Assembly: GCA_025517465.1 (NCBI GenBank)
Contig: JAOPKE010000006.1
Span: 1-64,000, forward strand
Direction: 5' to 3'
Length of the DNA stretch: 64,000 nucleotides
Origin: Halobacteria archaeon HArc-gm2
GTDB lineage: Archaea; Halobacteriota; Halobacteria; Halobacteriales; Haloarculaceae
Of this stretch, positions 1 to 64,000 are shown piece by piece. The notes beneath the pieces are model-generated. The model saw nothing but the letters and a program-made list of their open reading frames with translations, was not told the origin of the DNA and did not search any database. The position numbers and the translations under genes were made by a program. Every line of letters starts with the position of its first letter. The stretch's first letter is position 1.

Positions 1-240
1 CGCAGCGTTAGATACTCGTGAAAATCACGCACCGACAGACCGATCCTACAGAGCACTCTCAAAGGGGTTTTTCAGTTGCAACAGGAACCAGAAGAAGACG
101 TCGCGACTCTACAGCGGTTCCTGGCGGACCAAGCGGATTCCCTGTAACCGGAACCAAGATCCGCTTCATACCTCGTTGCATAATATCAGACAGTGTCCGA
201 AATCACGAAACGAGATATAATTGTTAGGGGCGATGGAGTC

Positions 241-1520
241 GCCAGGTGGTGATACTAGCCTCTCTCGAAAAGAGGCAGCCGACGACATTTACCGTCTGAC
301 TCCCCATCGGCCGATTCACTCAGGGCCACGAGAGTTTCTGTAATCGAGACGGCTACGTTTCAGGAGTAATCGATGGAGCATCCGGGCCAGGTCCGTTGCA
401 CTGGCTGACACAGCGATGACCACCGGTGTTCCTCGGACGACGTTTCCCGCCGATACCCGGGCCTGGGGACATCGAACAGATGTCCCCGTCGGGAGTCTTG
501 CTTCCCACGCTGTGGCGGGTCGCGATCTCCCTCGCTCACGGACGTCGTTGCGTTCGCAACGGAGATCGACCGCCACACCGCGGTCGCTGGCGATTCCGGG
601 CCCGCGCATCGACGTTGTCCGTCTGACACCACCGCCCACCCGACCCCCGCGCCCCCGTTCCTCGGTCCGGGCATTTCGCGCCTTCCGTTGCGTCTCTCCG
701 CACCGCTCGACGGACGGGGCACGGTCCGGGCTGCTCGCTTCCGCGCTCTCTCAGCACTGCCCGAGCGCGGGGCTCGCATACACGCGGGCATGTCGCGGAT
801 TTGGGGCCACCGGGGGATTCCTCCAGGCTTCTCTCTCGGCGCGCGGCCACGTCCGCCCCCGCAGGGGCGGATTCCGTTGCGTTTCGCGGGCCCGGACCGG
901 CGACTCCTCGCCCGACGGGCGAGCTTCGCCGGACCCGCGAACGGACGGGGCCCCGCGCCGTCGGAGATAGCTCACAGACGCCACGCTTACTCGCCCGGTC
1001 GACCGAGGACTGCGGACCCTCCCCGCCGTCGACGGCGCGACGGCGGGTCCCTTCCACAGCCCTCGGCCGACAGTGCGTCGACGCGACGCGTCTGTTGCGC
1101 CACCGCAGGCGCGGCTTCCCAGAGCCTTGCCAGGCTCACTGGCCTACACACGTTTATCGGATATGGGTTTCCGGTCGTGCGCGTTTCCTCCTCATCGGCT
1201 TTCGCACTCCTCCGCTCGCTGCCGAGACTGCTCCCCGCCGCCGCCGGGGAGCTTCCATCGGCGACCACGCGGAGTTCACGCACCGATTGTCCGGAGGGAC
1301 TTGCGCCGACTCGGCGTGCTCACACCGCGAGCACGCCGCTCGCGGGCACCCCACCGCGCCCCCGCGACCCCACGACCCGAGAGCGGGCCGCTGTGGCACT
1401 TCGTCTTCGACTCCGTGCCACTGGACCCGCAACCGGGTATACCGGGGTATATCGGGGGTAATCGGTGCGGTACCCGCGACGGAGAACCCTATCCGATAAA
1501 CGGTTCTAAAAAGGGGTGAA
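241..1520. other. Gene-free GC-rich region with many strong hairpins
   Basis: No frame here looks like a haloarchaeal protein: translations are Arg/Pro/Ser-rich and lack acidic bias. Perfect or nested inverted repeats are frequent: 258-276 (6 bp), 465-487 (9 bp, 5-nt loop), 511-577 (two 8-bp segments closing a GTTGCG/CGCAAC tip), 852-871 (8 bp, 4-nt loop), 885-939 (nested 6, 7 and 7 bp), 1022-1047 (9 bp), 1230-1252 (8 bp), 1312-1338 (10 bp, 7-nt loop) and 1393-1421 (7 bp). This could be a large structured RNA on either strand, or simply hairpin-rich spacer DNA. I do not recognise RNase P RNA, SRP RNA or rRNA signatures in it. Confidence 0.5.
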
Positions 1521-1716
1521 CTCGCGTCGAGCGGGTGACCGCCCCGGCGGCAGCCACCGCGCCGCAGGGTGGGGTGGTCAGCCCGGTCGTGAGTTCAGTG
1601 GTTGTATCGCTCGCTCAGTGTGGTTGTTCTCCGTTCTGTAGGGCGCGGAGGACAGATGGTTCTCGACGGTTGGTTGCAGAGGACGTCGTGAGACGCCCTA
1701 CAAGTGTTATCCATCC

Positions 1717-2691
1717 ATGAGTTCACACGGTTCGCACAAGAAAGTATCGGTCAGAAAGCACAGCGGAGTGGCGGACGAGCAGCGTGCGCCAGAAGAGCAG
1801 ACCTTGCAGACGTCAGTGGCGTCCCAGGTCGACGCGAACGGTCTCCTGAACGAGGTCGCTGAAACGACTCACGAACAGGAGCTGCGCCCGTCTGTGGAAC
1901 AGGAAATCCAGGGGAAGAAAGATTACGACTGGACGCGCTCGACGGACGTCGGTCCGGATCGTCGATACGGTGAAACTCTCGCGTCGCAAGAACGGCGGCT
2001 GGGCGAAGCGGCTGAAATGGAGCGCCATCGCGAGCACGCACTGGCGGCTGCGGAGGCTGACCTCGAACGTGGGAAATCCTGTAGAGCGCAAACCCAGATT
2101 GAACAAGCGCGAACGGCGAGGGACTTCTGGGAACGAGCGCACCTCGCGGCTGGTCGAGAGTTCGTCACCATCCCTCAATCCAGTCGAACGCAAACGGTGG
2201 ACCCCCGAGCCACGCTGAGTCAGGAAGAACTGGCCAGGGTGAACGAACGGGCGACCTCCATAGCAGCGAGCTTCGAAGCCCTCTCACGTGCCGACGCTGC
2301 ACGGCGGCTGGCCGAGGAGTGGGACAAGCAGGGAACATCCTTCACCGAGGCAGTGTTCACGGTCCTGAACGAGTGGGCGGACGACCCCACTGTGCCGATC
2401 AACGTGGCTGGGATCGATCCCGACGACAGGTGGGTCACCGTCGAAGGCGAAATCACGTGGTTGTTCGACGAGCCCGCGACCCGGAATCAGTACCAGGTCG
2501 GCTACCTCGAAGATGATCAGGGAGCGTCAGCCAAGGTGACGGTCTGGCGCCGGTCCATGTACGGTCCCATGGTTCGCACGCTCTCGGAAGGCGACCGTGT
2601 TCGAATCGCCCTCGGAAAGCCAGGTGAATACAACGGGCAGAAGACAATCGCAGTCACGAGCGATACTGCCATCATCTCGCTCGACCGGTGA
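1717..2691 (+). CDS. OB-fold nucleic-acid-binding-type protein
   Basis: 324 residues. The first two thirds are charged and probably helical or disordered, rich in Glu, Arg and Ala (about 20-220). The last 100 residues (about 225-324) have the strand pattern of a single OB fold of the RPA/SOSS type, including WVTVEGEI, ASAKVTVWRR and EGDRVRI. Such haloarchaeal proteins are usually annotated as DNA-binding; RNA binding is also possible. The ATG follows about 1.5 kb of gene-free DNA and starts the long open frame. No operon partner is visible. The OB fold is fairly clear by pattern; the exact ligand is inferred. Confidence 0.75.
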   Translation: MSSHGSHKKVSVRKHSGVADEQRAPEEQTLQTSVASQVDANGLLNEVAETTHEQELRPSVEQEIQGKKDYDWTRSTDVGPDRRYGETLASQERRLGEAAEMERHREHALAAAEADLERGKSCRAQTQIEQARTARDFWERAHLAAGREFVTIPQSSRTQTVDPRATLSQEELARVNERATSIAASFEALSRADAARRLAEEWDKQGTSFTEAVFTVLNEWADDPTVPINVAGIDPDDRWVTVEGEITWLFDEPATRNQYQVGYLEDDQGASAKVTVWRRSMYGPMVRTLSEGDRVRIALGKPGEYNGQKTIAVTSDTAIISLDR

Positions 2692-2792
2692 CGAACAGGC
2701 AGCTCTCTTTTTGTTCCCCACCGATCGTCGACGGTGGACTCTCGATGTGGACCTCGGCAATTGACTCCCAATTTTCGAATGGCAGAATTCTA

Positions 2793-3047
2793 CCCATCGT
2801 AACTGAGGTCCATTGCTTCTCGTTCGCGCCCCCGGCTGGTGAGCCCGATACGCATCGTCATCACCCAAACGAACGCCGATCTTGTTCAAAGGCTGATATA
2901 GGCCAGGGGGTGGCTGGTGACTCGAACTCTTGGGGCCTCCGGGGGGCAGCAACAAAACTGGAATTCACTGATCACAATCCTCATGAGGCTGAGAATTCCC
3001 CCTGCTGGAGTCTCGCTGGGAGGCCGAATATTGTTGGGGGGCAAGTT
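2793..3047. repeat. 255-bp twin element, copy 1
   Basis: Aligns without gaps to 6656-6910 with about 18 mismatches by hand count (about 93% identity). It contains inverted arms GGAATTC 2960-2966 / GAATTCC 2993-2999, GGCCTCC 2934-2940 / GGAGGCC 3019-3025, and a third pair 2950-2957 / 3029-3036. The third pair crosses the second and shows compensatory changes between the two copies. No transposase is adjacent. It may be a structured RNA gene or a non-autonomous element, for instance one mobilised by a Y1 (IS200/IS605) transposase; the sequence alone does not decide. Confidence 0.8.
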
Positions 3048-3211
3048 GCCCTGAGCGTCGGATCGGGTGTTGGACACAGTCATGATCCGACTTCCAATCT
3101 AGTGAAAGTGACTATTTTCCCAGTAGTGATCGCTGCGTGGGACATCTGGACTGATCTCGAAACCGTGCAACAGGCTACCTGAAAAAAGGAAGTGGGCTAG
3201 TGACTCACCCT

Positions 3212-4816
3212 TCAGTTGCGGCCACATTCGGGGATCGACTCGATATCGATCGTCGCGACCTTCCTACCATCGAACATGAATATAACCGTGCCGGCGTCGC
3301 TCTTGTTTCCGATCCAGAAGGATTTGCACTTGTGCTTGTCGACCGTGACCTTCCCGCCCTTACCCGTTCCTTTCAGCCTGTAGGAGAACTTCAGATCGTG
3401 TTTCGTGTCGTTGTGGACGACGTGTTTGATACGTTTGTCTGTTCGACATTCTGCCTCAAATCGAACGTCCTTTTTGATATCTGGCTTCTTCTTTCCGTCC
3501 TTATCCGATGTGTCGGTTTCCGTTTCCGTGTCGGTTTCCGTTTCGGTTTCAGTTTCAGTTTCCGTTTCCGTGTCGGTTTCCGTTTCCGTTTCCGTCTCAG
3601 TGTCGGTTTCCGTTTCAGTTTCCGTCTCAGTGTCGGTTTCCGTCTCAGTGTCGGTTTCCGTTTCCGTTTCCGTTTCCGTGTCGGTTTCAGTTTCAGTTTC
3701 CGTTTCAGTTTCCGTCTCAGTGTCGGTTTCCGTTTCCGTGTCGGTTTCAGTTTCGGTTTCAGTTTCAGTTTCAGTTTCCGTGTCGGTTTCCGTTTCAGTG
3801 TCGGTTTCCGTTTCCGTGTCGGTTTCAGTGTCGGTGTCGGTTTCCGTGTCGGTGTCGGTTTCAGTGTCGGTGTCGGTCTCCGTGTCGGTGTCGGTTTCCG
3901 TGTCGGTATCGGTGTCAGTTTCAGTGTCGGTGTCGGTTTCCGTGTCGGTATCGGTGTCGGTGTCGGTATCGGTGTCGGTGTCGGTCTCCGTGTCGGTGTC
4001 GGTGTCGGTTTCCGTGTCGGTATCGGTGTCGGTGTCGGTTACCGTTTCGATAGGTTCGCAGCCGGTAACTGTCGCCATCTGCAGATCGACCCTAGTCTGT
4101 GCGTACAGGCATCCGTCGACCCTCGCATCAGTAAGCACGTTGATTTCCGTTTCAGACAGTACAACTCCCGAAAACTGCGCGTTCGTTCCGATCTCTACAC
4201 CGGCACCGCCAGCAACCTGCCAGAAGATGTTCTCGACCTCGGCACCGCCAGTCAGGAGGACGTTGGTGCCGCTGGCCGTCGTAAGATTGCCATCGATCTG
4301 GAAGATCCAGACATCATCTGGACCGCCCGCGAGGGTAATGTCATCGCTAATTGAAACATCCGTACTCCAGTTGTAAATTCCAGGGACCAGGGTCAGACCG
4401 CCGATTTCGCCACCGTTCAGGTCTTGAAAGTCAGGAGGTGAGCGGCCGGCGGCGTCGGTATACGCAGATTCCATATCGCCCACAGCTGTGGTCAGGATGG
4501 ACGGGGTCGGTGGCGCGTAGTCAGCCGCGTATACGCGTCCGCTCACTTGATCCGATGTCGCGAATTCGCCCGATGAATCCAACACTAAATCGAAACCGGT
4601 GATGCCGGTCGAGTCGATTGGGCTCACGGCGATATTTCCCGTCACATCGGAATCAGGTACCGTTGAAATTCCTGATTTCGCCAGAATCGTATAATTACTG
4701 GCTTCTCCGAGGTCGACTGGACTTCTGTGTTCTTCGCTTAAAGCAGTTGATGCCCCAAACACAGCCAATCCGCTTGCTGACAACAGTTTGAGGTAGGTTC
4801 TTCTATTGGTTTTCAT
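3212..4816 (-). CDS. Tat-exported DUF3494 (ice-binding-like) surface protein with Thr/Asp/Glu stalk
   Basis: 534 residues. The N-terminus has a twin-arginine motif (NRRTYLK) and hydrophobic stretch, so Tat export is likely. Residues about 34-253 match the DUF3494/ice-binding-like beta-helix domain ([44 protein letters not shown]). Residues about 256-437 are an almost pure Thr-Asp/Thr-Glu alternation, probably an extended and possibly O-glycosylated stalk. The last ~95 residues form a separate basic domain with several Cys. In haloarchaea this family is probably adhesive or surface-structural rather than antifreeze. An ATAACAA box lies 36 nt upstream of the ATG. It sits between the two 255-bp twin elements. 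Confidence 0.85.
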
Positions 4817-4852
4817 TTACCTTTCCAGATCAACTTTCAGTCATTTCCAACC

Positions 4853-4859
4853 TTGTTAT
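4853..4859 (-). promoter_or_regulatory. ATAACAA box upstream of DUF3494 gene
   Basis: TTGTTAT on the plus strand reads ATAACAA toward the gene starting at 4816, with 36 nt between box and ATG. The same box precedes most surface-gene starts at 54-64 kb. Its promoter role is inferred from position. Confidence 0.45.
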
Positions 4860-5095
4860 TAGTAACTTACTGGGGCACCTCATGTGTTAACCTCCGTGAA
4901 AAACGGCCACTCATGTGTAGTACATTGCGGATTTCAGTCTCCGTCCAGAATCGTCGGATAAAGACTCTCTACTTCCATGTTTGTACGAGTCGAGTACACC
5001 GCGAAGAGTCACAGAAACGGGAGATCGTCCCACCAAACTAGTTCATCGAGGTGAGCGTAGTGGTCTCAATAGCAACCCGTGCGCTGTCCGCGTCA

Positions 5096-5143
5096 ACCGA
5101 GAGCTATCGCTGACCTAGATCCACAATCTCCGACAGAAGAGCG
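5096..5143. repeat. Short upstream repeat, copy 1
   Basis: About 48 bp similar to 6529-6575, ending in a shared 20-bp run (caatctccgacagaagagcg). Weaker similarity extends further toward each following gene. Each copy lies about 280-390 bp upstream of a minus-strand surface-protein gene (starts at 4816 and 6188), so it may be a shared 5' region or the relic of a duplication. Confidence 0.6.
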
Positions 5144-5204
5144 AGTTGGGAAAGTCTGTAGGATTACCGAGGACTGCTAGAGGTGATGGGTCTCGACACT
5201 TGGG

Positions 5205-6188
5205 TTAGCGGAGTCGAGACCGCCAGGCTACAGCAAGTAACCCGATCATCGCGAGAAGCCCAGCACCGGGCAGGACCAACCGATCGACGACGCCGCTGGA
5301 CACGGACTCGTGGTCCCTAGTACCGTTGTCGTGATCCACCCTTGCTTCACCGTTCGATAACGGTGTACTGGTGTCTGAACCAGTCGAGTCGTCTTCCTCA
5401 GACGACTCCGTGTCGTCGCTAGTCTGTTCCGACAACTCCGCCGACCGTTCGTCGCCCGTCTCTTCAGTACCGAGTTGCAGAACCACGACGACTTGCCCGT
5501 GAGACGCCTGTGGCGTGAAGCTCCACCCTCCGCCCGTTTCCCGGTAGGATACTGTGTCCGCGGTCGGATCCACCGCCGAATCCCAGGTCTGTCTAGACTT
5601 TTCGATGTACCCAACCAGTTCGATTTTGTGTGCGGATGGTCCATCGATTGACGCCTTCCCGTACTTGATCGTTGCGTTGCTCGACAGCCCGTGGAACTCG
5701 ATACAATGCGAATCGAGGTATCCATCTCCCTGCGGGAGATCCGGGTTCGTACCGAACTGGTCGGCATCAAGCGGACGATCGTAGTGCTCGGTAAGCGGGA
5801 ATTGGACCGTGATTGGATCCGCCGAGCTATGCCACGCAGTAGAATCACCAGTGGGGACAGTTACTGTCGTATTCGGCACGGTCTTACCGACGATCGGGTT
5901 GCCGGCCTCGTTAAGAAGGGTGAGACAGATTTTCGCGGAACCGTTCCCGATGTACGGGCTGCGATACTCGTCGCGCGGGTTGACGTAGCTGATCCACTCA
6001 CCATCGGGATCTTCGGCTTCGAAATATGGATCGCCCGGGGTGGGGACCGGCTCAGCGTACGCTTCTTCGCTCACGTTCTCGGCGGAGATCACCGTAGCGG
6101 CACCCCCGATCAGGGAGAAACTCGCGGCGATCAACAGTGCCACGCAAAATGGGACGAGAGAGAAACGCAAGATTTCTCTAGACGGCAT
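5205..6188 (-). CDS. Membrane-anchored exported protein with conserved haloarchaeal ectodomain
   Basis: 327 residues from the ATG at 6188; an upstream TTG at 6212 is possible but less likely. A signal peptide or N-terminal membrane segment covers about 5-33. The ectodomain (about 45-235) contains GDPYFEAEDPDGEW, DSHCIEFHGL and SHGQVVVVLQLG, a block I recognise as a recurring domain of exported haloarchaeal proteins. An acidic Ser/Thr linker (about 240-295) leads to a C-terminal LPGAG, a hydrophobic segment and basic tail. This resembles, without exactly matching, the PGF-CTERM archaeosortase signal. Function unknown. It lies upstream of, and points toward, the DUF3494 gene. Confidence 0.75.
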   Translation of the reverse strand: MPSREILRFSLVPFCVALLIAASFSLIGGAATVISAENVSEEAYAEPVPTPGDPYFEAEDPDGEWISYVNPRDEYRSPYIGNGSAKICLTLLNEAGNPIVGKTVPNTTVTVPTGDSTAWHSSADPITVQFPLTEHYDRPLDADQFGTNPDLPQGDGYLDSHCIEFHGLSSNATIKYGKASIDGPSAHKIELVGYIEKSRQTWDSAVDPTADTVSYRETGGGWSFTPQASHGQVVVVLQLGTEETGDERSAELSEQTSDDTESSEEDDSTGSDTSTPLSNGEARVDHDNGTRDHESVSSGVVDRLVLPGAGLLAMIGLLAVAWRSRLR

Positions 6189-6528
6189 CGTTACGGAACC
6201 CCCGTTCCGCAACCTTCAGCGGTTCGCGCTTCGGAGCGCGATGATACCACGTGCGGGCGATCCGAATCGTTTGGGTACGCTCCAAGGAGGGGTATCGCTT
6301 GAGCTGGTCCCACCTTGAACACTGCGGGGAACTCAACGTCGTTCGGCAGTGAATACATGCGTTGAAACAGCAATCAATTACTTGGCAGATAAGTATGGGG
6401 TTCCTACCAGTTCGGAGACGAGAACCTATATCGAGAGTAGTCACAGATACCGGCTATCGTTCTCGTCGAACAAGCTCGTTGCTGGGAGAGCAGGGGTTAC
6501 AACAGCGATCCGTGCCTTGACCACTTCG

Positions 6529-6575
6529 ACCGAGAGCCAGCGCTGAAACTGATCCCAATCTCCGACAGAAGAGCG
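6529..6575. repeat. Short upstream repeat, copy 2
   Basis: Partner of 5096-5143, with an identical 20-bp core at 6556-6575. It lies upstream of the gene starting at 6188, as copy 1 lies upstream of the gene starting at 4816. Confidence 0.6.
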
Positions 6576-6655
6576 TTTTCGAAATCTCGTCCGGGCCTAC
6601 TCTTCAACAGCGAGAGAGTTCTCGCCGTTCACGGCAGTCGAGGGGGAGAACACTC

Positions 6656-6910
6656 CCCATCGTAACTGAGGTCCCTTGCTTCTCGTTCGCGCCCCCGGCT
6701 GGCGATCTCGATGCGCATCGTCATCACCCAAACGAACGCCGATCTTGTTCAAAGGCTGATATAGGCCAGGGGGTGGCTGGTGACTCGAACTCTTGGGGCC
6801 TCCGGGGGGTAGCAACGAATCTGGAATTCACTGATCACAATCCTCACGAGACTGAGAATTCCCCAGGCTAGAGTCTCGCTGGGAGGCCGATATTCGTGGG
6901 GGGGCAAGTT
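6656..6910. repeat. 255-bp twin element, copy 2
   Basis: Gap-free homolog of 2793-3047 in the same orientation, 3,863 bp away. The GGAATTC/GAATTCC and GGCCTCC/GGAGGCC arms are kept exactly. The third arm pair (2950-2957 / 3029-3036 in copy 1) differs in sequence but still pairs, through changes on both sides. The two copies bracket the DUF3494 and membrane-anchored surface genes. Confidence 0.8.
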
Positions 6911-6916
6911 AAATCG

Positions 6917-6968
6917 GTAATGTAGGTGCGGGGGAGTGGAGCGCCATCGCGTGATTACTGTACATTAC
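6917..6968. promoter_or_regulatory. 8-bp inverted repeat GTAATGTA/TACATTAC
   Basis: GTAATGTA at 6917-6924 and TACATTAC at 6961-6968 are perfect inverted arms in the spacer before the winged-helix gene at 7069. They could form an operator for that regulator or a small cruciform. No further evidence is visible. Confidence 0.35.
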
Positions 6969-7068
6969 ATCACGAGAACTGCAGTATTTCGGGCATCAGT
7001 CCGTCCACGTCGTGTGGTTTAGTGGTACATCAGATTAGAGTCAATGAACGAGGGGCCGTGGTTCAGAT

Positions 7069-7380
7069 ATGAGGGTTGTCCGGCAAATTCGTATGTATCT
7101 GAGGTATCGGCCTCTTCCACCGCTGGTTTCGCTCTCGCTGCTCCAGGAGGAGGACGCCAACGTCTCGTCGCTAGCTGAGGGCGTAGATGGCGACGAGCCG
7201 GCTATTCGCGAGCGGGTCCCGAAGCTCGCCGACAACGGGCTAGTCCTTCGGGTCCGCGACGACGTCTATACGACCACGGGGGACGGTGAGCAGACGGACG
7301 AAAGACGAGGGATCTGGGAGCATCAGCAGTCCGTCGAGAGACCGGTATCGAGCGGTTCCGGCGGTCCGGACGACGGCTGA
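7069..7380 (+). CDS. Small winged-helix, PhiH1-repressor-like protein
   Basis: 103 residues. Residues about 15-75 have a winged-helix layout ending in PKLADNGLVLRVRDDVY, the recognition-helix and wing pattern common in haloarchaeal PhiH1-repressor-like proteins. The C-terminal ~30 residues are polar and probably disordered. A related but decayed reading (ELADNGLVRRVGED) lies at 10719-11060. The gene is convergent with the AI-2E-type gene, 24 bp apart. An inverted repeat at 6917-6968 may be an operator. DNA binding is inferred from the fold; the target is unknown. Confidence 0.6.
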   Translation: MRVVRQIRMYLRYRPLPPLVSLSLLQEEDANVSSLAEGVDGDEPAIRERVPKLADNGLVLRVRDDVYTTTGDGEQTDERRGIWEHQQSVERPVSSGSGGPDDG

Positions 7381-7404
7381 TCCGAGGCTGTTCAGCCCGG
7401 TCGC

Positions 7405-8637
7405 TCATCCGGCGTCGGCGGCGTCGCCACCTCTGGACCCGTCGCCGTCCTCATCCGTGCTCTCGCCCGACCGCGAGGATTCGTCGCCCTGGGGAACCTC
7501 GTCGAGTTCGGACCGGGGATTGGTTCCGACCGAATCGCCCATCTCCACGGTGGGGGTGACGTCCTCGCCGTGGATCAGCGAGGGGAGCACGATGCGGACG
7601 ACTTCGAGCATCAGGATGAACAGAATGGGGAGGAGGAAGAAGCCGTACCAGCCGAACAGCACCGGGCCGAGCAGGTAGGCGAACATCAGCACGACCACGT
7701 CGAGTTGCCGGCCCGTGATGTAGGGCTGGAGGAACGTCTGCGGGAGGATGTCGAGGACGAGGAAGTAGGCGACGAGGGCGGCGGCGACGAACCCGAACTG
7801 GCCGCCGCCACTCACCGCCTGGAACGCGAGCAGGGCCACCACGGGGAGGTAGATCACCTTCCCGACGACGACGGGGATCAGGCTCGTGATGCCGGTGAGA
7901 AAGCCGAGGACGAAGATCATCGGGACGCCGAGTCCCTCGGGCGCGAGGAGGTTCGTCACCCAGTACGTGACCGTCGCGATGACGGCCATCAGCAGGAGGA
8001 AGAGGAAGTTGCCGAAGAAGACCGACTCCAGGTCCTCGTCGACGGCCGAGGCGTAGGCGTAGGCCGTCGCGTCGCGGCCGCCGACCAGCTGGCGGAACCC
8101 GTCCTCCAGTTCGTGGTCGTTCTCCAGCAGGAAGTACGACAGCGTCAGCGCCAGGCCGACGAGCAACAGCCCACCGAAGAGAGACGACGCCGCCTCCACC
8201 CCCGTCTGCAATATCGTCTGCGTTGTCCCCTGGGGATCCGCGAGGATCTGTCCAGGGTTCTCGAGCAGCGCGGGCAGCGACGAACTCCCCTCCGCCGGGA
8301 GTATCCCGAGCCCGTCTTCGAGCGCGCCGAGGGCAGTCGCCCCGCCCAGTGCCTCCCGGGCCTGCGTGAATATCCGGGCGCCCGCGTAGAACAGGACGGC
8401 GACGAGCGGGACGAGCACGACGAGCACCGTCAGCGAGGCCGCAAGCCCCTCGGAGTCGACGACCGACTCCATCCGCCGGTCGATCGGTCGCGTCGCGTAG
8501 TAGCCGAAGACGCCGAGGACGATCATCCCGACGAAGGAGTAGGCGATGAACCCCGCGACGGCCGTGAGCGCGAGGACGAACAGCCACCAGCCGATCCGTG
8601 CCCGGTCCGGTGGGTCGTCGAGTCCTGATCCGTCCAT
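7405..8637 (-). CDS. AI-2E family transporter
   Basis: 410 residues from the ATG at 8637; a GTG at 8649 is also in frame. The layout of the AI-2E/UPF0118 exporter family (PF01594) is clear: several N-terminal membrane segments, a soluble middle, then membrane segments with LTGITSLIPVVVGKVIYLP and LLGPVLFGWYGFFLLP near the end. The C-terminus is a long acidic disordered tail. The natural substrate in haloarchaea is not established; autoinducer-2 is only the founding bacterial example. A paralog is encoded at 34372-35571. Confidence 0.9.
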   Translation of the reverse strand: MDGSGLDDPPDRARIGWWLFVLALTAVAGFIAYSFVGMIVLGVFGYYATRPIDRRMESVVDSEGLAASLTVLVVLVPLVAVLFYAGARIFTQAREALGGATALGALEDGLGILPAEGSSSLPALLENPGQILADPQGTTQTILQTGVEAASSLFGGLLLVGLALTLSYFLLENDHELEDGFRQLVGGRDATAYAYASAVDEDLESVFFGNFLFLLLMAVIATVTYWVTNLLAPEGLGVPMIFVLGFLTGITSLIPVVVGKVIYLPVVALLAFQAVSGGGQFGFVAAALVAYFLVLDILPQTFLQPYITGRQLDVVVLMFAYLLGPVLFGWYGFFLLPILFILMLEVVRIVLPSLIHGEDVTPTVEMGDSVGTNPRSELDEVPQGDESSRSGESTDEDGDGSRGGDAADAG

Positions 8638-8713
8638 TTTCGTCTCCACCTACGGCGCTCACGCTGAAATGGTTTGTCGGCGAGAAGACAGTTCTGCGTT
8701 CGTGCCGGCCGGG

Positions 8714-9100
8714 TCAGTAGTCGCTACCGACGTGGCGCTCGATGGTCCCCACGTTGCGCACGTTCACCTTCAGGAACGCGTCGACGACGGTCCCCAGAAC
8801 CGGGACGGACCCGACGGTGAAGTCCAGTGCCACGTAGGCGACCATCTTGGCGAGCGCCAGCCTGGACACGCCGAGTCGCAGGCCGACGAACACGATGTAC
8901 AGCGAGGCGACGGCGGCGACGGAGTCGCCGGCGATCGGGAGGATCCCCAGGATGGGATCGAGACCGACCTTGAACCCTGTCCCGGGCACCGTAATCGACT
9001 CGTCGAGGACGGTGCCGACCACGCGGGCGCGCTCAAGCGCTGCCGGTTCGGCGGCCGCCGTCTCGGCGGTGTCCGTCGCAGGCTGGGACGTCTGGGCCAT
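8714..9100 (-). CDS. DUF4112 family membrane protein
   Basis: 128 residues from the ATG at 9100. The typical DUF4112 core is present: ITVPGTGFKVGLDPILG, then IAGDSVAAVASLYIV and ALDFTVGSVPVLGTVVDA. It is predicted to have two or three membrane segments. The N-terminal ~30 residues are Ala/Thr-rich and probably cytoplasmic. Function unknown in all lineages. It is encoded between the AI-2E-type gene and the Bat-type regulator on the same strand, with gaps of 76 and 46 bp, so co-transcription is possible. Confidence 0.85.
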   Translation of the reverse strand: MAQTSQPATDTAETAAAEPAALERARVVGTVLDESITVPGTGFKVGLDPILGILPIAGDSVAAVASLYIVFVGLRLGVSRLALAKMVAYVALDFTVGSVPVLGTVVDAFLKVNVRNVGTIERHVGSDY

Positions 9101-9146
9101 AGCCACGATTGGGACTGGACGCTGATAGAGGTTTATCGTTTGACCG

Positions 9147-9848
9147 CTAGCTGTCCATCTTGTGGCTCATCCGCGGCGCGACCGCCCGGTCGGGGCGCTG
9201 GAGTTTGCGGTACAGCATGTTGGCGATGACCGTCTGGTGGCCCCGGCGGAGCCGCTCCGAGAGGGCCTGGTGGGAGACGTCGAAGGACTCGGCCAGTTCC
9301 TCCTGGTTGATGCGCCGCGGGACGTCGTAGTAGCCCGCCTCGTAGGCGTGGGAGATAGCCTGGTACTGTTCCTCGGTCAGTCGGATCCCGTCCTGCTGGT
9401 AGGAGTCGGACATGTCGCAGATCCGTTCGAGGGTGACGTCGATCCCGTACTCCTCGCAGAAGTCGTACACCGTCGACACGGAGTCGTGGTCGGGGAAGAA
9501 TATCTGGAGGCGCCAGGTTCCCTCGCGGGCGTGGGCGTCGAGTATCGTCGCGTCCTCCTCGCTGACGATGGAGACGAGCACCCGAATGCGGGCCTGCCAG
9601 TCCACCTGGACCAGGCTCTCGTCCTCGAACTCGGCGAGGACGTCGACGTCGCCGACGGTGGGGTCGTCCTCGAGCGCCGCCGTGAGTTCCTCGTCGTCCG
9701 CTGGCTGGGCCCACAGGAACGGCATCACGCTGTCGCCACCGTGCGCGACGAGTCGGACCATCCGGAATTCAGCGTCGGGAAGCGCCCGCAGGGTCTCCGA
9801 CAGGGCGAACTGCTCGGCCGGCACGTGCGCCTCGACGATAGTACTCAT
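9147..9848 (-). CDS. Bat-type HTH_10 transcriptional regulator
   Basis: 233 residues from MSTIVEA; a TTG at 9866 is less likely. The N-terminal half is a bacterio-opsin-activator-type input domain. The C-terminal ~55 residues form the HTH_10 helix-turn-helix, with AYEAGYYDVPRR followed by LAESFDVSHQALSERLRRG. Such proteins are haloarchaeal regulators of energy, light or oxygen responses. A close paralog at 25118-25786 shares the start MSTIVEA and the whole architecture. Target genes cannot be read from the sequence. Confidence 0.88.
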   Translation of the reverse strand: MSTIVEAHVPAEQFALSETLRALPDAEFRMVRLVAHGGDSVMPFLWAQPADDEELTAALEDDPTVGDVDVLAEFEDESLVQVDWQARIRVLVSIVSEEDATILDAHAREGTWRLQIFFPDHDSVSTVYDFCEEYGIDVTLERICDMSDSYQQDGIRLTEEQYQAISHAYEAGYYDVPRRINQEELAESFDVSHQALSERLRRGHQTVIANMLYRKLQRPDRAVAPRMSHKMDS

Positions 9849-9970
9849 TGACAGTTTACTTTGCAAGGACCGGGTATATGCGTACGCCCTAGCTCTTTAG
9901 GATAGCGTCGTGCACTCGCAAGCCGCCCGGAATCGACCGACGGCGCCGTGATAGCTGGCAACTACCTGGG

Positions 9971-10168
9971 ATGGGCTTCATCGCGGAAGCCGCAGCTCAC
10001 GACGGCGACTCCGGCGGGCCCTGTTACAGGGTTCGGAATGGAAGTGGGGCGTACATCGCCGGGATCAGCGTTCAGATTCAGACGCTTGTAGAAGTTGACT
10101 GTCCATACCACAGTGTGGAAGCAATGGACATAAGTTACGGCGAGGATCACCTTAACGTAATTATTTAG
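9971..10168 (+). pseudogene. C-terminal remnant of a chymotrypsin-like serine protease
   Basis: An open frame of 65 codons from the ATG at 9971 contains HDGDSGGPCYRV and AYIAGISVQ, the catalytic-serine block and following strand of S1-type proteases. The His and Asp parts of the triad and the whole N-terminal barrel are missing; upstream reading gives no protease-like sequence. It cannot be an active protease alone. It ends 5 bp before the next gene, suggesting that the intact ancestor was co-transcribed with that gene. Confidence 0.55.
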
Positions 10169-10173
10169 TTCGG

Positions 10174-10599
10174 ATGCGTAATCGACGACTCGCGGTTGGT
10201 ATAGCGTTCGTCATCATTGCCGTCGGTAGCCTCACGGTCGCAGGCCTCGGTTTGCACAAGGGACCGTTACAGGGCGAGACGTATCCAGAAGGGACGTATC
10301 ACGTGACACAGGTCCCGCAATCGGAGGTCCTCGAAGAGATGAACTCGTCGTCGACCGAGACAGTAACGGTCCTGCAGTGGAGGGCGATCAACGAGACGCG
10401 GGACTCGACGCTTCTGGGGACACTACTGAAGCGCGCCTCAGTGAACGAAACGACCCGTATCGAGACGACGTCGGAACAGACGCGAGCCATCACGCAGACG
10501 CTCGATCCGTTCCTACCGGCGGGAGACGACGTGTCCGTCGTCCTGTTCGTCGAGTACGAGGGCACGATCTACCGGATCACCGGTGGGTTGGATATCTGA
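10174..10599 (+). CDS. Small membrane-anchored exported protein
   Basis: 141 residues. An N-terminal membrane segment (about 7-26) is preceded by MRNRR and followed by a polar, Thr-rich ectodomain ending in a short strand-rich block (SVVLFVEYEGTIYRITGGL). I recognise no family. It lies 5 bp after the protease remnant and inside a decayed patch, so it may have lost its functional partner. GC is slightly lower than in neighbouring genes. Confidence 0.55.
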   Translation: MRNRRLAVGIAFVIIAVGSLTVAGLGLHKGPLQGETYPEGTYHVTQVPQSEVLEEMNSSSTETVTVLQWRAINETRDSTLLGTLLKRASVNETTRIETTSEQTRAITQTLDPFLPAGDDVSVVLFVEYEGTIYRITGGLDI

Positions 10600-10718
10600 A
10601 CGGGCCAGTTGATTCCTTCAGATCGTTCGTATTCAACCACGATTGTAGGGGGGACAGCCGCGACGTGCTGATAGATAGTGAACTCCGTTGAGATGTGGAT
10701 TCAGTGACTGCAGAATAG

Positions 10719-11060
10719 TACCTACGCGAACGACCCCCCGAACTCGCCGACAACGGGCTGGTTCGCCGCGTGGGCGAAGACGCCTCTGTCATCACGGCCC
10801 GCGGCGAGCGGAGCGTCGTCGCGCCGAGGGACGGGTCAGCGGACGAGCGGATATACACTCCCGGGGCGGTCGAACAGCGCATCCAGTCCTTCGACCTCTG
10901 TCCCCGCCGGGAAGAGGCCGTCCGGAACGCCTTGACCTTTCTCCAGTACTGGGGCGCGGTGACCCGTGGCGCCGTGACATCTTGCGACTATACTGGAAAC
11001 TACCTGGGAGGCGATTCTGGAATTTCCGGCCTGCTTAACACCGAAACCCGTGTGAAGAGT
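10719..11060 (+). pseudogene. 5'-truncated PhiH1-repressor-like remnant
   Basis: The frame opens just after a TAG at 10716-10718 and reads ELADNGLVRRVGED, then ARGERSVVAPRDG and a helical stretch (REEAVRNALTFLQYWGAV). It resembles the recognition and wing part of the intact gene at 7069-7380 but has no start codon or N-terminal helices. Similarity fades before the stop of the SMC-like gene. Probably a gene fragment. Confidence 0.45.
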
Positions 11061-11073
11061 CAGCGAACTTACC

Positions 11074-13023
11074 CTAGGCGAGGGCCTCGTCCATCACGAC
11101 CCGCTCGTAGTCGTCGTCGAGCGCCTGGGCGTCCTCGGGCAGTAGCGCGACGACGAGGAACGGGGCGTAGTCGGCGAAGTACTCGACCAGCGCCGCGATG
11201 CGGTCGGCATCGATAGCCTCCAGCGAGTCCAGCACCATCACCGGCACCGACTCGTGGACGTCGTGGACCAGGTAGCCCGCCAGCGCGACGACTAGCCCGA
11301 TGACCTCGCGCTCGGACTCCGAGAGGTGGTCAACGGTGTCCTCGTACACCGCGCCGTCCTCGGCGGACCGGACGACGTGCAGGGAGAACGTGCTGTCCGA
11401 CCCCGAGCCGCGCCCGCTCTCGGCGGCTTTCCGCTCGATCCAGACGCGCTCGACGTTCTCGTAGCCGAGGCGGTCGAGCACGGTCTCCATGTGGTCGTTG
11501 AACGTCTCGATTGCCGACCGCTCGAGGTTCTCGATCCGGTTCCGCAGCGAGGTCAGCTCCTCACGCAACTGCTCGCGCTCGCTCTCCAGTTCCTCGCGTT
11601 CGTCGTCGAGTGCCTCGATCGTCTCGATCTCCGACTCCAGCGAGTCGAGTTTCTCCTCCAGCTGGCCGCGCTCGTACTCCAGTTCGGAGCGCCGTTCGTA
11701 CCGGTCGAGCAGTTCGCTGTCGCGGAGACTCTCGGACTCGCTGGCCTCGTCTTCGAGGGCCGAGATCTGCGCCTGGAGGTCGTCCTCGCGGGCCGACAGC
11801 TCCTCGATGCGGGCCTCGCGCTCGTCGAGCTCTCCGTCTATCTCCTCGACCTTCGCTTCGAGGGACTCCTCCTCGTCGACGGCGTCCTGCAGGTCCGACA
11901 GCGTCGCGCGCGTCTCGTCGATCCGCTTCCGAAGTTCGTTTCGCTCGCTGCGGTGGTCCTCCACGACGTCGCGCAGGCCGTCGAGTCGCTCCTCGACCTC
12001 GCCCCGGTCGACCGTCGTCCCGCAGGTCCAGCACTCGATCTGTCCCGAGCTGGGGTCGAGTTCGTCGACCACGCCACTGCCGTCCGCGTCGGCGCCGTCC
12101 TCGCCGACCCCTGACAGCGCGGCCGCGCCGTCGTCGACGAGCCGCTCGTTGAACTCGACGATGGAGACCAGGTCGTTGACGGTGTTCTCCAGCCCGCGCC
12201 GGCGCCGCTGGAGTCGTTCGAGTTCGTCCTGCGTCGCTTCCAGTTCCGCCTCGGGGACGGACAGGTCGTCCAGTCGCTCGCGGGTCTCTTCGCGCTCGGT
12301 CTCCAGGGACTCGACCGCGCTGCGCTGGGTATCGAGCTGGTTCCTGACCGACTCGTAGGCCTCGCGCGTCTCGGTGAGCTCCTCGACGACGGCCTCCGCC
12401 TCCTCGGCGGTCTCGGCGTCGGCCTCGAACTCGGCGACGGCCTCGCGCACGTCCGCAAGTTCGGACTCCACGTCGGCCAGGTCGTCTTCGGCAGCCACGC
12501 GGCGTTCCTTCAGCGCCGCCAGGTTCGACCGGCGCCGTTCGATCTCGTCGAGGCGGTCCTCGATCTCGCGGAGTTCCCGCTGGGTCGACTCGACCTCGGC
12601 GGTGATCGCCTCGGTGTCGACCGGCTCCATGATGATCTCCCGCAGTGCGTCTCCGTCGCCGCGCTCGACGGCGCGGCGGGCGGGGTTGACCTCCAGGAGG
12701 CTGCTGAACAGGTCGACGAGCGACGCGTCGTCGGCGTAGGGGTCGCCGCTGACGAGGACGCCGTCGCCGTCACGGCGGAAGCGGCGGTCGTAGGTCTCCT
12801 CGCCGACGGCGAGTTCGACCTCGCCCGACTCGGCGTCGCTCTTGAGTTCGCCGTACGACCCGCCCAGTCCCGCGGTAACCGCCTGGAGCAGGGACGTCCG
12901 GTTCGTGGCGTTCCGTCCCGTGAGCACCGTCACGCCCGGCTCGAACGTCAGTTCGCGTGAATCGATCCCACCCAGGTTCTCGACGGCGACCCGCAGCGGC
13001 TCCGATTCGGCGTTAGCTACCAT
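11074..13023 (-). CDS. Archaea-specific SMC-like ATPase (Sph-type), partner of RdfA
   Basis: 649 residues with an SMC/Rad50 layout. The N-terminal nucleotide-binding part carries VTVLTGRNATNRTSLL (about 29-44). Long coiled coils flank a single CxxC hook (CWTCGT, about 331-336). The C-terminal part has a signature-like LSESEREVIGL and a Walker B-like VPVMVLDSLEAID. The P-loop lacks the usual GKS/T lysine; Arg-Thr-Ser occupies that place. In Haloferax volcanii the SMC-like Sph3 is encoded beside rdfA and acts in cell-shape control (from memory). A TATA-like TATAAAT lies near 13059-13065. It probably acts with the next gene. Confidence 0.85.
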   Translation of the reverse strand: MVANAESEPLRVAVENLGGIDSRELTFEPGVTVLTGRNATNRTSLLQAVTAGLGGSYGELKSDAESGEVELAVGEETYDRRFRRDGDGVLVSGDPYADDASLVDLFSSLLEVNPARRAVERGDGDALREIIMEPVDTEAITAEVESTQRELREIEDRLDEIERRRSNLAALKERRVAAEDDLADVESELADVREAVAEFEADAETAEEAEAVVEELTETREAYESVRNQLDTQRSAVESLETEREETRERLDDLSVPEAELEATQDELERLQRRRRGLENTVNDLVSIVEFNERLVDDGAAALSGVGEDGADADGSGVVDELDPSSGQIECWTCGTTVDRGEVEERLDGLRDVVEDHRSERNELRKRIDETRATLSDLQDAVDEEESLEAKVEEIDGELDEREARIEELSAREDDLQAQISALEDEASESESLRDSELLDRYERRSELEYERGQLEEKLDSLESEIETIEALDDEREELESEREQLREELTSLRNRIENLERSAIETFNDHMETVLDRLGYENVERVWIERKAAESGRGSGSDSTFSLHVVRSAEDGAVYEDTVDHLSESEREVIGLVVALAGYLVHDVHESVPVMVLDSLEAIDADRIAALVEYFADYAPFLVVALLPEDAQALDDDYERVVMDEALA

Positions 13024-13173
13024 TCATCCAACACTCGGTCAGGAGTTCGTCACATCTCCATTTATACCTTGCCAGTTATCCACGACCGAAGTCGCGACTG
13101 CCTCCTCGTTCTCTCCATGACGACCGCGAGGACGATAGCGTCGGCTTACTCCGCTGCTCGCCCGTCGCCGCCG

Positions 13174-13785
13174 TCAGTCGCCGCAGTCGCAGCCACCGCG
13201 GTCGACGAACCGGTCGACGGGGTAGGAGGCGCCACAGTCCGAACAGTCGATCCGGACGACGTGGGAGACGTCGACGTCGCCGGCAGCGACCTCCTCCGCC
13301 GCGGCGAGTCGCTGGACCGTCCGCTCGACGATGCCCTCGCTGCGCGAGCGGGCCCACTCGATGGTCCCCCGGGCGTCGTCGACGGAGAGCCGGCTCTCGC
13401 GGGCGGTCTCGACGTCGAGACAGTCCCTGAGGTGGCTCCGAACGGTCTGGTAGGAGACGAACGCCGCCTCCACTGCACCGACGTCGACGCCGGCGTGTTC
13501 GAGACGCTCGCGGACCTCCGTCCGCTTCCCGACGCTGACGTCGTCGCCGGTCAGCGCGTCGTAGATGCCGTCGACGTCGCCGATGACGTCGGCGCCGGCC
13601 TCGCGCAGCGCGGCGTCGAGCAGCGACCGGTTCACGAACCGTTCGAGGTCCCGGAGGCTGTCGCCGTCGGCCCGCCGCTGGCGGACCGTCGCGTGCAGGT
13701 CCTCGAGCCCGTAGGCCGCGAGGTTCCGTCCGAGCTTGCACGAACAGGGCTCGACGGCGGCGTCGACCGGTTCGCTCTCGTTCAT
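13174..13785 (-). CDS. rdfA: Rod-determining factor RdfA
   Basis: 203 residues. The N-terminus has CSCKLGRNLAAYGL followed by a conserved helical region (SLRDLERFVNRSLLDAALREA). The C-terminus is a small zinc-ribbon-like block with CSDCGASY and CDCGD. This matches the haloarchaeal RdfA family, which promotes rod morphology in Haloferax volcanii. The gene lies directly upstream of an SMC-like gene on the same strand, the conserved arrangement. A TATA-like element about 24 nt upstream of the ATG (near 13810) fits a leaderless transcript. Role by family; mechanism not established. Confidence 0.85.
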   Translation of the reverse strand: MNESEPVDAAVEPCSCKLGRNLAAYGLEDLHATVRQRRADGDSLRDLERFVNRSLLDAALREAGADVIGDVDGIYDALTGDDVSVGKRTEVRERLEHAGVDVGAVEAAFVSYQTVRSHLRDCLDVETARESRLSVDDARGTIEWARSRSEGIVERTVQRLAAAEEVAAGDVDVSHVVRIDCSDCGASYPVDRFVDRGGCDCGD

Positions 13786-14060
13786 ACCGCGGGCTAGGGC
13801 CGCCCGGCCTATAAGTTTAACACGAAGTTATCGCCCGGTAACCTCTCTCTGACCGGTGGATCCCGCCGTGACTGCGAGGTTTCCCCGTGACCGCGGGAAG
13901 GTCCCGCCGTGACTGCGAGATTCTCCCGTGACCACTGGGCGTCTCTGCGGTTCGACAGGGGGCACCAGAACGTGCAACTCGGAAGAACTCGATAGAGGCG
14001 GACTCCACGCCCGTGCTATCGCCAGCCGGATCGAAGTCGGTCGGCCGGCCGTCCGGTACG

Positions 14061-15359
14061 CTACCACCCCTGGTCGCGGCGCTCTCGTCCAGACTGCTGA
14101 CCTCCCCGCTTTCGGTCGGACTGCCGGTCGTTCTGTCGGAATCGCGGGTCGGGCTGCTGGAACTGCTGGTCGCTCCGACGGGGCCGGGGCTGTCCGTGGT
14201 GGGACCCCTGCTGGCCGGTGTCGTGCTGACGCTGGCCAGATTGCGGGTTCTGGCTCGACTGCTGGGGCTGGAACTCTCGATCTGTCGGTCCAGTCCGCTG
14301 CTGCTCTGTGGATTGTGACGTGTACCGGAACGAGTACTGGGGACGGGCTGCCTGGTTTTCCTGGCCCCAACGCTGGGGCTGCTGTGGCTGGCCCTGGAAC
14401 GGCTGCCGGGGCGACTCGCCGCGTTGCTGTGGCGGCTGGCCGGGCTGCTGGGACGACTGGCTGGGCTGCTGGGGCGACTGGCTGGACTGCTGTGGCGGCT
14501 GTCCGGGCGGCTGGCGCTGCGAACGCTGTTGGGTCTGCCGGGGTTGCCCGGACTGGCCGTGGGACTGGGGCTGTGACTGCCAGGTTTGGGGCTGTGATTG
14601 CGACGGCTGGGACTGTGGCTGTGATTGCTGGGGCTGTGTCCGGGACCGCTCGGGCTGTGGCTGCGCTCCTCGCGGCTGGTTCTGCCGGCCGGGCTGGTGC
14701 GACTGCCAGCCAGGCTGGTGAGACTGCTGGGACGGGGGCTGCCCCTGTGGCTGCTGGCTCTGCTGCCGGGCTCGCTGTGGTCGAGCCTGGGAGTGGGGCT
14801 GTTGCTGGGCCGTCGGTTGTGGTTGCGATTGCGCTCGCCGTCCCCTGACGGCAGGTTGATCCTGCTGGTATTGCACTCCCTGTTGCCGTTGCCGGGGCGC
14901 CCGTTGATCTTGCTGACTCTGCTGGGGCTGGAAACCGGGATCTGACGGTCGGCGCTGCTGCGGGCGCTGGTTCGACTGTGACCCGTGGCCCTGGTTGGGG
15001 TGCTGGCCGCGGCCCGACTGGGCGGACTGCTGGCCCCGGTCGAAGTGAACTGGCTGCTGGCCCTGGTCGAAGTGGTCCGACTGGTGGATCTGGTCCCCTC
15101 GACCCGTTCGGACGCCGCGACGGTGGTCGGCATCCCGCGTTCCCGCGTCGTCAGTCTCGTCGGTCTCCTCGGCCCGGTCCTCACCGTCGATCCGTCCCTC
15201 GCGTTCCGATTTCGGGACGAACTGGCCGGTCTCGGGGTCACGCGGCGGCAGCCCCCCGCGCTGCTCCCCCTGGGACGCCTCCTCCCGCTGGTCGTCGTCA
15301 CGGTGCTGGTCGCCACTGCGGCCCGTCTCGTCGCCCTCGGTGGAGTCGTCTGAGCTCAT
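14061..15359 (-). CDS. Gln/Pro/Arg-rich low-complexity protein with RDPETGQF motif
   Basis: 432 residues from MSSDDSTEGDE; upstream in-frame codons lack a good start. The first ~110 residues are acidic and carry RDPETGQFVPKSEREG. The rest is a long Gln-rich segment with Pro, Ser, Arg and His, using mixed CAG/CAA codons. The same RDPETG-F-P motif occurs in the Q-rich protein at 48429-49394. No folded domain is evident; intrinsic disorder and self-association are plausible. Haloarchaeal proteins this neutral and Gln-rich are unusual. Function unknown. Confidence 0.75.
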   Translation of the reverse strand: MSSDDSTEGDETGRSGDQHRDDDQREEASQGEQRGGLPPRDPETGQFVPKSEREGRIDGEDRAEETDETDDAGTRDADHRRGVRTGRGDQIHQSDHFDQGQQPVHFDRGQQSAQSGRGQHPNQGHGSQSNQRPQQRRPSDPGFQPQQSQQDQRAPRQRQQGVQYQQDQPAVRGRRAQSQPQPTAQQQPHSQARPQRARQQSQQPQGQPPSQQSHQPGWQSHQPGRQNQPRGAQPQPERSRTQPQQSQPQSQPSQSQPQTWQSQPQSHGQSGQPRQTQQRSQRQPPGQPPQQSSQSPQQPSQSSQQPGQPPQQRGESPRQPFQGQPQQPQRWGQENQAARPQYSFRYTSQSTEQQRTGPTDREFQPQQSSQNPQSGQRQHDTGQQGSHHGQPRPRRSDQQFQQPDPRFRQNDRQSDRKRGGQQSGRERRDQGW

Positions 15360-15500
15360 GCGGATCCGCCAGCCACACGCGTGCTGACAGTTGACAGTGC
15401 CGGCCGCGTCTATTAAACGGGGGTGATGGTTCCGGGGTTTCAACGCGCCCGACCCGCGTAAGCGGGAGTTACCGGCGTCGAGCAGCGCGCCGTTCGTCGG

Positions 15501-15902
15501 TCACTCCGCGTCGAGGTCGTCCGTCTCGAACAGCGTGGCGAACTCGCTGGGGAGGCGATCGCGTGCGTCCTCGAGTTCGGTCCGGACGCCAGCGTCGGCC
15601 AGGGTCGCCATCACGGCGCGGCTGTGTACCACCGCCTCCTCCTCGCTCACCTCGCCGCCCTCCCGCCTGACGACCCGGTCGACGAACTCGGCGACGTCGT
15701 ACTCCTCCGGCGAGTCCGTGCTGCGGCTCGTCATCGCGTCGCTGATCTCCGGCGGGAGCTGTGCGGCCATCTGCTGTGATTCCGCCTTCGAGACGTGCTC
15801 GCCGAGCGTCGTCATGGTCGCGAGCACCGCCCGTTCGGCGGCTCGCTCCGAGTCAAGACCGGCACGGCGTGCTGTCGCGTCGAGGATGTCGTCACGGTCC
15901 AT
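15501..15902 (-). CDS. DUF2267 family protein
   Basis: 133 residues. Start chosen at the ATG at 15902 (MDRDDILDATARRAG) because codons further upstream are basic and unlike the family. The DUF2267 all-helical repeat pattern is visible: AERAVLATMTTLGEHVSKAESQ, then QLPPEI and EFVDRVVRREGG. Members are small, often duplicated, and commonly lie among stress-related genes; biochemical role unknown. It is divergent from the CBS gene, sharing a 144-bp intergenic region that must hold both promoters. Confidence 0.85.
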   Translation of the reverse strand: MDRDDILDATARRAGLDSERAAERAVLATMTTLGEHVSKAESQQMAAQLPPEISDAMTSRSTDSPEEYDVAEFVDRVVRREGGEVSEEEAVVHSRAVMATLADAGVRTELEDARDRLPSEFATLFETDDLDAE

Positions 15903-16046
15903 AGTGTGTCTGCGCCGCGAGGCGCTACGTGGGCTATCGGCCCCACGTCTGTTCAATCTACTGTTACGTCCACCGAGGTCGGACCGGCACCTGAAAGCCT
16001 GGCCATTATGCCGATTGCAGTCCAACCTCGGGCGAGGAGCTCGACG

Positions 16047-17351
16047 ATGGACATAGCAGAGGCTCTCACGACCGAGTACTTCGAGTTCGACCCGTCGACG
16101 GAAGTGTCGAAGTTGATGGGCGCGTTCAAAGAACACGGCTCCAAAGCACTCTTGATCGGGACGGGCGACGATATCGCGGGCGTCGTCACGCGGAAACAGC
16201 TCGTTTCCTCTCACCACAACCCCAACGAGAAGGCCGCGAACCTGATGCGAGACGACGTTCCGCAGGTCGACAGGCGCGACGACATCAGGGAAGTCTCGCG
16301 CCTGATGGTTGAGAGCGACCTGAACCTGCTGCCCGTGTACGATGGCGAGGTCTTCGGGGGCATCGCAACCGCTTCGAGCATCGTCCGGGCCGTCCGGCCC
16401 AACCTGGACGCGCTAGACGTCAACGACGTCTACACGCAGGACCTGGTCTCGGTCGACCCCGACACGACTCTCGGCGAGGTGATCAACACGCTCCGGACCC
16501 ACGGGATCTCCCGCGTTCCCGTCGTCGAAGAGACCAGCGAGGGCGACCGGGCGGCGACGTCCGGGCGGACGAGCGACGGCGCCGAGCGCGAGGAACCGAC
16601 CAGGCGGGAGGCCGTCGGGATGGCCAGCTACTACGACGTCATCGACTTCATCGTCCGCGAGAACCAGCGGATGGAGGGCGGGAGCACCGCCGGGTTCGAC
16701 GGGCACGGCGGCAGCGGGTCGCGGGGCAACTACCGCACCCACACGGGCTACGGCGACCGCGCCGGCGACGAGCACCGCCTGCTCGACCTCCCGGTCGGGA
16801 ACGTCATGAACTCGCCCGTGAAGGTGACCGGGCCGACGACGTCGCTGGGAGACGCCGCCGGCGAGATGCTCGACAACGACTACACCTCGCTCGTCGTCGA
16901 ACTCCCCGAGGAGGGCCCCGACGGCATCCTGACGCTGACCGACGTGTTGCGATCGCTCACCTGGACGCCCGACGAGGCGGAGACGCGCCTCCAGGTGTTC
17001 GGCATGAATCTCCTGACCGACCTCTCCCGGGAGGACGTCGCCGAGATGATCGAGGCGGTCGACGACAAATACGACGAGATGGACGTCATCGAGGCCTACG
17101 TCGTCCTCCAGAACCACCGCGAACGCCAGCGCGGCATGCCGCTCATTCGCGCGACCATCCGGCTGTTCACGAACAAGGGCCGCTTCGCCGGCACTGGCGA
17201 GGAGTACGGCGCCGCGCCGGCGATCAGAGCGGCCCGTGACCGCCTCGAACGCACCGTCCTGGACGACAAGAGCCACACTATCGAGGAACGGCGTTCCCCC
17301 GGCGAGCGCGAGGCGGCCGAGCACCTCGTCAGCTGGTGGCTCGAAGCGTAA
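16047..17351 (+). CDS. Four-CBS-domain protein with hibernation-factor-like C-terminal domain
   Basis: 434 residues from MDIAEALTTEYFEF; an in-frame ATG at 16008 is possible. Four CBS motifs follow one another, near residues 5-55, 60-115, 120-215 (with a variable insert) and 250-310, ending in GILTLTDVLRSLTW. They probably sense adenine nucleotides. The last ~110 residues read as an HPF/S30AE-like fold: LQVFGMNLL, then VIEAYVVLQNH, PLIRATIRLFTNKG, AGTGEEYGAAPAI and a final helix. Energy-sensing control of ribosome dormancy is a reasonable inference; DNA or RNA binding is the alternative. Confidence 0.75.
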   Translation: MDIAEALTTEYFEFDPSTEVSKLMGAFKEHGSKALLIGTGDDIAGVVTRKQLVSSHHNPNEKAANLMRDDVPQVDRRDDIREVSRLMVESDLNLLPVYDGEVFGGIATASSIVRAVRPNLDALDVNDVYTQDLVSVDPDTTLGEVINTLRTHGISRVPVVEETSEGDRAATSGRTSDGAEREEPTRREAVGMASYYDVIDFIVRENQRMEGGSTAGFDGHGGSGSRGNYRTHTGYGDRAGDEHRLLDLPVGNVMNSPVKVTGPTTSLGDAAGEMLDNDYTSLVVELPEEGPDGILTLTDVLRSLTWTPDEAETRLQVFGMNLLTDLSREDVAEMIEAVDDKYDEMDVIEAYVVLQNHRERQRGMPLIRATIRLFTNKGRFAGTGEEYGAAPAIRAARDRLERTVLDDKSHTIEERRSPGEREAAEHLVSWWLEA

Positions 17352-17411
17352 TACGACGTCAGCAAACGCATACACGCGTAGCCAGTCGGCCACCGCATCG
17401 ACGCCAACACC

Positions 17412-18566
17412 ATGACACGAGACCCCTACCGGTCCGACGACGAATCGTTCCACGAACAGCAGAATCAGACCGACGCTCCCCACCATCGCCAGCAGCGGGC
17501 GGGTCAGCAACCCCGCTCGGGCAACCACCACAGGGACCAGGACGTGAGTCACCAGTCCCGTGGCGAACACCGGGAGTACGCCCCCCGCGGCGACCACGAG
17601 CAACAACAGGCCAGCGGTCGCCAGCTCGGCGAGCGACCGGGCGCCCAGCCCGGCCACGCCGACCAGCGGAGCGACCAGCCGAACCAGGGCCAGGGACAGC
17701 ACCAGTCCCGCAATCGGAGCCCCGCCCCCTACGAGGAGGCGAAACAGCATCACCACGCAAGTGGGCACCAGCAGCACCACGGCGGCAACCAGCAGCGTCA
17801 GCAGCATGGCCACCAATCCCAGCGGGCCCAACAGTCCGGGCGGCACCCCTCCCCGCAGCAGTCCCACCAGCGAGGGGGTGGTCACCAGCAGACTCGGTCC
17901 GGACACCACCAGGGACAGTCCAGTCACCAGCAGGGTGACCAGTTCCAGCGCACGTCCGAACAGCAGCCGCCGAACCAGCAATCCGGACAGCCCCAGCGTC
18001 ACCAGCAGCAGGGTCGTCAGCAACAGGGGCAACGATATCAGGGTGGTCAGCGGCTGTACACCGGCCACGAACACGGGGGCGAGAGCGATGGGCAGGTCCG
18101 AATCGCATCCGGGAACTGGCAGCAGAACCCCCAGTCCGACCGGCACCAGCGCGGCCAGGGGGGCGGGCAGGGACACCAGCAGTCTCAGCAGCACCAGCAA
18201 TCCCACCAGCCCCCCAGCCAGCAGCAGACCCACCGGGGAGGTGACGAACCCCGGAGTCGCCAGCAGGCCGACGACCCGCAGGGCGGCCAGCAACGCGGCG
18301 ACCTGAGCCACGGCCACCAGGGCCAGCACCGCGGCCACCACGGCGGGCAGCGCCAGCAACAGGGCGGCCACCGCCAGAGCGGCCACGGCCAGGGCAGTCA
18401 TCACCAGAGCGACCAGCAACGAGGTGACGAGGGGAACGTCCCGCAGGCGCGGGGCGACCGGGAGGTCGACCAGCACCCCCAGCACCTCGCAGAGGAGGGA
18501 CTGGCTCACCAGCGGCCCGGCGACCACCGCGACGACAGAGCCCGCAAGGGCGAGCGCGGGCCCTGA
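17412..18566 (+). CDS. Gln/His-rich low-complexity protein
   Basis: 384 residues dominated by Gln, His, Gly, Arg and Ser, with almost no hydrophobic residues. It starts 60 bp after the CBS gene with MTRDPYRSDDE. Codon choice (GC-rich third positions, CAG with some CAA) supports translation in this frame. The opposite strand has a long hydrophobic open frame that is only the mirror of this composition. The last ~40 residues are more ordinary and charged. No known domain. High His content could allow metal binding. Likely a disordered scaffold; part of the Gln-rich set in this window. Confidence 0.65.
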   Translation: MTRDPYRSDDESFHEQQNQTDAPHHRQQRAGQQPRSGNHHRDQDVSHQSRGEHREYAPRGDHEQQQASGRQLGERPGAQPGHADQRSDQPNQGQGQHQSRNRSPAPYEEAKQHHHASGHQQHHGGNQQRQQHGHQSQRAQQSGRHPSPQQSHQRGGGHQQTRSGHHQGQSSHQQGDQFQRTSEQQPPNQQSGQPQRHQQQGRQQQGQRYQGGQRLYTGHEHGGESDGQVRIASGNWQQNPQSDRHQRGQGGGQGHQQSQQHQQSHQPPSQQQTHRGGDEPRSRQQADDPQGGQQRGDLSHGHQGQHRGHHGGQRQQQGGHRQSGHGQGSHHQSDQQRGDEGNVPQARGDREVDQHPQHLAEEGLAHQRPGDHRDDRARKGERGP

Positions 18567-18605
18567 GGACCGGCGACGAGTCCCGCCTGAAACCCGTTTC
18601 TCTCC

Positions 18606-19154
18606 CTACGTTCCCGCCAGCTCGGCGACCCGTTCGAGGTCCGCCGCCAGCCCCGCCTTCACGCTGTCGTCGTAGAACGTCGCGGCGGGGTGGTACGTCG
18701 GGACCACGACGTAGCCGTCCCGCTCGTAGGTCTCGTCACGGAGGTCCGAGATGGGGGCGTCCCGCTCGACGATCTCGCGGCTGGCGAACGCGCCCAGCGG
18801 GGCGACGACCGCGGGGTCGATCGCCTCGATCTCGGCCCACAGCACCGGACGCCAGGCCTCGATTTCGCCGCTGGTCGGGTCGCGATTCTCCGGCGGGCGC
18901 ACCTTTACGAGGTTCGTGACGTACACCTGCTCCCGCTCGATGCCGACGTCTTCCAGCAGCGAGTCCAGCACGCGGCCGGCGTTGCCCACGAAGGGTTCGC
19001 CCTGCTCGACCTCACTGGTGCCGGGTGCTTCGCCCACGAAGACGACGTCCGCGTCCGCCGGGCCCACGCCGCCGACGAACCGCTCCCGGTCGAACAGGTC
19101 GTCGGGAATCTCCGCTAGCTCTGCTTCGAACCGCTCCCGAATGTCGAGTGGCAT
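18606..19154 (-). CDS. Family 4-type uracil-DNA glycosylase lacking Fe-S cysteines
   Basis: 182 residues. The motifs of family 4 uracil-DNA glycosylases are present: FVGEAPGTSEVEQGEPFVG with the uracil pocket, VTNLVKVRPPENRDPT, VAPLGAFASREI and the final VPTYHPAAT motif. Usual family 4 enzymes bind a 4Fe-4S cluster with four cysteines; this protein contains no cysteine at all. The two visible positions in the middle are Val (KVRPP) and Trp (AWRPV). Excision of uracil from DNA is likely, but the fold must be stabilised otherwise. The gene is monocistronic by spacing. Confidence 0.85.
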   Translation of the reverse strand: MPLDIRERFEAELAEIPDDLFDRERFVGGVGPADADVVFVGEAPGTSEVEQGEPFVGNAGRVLDSLLEDVGIEREQVYVTNLVKVRPPENRDPTSGEIEAWRPVLWAEIEAIDPAVVAPLGAFASREIVERDAPISDLRDETYERDGYVVVPTYHPAATFYDDSVKAGLAADLERVAELAGT

Positions 19155-19275
19155 GGCCGTTCACCTCGGGATTGGGTCGCGCCGGGCTACGGTCTTTCGC
19201 CGGGACGGCGGACGAGATCCTCGCCCCCTGCGGGTCTGGGAACAGGTCTTTCCGTCCAGTGGTCCAACTTCGGGT

Positions 19276-19683
19276 ATGAGTAACGACGGGAGCGGTGGCT
19301 ACGACCCCGACCACGAGCGCGTCCAGGACAGCGCGAACGAGCGGCGCCGCGACCGGACCGAGACCGTCGAGGACATGCTCGGCGACGTCGGCATGCTCGA
19401 GGAGTCGAAGTACCCGGCGACGAGCGAGGAACTGGCCGTCGAGTACGCAGACCAGGAACTCGACCTGGTCAACGAGACGGAGTCGCTGGGCTCGGTCTTC
19501 GACCGCCTCGTCGACGAGCGCTTCGAGTCACCGGACGAGGCCCGTGAGGCCGTGCTCAACGAGCTGACCGGCGAGGCGGCCGGCGACGAGGAGTACAACG
19601 ACGAGCGGGCGGTCGACGCGCTGGACGACGACGAGGCCGAACCGCTCGGAACCGGGGAAGCGGGCGAAGAGCGACGACAGTAG
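19276..19683 (+). CDS. DUF5789 family haloarchaeal protein
   Basis: 135 residues from MSNDGSGGYD. The DUF5789 pattern is clear: YPATSEELAVEYADQELDL, then NETESLGSVFDRL, FESPDEAREAVLNEL and GDEEYNDER. It is very acidic and small, with a disordered first third. A second member is at 31083-31427. Function unknown; the family is restricted to haloarchaea to my knowledge. It is divergent from the glycosylase gene and convergent with the next small zinc-ribbon gene. Confidence 0.85.
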   Translation: MSNDGSGGYDPDHERVQDSANERRRDRTETVEDMLGDVGMLEESKYPATSEELAVEYADQELDLVNETESLGSVFDRLVDERFESPDEAREAVLNELTGEAAGDEEYNDERAVDALDDDEAEPLGTGEAGEERRQ

Positions 19684-19701
19684 CCGGCGTCGGTCGCCCC
19701 G

Positions 19702-19959
19702 TCACGCCGCCCAGACCAGTTCGAGCGATAGCTTCGCGCCACAGCCCCCTTGCTGGAGCTGTTCGTCCTCGGACTCGACCTCGGCGGCGTCGTCGTCGAG
19801 GACGCCGGTACAGCGCCCCTCCTCGACGATGCTGACGAGGGTGTTGGTCGCGCCGCACTGGGGACAGTCGATGGACGGGCCGCCGTCCCCTTCGTGGATG
19901 GCGTCGGGTTCGAGCATCATTCTGGCCGCGTCGCTCTTGTCGGGGGATGACTCTGCCAT
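19702..19959 (-). CDS. Small zinc-ribbon protein
   Basis: 85 residues. A zinc-ribbon-like layout is visible, with CPQCGATN near residue 32, then GRCTG and GGCGAKLSLELVW. The middle is acidic. Such small Cys-rich proteins are numerous in haloarchaea and mostly uncharacterised. The gene is divergent from the acetyltransferase gene with an 83-bp gap and convergent with the DUF5789 gene with an 18-bp gap. Confidence 0.7.
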   Translation of the reverse strand: MAESSPDKSDAARMMLEPDAIHEGDGGPSIDCPQCGATNTLVSIVEEGRCTGVLDDDAAEVESEDEQLQQGGCGAKLSLELVWAA

Positions 19960-20042
19960 TGTCTCACCCGTGACGTGGAGCGGCGCGCCGATAAACCTCC
20001 CGGCGTGGCAACCAATTTATAACTGGAGAGTGAACATATCCC

Positions 20043-20798
20043 ATGGAAATCCGCACCGCAACGGGGAACGACGACGAGGACATCGCGCAGGCCGCCCGCG
20101 CCTCGCTCTCGGAGTCCTACAGCCACTTCGTCGACGAGGAGACCATCGACGAGATGGTCGAGCAGTGGTACGCATCCGAGCGCATCAGGGAGCTCCTCGA
20201 CGACGACCACGTGGTCTTCGACGTCGTCGAGGTGGACGACGAGGTCGTCGGGTTCGCCCAGGGCGCCACCGTCGAGACGGAGCCGGTCGTCGGCGAGATC
20301 CACTGGCTCCACGTCGTCCCGGGCGAGCGCGAGGAGGGGATCGGCGTCCAGCTCCTCGGTCACGTCCAGGAGACGTTCGAAGACAGCGAGGCCGCCGTCC
20401 TCCGCGGGCTCGTCCTCGAAGGGAACGAGGCGGGGACGGGGTTCTACACCGACCACGGCTTCGAACGTGCAGAGGCGACGACGATCGAGATCGGCGACCA
20501 GGAGTTCGACGAGGTCGTCTTCGAGAAACAGCTGGACGACGAACCCACCGAGCAGGTACTCGAAGGGGTCGCCGGCCCGGACGACCGGGAGCTGTTCGTC
20601 AACTTCAGCGAGGGTGAGCGCGGCCTCCGCGCGCCGTTCTACCCCGTCTTCGGGACCCGGAAACTGAGCGAGCGCTACGGCTGGTTCTGCGGCGACTGCG
20701 ACTCCATCGACAACACGATGGACTCGATGGGCCGCATCGTCTGTAACAACTGCGGCAACAAGCGGAAGGCGACCCGGTGGGACGCCTCCTACCTCTGA
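20043..20798 (+). CDS. GNAT acetyltransferase with C-terminal DUF5816-like zinc ribbon
   Basis: 251 residues. The N-terminal ~155 residues form a GNAT fold: IRTATGNDDEDIAQAA, then IHWLHVVPGEREEGIGVQLL (acetyl-CoA pyrophosphate loop) and GTGFYTDHGF. The C-terminal ~70 residues match a separate haloarchaeal zinc-ribbon module, with RAPFYPVFG, WFCGDCDSIDNTMDSMGRI and CNNCGNKRKATRWDASYL. This is a two-domain fusion; the ribbon probably recognises protein or nucleic-acid substrate. Acetyl acceptor unknown. A TATA-like AATTTATAAC lies near 20014-20023, about 20 nt upstream of the ATG. Confidence 0.85.
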   Translation: MEIRTATGNDDEDIAQAARASLSESYSHFVDEETIDEMVEQWYASERIRELLDDDHVVFDVVEVDDEVVGFAQGATVETEPVVGEIHWLHVVPGEREEGIGVQLLGHVQETFEDSEAAVLRGLVLEGNEAGTGFYTDHGFERAEATTIEIGDQEFDEVVFEKQLDDEPTEQVLEGVAGPDDRELFVNFSEGERGLRAPFYPVFGTRKLSERYGWFCGDCDSIDNTMDSMGRIVCNNCGNKRKATRWDASYL

Positions 20799-20937
20799 CC
20801 GGGCGGCGATCTTTCCCGACCGCCGTCAGTGGTCGTCGGCACTCGTCGGTGCTCCCCGTTCGTCCCCGCTCGTCCCCGTTCGTCCCCGACACGGCAGCGG
20901 AACAAGCGTTTAGGGCGAGACGCCCGTAGCTGGAGTG

Positions 20938-21519
20938 ATGGCACGGTTGCGCGGACTCGTCGAGTCTCGCTCGCTGAACGCCGCCGTCACCTGGACGCTC
21001 GTCGGCGTGCTCGTCGCCGGCACGCTCGCGAGTCTGGCCGTCGGTGATCTCCTCTGGGCCGTCTTCGGCGCCACCGTCGTCGCGGTCGCGCTCGTCCCGA
21101 CCGTGCTCCGGTGGGACGCGACCGTGCTCGTCGCCTGGGAGCCGCTCGCGCTCGCAGCGGTCCCGCTCGTCGCCCAGTGGGCCGGGCTGTTCGTCACGCC
21201 GCTGACGTACCTCTCGGTGGCGGCGCTGGCGCTGCTGGTGGCCGTCGAGATCGATTCGTTCTCCGCGACGGAGATGCCGCCCTGGTTCGCGGTGCTGTTC
21301 GTCGTCCTGACGACGCTGACCGTCGCCGGGCTCTGGGGGATCCTCCAGTACTTCTCCGACGTGCTCCTCGAGACGTCGTTCCTCGCCGGCCGAGTCGCCC
21401 TGATGTGGGAACTCGTCGGCGCGACGGGCGCCGGGGTCGCCGCGGGCGTCCTCTTCCACCTCTACTTCCAGCGCTACGGGTCGATCAGCGGGACCCCGGC
21501 GGAGGTGGGCGGTTCGTGA
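20938..21519 (+). CDS. Integral membrane protein, partner of DUF2238-like gene
   Basis: 193 residues from the ATG at 20938 (a GTG immediately precedes it). Five or six hydrophobic segments cover most of the chain, with short charged loops. I do not recognise a family with certainty. Its stop overlaps the GTG start of the next membrane gene (GTGA), so the two are probably translationally coupled and may form one complex. Confidence 0.75.
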   Translation: MARLRGLVESRSLNAAVTWTLVGVLVAGTLASLAVGDLLWAVFGATVVAVALVPTVLRWDATVLVAWEPLALAAVPLVAQWAGLFVTPLTYLSVAALALLVAVEIDSFSATEMPPWFAVLFVVLTTLTVAGLWGILQYFSDVLLETSFLAGRVALMWELVGATGAGVAAGVLFHLYFQRYGSISGTPAEVGGS

Positions 21520-22184
21520 CGGAGCTCGACCTGGGTCGGGCCCTTCGACTGGCGACGTACGCGATGCAGCTGGCGCTCGGTGCCATCACGGCCTACGCCG
21601 TCCTGCAGGTGAGCGCCGGAATGCTGGCCAACGCCGGCCTCCCGTTCCTGATCGCGCTCTTTCCGCTGTACGTTCGCTACCGGTACGACAACCAGCTCAG
21701 CCCGGTGCTGTCGCTGTGGATCGTCACGGCGGCGTTCCTGCACGCCGTCGGGATGCTCGGCCTCTACCGGACGTTCGGCTGGTACGATCAAATCGCACAC
21801 GGTGTGTCCGGAGCGGTGGTGGCGGGGGTCGGCTACGCCCTCGTCCGGGTGATCGAGAACGAGTACGACAGCGTCGAGATTCCACCGAACCTCCGGTTCG
21901 TCTTCATCGTCGTCTTCGCCGGCGCGCTCGGCGTGATATGGGAGGTCGCCGAGTTCACGCTCAGTGAACTCGCGGTGGTCTTCGGCGGCAAGCCGCTACT
22001 GGCCCAGTTCGGCCTCGGCGACGTCGTCCTGGACATGCTGTTCAGCATCGCCGGCGCCGTCCTCGTCGCCATCTGGGGGACGCGTTACTTCGACGGCCTG
22101 CGGTCGGTAGTGGACCGCCACGTCGACGGGACCGGGGAACGTGCTGCGGACCGCGACGACAGCGCGGACCGTCCCGCCGACTAG
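21516..22184 (+). CDS. DUF2238/YjdF-like membrane protein
   Basis: 222 residues with a GTG start at 21516 overlapping the previous stop by four bases; no nearby ATG fits as well. About six membrane segments are present. FGWYDQIAHGVSGAVVAG and VIWEVAEFTLSE match the conserved His/Asp and Glu region of the DUF2238/YjdF family. Function unknown. Its 3' end overlaps the stop of otsB on the opposite strand by a few bases. Confidence 0.8.
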   Translation: MTELDLGRALRLATYAMQLALGAITAYAVLQVSAGMLANAGLPFLIALFPLYVRYRYDNQLSPVLSLWIVTAAFLHAVGMLGLYRTFGWYDQIAHGVSGAVVAGVGYALVRVIENEYDSVEIPPNLRFVFIVVFAGALGVIWEVAEFTLSELAVVFGGKPLLAQFGLGDVVLDMLFSIAGAVLVAIWGTRYFDGLRSVVDRHVDGTGERAADRDDSADRPAD

Positions 22185-23002
22185 TCCGACGACACCTCGT
22201 CCGCGACGAGTTCGAGGAAGTCGGCGACCCCGTCCTGGTCCGGAACGCGTACCGACGCCGCGGTATCGGGAGTGTCGCCGACTGCCACGCCGAGTCCCTG
22301 GGGTTCGACGACCTCGAAGGCGTCCTCGTCGGTCGTGTCGTCGCCGACGTAGACGACGTCCCAGTCGTCGGGGACGTCCTCGGCGAGCAACTCGACGACG
22401 CGGCCCTTGTCCCAGTCGACGCGGGGGCGTATCTCGCGGATCTGCTTGCCCGCGAGCACCTCGAACGGCTCGCCGGGGGCGTCCATCCGTGCCGCGACGT
22501 CGGCCACGCTCGCGTCGACGGCGTCGACGACCTCCGGGACGCGCTCCTCGGGGACCTGCCGGTAGTGGACCGTCGCGGTGACGCCCTTGTGCTCGACGTG
22601 GGTGCCGGGGATCGACTCCGTCGCCGCTTCGATTTCGGCGCAGACGTCGTCGATGGCGTCGCGCTGCTCGTCCGCCTCCGGGACGATCTCCGTCTGGTCG
22701 CGTCGCTTGAGTTCGAGGCCGTGGTTGCCCGCGTAGACGACGCCGTCGACGTCGACGCGGCCCTGCAGGTCGTCGATGGCCCGGCCGCTGATCACCGCGA
22801 CGTCGACGGACGGATCCCGGACGAGTCTGCCCACGACGGATCTGCAGTCGGGCGCCATCGCGGCTTCGTCCGGCTGATCGACGATGGGCGCCAGCGTCCC
22901 GTCGAAGTCCAGGCAGAGCAGGGCACCGGCCGCGTCGACGAAGCGGTCGTGGAGGGTAGTGCGGCGGTCCTCGACAGTCGGCGGCGGGCTAGACGCTCGC
23001 AT
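22181..23002 (-). CDS. otsB: Trehalose-6-phosphate phosphatase
   Basis: 273 residues of the HAD superfamily. Motif I is LCLDFDGTLAPI (nucleophile Asp), followed by VISGRA, the cap-region YAGNHGLEL, and late motifs DWDKGRVVELL and VYVGDDTTDEDAF with metal-binding acids. It removes phosphate from trehalose-6-phosphate made by the adjacent OtsA, yielding trehalose, a compatible solute and stress protectant. Its start overlaps the end of otsA by 14 bp, so translation is probably coupled. Confidence 0.93.
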   Translation of the reverse strand: MRASSPPPTVEDRRTTLHDRFVDAAGALLCLDFDGTLAPIVDQPDEAAMAPDCRSVVGRLVRDPSVDVAVISGRAIDDLQGRVDVDGVVYAGNHGLELKRRDQTEIVPEADEQRDAIDDVCAEIEAATESIPGTHVEHKGVTATVHYRQVPEERVPEVVDAVDASVADVAARMDAPGEPFEVLAGKQIREIRPRVDWDKGRVVELLAEDVPDDWDVVYVGDDTTDEDAFEVVEPQGLGVAVGDTPDTAASVRVPDQDGVADFLELVADEVSSD

Positions 23003-24530
23003 GGTGCTGGTCCTGCGGGGTCGGCTCGCGGAGCGCCTCGACGGTCGCGAAGATAGTGCGGATCCACGTGGAGATGTCGTTCGTCGCGACGTGGCGCCGG
23101 AGCGCGTCCATCCGGGGGCGACGTTCCTCCCGGGGCATGGCCAGCGCCTCGTCGATAGTCTCCTTGAACGCCGTCGTGTCGTGGGGGTTGATCGACATGA
23201 CCCACTCGTGGAGTTCGTCGTGGGCGCCGGCCTGGTCGCTGAGGACGAGCACGCCGTCGTCGTCCTGCTGGGCGGCGACGTACTCCTGGCAGACGAGGTT
23301 CATCCCGTCCCGGATCGGGCTGACGATGGCGACGTCGGCGAAGCGGTAGAGCGCGTACAGCGCCTCGTCCGCCAGGTAGTCGGTCGTGTAGACGATGGGC
23401 TGCCAGTCGTCGGTGCCGAAGCGCTCGTTGACGTCCGCGACGGCGTCCTCGACCCGCTGCTGGTAGTCGTCGTAGGCCGTGATCTGCGAGCGCGTCTCGG
23501 TGCCGACCTGGACGTAGGTGAACGACTCGCGCCACTGCGAGGAGCTCTCCCAGAGGCGTTCGAGCGCCTCGATCCGCTGGGGGATCCCCTTCGTGTAGTC
23601 GAGGCGGTCGACGCCGACCCCGACCTTCATTCCATCGTCGATGCCGTGGGTGTCCCTGAAGTCACGCCAGAATTTCTCGGCCCCGGGGCGCTTGGCCTGG
23701 CGGTTGATGTCGTCGGCGGGGACGCCCATCGGGAACGCACGAACCGTCGTCACGGACTGCTCGTGGACGACGCGCCGATTCTCCCAGTCGACGTGGGCCT
23801 CCGGGAGCGCCGCCGAGACACAGCGCAGGAAGTTGTCGCAGTACCGCGGGACGTGGAACCCGACGAGGTCGTTGCCGAGCATCCCGCGGAGAATCTCGCG
23901 GCCGTGCGGACAGGCGCGGAACACGTCCCACGACGGCCACGGGATGTGCCAGGTGTGGATGCAGAACGCGCCCTCGGGGATGCGGTCCTGGACCATCTCC
24001 GCGGCGAGGCCGAGGTGGTAGTCGTGGAACCAGACGGCCGACTGGGCGTCGGCGGCGTCGACCACCGCGTCGGCGAAGCGCTCGTTGACGCCCTGGTAGT
24101 GGTCCCAGAACCGGGCGTTGCCGTCGACGTTGGTCAGCGCGGAGTGGCAGATGGGCCACAGCACGCGGTTGCTGAAGCCGTAGTAGTAGTTGTCGACCTG
24201 CTCGTCGGTGAGCCAGAGCCGTTCGAGGGTGTACTGCCCGTCGCTCTCCCCCGGCGGGACCGTGACTCGCCCGCCGTCGTCGACGACGGCGGCGTCCGCG
24301 TCGCCGTCGCCCCAGGCGATCCAGGTGCCGTTCACCTGCCGCATGACCGCGTCGAGACCGGCCGTCAGCCCGCCGGTCGGGGCGTCGACTGTTATCCCGT
24401 CGCCGTCGTCGTAGGAGTGGCGATAGGGCTGGCGATTCGAGAGAACGAGAAGTTCCTCGCCCGGGACGCCGGGCGTGGGCCGGGTCGAACCGCGGTCGAC
24501 CGACCCCTCCGAGAGATGTGACTTCTCCAT
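22989..24530 (-). CDS. otsA: Trehalose-6-phosphate synthase
   Basis: 513 residues from MEKSHLSEGS; upstream in-frame codons are basic and unlike coding sequence. GT20 signatures are present: LLVLSNRQPY with the TGGLTAGLD loop, WFHDYHLGLA, VGVDRLDYTKGIPQRIEAL, and SPIRDGMNLVCQEYVA with the sugar-nucleotide site. It transfers glucose from a nucleotide sugar (UDP- or GDP-glucose, not decidable here) to glucose-6-phosphate. First gene of the otsA-otsB operon; likely induced by osmotic or other stress in line with its neighbours. Confidence 0.94.
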   Translation of the reverse strand: MEKSHLSEGSVDRGSTRPTPGVPGEELLVLSNRQPYRHSYDDGDGITVDAPTGGLTAGLDAVMRQVNGTWIAWGDGDADAAVVDDGGRVTVPPGESDGQYTLERLWLTDEQVDNYYYGFSNRVLWPICHSALTNVDGNARFWDHYQGVNERFADAVVDAADAQSAVWFHDYHLGLAAEMVQDRIPEGAFCIHTWHIPWPSWDVFRACPHGREILRGMLGNDLVGFHVPRYCDNFLRCVSAALPEAHVDWENRRVVHEQSVTTVRAFPMGVPADDINRQAKRPGAEKFWRDFRDTHGIDDGMKVGVGVDRLDYTKGIPQRIEALERLWESSSQWRESFTYVQVGTETRSQITAYDDYQQRVEDAVADVNERFGTDDWQPIVYTTDYLADEALYALYRFADVAIVSPIRDGMNLVCQEYVAAQQDDDGVLVLSDQAGAHDELHEWVMSINPHDTTAFKETIDEALAMPREERRPRMDALRRHVATNDISTWIRTIFATVEALREPTPQDQHHASV

Positions 24531-24737
24531 AGCGGCTACACCATGGTACCTCCTCGACCCAGGTAGACCCCGCCCCTGCACACGCGGGGCATTTAATACG
24601 GGGACGACAGCGAACCGCCAGACGGGAGCGGTGCGGAGAGCCACAGAGACGGCGTCCCGCCGCCCGCTGTGTGTCCTTCAAGCGCATGCACTCGCAAGCG
24701 ACAGGGGTTACCTGTTTCGTGACCAACACGTACCCGT

Positions 24738-24839
24738 ATGCCAGTCAACTCTGGCGCGAACGGTGCGGACGAGGCACTGAGCAGCGAGCGCCGGCGGTCG
24801 AGCCCGCCAGACCGCGCCGACGACGCGGAGGTGGTCTGA
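24738..24839 (+). CDS. Candidate 33-residue protein upstream of the DUF1328 gene
   Basis: ATG at 24738, 33 codons and a TGA at 24837-24839, one base before the ATG of the DUF1328 gene. Codon use is typical for the genome and the peptide is acidic/Arg-rich ([14 protein letters not shown]). It may be a small protein or a leader ORF coupled to the next gene. No homology can be judged by eye. Confidence 0.4.
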
Positions 24840-24840
24840 G

Positions 24841-25035
24841 ATGTACGCGACGCTGACAGACCTGGCCCTGCAACTCGGCGGCGGTGACTTCCTCACGTGG
24901 GCGATCGCCTTCTTCGTCCTCGCCATCGTCGCCGCGGCCCTCGGGATGGGCGGCGTCGCCGGGATCTCCATGGACATCGCGAAGATACTCGTCGTGGTGT
25001 TCCTGATCCTGGCAGTGATCGCCTTCGTCCTCTAG
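24841..25035 (+). CDS. DUF1328 small membrane protein
   Basis: 64 residues with two hydrophobic segments and the DUF1328 sequence [19 protein letters not shown] then [19 protein letters not shown]. Bacterial relatives (YtjA type) are small inner-membrane proteins often found with stress genes; function unknown. It is divergent from otsA and follows a candidate 33-codon ORF by one base. Confidence 0.85.
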
Positions 25036-25117
25036 CCGGCCGCACTGTTTCCCCGCTAGCCGACGGGCGAACTGCCTGCAGTATATTACCCCGACGTCCG
25101 TACAGTTCGGTAGCCGG

Positions 25118-25786
25118 ATGAGCACTATCGTCGAGGCGTCAGTCCCGACCGAACAGTTCGCACTGCAGGAGACGTGTCGGCGACTCCCCGACGCCGTCTT
25201 CGAGGCCGTCCGGGTAGTGACCGACGGCACCGACGAGGTGATGCCGCTGGTGTGGGGCTCCGGCGCCGACCGGGGAACGCTCACCGAGACCCTCGCCGAG
25301 GACCCGAGCGTCGACGGAGTCTCCGTGTGCACGCAGGTCCACGAAGCCTCGCTCTACCGACTGACGTGGACGACGCGAGTGCCGGTCGTGACCGGGCTGC
25401 TCGTCGCCGGCCGGGGCGTGATTCTCGGCGCGCAAGCACAGGGCGGCACCTGGACGTTCCGGCTCCTCTTCCCCCAGCGAGACGCGGTCGCGGCCATCGT
25501 CGAGTCCTGTGACCGGTACGGCGTCGACGCGCGGATCGAACGGATCTACCCGATGACGGAGTCCTCGCGTGCCGGCCAGTCAGATCTGACGGAGCACCAG
25601 CTCCAGACGGTCGAAGTCGCGCTCGAACGGGGGTACTACGACGTCCCCCGGGGGACGACGCTCACGGAACTGGCCGAGGAGCTCGACGTCTCACACCAGG
25701 CGCTCTCCGAGCGATTGCGTCGCGGCCACCGACGGCTGGTGGCGGCCACGCTCGGCGCGCACCTCGACCGCGAATCGCGCCCCTGA
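25118..25786 (+). CDS. Bat-type HTH_10 transcriptional regulator (paralog)
   Basis: 222 residues. The architecture is the same as the regulator at 9147-9848: an N-terminal input domain starting MSTIVEASVPTEQFAL, then a C-terminal HTH_10 with ERGYYDVPRG and LAEELDVSHQALSERLRRG. A TATA-like GTATATTA about 29 nt before the ATG (near 25081-25088) fits a leaderless start. The two paralogs probably arose by duplication. The TGA stop is immediately followed by an inverted-repeat element at 25787. Confidence 0.88.
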   Translation: MSTIVEASVPTEQFALQETCRRLPDAVFEAVRVVTDGTDEVMPLVWGSGADRGTLTETLAEDPSVDGVSVCTQVHEASLYRLTWTTRVPVVTGLLVAGRGVILGAQAQGGTWTFRLLFPQRDAVAAIVESCDRYGVDARIERIYPMTESSRAGQSDLTEHQLQTVEVALERGYYDVPRGTTLTELAEELDVSHQALSERLRRGHRRLVAATLGAHLDRESRP

Positions 25787-25923
25787 TAGTGGTGGTTGTA
25801 ATCCCGTACCGGCGTCCTGTCGAGCGCAGTGAGACAGGGCTGGACGGACGAGCAGCGCGAGTCCGTCGGCGTTCGTCGCGGCCGGCGCCGCCGAACGCCG
25901 GTGAAAAGTTACAACCACCACTA
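25787..25923. mobile_element. MITE-like inverted-repeat element, copy 1
   Basis: Perfect 15-bp terminal inverted repeats, tagtggtggttgtaa at 25787-25801 and its complement at 25909-25923. Its right end, read inward, continues as cttttcaccggcgttcg and matches the left end of the element at 50369-50448. The interior folds further (CCTGTC/GACAGG). No obvious target duplication. Both copies begin on the base after a TGA stop and lie between convergent genes, so a bidirectional terminator role is possible. Confidence 0.65.
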
Positions 25924-25965
25924 CGAATCGCTGTCGCGTCCGGGTCGTCGCCGTGTCGCTGCCCG

Positions 25966-26418
25966 TTACCGCTCGGTCGCCGGCGAACCGGCGCTCTCGT
26001 CGGCGGTCTCGGCGGTCTGCATCTCGCCTTCCGAGACGTAGCCGCCCTCGGCGTCGTCCCTGGCGACGTCGCCGGCCGACTGCTCGGACCAGGCCGACCC
26101 GCTGGTCGAGGACATCCGCCTTCGGGCCATGTACGTAATCGCGACGATCGCGAGGACGATCCCCATCGTGGCGAGTTTGGACCGCCCGCCGCCGCCGGAG
26201 TGGTCCTGCTGTACGGACTCCTGGCCGTGCCAGTCCTCGTCGGTCTCGTCGGCCGTTCCAGACGAGGAACCGGACTCGTCACTCGCGACCGAGACCGAGT
26301 CGGCCTCCTCACGGATAGCCTCGCGGACGGCCTGTTTCATCGGTTCCCGGAGGAGTTCGGTCGCGGCGAACCGCGCGCCTTTTCGCATCATCGCTGACGA
26401 CTTGGATTGGGGGGACAT
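25966..26418 (-). CDS. Haloarchaeal single-pass membrane protein
   Basis: 150 residues from MSPQSKSSAMM. A basic helical N-terminus (about 5-38: RKGARFAATELLREPMKQAV) is followed by an acidic Ser-rich linker, one membrane segment (about 82-97: LATMGIVLAIVAITYMARR) and an acidic Ser/Thr tail. No known domain. The N-terminal helix may bind membrane or nucleic acid. Convergent with the Bat-type gene across the inverted-repeat element. Confidence 0.65.
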   Translation of the reverse strand: MSPQSKSSAMMRKGARFAATELLREPMKQAVREAIREEADSVSVASDESGSSSGTADETDEDWHGQESVQQDHSGGGGRSKLATMGIVLAIVAITYMARRRMSSTSGSAWSEQSAGDVARDDAEGGYVSEGEMQTAETADESAGSPATER

Positions 26419-26861
26419 TGCTCCGTTCGTGTAGACGAGCCGAAACCTCAAAGAAGTCCGGGTGGCGGCTATCCCGTGTACGCCACCGGCGCCCCGTGGA
26501 GCACGCCGCCGGGCGGACGACCCGCACGCGACAGACGAACGGGCCGGCGTCCGGCCGAACTGCGTGAGGCCGGGCTCGGGAGACGATCGGAGTGAGTCTG
26601 CCGGCGCCCACGCGTCCGGGACACGCGCGTTCAGCACGTCCGGAACAGTTGGCTCAGCGGGCTACAGTTCCGCCCCTTCGACCGTCAACACGAGGAGTAA
26701 GCTCGTCTTAGGACCCTGAAAGCTTTCGTTGAACGCCAGTGTCGAACCGTCCGACGTGAACTGGTACGAAATCTGTTATAATCCGGCGAAGACGGTCGAT
26801 TTCGGGCCGCCAATGGCCGTACGGCGGCGGGTCGACGTAGCGGAAGAAAACCCATACCGGC

Positions 26862-26876
26862 AGTAAAACTTTTACT
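26862..26876. promoter_or_regulatory. Palindrome AGTAAAA-C-TTTTACT
   Basis: A perfect 7+7 palindrome around a single C, 33 nt upstream of the ATG at 26910. It coincides with where a TATA box would lie, so a bound regulator could block TBP. Operator role is inferred. Confidence 0.5.
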
Positions 26877-26909
26877 AACACACCGACAACGAACAGAGTG
26901 ACTCAATCA

Positions 26910-27257
26910 ATGTATCGCAACGGACAACACGTCGAACACAACGCCCCCCAGCAGCAGGCCCGTGACACCCGCAACTACTTCGTCAGGCACGACTTCGACG
27001 GCGCCGCGGAGCTGACGACGACGCTCGCCCACGCCATCTCCGACGTCACCGGCATCGACGTCACCGACACCGGATTCACCCTGAACGACCACGTCGACCC
27101 CGAGGCGCTGGACCGCCTCTTCGCGCCCAAACCGGACGGGACCCCACGGACGAACGGCCACCTCAGTTTCACCGTCTGGAACCACCAGGTAACCGTCTAC
27201 AGTAACGGCCAGATCGCCATCGTCCCGCCGCGCCAGTCGCCGCCGGTCCAGCGGTAG
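26910..27257 (+). CDS. HalOD1 output-domain protein
   Basis: 115 residues from the ATG at 26910; an in-frame GTG at 26898 would add four residues. The haloarchaeal output domain HalOD1 is recognisable: VRHDFDGAAELTTTLAHAIS, a central GFTLNDHVDPEALDRLF, then LSFTVWNHQVTVYSNGQIAI. The family is linked to two-component and sensory outputs; its biochemical action is unknown. A perfect palindrome just upstream suggests specific regulation. Another HalOD1 protein is at 40261-40536. Confidence 0.85.
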   Translation: MYRNGQHVEHNAPQQQARDTRNYFVRHDFDGAAELTTTLAHAISDVTGIDVTDTGFTLNDHVDPEALDRLFAPKPDGTPRTNGHLSFTVWNHQVTVYSNGQIAIVPPRQSPPVQR

Positions 27258-27619
27258 CAGCCGATTTCACTCTGCGGTCTCTCTTCTCTCCCCGTCGCGG
27301 TCACGTCACCGCTCGCGTCAGGAGCGTCTTACTTCCGGGATCGCCGTCTCCACGCCGCCTCCCACGGGCCCGTCGCGCCCTCCTGGGCCGGACGGACCGG
27401 CCGAGAAAACGTCCGTTTTCCGGGGACGGCGCCGACTACTCCGCTGAACGGTATCAGCGATTTATACAGACACCAGCAGTCGAACGGCCTGTCGACGCCC
27501 GCGGAGTACAGGCGCCACGAGCGACCGCGCGACCCGTCGCCTCCGCCTCGCGTACCCGCGGCCCGGGAAGGGAACGGCGTCGCGCGACCAGGCGATCGAC
27601 CAAGACCACGTCACTACCA

Positions 27620-28480
27620 ATGAGTCACTCCAACGACCTCGTCAGCAAGGCGATAGAGATGCAACAGGATACGATCGAGAACGGCCAGCGCGCCGTACAG
27701 CAGGCAGTCGAGTTCCCCCTGGAACAGACCGTCGAGTTCCAGAAGAGCGCGGCCGAGATGATGCTCAACGGGCTGGAACTCGGGCGGTGGGCCCAGCGCC
27801 AGGGCATCGATTTCACCAACGACGCGCTCACCACCTACATCACGACCGTCGAGAACGCGGTCCAGAACACGGAACAGGCCACCGAGTCCGGGATGGCGGC
27901 GATGCAGTCCCAGGCCCGGCAGATCCCCCAGCAGATGCAGCAGTTCCAGCCGCCCCAGTACCAGCCCGAAGCGTCTCAGTACCAGCAACAGTCACAGCAA
28001 CCACCCCAGCAGAGTCGACAGTCTCAGCAGTATCCGCGGCCCCAGCAACAGCAGCCGATGCAGCAACCGCAGTCCCAGCAGCCCCAGTCACCGCAGTTCG
28101 GCGAGCAGTCCACACAGGGGATGCAGCAGCCACAGGGCCAGCAACAGCTTCGCCAGCAGCAGCCACCGCAACAGTCCCAGCAGTACACACAGCCACCCCA
28201 GCAGTCCCGGCAATACACACAGCCGCCCCAGCAGCCCCCTGCGCAGGAGGCTCAGTCGCAGCCACCGACCAAGCAATCACAGCAACCGCCAACCCAGCTA
28301 TCACAGCAACCACCGACCCAGCCGACGCAGACACCCTCCGCGCAGACGCCGCCGGGTCAGCCGGAGTCACGGGGGCCCCAGCAGGAACCGCCGACCGACC
28401 AGCCCTCACAGTCCCCGACCGTCGGGGACCAGCGCTCCGAGCAGGAGCCCAAGACGTCGGAACTGACCCAGGAGACGTAG
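27620..28480 (+). CDS. Phasin-like helical protein with long Gln-rich tail
   Basis: 286 residues. The N-terminal ~110 residues are amphipathic helices reminiscent of phasins or other granule-coating proteins (IEMQQDTIENGQRAVQQAVE, WAQRQGIDFTNDALTTYI, VENAVQNTEQATESG). The remaining ~175 residues are a Gln/Pro/Ser/Thr-rich tail with repeated SQQPPQQ-type units in mixed codons. It might coat polyhydroxyalkanoate or other granules, or scaffold assemblies. No PHA synthase gene is in the window. Phasin assignment is tentative; the bipartite structure is certain. Confidence 0.65.
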   Translation: MSHSNDLVSKAIEMQQDTIENGQRAVQQAVEFPLEQTVEFQKSAAEMMLNGLELGRWAQRQGIDFTNDALTTYITTVENAVQNTEQATESGMAAMQSQARQIPQQMQQFQPPQYQPEASQYQQQSQQPPQQSRQSQQYPRPQQQQPMQQPQSQQPQSPQFGEQSTQGMQQPQGQQQLRQQQPPQQSQQYTQPPQQSRQYTQPPQQPPAQEAQSQPPTKQSQQPPTQLSQQPPTQPTQTPSAQTPPGQPESRGPQQEPPTDQPSQSPTVGDQRSEQEPKTSELTQET

Positions 28481-28568
28481 CCCCACCGTCCTCGCTGACG
28501 CTCCCTGCAGTCCACCGGTCGACCGCTGGCCGCGCGCAGTTGTGTGACGGCCCACCGCTTCCCAGATG

Positions 28569-28679
28569 CTTCAGTTTTCACTCGGACTGATCCGTGGTGG
28601 TGTGACGGAGCGCGCCACTGGACGCTTCAATCCTCACTCGGACTGAATCGCGGTGGTGCGACGGAGCGCACCACTGGGC
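28569..28679. repeat. Tandem 55-bp duplication with hairpins
   Basis: Two units (about 28569-28623 and 28624-28679) share cactcggactga, ggtggtg, gacggagcgc and ccactgg, with a partial third start running into the next gene's stop. The second unit has a hairpin GTGGTGC...GCACCAC. It lies 3' of both flanking convergent genes, so a duplicated bidirectional terminator is plausible. Confidence 0.6.
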
Positions 28680-28682
28680 AAT

Positions 28683-29009
28683 TCAGTCCTCCGTCCAGTA
28701 CATCAGGTCTTCCTTCTCCGACCCGCAGTTGGGACACGTGTCCGGGAGGCCGCCCTCGATGTCGCCCATCTCGCCGCACTGCGTGCAGCGCCACATCAGT
28801 TCGGCCTCGCCGAAGGACTGGCCGGACCTGGCGTGTTCGATGCTCATCCCCTCGATGTCGTCGCGAGTGGTCAGGTACACGCCGCTCTCTTCGATCCCGC
28901 GGACGGTCCCGACGGGTTCGCCCTCCTCGTTGTAGAGTGTCTCGCCGATCGAGATGCTGAGCGCCTCCGATTCGTCCTCGGCGTCGGGTTTCTCGCCTCG
29001 ACCGCTCAT
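28683..29009 (-). CDS. Rubredoxin/rubrerythrin-like zinc-ribbon protein (DUF7130 type)
   Basis: 108 residues from MSGRGEKPDAE. A PRC-barrel-like small beta region in the middle (ALSISIGETLYNEEGEPVG) precedes a two-CxxC ribbon (WRCTQCGEMG, DTCPNCGSEKEDLMYW) typical of rubrerythrin-like domains. The ribbon may bind Fe or Zn. Haloarchaea carry several such proteins of unknown role, probably in redox or stress. The next gene on the strand is an F420-dependent oxidoreductase gene 110 bp upstream, which may be transcribed together. Confidence 0.75.
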   Translation of the reverse strand: MSGRGEKPDAEDESEALSISIGETLYNEEGEPVGTVRGIEESGVYLTTRDDIEGMSIEHARSGQSFGEAELMWRCTQCGEMGDIEGGLPDTCPNCGSEKEDLMYWTED

Positions 29010-29119
29010 ACATCTCTCGTAGGAGTTGGTACCGTAAAACGTTGGCACCAAACTACTGATCAGGCGGTTCTCACGTGGGTATCGAAACCGACGAACGGGC
29101 AACGCACGAGTGGACTGCC

Positions 29120-30070
29120 TCAGCTGAAGGATGGCAGTATCTCCGACTCGTAGAACTCGAAGAAGTCCGCCTGGTTCGGACCGATCTGGTGGACGTAGAC
29201 GTGGTCGAAGCCGGCGTCGACGAACTGCTGGATCTGGTCGAGGTGGTCGTCGGCGTCGGGGCCGCAGACGACGCTCTCGGCGATCTCCGCCTCGGTGACG
29301 TCCGCCGCCAGCGCCTCGAAGTGCTTCGGCGTCGGGAGCTCCCAGCTGACGTCGCCGGGGATGGCGCTGTTGGGCCAGTGCTCCAGGGCCGTCTCCCTGG
29401 CAGTCTGCTCGTCCTCGGCGTAACAGACCGTCACCTGTCCGTAGCGCGGGCCCTCGCCCGACTCCCGGAACCGATCGACCAGGTCCTCGGCGGGCGCGGT
29501 GCTGACGAAGCCGTCGCCGAACTCGCCGGCCTTCGTCGCGGACCTGGGGCCGGTCCCCGAGACGACGACGTCCGGAGGCTCCTCGGGGAGCGTGAACAGC
29601 TTCGCGTTCTCGACGGTGTAGTGCTCCCCGCGGTGGGTGACGTTCTGGCCGGTCCAGAGCTTGCGGACGACGTCGACCGACTCCTCGAGCATCGACATGC
29701 GCTCGTCGAACGCCGGCCAGCGCTCGCCCGTGACGTGCTCGTTGAGCTTCTCGCCGGTGCCGACGCCGAAGAAGAATCGGCCCTCGAACAGCGACGCCGT
29801 GGTCGCGGTGGCCTGGGCCACGATGGCGGGGTGGACGCGGATGATCGGCGCGGTGACGCCGGTGCCGACCCGCAGGTCCGTCGTCTCCCGGGCGACGCCG
29901 CCGAGCGTCGCCCAGACGAAGGGCGCCTCGCCCTGGTTCTGGACCCACGGGTGGTAGTGGTCGGAGGCGACGGCGAACTCGAAGCCGACCTCCTCGGCAC
30001 GGACGGCGTGGTCGACGAGCGCGTTCGGACCGTGCTCCTCGCTGGAGATAGTGTAGCCGAGTTCAGGCAT
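29120..30070 (-). CDS. F420-dependent LLM-class oxidoreductase
   Basis: 316 residues from MPELGYTISSEEH; an in-frame GTG at 30079 is possible. The luciferase-like TIM barrel is clear: GFEFAVASDHYHPWV, RVGTGVTAPIIRVHPAI and FFGVGTGEKLNEHV match the TIGR03557/F420-dependent glucose-6-phosphate-dehydrogenase-like group, with the C-terminal YVHQIGPNQADFFEFY block. The coenzyme is F420 by family; the substrate is unknown. Haloarchaea use F420 in several redox steps. Confidence 0.88.
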   Translation of the reverse strand: MPELGYTISSEEHGPNALVDHAVRAEEVGFEFAVASDHYHPWVQNQGEAPFVWATLGGVARETTDLRVGTGVTAPIIRVHPAIVAQATATTASLFEGRFFFGVGTGEKLNEHVTGERWPAFDERMSMLEESVDVVRKLWTGQNVTHRGEHYTVENAKLFTLPEEPPDVVVSGTGPRSATKAGEFGDGFVSTAPAEDLVDRFRESGEGPRYGQVTVCYAEDEQTARETALEHWPNSAIPGDVSWELPTPKHFEALAADVTEAEIAESVVCGPDADDHLDQIQQFVDAGFDHVYVHQIGPNQADFFEFYESEILPSFS

Positions 30071-30172
30071 CGGGATCACTCCGTCCGGAACCTGGCGTTT
30101 CGGTGCTGTGCGACGGGTGGGTCCGTGACGGCGGCTGGCGTCGAACAGTTCGCTGGGGTCGTGACATGGGCT

Positions 30173-30247
30173 GGGTCGTCGGTCGGTGGGTCGTCGGTCG
30201 GTAGGTCGTCAGTCGGTAGGTCGTCGGTGGGTGGGTCACCAGTCGGT
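30173..30247. repeat. Five 15-bp tandem units
   Basis: Units of gggtcgtcggtcggt with point changes at 30173-30187, 30188-30202, 30203-30217, 30218-30232 and 30233-30247. On the minus strand a 73-codon frame across it would read PTDDL/PTDDP repeats, but nothing else supports it as a gene. Probably slippage in the spacer. Confidence 0.7.
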
Positions 30248-30318
30248 TCAGGTGGTGAGTTGGGGTGGTGACTCCGTGCGCAGCGGGTCGGCCGCACGGG
30301 TAGTTCGACCGCGTCGTC

Positions 30319-31014
30319 CTACGGGGCGCGGTGCTGGCGCTGGTCGCCGGTCCCGCCCTGGAGGTGGGCCTCGACGAGCCACAGCGCCTTCGACACCTCG
30401 CGCGAGACCTCGTTGAGCAGGTCCGCGGTGTCGAGGTCGCCCTGCTCCGAGACGGCGTTGATCCGGTCGTACAGGGTCGCGTCGAACCGCGCGAGGCTGG
30501 CCGCGATCGCCTCGAGCAGCGCCTGTTCGTCCGAGAGCGTCGGGGACATCTGGGGGACGTAGGACTGCTGGGCGACGACGGGTGCGGTGCCCTGGGCCCG
30601 GCCGCCGAGCGCCGTGGCCCGCTCGGCGATGTCGTCGATGAACGATTCGAGCGTGTCGGCGACGTCCTCGAACAGCTCGTGGAGCTGGTAGAAGTTCGGC
30701 CCGCGGACGTTCCAGTGGGCCGTCTTCGTCTGCATGGTGACCGCCGTGATGTCCGCGAGGACCTGGTTGAGCGCGGTGATGCTCGTCGTCCGGACCTGTT
30801 CGTCGAGATAGTTCCGCGTCGAGAACAGCCGCTGGCCCTGCTGCTGGGGCTGCCTCTGGCGTTGCGTCTGCCCGCCCTGGGACTGCATCTGCACCTGCTG
30901 CTGGGAGTGCTGTGGTTGCTGGGACTGCTGGGCGTGCTGGGGCTGCGGGGGCTGCTGGTCGTTCGGTAGCTGTTCGGACTGCTGGCTCTGGGTGGGTGGC
31001 TGTTGCTGGCTCAT
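30319..31014 (-). CDS. dps: Dps-family ferritin-like protein with Gln-rich N-terminal extension
   Basis: 231 residues. The C-terminal ~165 residues form a Dps four-helix bundle: the ferroxidase motif TAHWNVRGPNFYQLHELFEDVADTLES is well conserved (His, Asp, Glu), followed by IAERATALGGRAQGT and the final helix. The first ~62 residues are almost pure Gln/Pro/Ser, unlike ordinary archaeal DpsA. Dps proteins oxidise and store iron and protect DNA from peroxide. The tail may add self-association or DNA contact. It is one of seven Gln-rich proteins in the window. Confidence 0.88.
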   Translation of the reverse strand: MSQQQPPTQSQQSEQLPNDQQPPQPQHAQQSQQPQHSQQQVQMQSQGGQTQRQRQPQQQGQRLFSTRNYLDEQVRTTSITALNQVLADITAVTMQTKTAHWNVRGPNFYQLHELFEDVADTLESFIDDIAERATALGGRAQGTAPVVAQQSYVPQMSPTLSDEQALLEAIAASLARFDATLYDRINAVSEQGDLDTADLLNEVSREVSKALWLVEAHLQGGTGDQRQHRAP

Positions 31015-31082
31015 GGATATCGCCCGACCGCATGCCGACTACTCCGGGCGGCCGTAAGAAAGTTAGCGTCAACGACAGGTAC

Positions 31083-31427
31083 TTAGAGGGATTCCTGGTT
31101 TCCGTCTCCCTCGCCGTCCCCGCCGCCACCGTCGCTGTCGCGGTTCTCGCCGGCCATGGACCCGCCGCGGTCGGAGTACTCTTCGCGGCCCTCCGCCTCG
31201 TCCCCGACCATGTTGAGGATCGACTGGTGGATCTGGTCCTGTCCCTCGAACTCCTCGCGCCCGAGCGGACCGAGGACCTCCTCGACGGTGCTCTCGCCGC
31301 CCGAGTGCGTGACTGTCCGGTCGCCGTATTTCTCCAGCAGTTCCGCTTTCGAGATGGGATACGACTCCTGTTCGAGGTCTTCCTGCAGGTCGCCGAACTC
31401 GATCCCCATGTCGCGGTTGTCACTCAT
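31083..31427 (-). CDS. DUF5789 family haloarchaeal protein
   Basis: 114 residues from MSDNRDMGIEFG. The DUF5789 pattern is present: QESYPISKAELLEKYGDRTV, VEEVLGPLG, FEGQDQIHQSILNMVGDEA. The tail is Gly/Asp-rich. It is upstream of the Dps gene on the same strand with a 68-bp gap and may share its transcript. Its paralog is at 19276-19683. Function unknown. Confidence 0.82.
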   Translation of the reverse strand: MSDNRDMGIEFGDLQEDLEQESYPISKAELLEKYGDRTVTHSGGESTVEEVLGPLGREEFEGQDQIHQSILNMVGDEAEGREEYSDRGGSMAGENRDSDGGGGDGEGDGNQESL

Positions 31428-31650
31428 GCGAGTTGCCTCGGTCGATTTTGGTGCGGTACGGGCAAAGGAGTTGGGGTGTTGACAGCCGCGACGTTCGGAC
31501 GAGCCGTTGCACTTCCAACTCACTGTCCCCTCAGCGTCGAAAAGCCGGCGTTACTCGGGAGTATGGCGACGCATTCACCCAGTATGTTACATTGGGGCGC
31601 AGATGACCCCGTGTATAACTATTGGTCGCTGCGGCGAAGCGTCGTCCCGC

Positions 31651-32148
31651 ATGAACTCACTAGTGGTGCTCGCGTTCGACGACATGAACGGGGCCGAGGA
31701 GATGCGCGAACAGATGTACGACTTCCAGAAGCGCGAACTCATCACGCTGGAAGACGCTGCGGTCGTGGTCCGCAAGGAGAACGGCCACGCGAAGGTCAAG
31801 CAGGCCCACAGCCTCGTCGGGTCCGGCGCCCTGGGCGGCGCGTTCTGGGGGATGCTCATCGGCGTGCTCTTCCTCGCTCCGTGGCTCGGAATGGCCGTGG
31901 GCGCAGCGAGCGGCGCACTCGCGGGAAAGCTCGGTGACGTGGGAATCGACGATTCGTTCATCAAGGAGGTCAGCGAGACGATCGAACCGGGGATGTCGGC
32001 GCTGTTCCTGCTGACGCGTGACGCCAACATCGACCGGATCCAGGAGGAGCTGTCGGACGCGGAGTTCACCATCATCCAGACGAACCTCTCGCCGGACGAC
32101 GAGACCCAGCTCAAGGAGACGTTCGCGGCCGAGGAAGTCGCGGGCTGA
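31651..32148 (+). CDS. DUF1269 family membrane protein
   Basis: 165 residues from MNSLVVLAFDDM. The DUF1269 layout is clear: an N-terminal soluble part (DDMNGAEEMREQMYDFQKRE), a Gly/Ala-rich two-helix hairpin (GGAFWGMLIGVLFLAPWLG) and a C-terminal part with IEPGMSALFLLTRDA. A TATA-like GTATAACT lies near 31612-31619, about 31 nt upstream. Members accompany stress genes in many prokaryotes; function unknown. Confidence 0.85.
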   Translation: MNSLVVLAFDDMNGAEEMREQMYDFQKRELITLEDAAVVVRKENGHAKVKQAHSLVGSGALGGAFWGMLIGVLFLAPWLGMAVGAASGALAGKLGDVGIDDSFIKEVSETIEPGMSALFLLTRDANIDRIQEELSDAEFTIIQTNLSPDDETQLKETFAAEEVAG

Positions 32149-32187
32149 TCCGGTCGTGAACGAACAGCGTCCCGCCCGAGGGGACGG

Positions 32188-33543
32188 ATGAGGCTCGTCC
32201 AGGTCCTGATCCCCGAAGGAACCCGCGAGGCCGTCCTCGACGTCCTCGACGACGACGGGGTCGATTACGCCGTCTTCGAGGAAGTCGGCCGCGGCGACTT
32301 CGAGGCGATGGTCCAGTTTCCCGTCCCACCGAGCGGCGTCGAGCCAGTGATGGAAGACCTGGTCGGGGCGGGCATCCGGGAGGACTCGTACACGATCGTC
32401 TTGCCGACGGAGACGGTGGTGTCCCAGCGCCTCGCGGCGCTCGTGGAACGGTTCCCGGGGCTGCGGATATCCAGAGAGGAGCTCTACGCCCGGGCGCAGG
32501 ACCTCGCGCCGGCGAACTCGACGTTCTTCGCCTTCCTGGTGCTGTCGACGATCATCGCGACGACCGGCCTCTTGCTCGACTCCGCCGCGACCATCATCGG
32601 GGCGATGGTCGTCGCGCCCCTCATGGGCCCCGCCATCTCGGCCAGCGTCGGGAGCATCCTCGACGATCCGGACATGGCCTCTCGCGGCGTCACGCTCCAG
32701 GTATCGGGGCTCCTCGCGGCCGTCGCGACCGCCGCGGTGTTCGGCTGGTTCGTCCAGCAGACGATACTCATCCCGCCCGGACTCGACATCCGGACCATCC
32801 CACAGGTCGCAGAGCGGACGAGCCCGAACTTCCTCTCGCTCTTTCTCGCGCTCGGGTCCGGCATGGCCGGTGCGATCAGCATCATGCGGGGGGCCGGCTC
32901 CGCGCTCGTCGGCGTCGCTATCGCCGTGGCGCTCGTGCCACCGGCGGCGACGTCCGGGCTCGGAATCGCGTTCGGGCTTCCCGGGGTCGCGGTCGCCGCC
33001 GCCGTGCTCGTCGTCGTGAACCTGCTGGCGATCAACGTCTCGGCGCTCGTCCTGTTCTGGTTCGCGGGGTTCAAGCCGCTCGAGGCGGGTCGGTACGAGG
33101 GCGTTCGCGCGTCAGTGTACTCCCGGATCGTCGTCATCGCCGTCGGCATCGCCGTGCTCTCCGTGGCCCTCGGCGCCGTCACCTGGACGACGTTCCAGAC
33201 GCAGTCCTTCGAGCAGCAGACCAGGAACGAATTGCACCAGCGCTTTGCCGAAGGGAACGTCGAGGACGTCGAACTCGTCTCGGTGACCGTCGACTACGAA
33301 CCCGACGACCTGCTGCTCGGGAACGAACCGGTGGTGAACGTCCTCCTCGGCGTCTCACGAACGCAGGAGGTCCCACCCGACCTCGCCCAGCGATGGGACG
33401 ACGAACTGACGCGGGAGTTCGGGCGGGACGTCGAGGTGCGCGTCGGGTTCATCGAGGCACAGGTCTCGGAGTCAGAGCCGCCGGAGCCACCGCTCGGCTG
33501 GCCGAGCACCAGGACGCCGTCGCCCGGCGCCGCGGTGCGGTAA
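32188..33543 (+). CDS. DUF389/TIGR00341 membrane protein
   Basis: 451 residues. A soluble N-terminal domain (1-85) precedes a hydrophobic core with ATIIGAMVVAPLMGPAISASVGS and AIAVALVPPAATSGLGIAFG, the conserved DUF389 signature, and a polar C-terminal domain. It probably acts in the cell membrane; no substrate is known. It starts 39 bp after the DUF1269 gene on the same strand, so the two likely form an operon. Confidence 0.88.
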   Translation: MRLVQVLIPEGTREAVLDVLDDDGVDYAVFEEVGRGDFEAMVQFPVPPSGVEPVMEDLVGAGIREDSYTIVLPTETVVSQRLAALVERFPGLRISREELYARAQDLAPANSTFFAFLVLSTIIATTGLLLDSAATIIGAMVVAPLMGPAISASVGSILDDPDMASRGVTLQVSGLLAAVATAAVFGWFVQQTILIPPGLDIRTIPQVAERTSPNFLSLFLALGSGMAGAISIMRGAGSALVGVAIAVALVPPAATSGLGIAFGLPGVAVAAAVLVVVNLLAINVSALVLFWFAGFKPLEAGRYEGVRASVYSRIVVIAVGIAVLSVALGAVTWTTFQTQSFEQQTRNELHQRFAEGNVEDVELVSVTVDYEPDDLLLGNEPVVNVLLGVSRTQEVPPDLAQRWDDELTREFGRDVEVRVGFIEAQVSESEPPEPPLGWPSTRTPSPGAAVR

Positions 33544-33592
33544 ACGCCTCACCGAACATAGTCGCGGAACCGCGGTCGTTTCGAGGGCTGAA

Positions 33593-33985
33593 TCACCCAG
33601 TCGTGGGCCCTGGACGTTCTTCGCGGTGGGCCTTCCACCAGCCGCCCAGCGCGCCGGCCAGCGCGCCGGGAATCGCCTGGACGAACAGGGCGAGCAAGCC
33701 GACGCCCGCGACGCTGACCGCCGGGACCAGTCCGGCGAATAGCGCTCCCGCGAGCGTGACGACGGCCAGCCAGACCAGCCCGCCGAACACCGTGGCGAGG
33801 CCGCCATTGAGGGCGCCGTTCCAGACCCCCGTCACGATGTATCCGGCGATGAACCCACCGACCAGTCCGGGGACGGCCAGGAGCCAGACGGTTCCCGCCG
33901 TGATCGGGACGACCCAGACGACGAACAGTCCGAGGACGATCGCGATGACGAATCCAGTTATTACTGCGCTCCAGTTAACTCTCAT
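33593..33985 (-). CDS. DUF5518 family membrane protein
   Basis: 130 residues with four hydrophobic segments. The DUF5518 start VNWSAVITGFVIAIVLG and the Gly-rich helices (GLVGGFIAGYIVTG) are recognisable. The family is widespread in haloarchaea and uncharacterised. Convergent with the DUF389 gene with a 49-bp gap. Upstream there are about 390 bp without a gene. Confidence 0.85.
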   Translation of the reverse strand: MRVNWSAVITGFVIAIVLGLFVVWVVPITAGTVWLLAVPGLVGGFIAGYIVTGVWNGALNGGLATVFGGLVWLAVVTLAGALFAGLVPAVSVAGVGLLALFVQAIPGALAGALGGWWKAHREERPGPTTG

Positions 33986-34371
33986 AATACAAGAGACGGT
34001 ACGCTAGCGACGTCCGTAGTACAACGTTCCTTACACTATCGGTAAGCGCACGAGCAAGGCGAGAATTGAGTCCGTCGAACATATGAGACGTGCATCACAT
34101 TCTCGAAAGCATACGAGCCACATACGGTGACGAGTACGAGCCAGTTACGAGACGGGGACGACGTCGAACCGAGGGGGACGCGCGAACCACGGAACGTGAC
34201 GATGCGAGATCGATCGGTCTGCTCGATGAATCTCGGACTGCCGGCCGGTCGGATTCACCCGGATAATCTCACGTCTTCTCGCACGTACGTAGAGAATACT
34301 CGCCCGCGTCCGTCAGTCGAGAAGTGTCGGATCGGTTCAGTTTATGGACGCTCGAACCGAATTTCCGTTCT

Positions 34372-35571
34372 ATGTCCCTCGACAAGGCAGAAACGGGATC
34401 GGTCCGGGTCGGGTTGGCGCGGGAACACCTCGCCTGGTGGGTGCTCGGTGTCGTATTCCTCGGCGTCACTGCGTTCGTCGCGTTCGAGTACCTCCCCTGG
34501 ATCGTCTTCGGGCTCTTCGTCTACTACGTCGCGCGCCCGATCACTCGCTGGCTCGAATCCCGCATCGGTTCGGCCGGACTGGCCGCCGCCGCGACGATAC
34601 TCCTCATCGTCGTTCCCTTCGTGGTCTTCGTCGCGGCGTTCTTCGTGATCGCACTCGGACAGTTCGTCGACGCCCTGGCCGGCGTTCCGATCCAGGCGGT
34701 CGTCGAGAGGCTGCCGTTTCAGGTTCCCACCCCGGTCCCGAACACGCCCGAAGACGTGTACCAGACGGTCGTCGTCTTGATCCAGGAGCCGTCCGTCCAG
34801 TCCACCGTCGTGACTATCAGCGGGGCGCTCGGCGCCGTCGGCGCGACGCTCTACAACGTGTTCCTCTCCGTCCTCCTGGCGTTCTTCCTGCTCGTCAACG
34901 ACCGCCGCCTCGCGGGCTGGTTCACTACGGAGGTATTCGACGAAGACAGTCTCGCAACCGACTACTTCCGGGGCGTCGACGCGGGATTCAATTCGGTGTA
35001 CTTCGGCTACACCCTGACGATATTCGCCATCATGGTTCTGACGGCGCTCATATACACCGCGTTCAATCTCTTCGCACCCGGCACGCTCGCGATTCCGTCG
35101 ATCGTCCTCCTCGCCGTCGTCACGGGCCTGTTCACGCTGGTTCCGCTCGTCGGTCGGTCCATCGTATACCTCTTCATCGCGGTGGTCCTCGGGATCCAGG
35201 CCGTTTCGATCGATCCGGTACTGCTCTGGTTCCCGGTCGTATTCTTGCTCGTGATGGCGCTCGTGTTCGACAACGTCGTGCGGACGTACATCCGGCCGTA
35301 CCTCTCGGGACGGCTATTCGCGACCGCGCTCGTCATGTTCGCCTACCTCCTCGGTCCCGCGCTGTTCGGCTGGTACGGCATCTTCCTCGGCCCGCTGCTG
35401 CTCGTGCTGATCGTCGGGTTCATGCGACAGATCCTCCCGGTACTCGCCCACCCGGAGCGAAAGCGGAGCCGCGTCTCGTCGAAACGGACCCTCGACGAGT
35501 ACGTCGAGGAGACGCGGAAGGAACCGCGTTCGCCGTCCGAATCGGGGGCGGAAGAGGGAACGCCGGGATGA
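34372..35571 (+). CDS. AI-2E family transporter (paralog)
   Basis: 399 residues from MSLDKAETGS. The start is supported by a TATA-like TTTATG at 34341-34346, 25 nt upstream, typical of leaderless transcripts; a GTG at 34324 lies upstream of that box. The AI-2E layout is the same as in the protein at 7405-8637, with VTGLFTLVPLVGRSIVYL and LLGPALFGWYGIFLGPLL near the end and an acidic tail. Export role by family; substrate unknown. It is followed by an MFS fragment. Confidence 0.88.
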   Translation: MSLDKAETGSVRVGLAREHLAWWVLGVVFLGVTAFVAFEYLPWIVFGLFVYYVARPITRWLESRIGSAGLAAAATILLIVVPFVVFVAAFFVIALGQFVDALAGVPIQAVVERLPFQVPTPVPNTPEDVYQTVVVLIQEPSVQSTVVTISGALGAVGATLYNVFLSVLLAFFLLVNDRRLAGWFTTEVFDEDSLATDYFRGVDAGFNSVYFGYTLTIFAIMVLTALIYTAFNLFAPGTLAIPSIVLLAVVTGLFTLVPLVGRSIVYLFIAVVLGIQAVSIDPVLLWFPVVFLLVMALVFDNVVRTYIRPYLSGRLFATALVMFAYLLGPALFGWYGIFLGPLLLVLIVGFMRQILPVLAHPERKRSRVSSKRTLDEYVEETRKEPRSPSESGAEEGTPG

Positions 35572-35619
35572 CTGTGCGTGAACGATCCGGCCCGCGTGGG
35601 CGACGGCGCTCGGATCTGA

Positions 35620-36087
35620 CTGGACGCCGTCCCCGAGTCGTTCTCGGACGTCTCCTCGGGGGTGATCAACTCGCTGAGCCAGCTCGGGTACGCGTTCGGG
35701 ACGGCCGTCGCCGGGTCGGTCCAGCTCTCGCAGTTCTACGCGAGCGTCGTCGACGGCGTGACGCTACTGGCGACCGGGACGACGGTCTCGTCGGACGAAC
35801 GGCGAGAGCTCACCGTGAAGCTAGAAGACGGTCTCGAGACGGCGACCGAGGCCCAGCAGCAGGCGTTCGTGAACGGCCTCGAGCCAGAAGTGCAACGGCA
35901 GGTCCGCGAGATTATCCAGAACGCGATGGTGACCGCCCAGCAGAGCGTGCTGGTTATTCTCGTTGTGTTCGTCCTCTTCACGCTCGTCGTGGCGAGTTTC
36001 CTGCCCCTGCGGAAACCGCGGCGGGAGTCCGAGTCAACGCCGGCGACTCGGTCGGACGAGGGAGTATCGGAACCCTCGGGAGAGTGA
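35620..36087 (+). pseudogene. C-terminal fragment of an MFS (DHA2-type) transporter
   Basis: The frame opens after a TGA at 35617-35619 and reads AVPESFSDVSSGVINSLSQ then LGYAFGTAVAGSV, the conserved stretch before the last helices of 14-helix drug:proton antiporters (compare SGV-N-SQLG-AFGTA-AGSV). One final membrane helix (VLVILVVFVLFTLVVASF) and a basic tail follow. The first ~400 residues of such a transporter are absent, so it is probably a remnant. Confidence 0.65.
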
Positions 36088-36113
36088 TCGACGCAGGCGG
36101 CGGATCCGCCGTT

Positions 36114-36803
36114 TCACCGGTCACGTCGGCCCTTCGCGACGATGGTGTCGACCGCGGCCGTCACGGCCAGGACGAACGCGTCGTCCTCGCCTGCCATCAC
36201 CTCCACGCCGTAGATGTCCCGGAACCGGAACCACCGTTTCGAGACGCTGGCGACCGGCGAACCCTCCCGCGTGATAGCGTACTCGTGGGCGAAGATGTTC
36301 CCCTGCACGTGGAGGTTCGGTCCGCCGGCGACCTCTACTTCGAATCGGTCGCGCAACGGCGTCACGAGCGCCTGGTGGATGGTCGCGACGCGCCGGCCGT
36401 CTCGCTCGATCACCATCGTGTTTCTGACTCTGGCGACGCGCTCCTGGATCCGGTAGCGGTGTCGCCCGTTCACGTCGCTGAATTCGATGGTATTCCGCGC
36501 CCGCAGCAGCTTCCCGTCGACTTTGAACGCCGGCACGCCGTCGGCCGTCTCGACGACGAAGTCGTCGCCGAAGCTCACGAGTCGCTCGCGCATCCGATAG
36601 AACGTCGCCTCACCGGGACGGCCCGGTTGCTCGACGGACCGTTCGCCCGGCGGTGCTATTGGCTGTCCGTTCTGCGATGGGGCGGGTCGACCGCGCTGCG
36701 GTGAAACGGGCTGTCCGCCAGGCGGTCCGGCGCCACCACGCCGGCGGGCGCGCCGGCGCGCTCTGCGCTCCTTCCGTCGCTGACCGCCGGGGCCCGGACT
36801 CAT
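36114..36803 (-). CDS. LURP-one-related (Tubby-like barrel) protein
   Basis: 229 residues. The N-terminal ~65 residues are basic and Pro/Gly/Gln-rich (RRKERRARRRARRRGG), then a LURP-one/Tubby C-like barrel: RMRERLVSFGDDFVVETADG, AFKVDGKLLRARNTIEF, ANLHVQG-type strands and VSKRWFRFRDIYGVEV. Prokaryotic members are proposed to bind membranes or act as scramblase-like proteins; function here is unknown. The basic tail could contact membrane or nucleic acid. Confidence 0.82.
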   Translation of the reverse strand: MSPGPGGQRRKERRARRRARRRGGAGPPGGQPVSPQRGRPAPSQNGQPIAPPGERSVEQPGRPGEATFYRMRERLVSFGDDFVVETADGVPAFKVDGKLLRARNTIEFSDVNGRHRYRIQERVARVRNTMVIERDGRRVATIHQALVTPLRDRFEVEVAGGPNLHVQGNIFAHEYAITREGSPVASVSKRWFRFRDIYGVEVMAGEDDAFVLAVTAAVDTIVAKGRRDR

Positions 36804-37382
36804 CCGGCCACCCCCGTCGACGGCTCTCGGCCTCTCTTCGACAGCGCTTGCAGGTCGGTCGTGACGAGTGCTGGTTCTGGCATACGTTCGGAAACTCCGG
36901 GTGATCCGTAGCGGAGTGACGGACCGGATCCCGGAAGTACCGTTCTTCGACCGTCTGCTTTGTTATGACCCTCCACTGTCAAACAGACCGAGACTATCGG
37001 CGACGAACGCCGCGTTTCGCTCGCGGAAAGGGAACGCTATCTGCGACGCCAGCGTTTCCGAACGACGGACCGACCGGTAAGTCCACCTGTCGTCGTCGGT
37101 CGACCGGATCAGGATCCAGACGGACGCCCTCCCCCAGCAACCCAGTGAGACGGTCGCCGCTCGCCAACCGACGGGGCAGTTTCCGACCGGTTTGTGAGAG
37201 GGAACTGCGCTGGCAGGGGCGCCGCTTATATTCGTCTAGAGCCTACCCGATTCACCGAACGTTCCGGCGCCGGGAACCGCTATCGGACCGGCGTCAGCAG
37301 TATCCGGCGTGGGCCGTCGAGAACCGGATCCGCCGGTCCTCGCGCCCCGAATCAGCGCACGACCTGTGGGAACCCGAAGAAA

Positions 37383-37613
37383 ATGAACACCCACGACGAC
37401 AGATCCACCGCACCAGCGTATCCCGACGCGACGCCAGTCGAACAGCACCTCGTCATCGACAGGACGGACTGGGTCCCGGGGAAACACCCCGACCAGCACC
37501 GCCGGTGGGACGGCCAGACGGCCTACCGCGAGCGCTACTTCCGCTGCATCAGATGCGGCGCCGAACGCTCCTCGAAGGCCGACTTCCCGCCCGAGTGCGA
37601 CCCCGAGGGCTGA
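37383..37613 (+). CDS. Small zinc-finger protein
   Basis: 76 residues from MNTHDDRSTAPAY. A conserved-looking core (RTDWVPGKHPDQHRRWDG, RYFRCIRCGAERSSKADFPPEC) holds a CxxC and a later Cys, consistent with one zinc site. Such tiny finger proteins are common in haloarchaea and mostly uncharacterised. The 579 bp before it hold nothing I can identify apart from an isolated ATAACAA at 36960-36966 with no gene start in range. Confidence 0.65.
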   Translation: MNTHDDRSTAPAYPDATPVEQHLVIDRTDWVPGKHPDQHRRWDGQTAYRERYFRCIRCGAERSSKADFPPECDPEG

Positions 37614-37734
37614 GCCCCGCGAACGGTCGCTTCGCGGCCGTGTCCCGACGAGACGTGAAACCGCGAGTCAGCGAGCCTCTGGCGCCACGGGTGCGATACG
37701 CCCCCTGAGCGCCAGTGCAGGGAGCCGCGCGACC

Positions 37735-37876
37735 GGTCGGAACCGCTGCTCGCGGGTCACTTCGTTCCCCGTTCACTCGTACCTTGGTTCCTCCCTTCGG
37801 TCGGAACGGCTGCTCGCGGGTCACTTCGTTCCCCGCTCACTCGTCCCTTGGTTCCTCCCTTCGGTCGGAACCAAGC
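37735..37876. repeat. Tandem 64-bp duplication plus partial third unit
   Basis: Units at 37735-37798 and 37799-37862 share ggtcggaac, tgctcgcgggtcacttcg, ttcccc and ttggttcctcccttc. A third partial unit, ggtcggaaccaagc, follows. It lies between convergent genes and contains GGTTCC/GGAACC arms. Possibly a duplicated terminator. Confidence 0.75.
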
Positions 37877-37879
37877 TGT

Positions 37880-39289
37880 CTACGCCCGCTCCAGGTCTTC
37901 CTCGCCGGCCAGCTGCACCTCGTCGTCGGTGATGCTGGCGATGTTCTCCGGCTCCAGCGGGTAGGCGTCGTCGTCGTGGCCGCCCCAGTCGAGGACCGAC
38001 TTGATGCGGTCGGTGAGCGACGGGTGAGCGTCGACGTACATCGTGCCGCCCTCGACGTCGGTGACCATACCGACCTCCTCGCCCGTGGCGTCGACGACCA
38101 TCTTCCCCTCGTCGGCCTCCGTCGGCATCACTCTGTGTTCGCCGGCGTCCGCGTCGGCCGTCGCGGTGGGGGGTTCCGTACCGGCCGTGGCCTCCGGGTC
38201 AGCGGTCGTCTCCATGTCGTCAGCCGTCATATCGTCGTCGGCCATTTCCGTGTCGGCCATCGTCTCCGACCCGCCGATCGTTCCAGTCGTCCCGGTGTCG
38301 GCCATGGCCTCCCGGTCGAGGAACTCGCGGTCCTCGTCCGTGGCGATCTCGGTCTCGACGTCCCGGCTGCTGATCGTCTCGGCCGAGAGCGTACTGCCGG
38401 TGGTGAGGTCGCCGGTGTACTCCCGCCGGACGCGCAGCTCCTCCTCGACGGTCTTGCGTTCGAGCAACGTCGTCTCGACGACCTCGCCCTCGCGGAACTC
38501 GCTCTCGATTGCCCCGCTCTCGATGACCTCGTTGGCACGCCCCCCGGAGGCGAGCATGTCGCCCTCCAGGATCGTCTCCTGGACGCCCTCGATGTCGACG
38601 CGCTCCTCGATGGAGTCCGTCTCGACGGTCTCGGTCTCCGTCGCGTCCGTGTCGACGATGCGGCTCTCGATGGTCAGCTGTTCGAGGACCTCCCTGGTCA
38701 CCGCCCAGTCCTCGTCGACCTCGACCGTGACCTCGATGTCGTCGCCGGTGCTCTCGTAGCCCGTCTCGAACAGCTCGTCGTCGACCATCTCGTCGTCGAT
38801 GTCGACAGCGGTGACCTCGCAGTGGTCGACCTCGCGCGAGACGAGTTCGGCGTCGACGATGCTCTCCTCGACGACGGCGCGGTCGACGACCTCGCTCTCG
38901 ACGGTGGCCTCCTCGACGATGGTCTCCTCGATCACCGTCGTCTCGGTGATCGTCGAGGTGACCGTCTCGCCGGCCATCAGCCGTTGCTCGACGTCCTCGG
39001 CGTCCAGCCGGCTCACCATCTCGTTCCGTGCGAGGACGTCGAAGGGGCGCGAGTCCCGGTTCCGGCGGATCACGACCATCTCGTTCTCGTCGATTTCCCG
39101 GTGGAAGTCGTCCCACGTCATCTCTTCGTGGTGCTCCCGTCGGTCCGATTCCGGGAGGATCTCCACGGTGTCCTCCCCGCCACTTTCGCGCCTGACCGGC
39201 GTCGCTTCGTGTTCGTCGGCCCAGGTCTCGATGCGGTCGGGATCTGTCGTTACCTCGCTCTCGCTCGGTGTGTCGTCGTCTCGGGGCAT
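37880..39289 (-). CDS. YsnF-like stress protein with central beta-repeat region
   Basis: 469 residues from MPRDDDTPSESE. The N-terminal ~110 residues include VEILPESDRREHHEEMTWDD. Residues about 100-330 are a Thr/Val/Glu-rich repeat with hydrophobic residues at fixed spacing (TVIEETIVEEATVESEVV), suggesting a beta-helix or solenoid. An acidic Met/Thr linker leads to a C-terminal PRC-barrel-like domain (GKMVVDATGEEVGMVTDV to IASITDDEVQL). It resembles DUF2382/YsnF and PRC-barrel stress proteins but is larger. Function unknown. Confidence 0.7.
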   Translation of the reverse strand: MPRDDDTPSESEVTTDPDRIETWADEHEATPVRRESGGEDTVEILPESDRREHHEEMTWDDFHREIDENEMVVIRRNRDSRPFDVLARNEMVSRLDAEDVEQRLMAGETVTSTITETTVIEETIVEEATVESEVVDRAVVEESIVDAELVSREVDHCEVTAVDIDDEMVDDELFETGYESTGDDIEVTVEVDEDWAVTREVLEQLTIESRIVDTDATETETVETDSIEERVDIEGVQETILEGDMLASGGRANEVIESGAIESEFREGEVVETTLLERKTVEEELRVRREYTGDLTTGSTLSAETISSRDVETEIATDEDREFLDREAMADTGTTGTIGGSETMADTEMADDDMTADDMETTADPEATAGTEPPTATADADAGEHRVMPTEADEGKMVVDATGEEVGMVTDVEGGTMYVDAHPSLTDRIKSVLDWGGHDDDAYPLEPENIASITDDEVQLAGEEDLERA

Positions 39290-39451
39290 GGCTACACACA
39301 TCAATTGATCTTCACGATTCATAAGTATGCGCCCACCCCCGTACCACCGGTAAAATTGCGAGACGATATCGGTGTGCTTACTGAATTTTGGCGACAAATA
39401 CGACCTGCCGTATTTATCTGGGTCGATAGGCTAGTGTGTAATGGAGACACA

Positions 39452-40204
39452 ATGACACGAACGACAGCGCTGGCGTTACAGGTCGACGTTCCGCAGTATC
39501 TGGAGAGCACGATCGCAGACATCGTCGCGTTCCTGCCGAGACTCGTCGCGGCACTGGTCGTGTTGCTCATCGGCTGGGTCGTCGGCGTCGCGGCGGCCAG
39601 AGTCGTCAGCAGACTGACCGATGCGGTCGAACTGGACAGAATGGTCCTCGATACACCTCTCGGCCGGATAATGGGCGGATCGCGCCAGGCCGTCTCGGAC
39701 ACCTTCGGTGCCATCGCGAAGTGGTTCGTCTACGCGCTGGCCATCCTCGCGGCGGCGAACGTCCTCGCGATCCCGTTGCTGTCCCAGTGGATAGGGACCG
39801 CAGTCTCGTACCTGCCCGCGTTCATCGCCGGCCTGGCGGTGATCGTCATCGGCTTCGTCGTCGCGGACTTCATCGGCGACACCATGATGAAGACGCGGGC
39901 AGCGACGGAGACGGCCTACACGTCGTGGTTCGCCACCGGAACGCGCGTGTTCCTCTACTTCACCGCGATCGTGATCGGGCTGGACACGATGGGGATCGAC
40001 GTCAGCATCCTCTACGTGTTCGCCAACGCCATCGCGTGGGGCGTCGCCGCGGCCCTCGCCCTCGGCGTCGGTCTCGCCATCGGCTGGGGCGGCCACGAGT
40101 ACGTCGCCAACAACATCAACCAGTGGATGGGACGCGCGTCCGAGGGGACGCCCACCCCGGAGGAGCCACGCCAGACCGACGGGGGGAGCGAATCGCGCAG
40201 CTAA
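39452..40204 (+). CDS. Mechanosensitive-channel-like conserved TM helix protein
   Basis: 250 residues. Paired helices of the conserved TM-helix family (PF05552, found in CmpX-like proteins and MscS relatives) are visible: IVAFLPRLVAALVVLLIGWVV and YLPAFIAGLAVIVIGFVVAD, then two more membrane segments and a Gly/Ala helix ALALGVGLAIGWGGHEYV. It lacks the large soluble MscS vestibule. A role in turgor or membrane stress is plausible. Divergent from the YsnF-like gene, with a 162-bp shared spacer. Confidence 0.82.
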   Translation: MTRTTALALQVDVPQYLESTIADIVAFLPRLVAALVVLLIGWVVGVAAARVVSRLTDAVELDRMVLDTPLGRIMGGSRQAVSDTFGAIAKWFVYALAILAAANVLAIPLLSQWIGTAVSYLPAFIAGLAVIVIGFVVADFIGDTMMKTRAATETAYTSWFATGTRVFLYFTAIVIGLDTMGIDVSILYVFANAIAWGVAAALALGVGLAIGWGGHEYVANNINQWMGRASEGTPTPEEPRQTDGGSESRS

Positions 40205-40260
40205 CGACGACGAACGCGCAGCGGCACCGAACGCGGCGCTGGCTCCCCCACAGCCAAGGC

Positions 40261-40536
40261 TCACTCCTCGGGGCGGAACCTCGCGTCCCCGTCCTGGGAG
40301 ATAGTGATGCGGAACCCCTCGTAGGAGAACGACACTTCGACGTCGGAACCGGAGCGTGGCGGTTCGGAGAAGATGTCGTCGACGACGTGGCCGACGGCGT
40401 CGTACAGCGGCGAGAGCTCGTCGCTCTCGACCCCTTTCAGCGCAGCGACCGTCTCGGTGACGTCGACGTTGGGCTGGCCCCGCGCCGGGTCGAACGTCGT
40501 CTCGTACCCGCCGCCGTCGGCCACTTCGTCTGCCAT
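40261..40536 (-). CDS. HalOD1 output-domain protein
   Basis: 91 residues. The HalOD1 fold covers the whole chain: TVAALKGVESDELSPLYDAV, then DVEVSFSYEGFRITISQDGD. It stands alone without a sensor domain, as many family members do. Convergent with the mechanosensitive-like gene with a 56-bp gap. Regulatory role inferred from family only. Confidence 0.85.
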   Translation of the reverse strand: MADEVADGGGYETTFDPARGQPNVDVTETVAALKGVESDELSPLYDAVGHVVDDIFSEPPRSGSDVEVSFSYEGFRITISQDGDARFRPEE

Positions 40537-40839
40537 AATCTACTGTCCCATCCATTCGTTTTAGTTCTTGTCCGTCGCGGAACGGCCCCACCGTCCCGCG
40601 TTCACCGCCGCTCGACCCGGCCAACTCGCTCGTGGCGCCGGACGTCGAGAGAGACGACGTCGGCAGACCGCCACTATCCGGTCGAAGATACAGCTTCGTC
40701 GGGATCGAGCAAACGCGAAGCGTTTGCGATGTGTGACGAGTCTCCGGCCGACCTCGTGTCATTCTGCAAGCCTTTATTGGGGTCTGGGGCGAACCGTCAG
40801 ATAGTCGGCCGCCCCAGCAGCAGCGGCCGACGGAGACCT

Positions 40840-41703
40840 ATGACACCGTACCAGGGAAATTCCCCCAGCCAGCCACGGGGACGGCGACCGTCGGGTACCG
40901 AGTACCAGCAACCGCCAGCGCGCGGCCCGCAGCAGCCGTCGGGCGGTCAACCCCAGGGCCAGCCCCAGCAGGGCCGACCGCCACAGGGCGGACAGCAGGG
41001 GCCACCAGGACAGCCGATTGGTAGCCAGCCGCGGGGACAACCAACGCAAGGACAACCAACGCAGGGACAACCACCGCAGGGGCAGGGACCGATACCACAG
41101 GGGCAGCCGCCACAGGGACCGCCCCAGCAACAGCCCGGCGGAGGACAGCCACAGATGCCCGTCCAGGGCGCGCCACCGCAGGGGAGCGCCCGGATGCAGC
41201 CACAGCAGGGGCTCCAGGGGAGCACGCAGATGCCTCAGCCCGGCGGCCAGCCTCCGCGCAGTAGCGGAATGCGCACGCGGCCGATCCGGGTCGAGGAGAT
41301 CGTCGAGGACGACGTCGTCACGGCCAAGCGCGACACGCCCATCTCGGACGTCGTCGCGAAGATGGCCGCGGAAGACGTCGGCAGCGTGGTTGTGGTCGAG
41401 GGCGAACAGCCGGTCGGCGTCGTCACCGACCGGAGCGTCGCCCTCGCGCTCGAGAATACCCCCGACATCGCCAGCAAGCAAGCCGGCGACCTCGTCAGCG
41501 GTGACCTCGTCACTGCCACGACGAGTATGAGCGTCTTCGACGCCCTCCAGCAGCTCAGCGACGAGGGGATCCGCCGGTTGCCCATCGTCGACGATAGCGG
41601 CGACCTCCAGGGCATCATCACGCTCGACGACGTTCTCGTCCTCCTGGGCAGCGAACTCAACAAGGCCGGCGAGACGATCAAGAAACAGTCGCCACGACTG
41701 TAG
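40840..41703 (+). CDS. CBS-pair protein with Gln/Pro/Gly-rich N-terminal half
   Basis: 287 residues. Residues 1-~148 are a low-complexity Gln/Pro/Gly segment with repeats such as GQPTQGQPTQGQPPQGQ. Residues ~150-287 hold two CBS motifs: VVTAKRDTPISDVVAKMA through GVVTDRSVALA, and LVTATTSMSVFDALQQL through GIITLDDVLVLL. The CBS pair probably binds an adenine nucleotide. A long Gln-rich arm on a CBS module is unusual and links it to the other Gln-rich proteins in the window. Function unknown. Confidence 0.82.
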   Translation: MTPYQGNSPSQPRGRRPSGTEYQQPPARGPQQPSGGQPQGQPQQGRPPQGGQQGPPGQPIGSQPRGQPTQGQPTQGQPPQGQGPIPQGQPPQGPPQQQPGGGQPQMPVQGAPPQGSARMQPQQGLQGSTQMPQPGGQPPRSSGMRTRPIRVEEIVEDDVVTAKRDTPISDVVAKMAAEDVGSVVVVEGEQPVGVVTDRSVALALENTPDIASKQAGDLVSGDLVTATTSMSVFDALQQLSDEGIRRLPIVDDSGDLQGIITLDDVLVLLGSELNKAGETIKKQSPRL

Positions 41704-41846
41704 CCGGCGGTCGACCGAACGTGCAGTCACTTCCCCGCTCGTGACGCCCCGACCAGCGCCTCGATGGGGCGCCGACAGTCGTCCGGTGGTCCGCCCCGGA
41801 TTCACCGTCTTCCGGCAGCGTCTCCGCCTCGAATCGACCGGGCCGA

Positions 41847-42206
41847 CTAGACGCCGGGGATACCGATGGCGGAGAACGACGTGATGCCCAGCAGCGCGAG
41901 CACGTAGAGGATGACGACCGTGGCGATCCAGGCGATCAGGGCGATACCGATGGCCTCGACCCAGCCGCCGGGGTAGCGGTAGTTGATCACGGCGATGTAC
42001 GCGAGCAACGCCAGCAGCGCCCCGAGCAGCGGGATCCAGCCGAGGAACGCGGCGACGATGAACCAGACCAGCGACGCGATGAGCGCCGTGACGATGGCGT
42101 AGGTGTAGTCCTCGACGTCGGTGAGGATACTCGCGCCCAGGTAGATCCCGGCCGCACCGATGAGCAGGCTGACGACGAAGCCGATGATGGACTCGACGAG
42201 TGCCAT
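41847..42206 (-). CDS. Haloarchaeal four-helix membrane protein
   Basis: 119 residues with four hydrophobic segments and few loops (GFVVSLLIGAAGIYLGA, TALIASLVWFIVAAFLGW, LLALLAYIAVINYRYPGG). No known catalytic motif. A TTTATAAC element about 30 nt upstream of the ATG (42237-42244) supports the start. Function unknown. Confidence 0.8.
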   Translation of the reverse strand: MALVESIIGFVVSLLIGAAGIYLGASILTDVEDYTYAIVTALIASLVWFIVAAFLGWIPLLGALLALLAYIAVINYRYPGGWVEAIGIALIAWIATVVILYVLALLGITSFSAIGIPGV

Positions 42207-42424
42207 ACGCTCGTCTGCGGCGGGGCGGCCTTTAGTTATAAATCGGTTTTTGCCCTGGACGGGGTGAACCGCCGGCAGTTTGCAGATACTCCCCCGTTTC
42301 TGAGCGGATTGTCGTCGGCTGCATCGACCTGGTTTCGGGTTAGTAGCGGCGTCGTCTGGCGATCCGGGTCGACCCTATCTCCTTAGGCATCCTGAATTTG
42401 ACGATGGGAGGGAAATAGTGAGAT

Positions 42425-42763
42425 ATGTACTCACGCGTCGGTGACAGCATCGGCCGAACCGAGCGAACGGACGCCACCGGACCGCCCGCGGAGGAACTCG
42501 CGGACGTGCTCGACGACCCGCACTGCCGACACCTCCTCGACGTCCTTCAAGAGGAAGACGGCCCGGTCCAGGAACCCGACCTGGCGAGACGCGTCGTGGC
42601 CCGGATCACCGGGACCACGGCCGACGCCGTCGACGACGACGTCCAGCGCCGGGTCCAGACCTGGCTCCACCACGGCCAGTTGCCGGTCCTCGACGAGTAC
42701 GGCGTCGTCGAGTTCGACGCCGACGCCGGCGAGATTGGCCTCGGACGAACGCCGCGTCCCTGA
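42425..42763 (+). CDS. DUF7344-type winged-helix protein
   Basis: 112 residues. The haloarchaeal winged-helix pattern is visible: LADVLDDPHCRHLLDVLQEE, an insert, VQRRVQTWLHHGQLPVLDEYG, then VVEFDADAGEIGL as the wing. It resembles the proteins at 51359 and 54155. Probably a DNA-binding regulator of unknown target. Roughly 340 bp without a recognisable gene follow it. Confidence 0.75.
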   Translation: MYSRVGDSIGRTERTDATGPPAEELADVLDDPHCRHLLDVLQEEDGPVQEPDLARRVVARITGTTADAVDDDVQRRVQTWLHHGQLPVLDEYGVVEFDADAGEIGLGRTPRP

Positions 42764-43102
42764 CCCGACGCGGTCGCGCTGTCACCGACTCTTTTCGCGC
42801 CGGTAATCGATTATTATCGCGAGACGGCGATCCATCGCTCGGAGCGCCACCGGGTCACCGAACGTCCTGCCACCCGGCCGGAAAGCCGGCCGTATCGGCG
42901 TGGCGGTGGCGATTTGCCGTCGCGTCCGGGCGGTCCGACGCGCCGACGGGACCGACTGGTAACCTGCTGGGGCGAAGCCGACGGCCCAGTGGTTAACAGT
43001 GATACCGCTGTTAAGTGGTGGACGGTGACGAGAAGGGATCGGCGCTATCGGTCGAGGCGACCGCCAGTGCTGTACACGGACGTCGCCCGCCGCCAGCAGC
43101 GG

Positions 43103-43337
43103 TCACTGTGCGTGCTGTTCCTCGTGGACCGGGAAGGCGACCTCGACGGTGGCCCGGTACTCGGTGACCTCGCCGACTTCCACCGTCACCGTCTTCCACC
43201 GTCGCCGTCTGGTCCTCGACCTCGACGCCGCGGATGTCGTCGATGGTCTTGCTCGCCTCTCGCACCGCCTCGTCGGCGGCGTCGTCCCACGATTCCGCTG
43301 ACGTCCCGAGAACCGTGACTACTTTGACGGCTGTCAT
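43103..43337 (-). pseudogene. Dodecin gene split by a 16-bp tandem duplication
   Basis: The first 48 codons read a normal dodecin (TAVKVVTVLGTSAESWDDAA, then IDDIRGVEVEDQTATVE). A near-duplicate 16-bp stretch, acggtggaagacggtg followed by acggtggaagtcggcg, shifts the frame. In the other frame the sequence continues as a normal dodecin end (VGEVTEYRATVEVAFPVHEE) and stops at 43103-43105. Removing 16 bp restores a 72-residue protein. Dodecins store flavin or riboflavin in haloarchaea. This is either a true frameshift or an assembly error. Confidence 0.8.
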
Positions 43338-43421
43338 ACCGACTCGAGATACGCGAGCACGAGACTATAAGGTCGGTACAGAGACAGTTTCGCCGGCGCC
43401 GAGAATTGCCACGTCGGCGCG

Positions 43422-44495
43422 TCAGCTGATCCGCCGCGTGAGCACGAACACCAGCACGGCGACGAGCAACTGGCCGAGCAGCGCCTCGATGCCGGCCAGT
43501 CCCCGGGCGAAGTCGCCGACGGGGCGGACGTCGCCGTATCCCAGCGTCGTGAACGTGACGATGCTGAAGTAGAGGCTCTTGTAAAACGCCGCGACCAGGA
43601 CGAACTGCGGCGCCGTCTCGGGGTCGTCGATGGACCAGGTGATCGACTCCGGTTCGCCACCGCCGCCGCTGACCGTCTCCACCAGGCCGCCGGTGAGCGG
43701 GTAGAGCAGCGCCGAGGCGACGATGATCACGGCCGCCGTCGCCAGGACGCGCCACGGACTCATGCCGTAGCCCGTGATCCAGCGCGCGCCCTCGGCCATC
43801 ACTGCTCGCGTCCGGTGCCCCGACTCCCAGGCGAGACGGCGGCGGACGTCCTTCTCCTTCAGGTAGTACTGGCGGGCCTCGTAGGGCAGCGCGTTGTTCT
43901 CGTGGATGTTGTGGATCTCGCGATAGGCCCAGACGGCCGCCTGGGCGTTCTCCTCGAAGGTGGCCGCGTCCTCGGCCGCCGCCAGTTCCTCCTCGTAGAC
44001 GACGGCGTCGCCGAACCTGGTGTCGCGATTGATGCGGACGTTCGAGAGCACCGTCTGGTCGAACCGGGCGTGCCGGAAGTCGGCACCGCGCAGGTCACAG
44101 GTCCGTATCGACGCGTCCTCGACGTTCACCCGCGAGAGGTCGGTCCGGCGGGCGTCGACGTTGTCCAGCGTCGACTCGCGCAGGTCCGCGCCCGCCAGCG
44201 ACGCCGCCCGCAGGTCGACGTGGCTGAACTCGACGCCGATCAGGGAACACTCCTCGAACCAGTCGACGCCGTCGAGGTCGGCCGTGTCGACCGTCGCACC
44301 GTCGAGGCACTCCGGCCCGTCCGGGGCCTGTGTCGCGAAGTCGTCGTGGAACTTCGGAACGCCGGTCGCGTGCCAGACGCAGCGGTCCTCGCCGCTCCAG
44401 GTGGGCCGCCAGCAACAGGAGTCGCCGATGTCGTGGAGCGTGCTCACGCTGTACTCGTAGCCACATCGGTCCGCGGGAACTGCGTCGTCGTCCAT
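43422..44495 (-). CDS. Pentapeptide-repeat protein fused to a two-helix K+ channel
   Basis: 357 residues. The N-terminus has Cys/Trp-rich sequence (GDSCCWRPTW, DRCVWHATG). Residues about 65-165 are pentapeptide repeats (VDLRAASLAGADLRESTLDN, SIRTCDLRGADFRHARFDQ) forming a quadrilateral beta-helix. After a helical linker (about 185-235) come two membrane segments with the K+ filter TTLGYGD (near residue 318). A potassium channel with a beta-helical cytoplasmic part is the clear reading; gating ligand unknown. Such fusions recur in haloarchaea. Confidence 0.88.
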   Translation of the reverse strand: MDDDAVPADRCGYEYSVSTLHDIGDSCCWRPTWSGEDRCVWHATGVPKFHDDFATQAPDGPECLDGATVDTADLDGVDWFEECSLIGVEFSHVDLRAASLAGADLRESTLDNVDARRTDLSRVNVEDASIRTCDLRGADFRHARFDQTVLSNVRINRDTRFGDAVVYEEELAAAEDAATFEENAQAAVWAYREIHNIHENNALPYEARQYYLKEKDVRRRLAWESGHRTRAVMAEGARWITGYGMSPWRVLATAAVIIVASALLYPLTGGLVETVSGGGGEPESITWSIDDPETAPQFVLVAAFYKSLYFSIVTFTTLGYGDVRPVGDFARGLAGIEALLGQLLVAVLVFVLTRRIS

Positions 44496-44540
44496 CGGTG
44501 CTACGGGGTCTGACCAGTCACGGGTCGCGCACGAGGTGCG

Positions 44541-45386
44541 TCATTCTGGCGATCGATTCCCCTCCGGGTTCGGCGTCGGTTTCGCCGCCTCCGACTGGCC
44601 GGCGAGTACGACGTTGACCGCGACACCGAGCAACAGGACGAGCGCGCCGAAGTAGAGCCAGGTCACCAGCAGGATGACGCCACCGATGGCCCCGTACAGT
44701 TCCGCCGTCGAGGAGTACGACGTGTACACCCGGAAGAGGCTCTGGAGCAGTGCCCAGCCGACGGCCGCGACGACTGTCCCGGGAAGCACGTCGCGCACGG
44801 AGACGTCCACGTCGGGGAAGACGTAGTATATCGGGAAGAAGGCGAGCGTCAGCGCCCCGATGAGGAAGACGAAACTCAGCGCGCCGATGTACGGGATCTC
44901 GGGGAGAAACCTGACGAGGAAGCCGGCGGCGACCATCGCGCCGATCGCGACGGTGACGCCACCCAGAACGATGACCCCGTCTTTCACCTGGTCGAGGATA
45001 CTGGTATCGCCTGGCGAGTGGTACAGCGACGAGAAGGCGACGTCCAGCCCGCGGAACACCTTCAGCACCGACCACAGCAGTGCCGCGATCCCGATGATCG
45101 AGAAGCTGGCGGCGTTGCTGGCCTGGGTGATAGAGTCGGTCACTATTCCCTGGGCAGCGGGCGTCAGGTACTGCTGGGTCAGGCCGATCACGGCGTCGGC
45201 GAACGCCTGGCCGCCGACGACGGACGCGACCAGCAGCGCGAGCAACAGCAGGGGGAACATCGAGACGAACGCGTAGTACGCGATGGAACCGGCCATGAAG
45301 GTGATGTTCTCCTCCTTGAACTCGGCTGCGATGGCCCGCAGTACGGACGTGGCACGCCCGCTACTGCCGCCGAGACTCAGCGACAC
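44541..45386 (-). CDS. YihY/BrkB family membrane protein
   Basis: 281 residues; a GTG start at 45386 is used because no ATG precedes the conserved start. The YihY/virulence factor BrkB family is recognised by ITFMAGSIAYYAFVSMFPLLL, VLPGTVVAAVGWALLQSLFRVY and YGAIGGVILLVTWLYFGALVLLLG. Six membrane helices. Role unclear in archaea; RNase BN naming in old annotations is wrong. The channel gene follows 45 bp downstream on the same strand. Confidence 0.88.
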   Translation of the reverse strand: MSLSLGGSSGRATSVLRAIAAEFKEENITFMAGSIAYYAFVSMFPLLLLALLVASVVGGQAFADAVIGLTQQYLTPAAQGIVTDSITQASNAASFSIIGIAALLWSVLKVFRGLDVAFSSLYHSPGDTSILDQVKDGVIVLGGVTVAIGAMVAAGFLVRFLPEIPYIGALSFVFLIGALTLAFFPIYYVFPDVDVSVRDVLPGTVVAAVGWALLQSLFRVYTSYSSTAELYGAIGGVILLVTWLYFGALVLLLGVAVNVVLAGQSEAAKPTPNPEGNRSPE

Positions 45387-45637
45387 GGCGCCCGATCACC
45401 CCGTTCCGGACCGTCCCGACTGGCGCAAAGCATACGTCCGAAGTGACGGGCGCCTCACACTTATACTGTCGGCCCGGAGTCGTCGCTCGCGAGCCACCCG
45501 GAAAAGGCCCCTGCGACGGCCGGGTCAACCTTCAATGACGCTCCGGGCGACCGTACACGGGCATCGGCCGACGGAGCGTGTGGTCCCCGACCGCCGACAG
45601 TCGGGGCCGCCGCGAGCGGCGTCGCCGGAGGCGACCG

Positions 45638-47299
45638 ATGAACTCTGACACAGCATCCCGTGACGATCACCGGGGAACGCACGAACCGATCTGGATAGAC
45701 CGGTCCGAATCGACCGACTACGACCCGCTCGACGGCGGTCTGGACGTCGACGTCGCTGTCGTCGGCGGCGGTATCGTCGGCGTCACGACGGCCCTGAAGC
45801 TGAAAGAACGAGGGAAGTCGGTCGCGCTGCTCGAACGCGACCGGATACTGCTCGGCGTGACCGGCCACACCACGGCCAAGGTCACGGCGTTACACGGGCT
45901 GATCTACGACTACCTGACCGACCACGTCGGTGAAGAGCAGGCCCGTCTGTACGCCGAGGCCAACGAGGCAGCCATCGACGACGTCGCGGAGACCGTCTCT
46001 GAGTACGACATCGACTGCGACTTCGAGCGGGCGCCGGCGTACACGTACACCCCCGAGCGGGCCGAGGACCCGGACTACCGCCGGCACCGGCGAGAGATAC
46101 GGGCGGAGGTCGAGGCCGCCAGGCGCGCGGGCCTGGACGCGTCGTTCGTCGAGGCGACCGACCTGCCCTACGACGTCGGCGGTGCGGTCCGCGTCGCCGA
46201 CCAGGCCCACTTCCACCCCCGGAACTACCTGCTCGAGCTCGCCCGGCGAGTCCCCGGCGACGGCAGTCACGTCTTCGAGGAGACGACGGTCGAGGACGTA
46301 GACGGGGGCGATCCCTGCACCGTCGAGACGGATCGGGGAACCGTGACGGCCGACGACGTCGTCCTCGCGACGCACTTCCCCATCCGCGACGACGCCGTCT
46401 ACTTCGCGCGGCTGACCCCGAAGCGCTCCTACGTCGTCGCCGTGACCCTGAACGAGGACGCGCCCGAGGGGATGTACTACCAGCCCTACGACCCCTACTT
46501 CTCCGTCCGGCCCTACCCGGCCAGCGACGAGCCGATGATTCTCGTCGGCGGCCAGAACCATCGAACGGGCGAGGGTGGCAGTACGGAGACGCGGTACGAG
46601 CGCCTCGAAGCCCAGGCCCGCAACCACTTCGACGTCGACTCGATCGAGTACCGGTGGTCGACGCAGGACTACCGGTCGGTTGACCGGGTGCCGTTCGTCG
46701 GTCCTGCCGGCCCGGGGACCAGCAACGTCTACGTCGCGACCGGGTTCGGCGGATGGGGGATGACCAACGGCACCGCCGCGAGCATCCTGCTGGCCGACCT
46801 GATCACCGGCCGAGGGAACTCGTGGGAGTCGGTCTACACCCCGACCAGACTGCGGGCCAGTGCCTCGAAGACGGAACTCGTCTCGCACAACGCCCACTCG
46901 ATGACCCACCTCGCGAAGGACGTCGTGCGGCAGCGCCCGGACGTCGACCTCGATTCGCTCGACGCCGGCGAGGCCGACGTCTTCGACGGCGGGGACGACC
47001 CCGTCGCGGTGTATCGCGACGACGACGGCGATATCCACGCGGTGTCGGCCGTCTGCACGCACATGGGCTGCCAGGTGTCCTGGAACGACGGCGAACGCTC
47101 GTGGGACTGCGCCTGCCACGGCTCGCGGTTCGACGTCGACGGGACGGTCCTGTACACGCCCGCCAGCGACCCGCTCGAACCGATCGACCTCAGTGACGTG
47201 GCCCGTCGCGAGCCACCCGCCCGCCGACCGGACCCCGATGCCCCAGACCGCGACGCCCCGGGTCCCGACTCGCCTGACTCGACCGCCGGCGACGATTAA
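45638..47299 (+). CDS. FAD-dependent oxidoreductase with C-terminal Rieske domain
   Basis: 553 residues from MNSDTASRDDH. The N-terminal DAO-type FAD domain has VDVAVVGGGIVGVTTALKL, GHTTAKVTALHG and GTSNVYVATGFGGWGMTNG. The C-terminal ~100 residues form a Rieske 2Fe-2S domain with CTHMGCQV and CACHGSRF ligands, then an acidic Pro/Asp tail. Electrons probably pass between FAD and the cluster; the substrate (an amine or amino acid by family) is unknown. Divergent from the YihY gene. Confidence 0.92.
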   Translation: MNSDTASRDDHRGTHEPIWIDRSESTDYDPLDGGLDVDVAVVGGGIVGVTTALKLKERGKSVALLERDRILLGVTGHTTAKVTALHGLIYDYLTDHVGEEQARLYAEANEAAIDDVAETVSEYDIDCDFERAPAYTYTPERAEDPDYRRHRREIRAEVEAARRAGLDASFVEATDLPYDVGGAVRVADQAHFHPRNYLLELARRVPGDGSHVFEETTVEDVDGGDPCTVETDRGTVTADDVVLATHFPIRDDAVYFARLTPKRSYVVAVTLNEDAPEGMYYQPYDPYFSVRPYPASDEPMILVGGQNHRTGEGGSTETRYERLEAQARNHFDVDSIEYRWSTQDYRSVDRVPFVGPAGPGTSNVYVATGFGGWGMTNGTAASILLADLITGRGNSWESVYTPTRLRASASKTELVSHNAHSMTHLAKDVVRQRPDVDLDSLDAGEADVFDGGDDPVAVYRDDDGDIHAVSAVCTHMGCQVSWNDGERSWDCACHGSRFDVDGTVLYTPASDPLEPIDLSDVARREPPARRPDPDAPDRDAPGPDSPDSTAGDD

Positions 47300-47400
47300 A
47301 AGGGGTCGCTGGCTAAGCTCGCCTTTCCAGCGACGTGTCGCTTCGCGTGACGGTTGGCCCGACCGAAGCTGTTTTTACGCCTGCCGTAAACAGAACCATA

Positions 47401-47652
47401 ATGGCACGACGCGAAAGGGATTACCTCGGTAGGATGGTCCGAACCCATCCGGTCAGAACGGTACTGTTCACGGTCGGTCCGATCGTCTTCGGCCTGCTCC
47501 AGTTCTTCAACAGCTTCCTCAACGACGGCTCCATCCTGTTCGCGCTGGCGTTCTGCGTGGCGATGGGAATCTTCTCCGCGATGGTGACGCGCTATCACCT
47601 CGTCACCTTCCGACTCTCACAGCTGACGGAAAATATCGACCTGGCGGAGTGA
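47401..47652 (+). CDS. Small two-helix membrane protein
   Basis: 83 residues from MARRERDYLG. Two hydrophobic segments (TVLFTVGPIVFGLLQFF and ILFALAFCVAMGIFSAMV) and basic N-terminus. No family recognised with certainty. It follows the FAD-Rieske gene by 101 bp on the same strand. Confidence 0.65.
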   Translation: MARRERDYLGRMVRTHPVRTVLFTVGPIVFGLLQFFNSFLNDGSILFALAFCVAMGIFSAMVTRYHLVTFRLSQLTENIDLAE

Positions 47653-47718
47653 GCGGTCCCGCCGCGCCAGACGAACCGCCCGCCGCCTCGCCGGCCGGGC
47701 CATCTTCGGGCCTTCCTC

Positions 47719-48204
47719 CTACGTGCGCGCGGGACGTGCGACGTCGGCGTCGCGGGCCTCGTACGCGCTGTACGCGCCGAGTATCACCACGAGTGCGCCG
47801 ACGACGACGTCGTTCCAGAACGTCGCGCCGGTCGCCTCGGAAGCGCCGCCGTCGACGCCGAACACGAACGGCGCGGCGAGAAGCCACAGGCCGAGCAACG
47901 CGACGAACGCGCCGACCGCGACGCTCCCGAATCGCTCGTCCGCGCGCCGATAGTAGTTGTACGCCCCGAGCGCGATCAGCGCCAGGCCGACGATGACGTC
48001 GTTCCAGAAGTTCACCGCCGTCATCTCGAACAGGAACGGCTCGACGACGAGCCACAGGCCGAGTAGCGCGACGAGGGCCGAGATCCACGTGCCCCGTTCG
48101 GTGGGATTGGTGTCGACCGCCGGCGCGTCGGAGTCGTCGCGGTCGTAGTCGTCGTCGCGGTCCCGCACCTCGGTTCTGTCGTCGTATGCGTCGCTGTCGC
48201 TCAT
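47719..48204 (-). CDS. SPW-repeat membrane protein
   Basis: 161 residues. A ~40-residue Asp/Arg-rich cytoplasmic N-terminus (VRDRDDDYDRDDSDAP) precedes two copies of the SPW-type repeat: LLGLWLVVEPFLFEM then FWNDVIVGLALIALG, and LLGLWLLAAPFVFG then FWNDVVVGALVVILG. Each repeat contributes two membrane helices. Found with stress genes; function unknown. Confidence 0.88.
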   Translation of the reverse strand: MSDSDAYDDRTEVRDRDDDYDRDDSDAPAVDTNPTERGTWISALVALLGLWLVVEPFLFEMTAVNFWNDVIVGLALIALGAYNYYRRADERFGSVAVGAFVALLGLWLLAAPFVFGVDGGASEATGATFWNDVVVGALVVILGAYSAYEARDADVARPART

Positions 48205-48428
48205 GGTTCTGCCTCCAGGTCCAGGTAGGGATTCGACGCGTAAATACAGTGACAGCCGTCCAGGCTCTCCCGCACGGAAACGCCGGCTTAGGCGACCGGA
48301 ACGATCGTCCCGTCTCGTCGAACCCCGCTCACGGTAGTGGACGAGTTGCGGGAGTGACCGACGGCGAGCGTCGCCTCGTCTCAGCGGCCCGTGGAGAGCC
48401 GGGGAACGGCCCGTGGGTCACCGGCCGC

Positions 48429-49394
48429 TCAGAACTGCTGGTCGCGCTGCTGGCTCTGGCCCTGCTGTCCCGGACGCTGGAGGAGTTGCTGGCCGCGCTG
48501 CTGCTGGGACTGCTGGTGCTGTTGCTGTGGCTCCTGGCGCTGCTGCTGGGATTCCCGACGTTGCTGATCGTCGCCCTGCTGCTCTCCCGGGAGGAACCGA
48601 CCGGTCTCCGGGTCACGCGACCGCTGCTCGGCCAGGTCGTGCATCCGCTGGCGGAACTGCTGGGAATGGCGCTGGTCCTGGGAGCGCTGGCCCCCTGAAC
48701 GACCCTGCTGCCCTGGAAGTTCGGTCTGCTGGCCGAGAGGCTGTTGCTGCCCGGGGGCCTGGCGCTGCTGGCTCTGGGGCTGTTGCTGGATGGGCTGTTG
48801 CCCGGCCTGCTGCGCCTGGGGCTGCTGGTGCTGCGGTTGCTGTGACTGGTACTGTTGGGATTGCGGTTGCTGCAGCTGCTGGCTCTGGAGCTGTGGTTGC
48901 TGCATCTGCTGGCTCTGGGGCTGTGGTTGCTGCGTCTGGGGCTGTGGTTGCTGCGTCTGGGGCTGCTGGGCCTGCGGTTGCTGCATCTGCTGGGGCTGTC
49001 GCATCTGCTGGCTCTGGGGCTGCTGCATCTGCTGGCTCTGTGGCTGTGGTTGCTGCGTCTGGGGCTGCTGCGTCTGGGGCTGTTGCAACTGCTGGTGTTG
49101 GGGTTGCTGGGACTGCTGGCGCTGTTGCTGGGGCTGTCGCATCTGCTGGGACTGGGGCTGTTGCAGCTGCTGACCATGGGACTGCTGACGCTGTTGCTGT
49201 GGCTGCTGGCCCAGCTGACTGCCAGCGAACTGACTGCCCTGCCCGCGTGTGGGCGTCTGTTGCTGGTATTCCGACGGCGCGCCCGACAGATCCGGGGCGC
49301 CTTGCTGCTGGCCGGCCTGTTGCTGGCCGCTCCGTCGTGTCTGTCGCTCCTGTCCCTCCTGGCCGAACTGGGTCTGGTTGTCCTGATAGCTCAT
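48429..49394 (-). CDS. Gln-rich low-complexity protein with RDPETGRF motif
   Basis: 321 residues, more than a third Gln, many units of the form QQPQSQQMQQPQ. A single less repetitive island (about 220-255) holds FRQRMHDLAEQRSRDPETG then RFLPGEQQGD, sharing RDPETG-F-P with the protein at 14061-15359. Gln codons are a CAG/CAA mixture, which argues against a pure triplet expansion. No folded domain. Disorder and self-assembly are likely. It lies about 1.1 kb from the Gln-tailed copper-binding gene. Function unknown. Confidence 0.75.
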   Translation of the reverse strand: MSYQDNQTQFGQEGQERQTRRSGQQQAGQQQGAPDLSGAPSEYQQQTPTRGQGSQFAGSQLGQQPQQQRQQSHGQQLQQPQSQQMRQPQQQRQQSQQPQHQQLQQPQTQQPQTQQPQPQSQQMQQPQSQQMRQPQQMQQPQAQQPQTQQPQPQTQQPQPQSQQMQQPQLQSQQLQQPQSQQYQSQQPQHQQPQAQQAGQQPIQQQPQSQQRQAPGQQQPLGQQTELPGQQGRSGGQRSQDQRHSQQFRQRMHDLAEQRSRDPETGRFLPGEQQGDDQQRRESQQQRQEPQQQHQQSQQQRGQQLLQRPGQQGQSQQRDQQF

Positions 49395-49816
49395 AGTTTG
49401 TCACCTGTCGCTGCGTGCCGGTTCGCAACGGACGGTTCGAACGACGGGCTCGACACCGGCAAGCCCGACAGCGGAACGCCCCGGTGGGCGCCCGCCGTCC
49501 GGGGATCCATCCGTCGATCCCACTGGGCGCAACGCGGGAAGTCGTTAAAGTGATGGCGTCAGTTCAGCAGGTCTAGAATCGTCGTTACCGCCGCAACACC
49601 GCGTTAAAACGCCCGTCGGTGTGGAAGGGAGCCGGTACGAGCGTCGCCGGTCGCGGACCAGGACGGCGCGTTCGCTCGCTCCCGGGGTGAGCGATAGCGG
49701 ATGGCACCGGCTACTCCCCTGCGACGCGATCGACGCCGTCGCACGGCACCGTCGTGCGGCGAAATCCGGCGCCAGCCGTCGCGTTCAGCCGGCGGGAATG
49801 CCGGAGTTCGTGACAG

Positions 49817-50368
49817 ATGATTAAAGAGTGGCGCCCGTTTCTCCGGCCGATGATCCGATCGAGGCCGACGGCGGACGAGCGGCATCGCGAGTTCAACGAC
49901 AGCGGCCGACGCGGGCCTGGACGGCAGCTCTGGGTCGGCGTCACGGGCGGGCTCGTCGCGACACTCGTCATGACGGCGTTCCGGCTCCCGATCAGTCGGT
50001 CACTCCCGCCGACGGACGAGTTCTGGCGGCGGTACGTGCGCAGGGGCGGGTCGGACAGCGCGACGGTCCCGTCGTTGCTGTTGCACCTGCTCTACGGCGC
50101 GGGGGCGGGCGTCGCGTACGTGGCGCTGGAATCGCGATTCGCCGGGACAGACGCCGACCGGCCGTCCGAGGCCACCGCCGAACTGCGCGGGGTCGTCACG
50201 GCGGTCGGTTACAGTCTCGTCCTGTCGGCGTTCGGACTGCGAGTGCTACTGAACGGGCTGCTGGACGAAGAGCTATCGCCCGACGAGGAGCTGATCTTCC
50301 ACCTCGGGCACGCGATCTATGGCATCACGCTCGGGGCGTGGCTGGGGTCGAGAGGGACGCCGGAGTGA
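49817..50368 (+). CDS. Haloarchaeal membrane protein (DUF6789-like)
   Basis: 183 residues with about four hydrophobic segments: WVGVTGGLVATLVMTAFRLP, LLLHLLYGAGAGVAYVAL, VVTAVGYSLVLSAFGLRV and LGHAIYGITLGAWLG. The pattern resembles DUF6789/DUF1440-type small membrane proteins. Function unknown. The TGA stop is directly followed by the inverted-repeat element at 50369. The 420 bp upstream hold no recognisable gene. Confidence 0.75.
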   Translation: MIKEWRPFLRPMIRSRPTADERHREFNDSGRRGPGRQLWVGVTGGLVATLVMTAFRLPISRSLPPTDEFWRRYVRRGGSDSATVPSLLLHLLYGAGAGVAYVALESRFAGTDADRPSEATAELRGVVTAVGYSLVLSAFGLRVLLNGLLDEELSPDEELIFHLGHAIYGITLGAWLGSRGTPE

Positions 50369-50448
50369 TAGTGGTGGTTGTAACTTTTTACCGGCGTTCG
50401 CCGGTACCGTCCAAGGCGAACGACGGTAAGGGCTTACAACCACCACTA
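50369..50448. mobile_element. MITE-like inverted-repeat element, copy 2
   Basis: 80 bp with the same 15-bp terminal repeats as 25787-25923: tagtggtggttgtaa at 50369-50383 and its complement at 50434-50448. The sequence after the left repeat, cttttta then ccggcgttcg, matches the inward reading of copy 1's right end. Interior hairpin ACCGGCG/CGCCGGT. It begins on the base after a TGA stop, between convergent genes. Confidence 0.65.
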
Positions 50449-50474
50449 TGAGCGGCTGAGGGTGCCTCGGCGCG

Positions 50475-51002
50475 CTACCGCATCGCCATCTGCTGGCTCT
50501 GTTGCTGGGGCTGCTGCTGGAGCGGCTGGATCGCCCGGGTCACCTGCGAGAGGAGCTGCGCGCACTCCTGGCAGTGGGCGTGCTGGTGGCGGCCGCACTC
50601 CTGGGCACAGGCCTGTAGCGCCCCCTGGAACGCCTGGAGGACAGACTGGGTGTACCGCGAGTTTCGCGGGGCCAGCGCCAGCACCGTCTCGCCCAGCTCC
50701 GCGACGTCTTCGCACAGGCGGATGCACTCTATCATGCTGGGGTCGGCCTCCTGGACGCACTGGTCGGCGCACCACTCGCACACCTCGATGGCCTGGGTGA
50801 CGTTCGTGAGCGCGCTCCGCTGCTGGGCCGAGAGGCGTCCCTGCATCTGCTGTCCGCCTCTCCCCTGGCCACCCATCTGCTGGCCACCTGTCTGTTGACC
50901 GCCCGTCTGCTGTCCGCTCATTCGCTGGCCGCCCATCTCCTTACCGCCCGTCTGGTGCTCGAACTGTGCTCCTGGCTGGTACTGTGGGTTTTGCTGTGAC
51001 AT
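50475..51002 (-). CDS. Four-helix copper-binding protein (DUF326 type) with Gln/Gly-rich tails
   Basis: 175 residues from MSQQNPQYQPG. Residues ~1-58 are Gln/Gly/Met-rich repeats (TGGQQTGGQQMGGQGRGGQQ). The core (~60-155) has the Cys pattern of DUF326/four-helix-bundle copper-binding proteins: VCEWCADQCVQEAD, ECIRLCEDVAELG, ACAQECGRHQHAHCQECAQ. A short Gln/Met tail closes the chain. Copper storage or detoxification is the family role; Met and Gln in the tails may assist metal capture or self-association. Confidence 0.88.
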   Translation of the reverse strand: MSQQNPQYQPGAQFEHQTGGKEMGGQRMSGQQTGGQQTGGQQMGGQGRGGQQMQGRLSAQQRSALTNVTQAIEVCEWCADQCVQEADPSMIECIRLCEDVAELGETVLALAPRNSRYTQSVLQAFQGALQACAQECGRHQHAHCQECAQLLSQVTRAIQPLQQQPQQQSQQMAMR

Positions 51003-51358
51003 TGGTACTCGTGGCTCCGGGGAGCCATCCGGCGGTACTCCGATGAGTCCGGTATAACGGACCGATCGTTCGCAGTCGTAGTCGAGCGTTAGACCGAGTA
51101 AGTGTGGTCGTGGTCGGCGAGCGGACCGGTCGATTCGAGGGGGTCGGGACCGCTGGTGGAGCGGTGCGACGGCCGACGACACCGAGCAGTGAGCACTCGA
51201 ACACTCACGAGAAAACCGGGAGACGTCGAGGTGTTCGCAGGGTAGTTTCCAGTTGCTTCCGGTCGTCGTCGCATACCTAATTGGTTACGGGGAGGGCTTA
51301 CCTCCCCGTCTGTTCTCTACCCAGGTACACCACGCGATGGGTGTGGACGAGAGCAACA

Positions 51359-51712
51359 ATGAGCAACACTGTACCCACGGACTCCGACGTCCGATCGGTC
51401 GCGACCGACGAATCGTCCGTCGACGAACTGTTCGACGTACTCACCACGGAACGGCGTCGTCGCGTCCTCTCGATCATGGGGGGCTACGATTCGCCAGTCC
51501 CCGTCGAGCGGCTGGCACAGGACGTCGCCGCCCAGGAGGCGGACGTCGCCGCGATGACCGTCCCGGAGTCGACGGTCCGCGACGTGCACGTCTCCCTTCA
51601 CCACCGACACCTCCCGAAACTCGACGACGCGGGACTCCTCGACTACGACCACGACGACCGCACCGTCGCTCCGACGACCGCCACCGACGGCGTCCCCATC
51701 GACATCGAGTGA
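51359..51712 (+). CDS. DUF7344-type winged-helix protein
   Basis: 117 residues from MSNTVPTDSD. The motif set is VDELFDVLTTERRRRVLSIM, then VRDVHVSLHHRHLPKLDDAGLLDYD and a short wing. The same HH-HLPKLDDA-VxxYDxxD signature occurs at 54155-54508. Probable DNA-binding regulator; target unknown. About 750 bp after it lack a gene apart from a 16-bp tandem array. Confidence 0.82.
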   Translation: MSNTVPTDSDVRSVATDESSVDELFDVLTTERRRRVLSIMGGYDSPVPVERLAQDVAAQEADVAAMTVPESTVRDVHVSLHHRHLPKLDDAGLLDYDHDDRTVAPTTATDGVPIDIE

Positions 51713-52239
51713 CGCGGCGACCCATCGCCAGCAAACGAGGGGGCGCTCCAGGGCCACCCGGGGTTGGTACTCCCTGTCACGTTTGTCAGCGCAACCCATT
51801 ACTCTAGAAACCGAGAAGTCCGACGTTCGGTGGTGCGCGACCGGCGAGGGCCACGACAGCGTCCGTCGTCGTGGAACGCCCGTTGAACTGCCGTGAGATG
51901 GGATTTCGGTGCGGAATTTTGGAGGCGGCGCCCACAGCGGACGGGCCGAACAGACCGGGAATTACCACCCGTCGAGGGGAAGCGACGGGGCGTCGACAGG
52001 GCGGTTCTGCGGTCGATGTGACCCGGTAGCGGAACGGTGACGGGCCTCTCCGTGGCCCGCTGTCGGTGGTGGTCTATCCGCGCGGGCCGCGTGTCGGAAC
52101 GTGTAATTTCAGCTTCAGTAATTTTTAGACGTAATCGAAACTAGATATTGGGGCCGCCCGTCACGCTCCGTCGAACAACGACGTTAGAGAAGGGCCCGTC
52201 TGGAGAGGGCCTGTCAGGGCCGAGCAGGGCACGGAACGA

Positions 52240-52301
52240 CAGTCCCAGGTCACGGCAGTCCCAGGTCACGGCAGTCCCGGGTTACGGCAGTCCCGGGCCG
52301 G
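52240..52301. repeat. Four 16-bp tandem units
   Basis: cagtcccaggtcacgg at 52240-52255 and 52256-52271, then cagtcccgggttacgg at 52272-52287 and a partial unit to 52301. There are no spacers, so it is not CRISPR. It lies in a 756-bp gene-free spacer (51713-52468) where I see nothing else. Confidence 0.75.
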
Positions 52302-52468
52302 TCGTAGGCAGGGCGTACCCACCGGCGGCGACGCCCCGGGACGACAGGAGCGCTTGGCGCCAATCCGGCCGCCTTCCCGTCCTATGGCGAGTGTACTCCC
52401 GGATAGCGACTGAGTAACCAAACGGGCATCGCGCGTCGGTTTGCGTGCGCTCTCTGCGCGATCCATCG

Positions 52469-52858
52469 ATGCCCGACCCTGTTCAGGCGGACCACGCCAC
52501 GACGCAGCAGACGACGAACGACTCGCCCCCGGACCGGTCCGGCTGGGGGGTGTTGACGACGACTCCCGTCGTCGGCGCCGTCTGCGCCCTGGGCGCCGCC
52601 GCGGTCCTCGGCGACCTCGTGACGACCGTCTACGGGCTCGGAATCGGGTTGCGCGAGCAGAACCCGTTCGTCCTCGCCATCCTCTCGCAGTACGGGGTCG
52701 CCGGACTGGTCGGGCTCAAACTCGTCGCTGTCTCCTGGGTCGCGACCATCTGGCACGTCCTGGGGCGGCGCTACGGTGTCGCCGCGATGGCAGGCCTGGC
52801 GCTCCCACAGGGAATCGCCGTCACGCTCAACGTCCTCACCATCCTCAACGCCGGCTAG
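52469..52858 (+). CDS. DUF5658-like membrane protein
   Basis: 129 residues from MPDPVQADHATT. Three hydrophobic segments carry the DUF5658-like pattern AAAVLGDLVTTVYGLGIGLREQNPFV and GLVGLKLVAVSWVATIW, with LGD-TT and E-NP residues conserved. Function unknown. Its stop overlaps the end of the next gene on the opposite strand by four bases. Confidence 0.78.
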   Translation: MPDPVQADHATTQQTTNDSPPDRSGWGVLTTTPVVGAVCALGAAAVLGDLVTTVYGLGIGLREQNPFVLAILSQYGVAGLVGLKLVAVSWVATIWHVLGRRYGVAAMAGLALPQGIAVTLNVLTILNAG

Positions 52859-53340
52859 ACCTCCTCGAAGGCGAGCGACGGGTCCGCGTTCCCGTTCGCG
52901 GCCGACTCGAGCGACCGGACCCCGTCTGCCAGCGACTCCACGGTGCCGTCGACCTGCCGGGGATACACCTCCTGCAACTGGCCGTCGTCGTAGAGCGCGA
53001 GACATCGCTGGGGGAGGACGACGCGCCGGAACGAGTCACCCGAGAGCGACGACTCGACCGTCGACCAGGTGAAGAACGGGTCGATCGACGTCCGTCCGTC
53101 CACACACCAGCTGTGGAACTCCCGGACGCGGTCGGCGACGTGCCTGCCCGTCCCGACGGTCGCGCTGGCACCGTCGAGACAGACGGCGTCACCCCACACC
53201 GTGAGGTCGACGTCGTCGACGACGTCGCGCCGTTCGAGGTCGCGCAGTCGCTCGACGATCTCGTTCTGTTCGGTGCTCGTTCCGCACGGCGCGAGCGAGC
53301 GGACGTACAGTTCGACTCTCCGTTGTGTAGTGCCTTCCAT
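52855..53340 (-). CDS. Haloarchaeal HTH-domain-type protein
   Basis: 161 residues from MEGTTQRRVELYVRSL; the frame extends upstream to 53586 but that part is Arg/Thr-rich and unlike coding sequence. The family pattern is RRVELYVRSLAPCGTSTEQN, DDVDLTVWGDAVCLD, REFHSWCVDG and VVLPQRCLALYDDGQLQEV. Such proteins are annotated as HTH-domain haloarchaeal proteins; DNA binding is not proven. Confidence 0.75.
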   Translation of the reverse strand: MEGTTQRRVELYVRSLAPCGTSTEQNEIVERLRDLERRDVVDDVDLTVWGDAVCLDGASATVGTGRHVADRVREFHSWCVDGRTSIDPFFTWSTVESSLSGDSFRRVVLPQRCLALYDDGQLQEVYPRQVDGTVESLADGVRSLESAANGNADPSLAFEEV

Positions 53341-53805
53341 CGTCGGTGGTCCTCCTGGTCGCGTTCGCAGTCGGTTCGGCCACGTGAGTCCTCGGTCCCG
53401 GCCCGCACGACTGCGGGTCGCGCCGAGGCCGTCGTCGGAGCGCTCGCGTCCACGTCTCGCTCGGCGAGTCCGAGGCGACACCTCGCGGCCGGACGGAACG
53501 GGGCGTCGCTGTTCGTTCACGGTCGAACTGGATCGAGCGCACTGGCCCACGTCAGCGCGAACGTCGTGCCCGACACAGGGGGACACCGTCTATTAAACGC
53601 GCCCCACTGTTCAGTACACCTGGTGGATACTACTGGACCCTAAGCCACGGCTGACGTTCGTGAGCGTTTCGAGTAGGTGCGGGAAAACACGAACACGTGA
53701 CGGAATCGGACGGACGCGGTGGGGATCCACGCTGTCACCCCGGCCCTGGATGGGGTGGAACCGGATATCGTGAGCGCAGTCGCGGACACGAAAGAGCGGT
53801 AAAAA

Positions 53806-53835
53806 GGGGCACTTGGGGTGGGATTCAGGGTGGGG
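53806..53835 (+). other. G-quadruplex-capable G-run cluster
   Basis: Five runs of 3-4 G (53806-53809, 53815-53818, 53820-53822, 53828-53830, 53832-53835) with loops of 1-5 nt, inside an 814-bp spacer (53341-54154) without a gene. Further GGGG runs follow at about 53848. Structure potential only. Confidence 0.4.
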
Positions 53836-54120
53836 TGAGAGCGTGCTGGGGTGGGCAGTCACATCGCGCAGGGAAGCGATAGCCGACTTCCCCAGTGGGG
53901 GACAGGCGAGCCATCCCTATTGTTATAACTCAGTTATCCGAATTCGTACAGTGCTATGGGCTGATTTCGACCTGGCCGTCCGCGATCTGTCCAGCGCCTC
54001 GGTAGTCCGTGACACGGTCGCGCCGAATGAGGGCAGACGCCGAATATCCCACGAATTGCGACTTCTCCGTAGCGATCTCCGGTAGTTATAAGGCAGCGTT
54101 ACCACCTCGAAAAAGGCGTC

Positions 54121-54127
54121 ATAACAA
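54121..54127 (+). promoter_or_regulatory. ATAACAA box upstream of winged-helix gene
   Basis: 27 nt separate the box from the ATG at 54155. No TATA-like element lies between; a GGAGG lies 7 nt before the ATG. Confidence 0.5.
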
Positions 54128-54154
54128 TACCCCGCCGTCTCTGAGGAGGTTCCA

Positions 54155-54508
54155 ATGGGTCAGGATACTACGGCGCGGCGTGACGTACCAGACCGACTTC
54201 CGAGTTCGGTTCTTCGGTTACTCGCGCCGGAACGCCGTCGGGCAGTCATGCGGGCGCTGATGGACGAGCCCAACACGACACATCGCATCGACGACATCGT
54301 CAACGCCATCGAGGAGACCTACAGCGACATCGGGCAAGAATCGTCGAACCGCACGTACCTGCGGTCCTCGCTCCACCACACCCACCTGCCGAAACTCGAC
54401 GACGCGGAAGTCGTCGAGTACGACCCCGACGACGGCACCGTCCAGTACCGCGGCGACCCGCACATCGAACAGTGGGTCGACCAGATCGACCGTATCGACG
54501 AAGACTGA
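54155..54508 (+). CDS. DUF7344-type winged-helix protein
   Basis: 117 residues. LRLLAPERRRAVMRALMDEP begins the winged helix, then VNAIEETYSDI, LRSSLHHTHLPKLDDAEVVE and the wing YDPDDGTVQY. It is the first gene before the surface/glycan region and shares the ATAACAA box with it, so it may be the local regulator; this is inference. A GGAGG ribosome-binding sequence is present, which is less common in this genome. Confidence 0.82.
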   Translation: MGQDTTARRDVPDRLPSSVLRLLAPERRRAVMRALMDEPNTTHRIDDIVNAIEETYSDIGQESSNRTYLRSSLHHTHLPKLDDAEVVEYDPDDGTVQYRGDPHIEQWVDQIDRIDED

Positions 54509-54593
54509 CGGTCGACCGAACGCGAGAATCCCGCTTTGTGACGCGGCCACGGCCAGAACAGTCAGCAGAAGCGGTTGTCAGCGGAACCCGTTC

Positions 54594-55598
54594 TCAGCGG
54601 AGCCGCTTGTACGTCTTCGCTGCGAGCGACATGCCGGGGCTGGACTTCTCCAGGCCGTCGTAGGTTTCGAGCGTCGGCGCGAACTTCGCCTTGTACCGGG
54701 AGAGTCGCGGCTTGTTCGCGCCGACGAGGTCGTACCGGGTGACGCCGCGCTCGGCGGCCTCGTTGATGACGTGCCAGTGGACGACGTCGTTGACGTCGAG
54801 GTCCACGTCGGGTTTGACGACGCCCTGCCACCCGTAGGCCGTGTCGCCGTGTTCGAGCGTGAGCGAGCCACCGACGGCCCTGCCGTCGACCTCACAGACG
54901 TAGGGCCGGACGACGCCCTCGGGCGCCCGCTCGTACAGGTCGGTGACGAAGTCGGTCGTCAGGGGATACCACTCGTCCTGTTCCTCGTGGCGACGGCGCA
55001 CCTGATCGACGATCGTGCGGGCGGCGTCGGCGCCGCGCTCTTCGACGACGCAGTCGGCGTCCCGGGCGTCGCGGACGTTCTTGCGTGCGTCGCGGCTGAA
55101 CCGGTCGAACAGCGCGTCCGGCCCGTCCGACAGGTCGACGACGTAGGTGAAGTTCGGCGTCGACTCGTACCCCTTCCAGGTGAACGGGCGGGTGTCGCGG
55201 TAGCGCGTGTGCGTCCGCACGTGGACGTAGCGCGGGCCGAACTGCTCGTCGACGTAGTCGAGACAGCCCTCGACGAACCGGCGATTGCGACGCTCCGCCT
55301 TGCTCGGTTTCAGCTTCGCGACGTTGAGCAGCGTCGGGCCCAGGTAGGTGATCTTCAGGCTCGGTGGCGGCGAGAACGCCGTCGCGACGGGCCCCTTCCG
55401 CACGACGAAGACGGGGAAGAGCCCGACCGGTTCCTGGCCCTTGTACCCCACGAGGGGGTGGAGGGTCGCACCCGCGTGGTCGGCGACGACCGCCAGGAGC
55501 GCGAACCGGTGGAACGGCGTCGCGCCCGGCGACTGCTCGACCAGCCGGTCCCACTCCGAACGCTGCTCGCGCGTGAACTCCTCGATCTCGATACTCAT
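54594..55598 (-). CDS. FemAB/GNAT-like aminoacyl- or acyltransferase
   Basis: 334 residues with the double-GNAT FemAB-type pattern: WDRLVEQSPGATPFHRFALL, GPTLLNVAKLKPSKAERR, RFSRDARKNVRDARDADCVV, DFVTDLYERAPEGVVRPYVC and YDLVGANKPRLSRYKAKFAP. In bacteria such enzymes modify peptidoglycan or surface polymers; haloarchaea lack peptidoglycan, and related genes sit in surface-glycan regions, as here. A 15-codon upstream ORF ends in the ATGA overlap with this start. Substrate unknown. Confidence 0.85.
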   Translation of the reverse strand: MSIEIEEFTREQRSEWDRLVEQSPGATPFHRFALLAVVADHAGATLHPLVGYKGQEPVGLFPVFVVRKGPVATAFSPPPSLKITYLGPTLLNVAKLKPSKAERRNRRFVEGCLDYVDEQFGPRYVHVRTHTRYRDTRPFTWKGYESTPNFTYVVDLSDGPDALFDRFSRDARKNVRDARDADCVVEERGADAARTIVDQVRRRHEEQDEWYPLTTDFVTDLYERAPEGVVRPYVCEVDGRAVGGSLTLEHGDTAYGWQGVVKPDVDLDVNDVVHWHVINEAAERGVTRYDLVGANKPRLSRYKAKFAPTLETYDGLEKSSPGMSLAAKTYKRLR

Positions 55599-55642
55599 CG
55601 CGTGGCCACCCTACGTCCTGGCCGGTGTCGTGAAGCACCCAT
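55595..55642 (-). CDS. Candidate 15-codon upstream ORF coupled to FemAB-like gene
   Basis: ATG at 55642, MGASRHRPGRR..., stop TGA overlapping the downstream ATG as ATGA. An ATAACA box lies 32 nt upstream of this ATG, whereas it is 76 nt from the FemAB start. Possibly a translated leader. Confidence 0.35.
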   Translation of the reverse strand: MGASRHRPGRRVATR

Positions 55643-55674
55643 TCAACACACTGTCCCACGCCCCCCGGTAGAAA

Positions 55675-55680
55675 TGTTAT
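55675..55680 (-). promoter_or_regulatory. ATAACA box (variant)
   Basis: TGTTAT on the plus strand, read ATAACAT on the minus strand, 32 nt before the ATG of the 15-codon leader. The last base deviates from the ATAACAA consensus. Confidence 0.35.
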
Positions 55681-55708
55681 TTGCCGGCGTCTCCGGCGAA
55701 GGGTATCT

Positions 55709-55715
55709 ATAACAA
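55709..55715 (+). promoter_or_regulatory. ATAACAA box upstream of leader ORF and DUF1616 gene
   Basis: 34 nt before the ATG at 55750, 105 nt before the DUF1616 ATG. This suggests that transcription begins near the short ORF. Confidence 0.45.
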
Positions 55716-55749
55716 AACGCTCGTTGCGACTAGGTCGTCGTAACCACTG

Positions 55750-55824
55750 ATGATCGGGACACAGCAGTCGTACGCACCGACCGCAGCGGCCACGGGCGGT
55801 TCCGGGGCGGGTGATGACCGATGA
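55750..55824 (+). CDS. Candidate 24-codon upstream ORF coupled to DUF1616 gene
   Basis: ATG at 55750 opens 24 codons (MIGTQQSYAP, Gly/Ala-rich) ending in TGA that overlaps the DUF1616 ATG as ATGA. Spacing to the ATAACAA box fits this ATG better than the DUF1616 start. Confidence 0.4.
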   Translation: MIGTQQSYAPTAAATGGSGAGDDR

Positions 55825-56834
55825 CGACAGCACCGTCGACTGACAGCGAATCGGGGCGGATCCGCTCGCTCCTGACGGGGTTCCCACTCGACCTCCTGGC
55901 CGTCATCGTCCTGGCCGCGCTCGTCTTCGCAGTCCTGCTGGGCTCGGACGCCGGCTACTCGTGGCCGCGGGCGCTCGTCGGTTCGGTGTTCGTCCTCGTC
56001 TTGCCCGGCTACGCGCTCGTCTCGGCGCTGTTCCCCGGACGCCCCACCGGAACGCGCTCGCACCCGGTGAGCGCGTCGGCGTACAGCCCCGGGACTATCG
56101 AGCGGTTCGGGCTCTCGTTCGGCTTCAGCCTCGCCCTGCTGCCGATTCTCGCGGTGGTCCACGGCCTGGTCGGGATCCCCTTCGAGACGGCCACCGTCGT
56201 CACCAGCGTCACCGTCCTGGTGGTCACGCTCTCGGTCGTCGGCATCGTCCGGCGGGTTGCGCTGTCGCCGAGCGAGCGGTACAGCCCGCCCTCGCTGCTC
56301 GGCTACGGCGCGCGGACCCGGGACTGGCTGGCCGCCGGCACGGCGACCGACACCGTCCTCAGCGCCGTCCTCGCCGTCGCCGTCCTGCTGGCCGTCGGGA
56401 GCCTCGCGTTCGGGCTGACGGGGCCGACCCAGGGCGAGTCCTACACCAGCGTCTCGCTGGTCACCGAGACGGCCGACGGCGACTACGTCGCCTCCGGCTA
56501 CCCGACGAACCTCACCGCCGGCGAGGCCCGCGACCTCACGCTCGAAGTCGAGAACCACTACGAGGAACCCGCCGCCTACACCGCCGTCGTCGAACTCCAG
56601 CGAGTCGACCGCAACGGGACCGACGGCGTGGCGGTGACCGAGCGAGAGCGCCTCCAGACGCTGGAGTCGCAGGTCCCGGCCAACGAGACGTGGCGGGCAA
56701 CCCACCAGGTCGAGCCGTCGATGTCCGGCGAGGACCTCCGCCTCGCCTACTACGTCTACCGCGGTGAGGCGCCGGAGACGCCGTCCGCGGCGAACGCCGA
56801 GGGCCACGTCCACCTCTGGGTGACGGTAGAGTAA
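55821..56834 (+). CDS. DUF1616 membrane protein
   Basis: 337 residues. The N-terminal ~200 residues carry about six membrane segments in the DUF1616 layout (PLDLLAVIVLAALVFAVLLG, LVLPGYALVSALFPGR, ERFGLSFGFSLALLPILA). The C-terminal ~130 residues are an extracytoplasmic beta-rich domain with several NxS/T sites (NLTAGEARDLTLEVENHY). Often encoded within haloarchaeal surface-glycan gene clusters; function unknown. Convergent with the AbrB-like gene. Confidence 0.88.
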   Translation: MTTAPSTDSESGRIRSLLTGFPLDLLAVIVLAALVFAVLLGSDAGYSWPRALVGSVFVLVLPGYALVSALFPGRPTGTRSHPVSASAYSPGTIERFGLSFGFSLALLPILAVVHGLVGIPFETATVVTSVTVLVVTLSVVGIVRRVALSPSERYSPPSLLGYGARTRDWLAAGTATDTVLSAVLAVAVLLAVGSLAFGLTGPTQGESYTSVSLVTETADGDYVASGYPTNLTAGEARDLTLEVENHYEEPAAYTAVVELQRVDRNGTDGVAVTERERLQTLESQVPANETWRATHQVEPSMSGEDLRLAYYVYRGEAPETPSAANAEGHVHLWVTVE

Positions 56835-56870
56835 GGCGAGCGTCTCACGCGGCCAGAAGCGGTTTTCTCG

Positions 56871-57164
56871 TCAGGCGCCATCGTTCCCCAGCTTCTCGGC
56901 GACGTGTGCGGAATCGCGCCGTCGCTCCTCCCGGAGAGTCACCGATGGGCACTTCTCGTCGTCCAGGTCAGCACTCGTCGCGAGTGCCCCCCTGATCTCG
57001 GCCGGAGGCTTCACCCGTCGAAGCACGACTTCCACGTCGTCGGTCTCCACGAACGTGATTCGGCCTGTTCCCTCCAGGCCGAGAGTGTCGCGAACCCGCC
57101 GAGGTATCGTGACCGTCCCGTCGCAAGCGACGGATGCTGTCGGTTCGTTCGATGACCCAGTCAT
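56871..57164 (-). CDS. AbrB/SpoVT-type DNA-binding protein
   Basis: 97 residues. The swapped-hairpin AbrB pattern is present: ASVACDGTVTIPRRVRDTLGL and GTGRITFVETDDVEVVLRRV, followed by a charged tail. This may be an antitoxin or transcription regulator. No toxin gene is adjacent: the neighbours are a DUF1616 gene and a surface protein gene. Role uncertain. Confidence 0.82.
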   Translation of the reverse strand: MTGSSNEPTASVACDGTVTIPRRVRDTLGLEGTGRITFVETDDVEVVLRRVKPPAEIRGALATSADLDDEKCPSVTLREERRRDSAHVAEKLGNDGA

Positions 57165-57310
57165 ACGCGACGGCTCGTCGCCCTCCTACCTGGGTCCACC
57201 TGTGGCCCCGGTCCCTGGTCGCGCCGGTACCCGAAACGACCCGTATCGGCGGAACGACAGTGAGCGGCCGGCGAACCGACTGCTGCGGCGAAAAAGAGGA
57301 ACGGGAGCGA

Positions 57311-59968
57311 CTACAAAATCCGGATCAGTCCCACGGCGCCGATTACCAGGATGCCGAGGCCGGCGAGGGCCAGTTCCGTGCTCTGGCCGCTGGTCGGCGC
57401 AGCGTCCGTGCTCTCGGTATCGGTGCCCGAACTCTCGGCGTCGCCCCCGGTGACGGTGTCGCCCTCCGTGTCGGTGCTGCCGTCGGCCGACGCGACGGTG
57501 ATCGTCTCCTCGGTGCCGGCCACCGAGACGCGCGCGTCGCCCGCCGCGTCGAACGTCGTCTCGAAGGAGACGGTCACTGTCTCACCCGCTGGGACGGTAA
57601 CGTTCCGCGAGTCGACGAGCGTCCCCTCGACGGTGAGATTCACCGTCCGGTTGGCGTCGAGGTGGCCGTCGTTGGCGAGCGTCGCCTGGACGGTCGCTGA
57701 CTCGCCGGCCGTCGCCGTGCCGTTGGTGCCGATGGCCGTCGCGGTCACGTCGGGCGAGACGGCCGCGACCACGACTCGATCGGCGTCGGCGGTCGTCGCA
57801 TCGAGGACGGTCGTCGACCCGTTCTCGACGACGGTGTGGTTCAGCGCCGTCACGTTCGAGCCGTCACTCGCCAGGACCCGGAGTTCGCCCGACTCGCCGA
57901 TGGCGGCGCGGTCGACCGCGAACCGGTAGGTGACGTTCGCGACGGTCGACCCGTTCTCGGTGCGAACCTCGTACAGCCCGGCGTCGGTTCCAGTGGGTGC
58001 GCTCACCTCGTCGCTGGGGACCAGCGTGAGGTTCAGCTGGTCGGCGTCGGTGTCGGGAACGAGTTCGACGGAGCGCAGGCCCGTAGCGTTCTCGGCACCG
58101 GGGACGTCGGCCGAGACGGCCTTGCCCTCGGCGGCGTTCTCGACGGTGACGACGAGTCGCCCGTCGTCGGTCTGGGAGACGCTCGCGCTTGACGACTCGT
58201 CAGCGGGTGGCACTGCGCCGCCGGTGCCCCCGGAGCTCCCGTCGCTGCTGGGGCTCCCGCCACTCGGGCTACTGCTGGAACTGTCGTCACCGGAATCGTC
58301 CGTCTCGTCCGACCCGTCCGAGTCGTCGCTGTCGTCGCCATCGTCGGCGTCGTCGGAGCCGTCCGACTCGTCGTCACCGCTCTCGTCCTCGGAGCCGTCG
58401 TCGGTCTCCTCGGCTTCCACGGTCACCGGCACGGTTGCGTCGTCGGTGTTGTTCGCGTCGTCGGTCACCGTGAGGGTCGCTTCGTACTCTCCCACGCTCG
58501 CGTACGCGTGCGAGACCGTGGCGCCGTCGCTCGCGTTCCCGTCGCCGAAGTCCCACTCGTAGGCAGTTATCTCGTCGTCGTCCGTCGACGCGGTACCGTC
58601 GAACGCCACCGGCTCGCCGGGTGCGACGGTCGTCGGGTCGGCGCTGGCCGCGGCCGACGGGGGCGCGTCGGGTGCGGCCTCGACGGTCACTTCCGCGGTC
58701 GTTGCGTTCGTCTGGTCGCTCCCGTCGACGACCGTCACGCCGACGGTGTGGGTGCCGGCGTCCGCGAAGGTCCGTTCCAGCGTCGGGCCATCGGCGTCGA
58801 CGGTCGCCCCGTCGACCGTCCACTGGTACGCGACGATCCCCTCGTCGTCGGTCGAGCGGCGCGCGTCGAACGTCGCTGGCTCGCCGGCCGTCACTGACTC
58901 GGGGGCGTCGAGGACGGCCGTCGGTGCTTCGTCGGTGTCCTGGGCCTCGACGGTGACCGGGACGGTGGCGGTGTCCGTGTTGTTGGCGCCGTCGGTCACG
59001 GTCAGCGTGGCCTCGTAGGACCCGTTCTCCGCGTAGGCGTGCGTGACCGTCTCGCCGGTGACCGGCTCGCTGCCGTCGCCGAAGTCCCACTCGTAGCCCT
59101 CGACGCCGAGGTCGTCCGTCGACTCGCTCGCGTCGAAGGTGACGTCCTCGCCGGGCGCGACGGTGGTCGGCGAGACGTCCGCGTTCGCCTCGGGGGCCGT
59201 CTCGTCCTCGCCGCAGATACCGCGCTGGATCGTGATCGGCTCGGTCATGTCGAGTTCGGTCTCGGTGCCGTCGCCGGAGCGAGCGACCCAGCTGGTCGTC
59301 CGGTTGTCGTCGTCGCCGGACCAGTTCCACTCGCCCCAGGCCCGGGCCTCCTCGTTGAAGGAGGGATCGACGGTGATGGCGCCCTCGGCGTCCATCTCGT
59401 GGAGGCCGCGGTAGGCACCGCCGTCGGAGCGGTCGGGCTGCCACATCCAGTCGACTGTCGTCGACGAGTCGTCGATCTCCCAGTTGTCGTCCTGACTGTC
59501 GTTCTGGTACGTGTCGTCCTGGACGGCCCACGCCCCCTCGGGGAGGTCCGAGATCTGCATCGTGATGGTGCCACCGAAGGGCTGGGGTTCGCCGTCTTCC
59601 CGCGCGTCGTGGAGGAAGACGAGGCTCGTCCCCTCGGACCCCTCGTAGACGAACACCTTGCTCACCTGGTTGTCCTGCAGGTGTTCGGTGCCGTAGGAAG
59701 AGTAGTCCCAGGCAAACGCCTCCGTGTACGGAGTGCGATAGTCGTAGAACGCTTCGACCGTCTCCGTGCCGTCGCCGTGGGGTTCGAGCAGGACGCACTC
59801 GCCGCCCTGCTCGACGACGTACGTGTCGGCCGTGTCGGAGGTGTTCGCTGCCGTCGCAGGCGCGCTCGCAAACGTGAGCGCGGGTGCTGCCACCACCAGG
59901 ATCAGCACTGAGACGACGCGAAGAGAGCCGGGTTTCGAATGTGTCATTGTTTGGAGGACACGCCGCAT
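57311..59968 (-). CDS. Secreted surface protein with three PKD domains and C-terminal anchor
   Basis: 885 residues from the ATG at 59968; an ATG at 59947 is the alternative. The upstream start is preferred because the ATAACAA box lies 35 nt before it rather than 56. A signal peptide spans about 15-40. A unique N-terminal domain (~45-255) precedes three PKD repeats (~256-516), each with the YEWDFGDG type motif or close variant and a THAYAENGSYEATLTV ending. An Asp/Ser linker (~521-570), CARDB-like domains and a final hydrophobic segment (LALAGLGILVIGAVGL) follow. Probably a cell-surface adhesin or structural protein. Confidence 0.85.
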   Translation of the reverse strand: MRRVLQTMTHSKPGSLRVVSVLILVVAAPALTFASAPATAANTSDTADTYVVEQGGECVLLEPHGDGTETVEAFYDYRTPYTEAFAWDYSSYGTEHLQDNQVSKVFVYEGSEGTSLVFLHDAREDGEPQPFGGTITMQISDLPEGAWAVQDDTYQNDSQDDNWEIDDSSTTVDWMWQPDRSDGGAYRGLHEMDAEGAITVDPSFNEEARAWGEWNWSGDDDNRTTSWVARSGDGTETELDMTEPITIQRGICGEDETAPEANADVSPTTVAPGEDVTFDASESTDDLGVEGYEWDFGDGSEPVTGETVTHAYAENGSYEATLTVTDGANNTDTATVPVTVEAQDTDEAPTAVLDAPESVTAGEPATFDARRSTDDEGIVAYQWTVDGATVDADGPTLERTFADAGTHTVGVTVVDGSDQTNATTAEVTVEAAPDAPPSAAASADPTTVAPGEPVAFDGTASTDDDEITAYEWDFGDGNASDGATVSHAYASVGEYEATLTVTDDANNTDDATVPVTVEAEETDDGSEDESGDDESDGSDDADDGDDSDDSDGSDETDDSGDDSSSSSPSGGSPSSDGSSGGTGGAVPPADESSSASVSQTDDGRLVVTVENAAEGKAVSADVPGAENATGLRSVELVPDTDADQLNLTLVPSDEVSAPTGTDAGLYEVRTENGSTVANVTYRFAVDRAAIGESGELRVLASDGSNVTALNHTVVENGSTTVLDATTADADRVVVAAVSPDVTATAIGTNGTATAGESATVQATLANDGHLDANRTVNLTVEGTLVDSRNVTVPAGETVTVSFETTFDAAGDARVSVAGTEETITVASADGSTDTEGDTVTGGDAESSGTDTESTDAAPTSGQSTELALAGLGILVIGAVGLIRIL

Positions 59969-60003
59969 CGGGCGTTAACGGGTAGTTGTCACTGAACATC
60001 CCT

Positions 60004-60010
60004 TTGTTAT
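60004..60010 (-). promoter_or_regulatory. ATAACAA box upstream of PKD surface gene
   Basis: CCATAACAAAG on the minus strand; 35 nt to the ATG at 59968. Confidence 0.45.
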
Positions 60011-60081
60011 GGTTAGGTGACCGCAGCCAAGGGACGTGAACGTCGCATTAAACACGCACCTACGACCGGCACCCGCCGCCG

Positions 60082-61191
60082 TCAATCCTGGTCCATCGGC
60101 CGCTGGGCGACGACCCTGGGCTCGTCCTCCACGGCGCTCTCGCGGATCGTCTCCATGATCTGGATGGTCCAGTGGGCCTCCTCCAGCGGCGAGGGCAGGT
60201 CCCGATCCTGGATGAGCGCGGCGGCCTCGGCGTCGAACTGGTAGTAGTGCGGGACGGCGTCGCGCTCGACCTCCCAGCTGTCGTCGCGCTTGCGCTCGAC
60301 GACGTCGTAGACGTTCTCCAGCGTCCCCCTGACCCGGTCGATGACGTGGTCGACGTTCGTCATCGCGCGCATGACCGGCGAGGACTGGTAGTCCCGGTCG
60401 AGCGTCGTGACGGTCTGGGAGACGACGTCGACGACGATGCTGCCGTCGTCGCCGTGGATGGTGAGCGTCTTGTGGGGGATCTCGCTGGCGACGATGGTGC
60501 CGCTGCAGAGCACGTCGTCCTCGCTCGTGAACTGGAACTGGACGCCGTCGTAGGCGAACTCGCCGTCGTACTCGCGCCGGCGCTGGGAGCTGGCGTCGAT
60601 GTCGTCGGCGCTTCTGGGATACCCCCCGAGATTCAGCAGCATGTAGATGGGGTGGGGGAATCCCTCCTCGAACTCGCCGCCGGGGAGTTCGTGGGCCCAG
60701 GCGCCGCGTTTGACCTCGTCGGGCCAGGTCTCGCCGGCGTACAGCATGTCGACCGAGCGGATCTGTCCGACGTCGCCGCGCTCGATTGCGGCCCGGGCCT
60801 TCCGCATCGCGGGGTCGAAGTTGTGGTTGTGGACCACGGAGACGGGCACGTCGTGGCGCTCGGCGACGCGGGCCAGCTCCTCGGCCTCGGCCACCGTCTC
60901 GGTGACTGGCTTCTCGATCTGGACGGGGACGCCATCCTCGATGATCGTCGTCGCCAGGTCGAGGTGCGTCTGGACGGGGGTACAGAGGTGGACCCAGTCG
61001 AGGTCCTCCCGCGCCAGCATCGCCTCGACGTCGGTGTAGGCCTTGAGGTCGTACTCGCGGGCCTTCTCGCGGACCGTGTCCTCGTCGACGTCGCAGATGG
61101 CGACGAGGTCGGTCATCGCGAGTTTGTCCAGCCCGTCGAGGTGCCTGTCTGAAACAGTCCCGCCACCGACTACCGCAGTCGTGAGTGACAT
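60082..61191 (-). CDS. Gfo/Idh/MocA family oxidoreductase
   Basis: 369 residues from MSLTTAVVGGG. The Rossmann start TTAVVGGGTVSDRHLDGL, the CTPVQTHLDLA loop and the EKPVTETVAEAEEL signature place it in the Gfo/Idh/MocA family of NAD(P)-dependent sugar dehydrogenases or isomerases. The middle has a likely catalytic region (GAWAHELPGGEFEEGFPHP). In this surface-glycan setting it probably modifies a nucleotide sugar. Box spacing of 27 nt supports the ATG at 61191 over the alternative at 61209. Confidence 0.88.
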   Translation of the reverse strand: MSLTTAVVGGGTVSDRHLDGLDKLAMTDLVAICDVDEDTVREKAREYDLKAYTDVEAMLAREDLDWVHLCTPVQTHLDLATTIIEDGVPVQIEKPVTETVAEAEELARVAERHDVPVSVVHNHNFDPAMRKARAAIERGDVGQIRSVDMLYAGETWPDEVKRGAWAHELPGGEFEEGFPHPIYMLLNLGGYPRSADDIDASSQRRREYDGEFAYDGVQFQFTSEDDVLCSGTIVASEIPHKTLTIHGDDGSIVVDVVSQTVTTLDRDYQSSPVMRAMTNVDHVIDRVRGTLENVYDVVERKRDDSWEVERDAVPHYYQFDAEAAALIQDRDLPSPLEEAHWTIQIMETIRESAVEDEPRVVAQRPMDQD

Positions 61192-61218
61192 TGTAGGCAT
61201 CAGCGCCACGTGAGGCCA

Positions 61219-61225
61219 TTGTTAT
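61219..61225 (-). promoter_or_regulatory. ATAACAA box upstream of Gfo/Idh/MocA gene
   Basis: CCATAACAATGG on the minus strand, 27 nt before the ATG at 61191; no TATA-like sequence between. Confidence 0.5.
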
Positions 61226-61306
61226 GGTGGGGGTTGCGTCCGATAACCCCGATATACCGCCACTGCGTCGCGTATCGGTCGCCTTCGTATACGAAGTCCT
61301 ACAGCG

Positions 61307-61882
61307 TCACACGCTTCGCGGGTCGACGGCGCGGACGATCGACGCGACGCCCGGCCAGCCGTCCCGACGCCACAGCAGGAGGGCGACGCCGAGCAGCGAT
61401 AGCTCGACGAGGAGGAAGGTGATCCCCTGTGGCGTCCGCAGGAAGGCGAGGAACTGGACGACGAGTTCGAGGACCCGGCCCGCGAACGCGTCCGTCTGGG
61501 ACGGCGGGATGTCGACGAACGGCCAGAAGAGAAAGGCCAGGTTCGGCGGGTCGCCCAGCACCATCGGGTAGACGACGTCCGCCGGGAGGTGGACGAGGTA
61601 CGCCAGCGAGAACGCCGCGCCCACGTCCGCCCGCCCGTACCGGCGTGCGACGAGGTAGACGACGACGGCGGTGGGGGCGGCGACGGTCAGGGAGTGAGCC
61701 AGCGAGTGGCCCGAGGGGAGCAGCGACGTCCGCCAGCCCAGTGGCTTGTCGATCAGGTCGGGCAGCTGCGAGCCGACGACGGCCGCGATAGCCTCGGCTT
61801 CACCCGGCGGGCGCCTGCTCCGTCCGCGACGCCACAGCGAGACGGCGAGGTAGCCGATGGCGAGGTGGTCCCACGGCCACAT
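61307..61882 (-). CDS. YdjM-type predicted membrane-bound metal-dependent hydrolase
   Basis: 191 residues. MWPWDHLAIGYLAVSL, VGSQLPDLIDKPLGW and LLPSGHSLAHSL carry the conserved His and Asp residues of the LexA-binding/YdjM (PF04307) membrane hydrolase family, with about four membrane segments. Substrate unknown. No ATAACAA box is present at its start, unlike its neighbours. Confidence 0.85.
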   Translation of the reverse strand: MWPWDHLAIGYLAVSLWRRGRSRRPPGEAEAIAAVVGSQLPDLIDKPLGWRTSLLPSGHSLAHSLTVAAPTAVVVYLVARRYGRADVGAAFSLAYLVHLPADVVYPMVLGDPPNLAFLFWPFVDIPPSQTDAFAGRVLELVVQFLAFLRTPQGITFLLVELSLLGVALLLWRRDGWPGVASIVRAVDPRSV

Positions 61883-62080
61883 CGCTACTGGCGGCTACTC
61901 ACCCTGCTACGGTCGGAAGTGCTCATCGTCGTCTCCTGGGTGACGGAGCGGTATAGTTAGCTGGACTGTACACGCACGCGGCGGATGGCGTCGGCGTCCG
62001 GGCCTGCGGCAGACGGCGTCGCTCGCACCCATTTCGCGAGCCAGGCGACTAGACCCACCTTACCGGCCCTCCCGAGATGG

Positions 62081-62087
62081 ATAACAA
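62081..62087 (+). promoter_or_regulatory. ATAACAA box upstream of flavin reductase gene
   Basis: 28 nt before the ATG at 62116, supporting that start over an ATG at 62077 that lies upstream of the box. Confidence 0.5.
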
Positions 62088-62115
62088 AGGGTACAGCCCG
62101 CGCGCTGTCGACAAT

Positions 62116-62610
62116 ATGCCCATCGAACGGACGAAGTTCCAGGAGACGGCGGGGATGGTGCCGACGGGGGTGGCGGTCGTCACGTTGCCGCCGGCCGCCT
62201 GCCCGCACGGGGTGACGGTCAACTCCTTCGACATGGTGTCGCTGTCGCCGCCGCTGGTCTCCATTGCACTGCCCGACGGGACGAAGGCCCACGAACTGCT
62301 CCGGGAGACCTCCATCGACGGGTTCTGCCTGAACGTCCTCACCGCAGATCAGCGCCGTCTCGGCCGGTACTTCGCTGACGTCGCCGACCTCTCGGAGAAC
62401 CCCTTCGTCGCCGAGCCGGTCCGGACGGCGGCCTCGGACGCGCCCGTGTTCGAGGACTCGCTGGCCTACATCGACTGTTCTGTCCACGACAGTTACGAGA
62501 CCGGCGACCACACCATCTACGTCGGCGCGGTCGAGAGCGCGGACGTGCTGAACCGGACCGCGACGCCGCTGACGCACTTCCGCAGCGACTGGCACGCCGC
62601 ACCGGAATGA
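62116..62610 (+). CDS. Flavin reductase-like (DIM6/NTAB) FMN-binding protein
   Basis: 164 residues from MPIERTKFQETAG. The split-barrel FMN fold is recognised by TGVAVVTLPPAACPHGVTVN and SFDMVSLSPPLVSIALPDGT, and the late DHTIYVGAVESADVL. It probably reduces or binds FMN and may supply a monooxygenase or act alone. No partner oxygenase is in view. It belongs to the group of genes with the ATAACAA box. Confidence 0.88.
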   Translation: MPIERTKFQETAGMVPTGVAVVTLPPAACPHGVTVNSFDMVSLSPPLVSIALPDGTKAHELLRETSIDGFCLNVLTADQRRLGRYFADVADLSENPFVAEPVRTAASDAPVFEDSLAYIDCSVHDSYETGDHTIYVGAVESADVLNRTATPLTHFRSDWHAAPE

Positions 62611-62645
62611 CCGGGGAACGACCGCATCAGGGCCACAGGCGCTCC

Positions 62646-62652
62646 ATAACAA
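62646..62652 (+). promoter_or_regulatory. ATAACAA box upstream of leader ORF and GT2 gene
   Basis: 28 nt before the ATG at 62681 of a 27-codon ORF and 98 nt before the GT2 ATG. This spacing points to transcription starting at the short ORF. Confidence 0.5.
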
Positions 62653-62680
62653 ACCACCTCTCACGGCCATACAGACACCA

Positions 62681-62764
62681 ATGACGCGACTGAACAGACC
62701 GACGTTCGACGCGCCACAGACGACAACGTTGTTCACTTCCAGGGGGTCCGATGTACAACGATAA
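62681..62764 (+). CDS. Candidate 27-codon upstream ORF overlapping GT2 gene
   Basis: ATG at 62681 (MTRLNRPTFDAP...) reads to TAA at 62762-62764, overlapping the first 14 bases of the GT2 gene in another frame. Box spacing fits this start. It may control GT2 translation by coupling. Confidence 0.4.
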   Translation: MTRLNRPTFDAPQTTTLFTSRGSDVQR

Positions 62765-63800
62765 GACCGTCGCCGTCGTGATCCCGGCGTACAACGAGGA
62801 AGCGTTCGTCGCCGGCGTCGTCGAGACCGTCCCCGACTTCGTCGACCGCGTCTACCCCGTCGACGACTGCTCGACGGACGGCACCTGGGCGGCGATCCAG
62901 GGGGCCGCCGAACGGGTGAACGACGCCGGCCTCGACCGGGACAGTCCTTTCGAGGACCGCGTCGTGCCCCTCCAGCACGCGGAGAACCGCGGCGTCGGCG
63001 GCGCCATCAAGACCGGCTACCTCCGGGCGCGCGAGGACGCCATCGACGTCACCGCCGTGATGGGCGGCGACGGCCAGATGCGCCCCGAGGCCCTGGAGCT
63101 GATCGTCGAACCCGTCGCCACGGGCCGGGCCGACTACGCCAAGGGCAACCGCCTGCTCGACGAGCAGTTCCACGAAGACATGCCGCGCTTCCGGTACGTC
63201 GGTAACCGCATCCTCACGCTGCTGACGAAGATCGCCAGCGGCTACTGGAACGTCGGCGACCCCCAGAACGGCTACACGGCCATCTCGCTCGAAGCGCTCG
63301 AACGGGTCGAGATCGAGGAGATGTACGAGTTCTACGGCTACTGCAACGACCTGCTCGTCAAACTCAACGTCGCTGGCATGCGCGTGGTCGACGTCCCACG
63401 CCAGGCCGTCTACGACGACGAGGAGAGCCACATCGACTACCGAACGTACATCCCGAAGGTCTCGGGGATGCTCGCCCGGAACGCCCTCTGGCGAGTCTGG
63501 GCGAAGTACGTCGTCAGCGAGCGCCACCCGGTCGCGCTGCTGGCCGGCGTCGCGGCGCTGGCCGGCGTCGCCGGCGTCGGCAGCCTCCTCAAGCGCATCA
63601 CCGGCTTCGGCGACGGGACGTCGCGTCTCGGGACGCTGGCGACGCTGTTCGGGACCGCCGTGTTCGCCATCCTGGCCATCGACCGCGAGCACGACGACCA
63701 CCTCGACGGCCAGACCGAGTGGAAACCGGAACCGGACTCCGTCGAGCAGTCGATGGTCGAGGAGGCCGACCAGCGGACCCAGATTCGCCACCAGGATTGA
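62751..63800 (+). CDS. Glycosyltransferase family 2 (dolichol-phosphate-sugar synthase-like)
   Basis: 349 residues. The GT2 fold shows TVAVVIPAYNEEAFVAGVV, VYPVDDCSTDGTW and the metal-binding VMGGDGQM, then GYWNVGDPQNGYTAISLEAL with the acceptor loop. Two C-terminal membrane segments (about 256-275 and 292-308) anchor it. It probably charges a dolichol phosphate or builds a surface glycan on the cytoplasmic face. An overlapping 27-codon ORF precedes it. Confidence 0.92.
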   Translation: MYNDKTVAVVIPAYNEEAFVAGVVETVPDFVDRVYPVDDCSTDGTWAAIQGAAERVNDAGLDRDSPFEDRVVPLQHAENRGVGGAIKTGYLRAREDAIDVTAVMGGDGQMRPEALELIVEPVATGRADYAKGNRLLDEQFHEDMPRFRYVGNRILTLLTKIASGYWNVGDPQNGYTAISLEALERVEIEEMYEFYGYCNDLLVKLNVAGMRVVDVPRQAVYDDEESHIDYRTYIPKVSGMLARNALWRVWAKYVVSERHPVALLAGVAALAGVAGVGSLLKRITGFGDGTSRLGTLATLFGTAVFAILAIDREHDDHLDGQTEWKPEPDSVEQSMVEEADQRTQIRHQD

Positions 63801-63835
63801 ACGGTAAGGTCGTTTCCGACACGGATTGCCCCATC

Positions 63836-63842
63836 ATAACAA
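63836..63842 (+). promoter_or_regulatory. ATAACAA box upstream of lipoprotein gene
   Basis: TCATAACAATC, 28 nt before the GTG at 63871; no TATA-like element between. It supports the GTG as start. Confidence 0.5.
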
Positions 63843-63870
63843 TCAGGGATCGCACCAGAGAGACGGACAA

Positions 63871-64000
63871 GTGACTGACGACAACCGAACCCGGCGTCGA
63901 TACCTGAAAACGCTCGGCGGCGTCGCGGGCCTCGCAGCGCTAGCGGGGTGTTCCTGGCTCGATCCGGGTCCGGGGCCGTCGGAGACGGAGACGCCGACGC
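63871..64000 (+). CDS. Tat-exported lipoprotein, 5' part (runs off the window)
   Basis: 43 codons from a GTG start are visible. The peptide begins VTDDNRTRRRYLKTLGG, a twin-arginine Tat motif, followed by a hydrophobic stretch and LAALAGCSW, a lipobox with the acylated Cys near residue 27, then a Pro/Thr/Glu linker. This is the standard haloarchaeal Tat-lipoprotein start; many are solute-binding proteins, but the rest is outside the window. ATAACAA spacing supports the GTG. Confidence 0.8.
   Translation, partial: MTDDNRTRRRYLKTLGGVAGLAALAGCSWLDPGPGPSETETPT

Follow-up and report, generated by a model that had tools for sequence, protein, structure and literature searches.

The canonical haloarchaeal promoter comprises a BRE (CGAAA), a TATA box (TTWT) and a −10 element (WW), and yields leaderless transcripts (Babski et al. 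2016, PMC4983044). In Haloferax volcanii, the winged-helix regulator CsmR has the site TATCA-N4-TGATA beside the TATA box, and in Methanococcus and Pyrococcus the wHTH activator EarA acts on archaellum promoters, where it is thought to offset a poor BRE through TFB recruitment (both PMC13286277). Translational coupling through overlapping stop and start codons is likewise a known arrangement (PMC6728339). How archaea coordinate their surface sugars with their surface proteins has remained largely unknown.

The window analyzed here, a stretch of 64,000 nt, contained ten copies of ATAACAA against 0.43 expected, a count reached or exceeded in none of 100 shuffles. A pattern search of the whole genome returned 77 copies and 61 of the reversed word, so that by itself the 7-mer shows hardly any genome-wide enrichment. 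The enrichment lies in its clustering and in the spaced form ATAACAAW-N25-28-ATG, which occurred 14 times in this genome versus 2 in the control. Fifteen of the 77 copies fell within a single 39-kb surface-glycan cluster (C15:53920-93094) that extends past the window as far as roughly contig position 93100, and all 15 were directly followed by A or T.

The recurrent box reported by the initial annotation is therefore real, and larger in extent than was seen there. Its box-to-start distances of 27–28 nt at 54155, 61191, 62116, 62681 and 63871 (ATG or GTG) and of 34–36 nt at 55750, 59968 and 4816 held, as did the absence of a T-rich TATA-like stretch between box and start in the 27–28-nt group. 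The reading of 62681, 55750 and 55642 as gene starts failed, as these positions open mini-ORFs of 27, 24 and 15 codons, the real gene starts being 62751, 55821 and 55598, respectively. The start at 4816 is probably not a member, because its box (4853–4859) reads ATAACAAG, whereas A or T fills the last position in each of the 15 cluster copies and in every promoter-spaced copy from other species. The variant ATAACAT before 55642 had only weak support (2 versus a background of 0.5 in a substitution scan), despite the mini-ORF there having a stop/start overlap like that of true members.

Table 1 Box copies and associated genes in the window.
Feature	Position	Strand	Remark
ATAACAAG (ATAACAA then G)	4853..4859	-	membership improbable
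ATAACAAA copy	36959..36966	-	outside cluster; no gene start behind
ATAACAAT copy	53919..53926	-	no gene start at promoter distance
ATAACAAT box	54121..54128	+	27 nt before ATG 54155
Putative winged-helix protein of the DUF7344 family, 117 aa, without membrane helices, candidate regulator	54155..54508	+	first gene behind a box; Pfam PF24035 E 2e-18
FemAB/GNAT-like acyltransferase	54594..55598	-	Pfam PF13480
Variant ATAACAT	55674..55680	-	31 nt before 15-codon mini-ORF 55642-55595; membership uncertain
ATAACAAA box	55709..55716	+	34 nt before mini-ORF 55750-55824
24-codon mini-ORF	55750..55824	+	stop overlaps ATG 55821 (ATGA)
DUF1616 membrane protein	55821..56834	+	Pfam PF07760 E 6e-82
Secreted PKD-domain surface protein, 885 aa	57311..59968	-	Pfam PKD
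ATAACAAA box	60003..60010	-	35 nt before ATG 59968
Gfo/Idh/MocA oxidoreductase	60082..61191	-	Pfam PF01408
ATAACAAT box	61218..61225	-	27 nt before ATG 61191
ATAACAAA box	62081..62088	+	28 nt before ATG 62116
Flavin reductase-like protein	62116..62610	+	Pfam PF01613
ATAACAAA box	62646..62653	+	28 nt before mini-ORF 62681-62764
27-codon mini-ORF	62681..62764	+	stop 14 nt inside glycosyltransferase gene
GT2 glycosyltransferase	62751..63800	+	Pfam PF00535
ATAACAAT box	63836..63843	+	28 nt before GTG 63871
Secreted beta-helix protein, 472 aa, start only	63871..64000	+	continues to 65289 of contig

Computation showed both a sharp motif and a fixed spacing. An ATG followed the box at 25–28 nt in 53 cases, versus about 6 per 4-nt bin at other distances, and among 42 letter permutations at this spacing ATAACAA ranked first with 47 occurrences, the next non-overlapping word reaching 5; the overlapping TAACAAA was the sole other same-composition permutation enriched. 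The core positions T2, A4, C5, A7 and W8 were essentially invariant in the substitution scan, with A or T following ATAACAA in all promoter-spaced copies of other species. A second element, placed 9–11 nt upstream of the box, had A in 83% of sites at −9 and almost excluded G at −10, and the full motif across 149 aligned sites from many haloarchaea reads [G/A][T/C]A-N8-ATAACAAW.

With a leaderless start (within 5 nt of the start codon) inferred from the fixed distance alone, box promoters occupy the position that the canonical promoter has. Generic promoters here showed AA at −34/−33, a T-run from −30 to −26 and A at −11/−10. By contrast, the T-rich TATA box at about −30 to −26 was absent from 41 start-aligned box promoters, in which T at −30, −29 and −28 had frequencies of 0.00, 0.00 and 0.03, compared with 0.32–0.37 in 823 generic upstream regions. 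The −10 A/T element was kept, with A at 0.46 at −11 in box promoters and at 0.31–0.34 at −11/−10 in generic ones. Box promoters thus share the A at −11 with the canonical promoter but carry ATAACAAW instead of the T-run and an extra conserved element about 10 bp upstream, and lie mainly before surface genes. The proposal of an alternative promoter class fits these data, with transcription from the box inferred as no 5′ ends have been mapped, and box promoters may represent an archaeal promoter class without a recognizable TATA box.

The aligned motif does not contain the CsmR site TATCA-N4-TGATA. A winged-helix protein controlling a haloarchaeal regulon from beside its core promoter would be reminiscent of CsmR, but the CsmR site is semi-palindromic, of other sequence and located beside a normal TATA box, and serves motility and cell-shape genes. 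The likeness to EarA is by analogy and concerns the working mode only, no sequence relation having been tested, and the genes and clades differ.

Boxed mini-ORFs were mostly 10–34 codons long. In the window, the stops of the mini-ORFs at 62681, 55750 and 55642 each overlap the start of the real gene, that of the minus-strand frame 55642-55595 overlapping the FemAB/GNAT gene start at 55598. The known coupling likewise involves overlaps of the ATGA type joining a gene to an upstream frame, except that here the upstream frame is a mini-ORF at a fixed promoter distance. The motif predicts many true start codons and mini-ORFs.

Conservation and surface-gene content were also shown by computation, and the checks proposed initially were passed, in that the spacing is enriched genome-wide, boxes are over-represented before surface genes and the element is conserved ahead of related loci in other genera. 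Over 155 Halobacteria genomes, the box followed by N25-28-ATG occurred 1131 times versus 284 for the control, a fourfold excess (Wilcoxon p = 1e-22). The top enriched 7-mers in 17 glycan loci of other genera were TAACAAA and ATAACAA, an independent rediscovery, with 3–6 copies per 21 kb in the named Haloarcula, Halorubrum, Halobaculum, Halohasta, Haladaptatus and Halobacterium loci against 0.01–0.2 expected and few copies in control loci. Outside the cluster in this genome, 7 of 8 boxed genes were secreted-like versus a background of 18% (p = 5e-5), and the boxed gene types in two other families were the same as here; the box also precedes relatives of the 885-aa PKD protein in other genomes (similarity judged by eye). 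We are highly confident that it is a real promoter-position element of a surface regulon. Its position mainly before cell-surface and sugar-coat genes suggests, by inference, a single dedicated regulator switching them together, and the sharp motif makes the regulon testable in genetically tractable haloarchaea. The motif was not found in the open-access literature searched, which leaves most subscription journals outside its coverage, and as far as that search reaches the signal is previously undescribed. The major S-layer glycoprotein (TIGR04216) was rejected as a member, none of the genes examined having a box at normal promoter distance.

The best regulator candidate is DUF7344, a mostly membrane-anchored family with a predicted winged-helix fold, with binding and direction of control inferred. 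The protein at 54155 scored 67 bits against the DUF7344 (PF24035) profile (curated cut-off 27.8), and its AlphaFold model had wHTH-like secondary structure (pLDDT 72). The DUF7344 models (pLDDT 72 and 76) showed the helix order and a two-strand wing, and their best PDB matches were mostly ArsR, HxlR and MarR-type regulators, albeit weak (E 0.007 or worse); a PDB sequence search for relatives gave nothing useful. Computation showed co-occurrence with the motif: the score of the closest DUF7344 homologue correlated with motif excess (rho 0.60; 0.72 within family f12; not corrected for relatedness), and motif excess per genome was 8.2, 2.3 and 0.65 with a close, a distant and no homologue, respectively. 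A box precedes DUF7344 genes in the window, in G082, in a Haloplanus MAG and in family f14, and GTAACAAA variants lie upstream of four further DUF7344 genes. Against the candidate, only 2 of 22 DUF7344 genes examined had a box, and in f14, the family richest in the motif, the score did not rise with motif number (rho −0.44). Because most DUF7344 genes are unboxed and each genome has many paralogues, the co-occurrence may mirror carriage of the glycan cluster. To our knowledge no function or target site has been described for DUF7344, and no paper in the open-access literature searched names it; the present data offer a candidate function for this large family with many copies per genome. An HVO_A0261-like HTH protein (91829-92107 of contig C15) was rejected as universal reader (rho −0.02 overall): although it is cluster-linked and follows the motif within f12, motif-rich f14 has no match or only a distant one, and motif-poor f5-g13 does carry it.

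Taking these observations together, we propose that [G/A][T/C]A-N8-ATAACAAW serves a Halobacteria cell-surface regulon as its core-promoter signal. The box would stand in for the usual BRE/TATA, spanning roughly −35 to −27 of a leaderless transcript, and its recognition would depend on a dedicated winged-helix factor and not on TBP alone. A DUF7344 protein, in most cases anchored in the membrane, would be the likeliest such factor, recruiting TBP/TFB and RNA polymerase as an activator. The transcript would start at or adjoining the first AUG, with which either the gene would begin or a mini-ORF linked to that gene via overlapping stop and start codons. The transcription start, DUF7344 binding and activation over repression are all inferred in the absence of 5′-end, binding or expression data. 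A dedicated HTH factor is probably the reader, rather than general factors alone; that this factor is DUF7344 falls just short of an even call, and activation is only slightly favored over repression. Element, regulon and dedicated reader taken jointly, leaving DUF7344 aside, are favored by a narrow margin. A bolder reading also remains possible, namely a second haloarchaeal core-promoter class for the cell envelope, in which membrane-anchored DUF7344 reads GTA-N8-ATAACAAW instead of TATA/BRE and couples surface state directly to transcription initiation, with many transcripts translated via leaderless mini-ORFs. A box overlapping the TBP site would suit a repressor equally well.

Among the alternatives, one TFB or TBP paralogue could recognize the box as a variant of TATA/BRE, a sigma-factor-like specialization of general factors that needs no other regulator. 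Its BRE/TATA position, its strict distance to the start and the many TFBs of haloarchaea (4–27 TFIIB-repeat matches per genome) speak for this. However, TFB copy number did not follow the motif (rho −0.56 in f12, −0.02 in f14 and a non-significant 0.39 in f5), a comparison limited to copy number and not covering paralogue clades or TBP; the GTA element lies well upstream of the BRE, and the almost invariant C5 is unlike TBP recognition. TBP binds the minor groove, and an invariant C is atypical of its sites. TFB expansion as driver of the motif was rejected, no positive relation being seen within the three families. We consider this alternative unlikely: of the two readers proposed initially, the evidence favors a dedicated regulator over a special TFB/TBP, given the near-invariance of C5, the second element 9–11 nt upstream of the box and the failure of TFB copy number to follow the motif. 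Also unlikely is a repressor operator that blocks TBP/TFB, with a weak TATA-like sequence starting transcription once the repressor leaves. Many archaeal repressors bind at the TBP/TFB site, which the box overlaps, but a repressor site requires neither a fixed 25–28-nt distance nor loss of the TATA T-run. That ATAACAA is merely one ordinary TATA-box spelling, frequent throughout AT-rich glycan-region promoters, would suit the weak genome-wide enrichment (77 versus 61) but is very unlikely given the unenriched same-composition permutations at this spacing (except overlapping TAACAAA), the few copies in control loci, the surface-gene bias and the near-invariant core. Besides the motif itself, weak A/T signals spaced by 10 bp were seen at −19 and −30 of the box.

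The heptamer ATAACAA followed by A or T (ATAACAAW) is very likely a real, conserved and sharply defined promoter-position signal of a haloarchaeal cell-surface regulon, and it was not named in any paper found in the open-access literature searched. The window contained 10 copies of ATAACAA compared with 0.43 expected from dinucleotide shuffles, and the whole 4.25-Mb HArc-gm2 genome contained 77, of which 15 lay within a 39-kb surface-glycan cluster occupying 0.9% of the genome. The window is the beginning of contig C15 and the cluster spans 39 kb to C15:93094, so that ~29 kb of it therefore lies outside the window. All 15 cluster copies carried A or T directly 3′, and ATAACAA was the most over-represented 7-mer of the cluster (15 versus 2.2 expected from a 425-kb reference of the same genome).

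The cluster encodes FemAB/GNAT acyltransferases, GT2 and GT4 glycosyltransferases, a DegT aminotransferase, a nucleotidyltransferase and a hexapeptide acetyltransferase, together with DUF354, a polysaccharide deacetylase, a flippase, DUF1616, Gfo/Idh oxidoreductases, a phosphodiesterase-like protein, surface proteins of the beta-helix and PKD types, and several small HTH proteins, DUF7344 among them. From these protein families we infer a surface-polysaccharide or protein-glycan cluster. The palindrome AGCGCGCT was also over-represented there, with 12 counts on both strands (six sites) and ~1 count expected.

Alignment of 149 distinct sites gave the consensus [G/A][T/C]A-N8-ATAACAAW; position −9 was A in 83% of them, G was nearly absent at −10 and C was preferred immediately 5′ of the box. 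Single-substitution counts at promoter distance showed T2, A4, C5, A7 and W8 to be essentially invariant, with some change tolerated at A1, A3 and A6. Weak A/T preferences also recur about every 10 bp, at −19 and −30, possibly reflecting repeated contacts on one DNA face. The distance between box and ATG was 25–28 nt in 53 cases, against ~6 in each other 4-nt bin, and among 42 words of the same letters ATAACAA stood far in front at 47, the next non-overlapping word reaching 5. Across 155 Halobacteria genomes, ATAACAAW-N25-28-ATG occurred 1131 times and its reversed form 284 times (Wilcoxon p 1e-22), with enrichment in nearly all families and a peak in family f14 (402 versus 59); as no ATG follows the reversed control, this comparison is weaker than the same-letter permutation, which is the stricter test. 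The box-to-start distances reported in the initial annotation were correct on re-measurement in the window, and the genome-wide enrichment it proposed to check held and extends to these 155 genomes.

Of 116 genomes of the family, 61 yielded DUF354 homologues. When 17 DUF354 loci of other genera were set against control stretches, most of them drawn from the genomes that hold the loci, TAACAAA and ATAACAA led the enriched 7-mers and CATAACAA led the 8-mers. Loci of Haloarcula, Halomicroarcula, Natronomonas, Halorubrum, Halobaculum, Halohasta, Haladaptatus and Halobacterium carried 3–6 ATAACAAW copies per 21 kb versus 0.01–0.2 expected. Natrialbaceae loci with a DUF354 gene had only 0–1 copies and mostly lacked the rest of the cluster; in other families, f7 included, the motif was still present elsewhere in the genome. 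Methanosarcina loci showed no excess of ATAACAAW above chance.

Generic promoters of HArc-gm2 display AA at −34/−33, a T-run from −30 to −26 and A at −11/−10, matching the published haloarchaeal BRE/TATA/−10 pattern (PMC4983044). Box promoters share the A at −11 but lack the T-run, and by position the box thus replaces BRE/TATA; that it also substitutes functionally is inferred.

Outside the cluster, seven of eight promoter-spaced W-type boxes preceded secreted-like proteins, versus 18% in a background of 708 genes (Fisher p 5e-5), as called by a crude hydrophobicity rule. The seven include a TylF-like methyltransferase, which is probably not a secreted protein but a glycan enzyme; among the remainder were FG-GAP, DUF4397-like, beta-helix, PKD-protein-relative and SIMPL-like proteins, names that rest on inspection of the sequences by eye and not on a profile search. 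A second species of the genus had the same kinds of boxed gene, a GlmS-like gene among them. In f14 and f6, boxes lay upstream of genes resembling those of the window cluster itself (phosphodiesterase-like, PKD-type surface protein, TylF-like methyltransferase, GNAT protein, epimerase and glycosyltransferase) and of many secreted beta-helix-type proteins, likewise named by eye. Within the limits of the secretion rule and by-eye naming, both the surface-gene enrichment and the comparison with related species that the initial annotation had put forward as checks were borne out. The major S-layer glycoprotein TIGR04216 was rejected as a regulon member, none of the genes retrieved carrying the box at promoter distance. 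Separately, f12 genomes with TIGR04216 have almost no boxes and most without it have them (p 0.004, relatedness uncorrected).

About a third of boxed ATGs (21 of 65) open frames shorter than 60 codons, most of which end within a few nucleotides of the real gene start, often as ATGA. In a 19-member set, made up of picks from the 65 with two more from the window and one from f14, every stop fell at −16 to +5 nt of the gene start and eight were exact ATGA overlaps, whereas shuffled starts gave 5.8 and 0.6. Mini-ORFs without a nearby start were excluded and the best-fitting start was chosen; the p-value of this selected set is therefore too good, and more weight can be placed on the eight exact overlaps. 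Such stop/start coupling is known from archaea (PMC6728339), and the overlaps suggest mini-ORFs coupled to the downstream gene, their leaderless state and the coupling being inferred.

Coordinates of the cluster and associated features (G000, HArc-gm2 genome; L numbers, working labels for sequence stretches)
Feature	Location	Detail
Surface-glycan cluster	C15:53920-93094	
Region of palindrome excess	G000:C15:53800-93200	
HVO_A0261-like HTH/DUF7344 pair	G000:C15:91832-92819 (L002)	
Boxed DUF7344 gene, f14	L302:590-1258	box at 524, then mini-ORF
Mini-ORF starts, window	62681, 55750, 55642	
Mini-ORF cases elsewhere include	L110, L145, L150, L161, L302	
Micro-protein sites	G000:C13:440832 (L229), L244:1173	ggta element + box, spacing 26-28 nt

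DUF7344 (PF24035) is possibly the reader of the box and is the leading candidate, its binding being inferred and not demonstrated. It is a predicted winged-helix family, most members having two predicted C-terminal membrane helices, with weak structural matches to ArsR, HxlR and MarR-like proteins. Across 155 genomes, motif excess correlated with the score of the closest homologue of the C15:92292-92819 DUF7344 protein (rho 0.60, relatedness uncorrected; 0.56 without f14, 0.72 inside f12, negative inside f14). The excess per genome fell from 8.2 where a close homologue is present to 2.3 where only a distant one is and 0.65 where there is none; a neighbouring HTH showed no correlation (−0.02). 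Boxes precede DUF7344 genes in the window (54155), in genome G082, in a Haloplanus MAG and in f14. In the f14 cases (L302, L354) a conserved mini-ORF of 10 codons, MLGYEQGVA(K/Y), separates box and membrane-type gene, and GTAACAAA lies 69–131 nt upstream of four further members of the family DUF7344. The majority of the DUF7344 genes examined lack a box, the correlation is uncorrected and it is negative in f14; the family is therefore a candidate only. The favoured mechanism is a dedicated winged-helix activator that would replace or assist TATA/BRE recognition, an inference without binding or expression data. A repressor acting at the box instead of an activator remains possible. A special TFB as reader likewise remains possible; in three families, TFB copy number shows no positive relation to the motif.

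In several families, a DUF7344 gene has an HVO_A0261-like small HTH gene as its neighbour beside the glycan cluster, and in L302 apparent trpD, trpF and trpE genes lie downstream of DUF7344. A 40-aa CxxC/CxxxC zinc-binding-type micro-protein (MGCINCDTDGTAYTLRAHVEE...) sits behind the full motif in two species of the genus.
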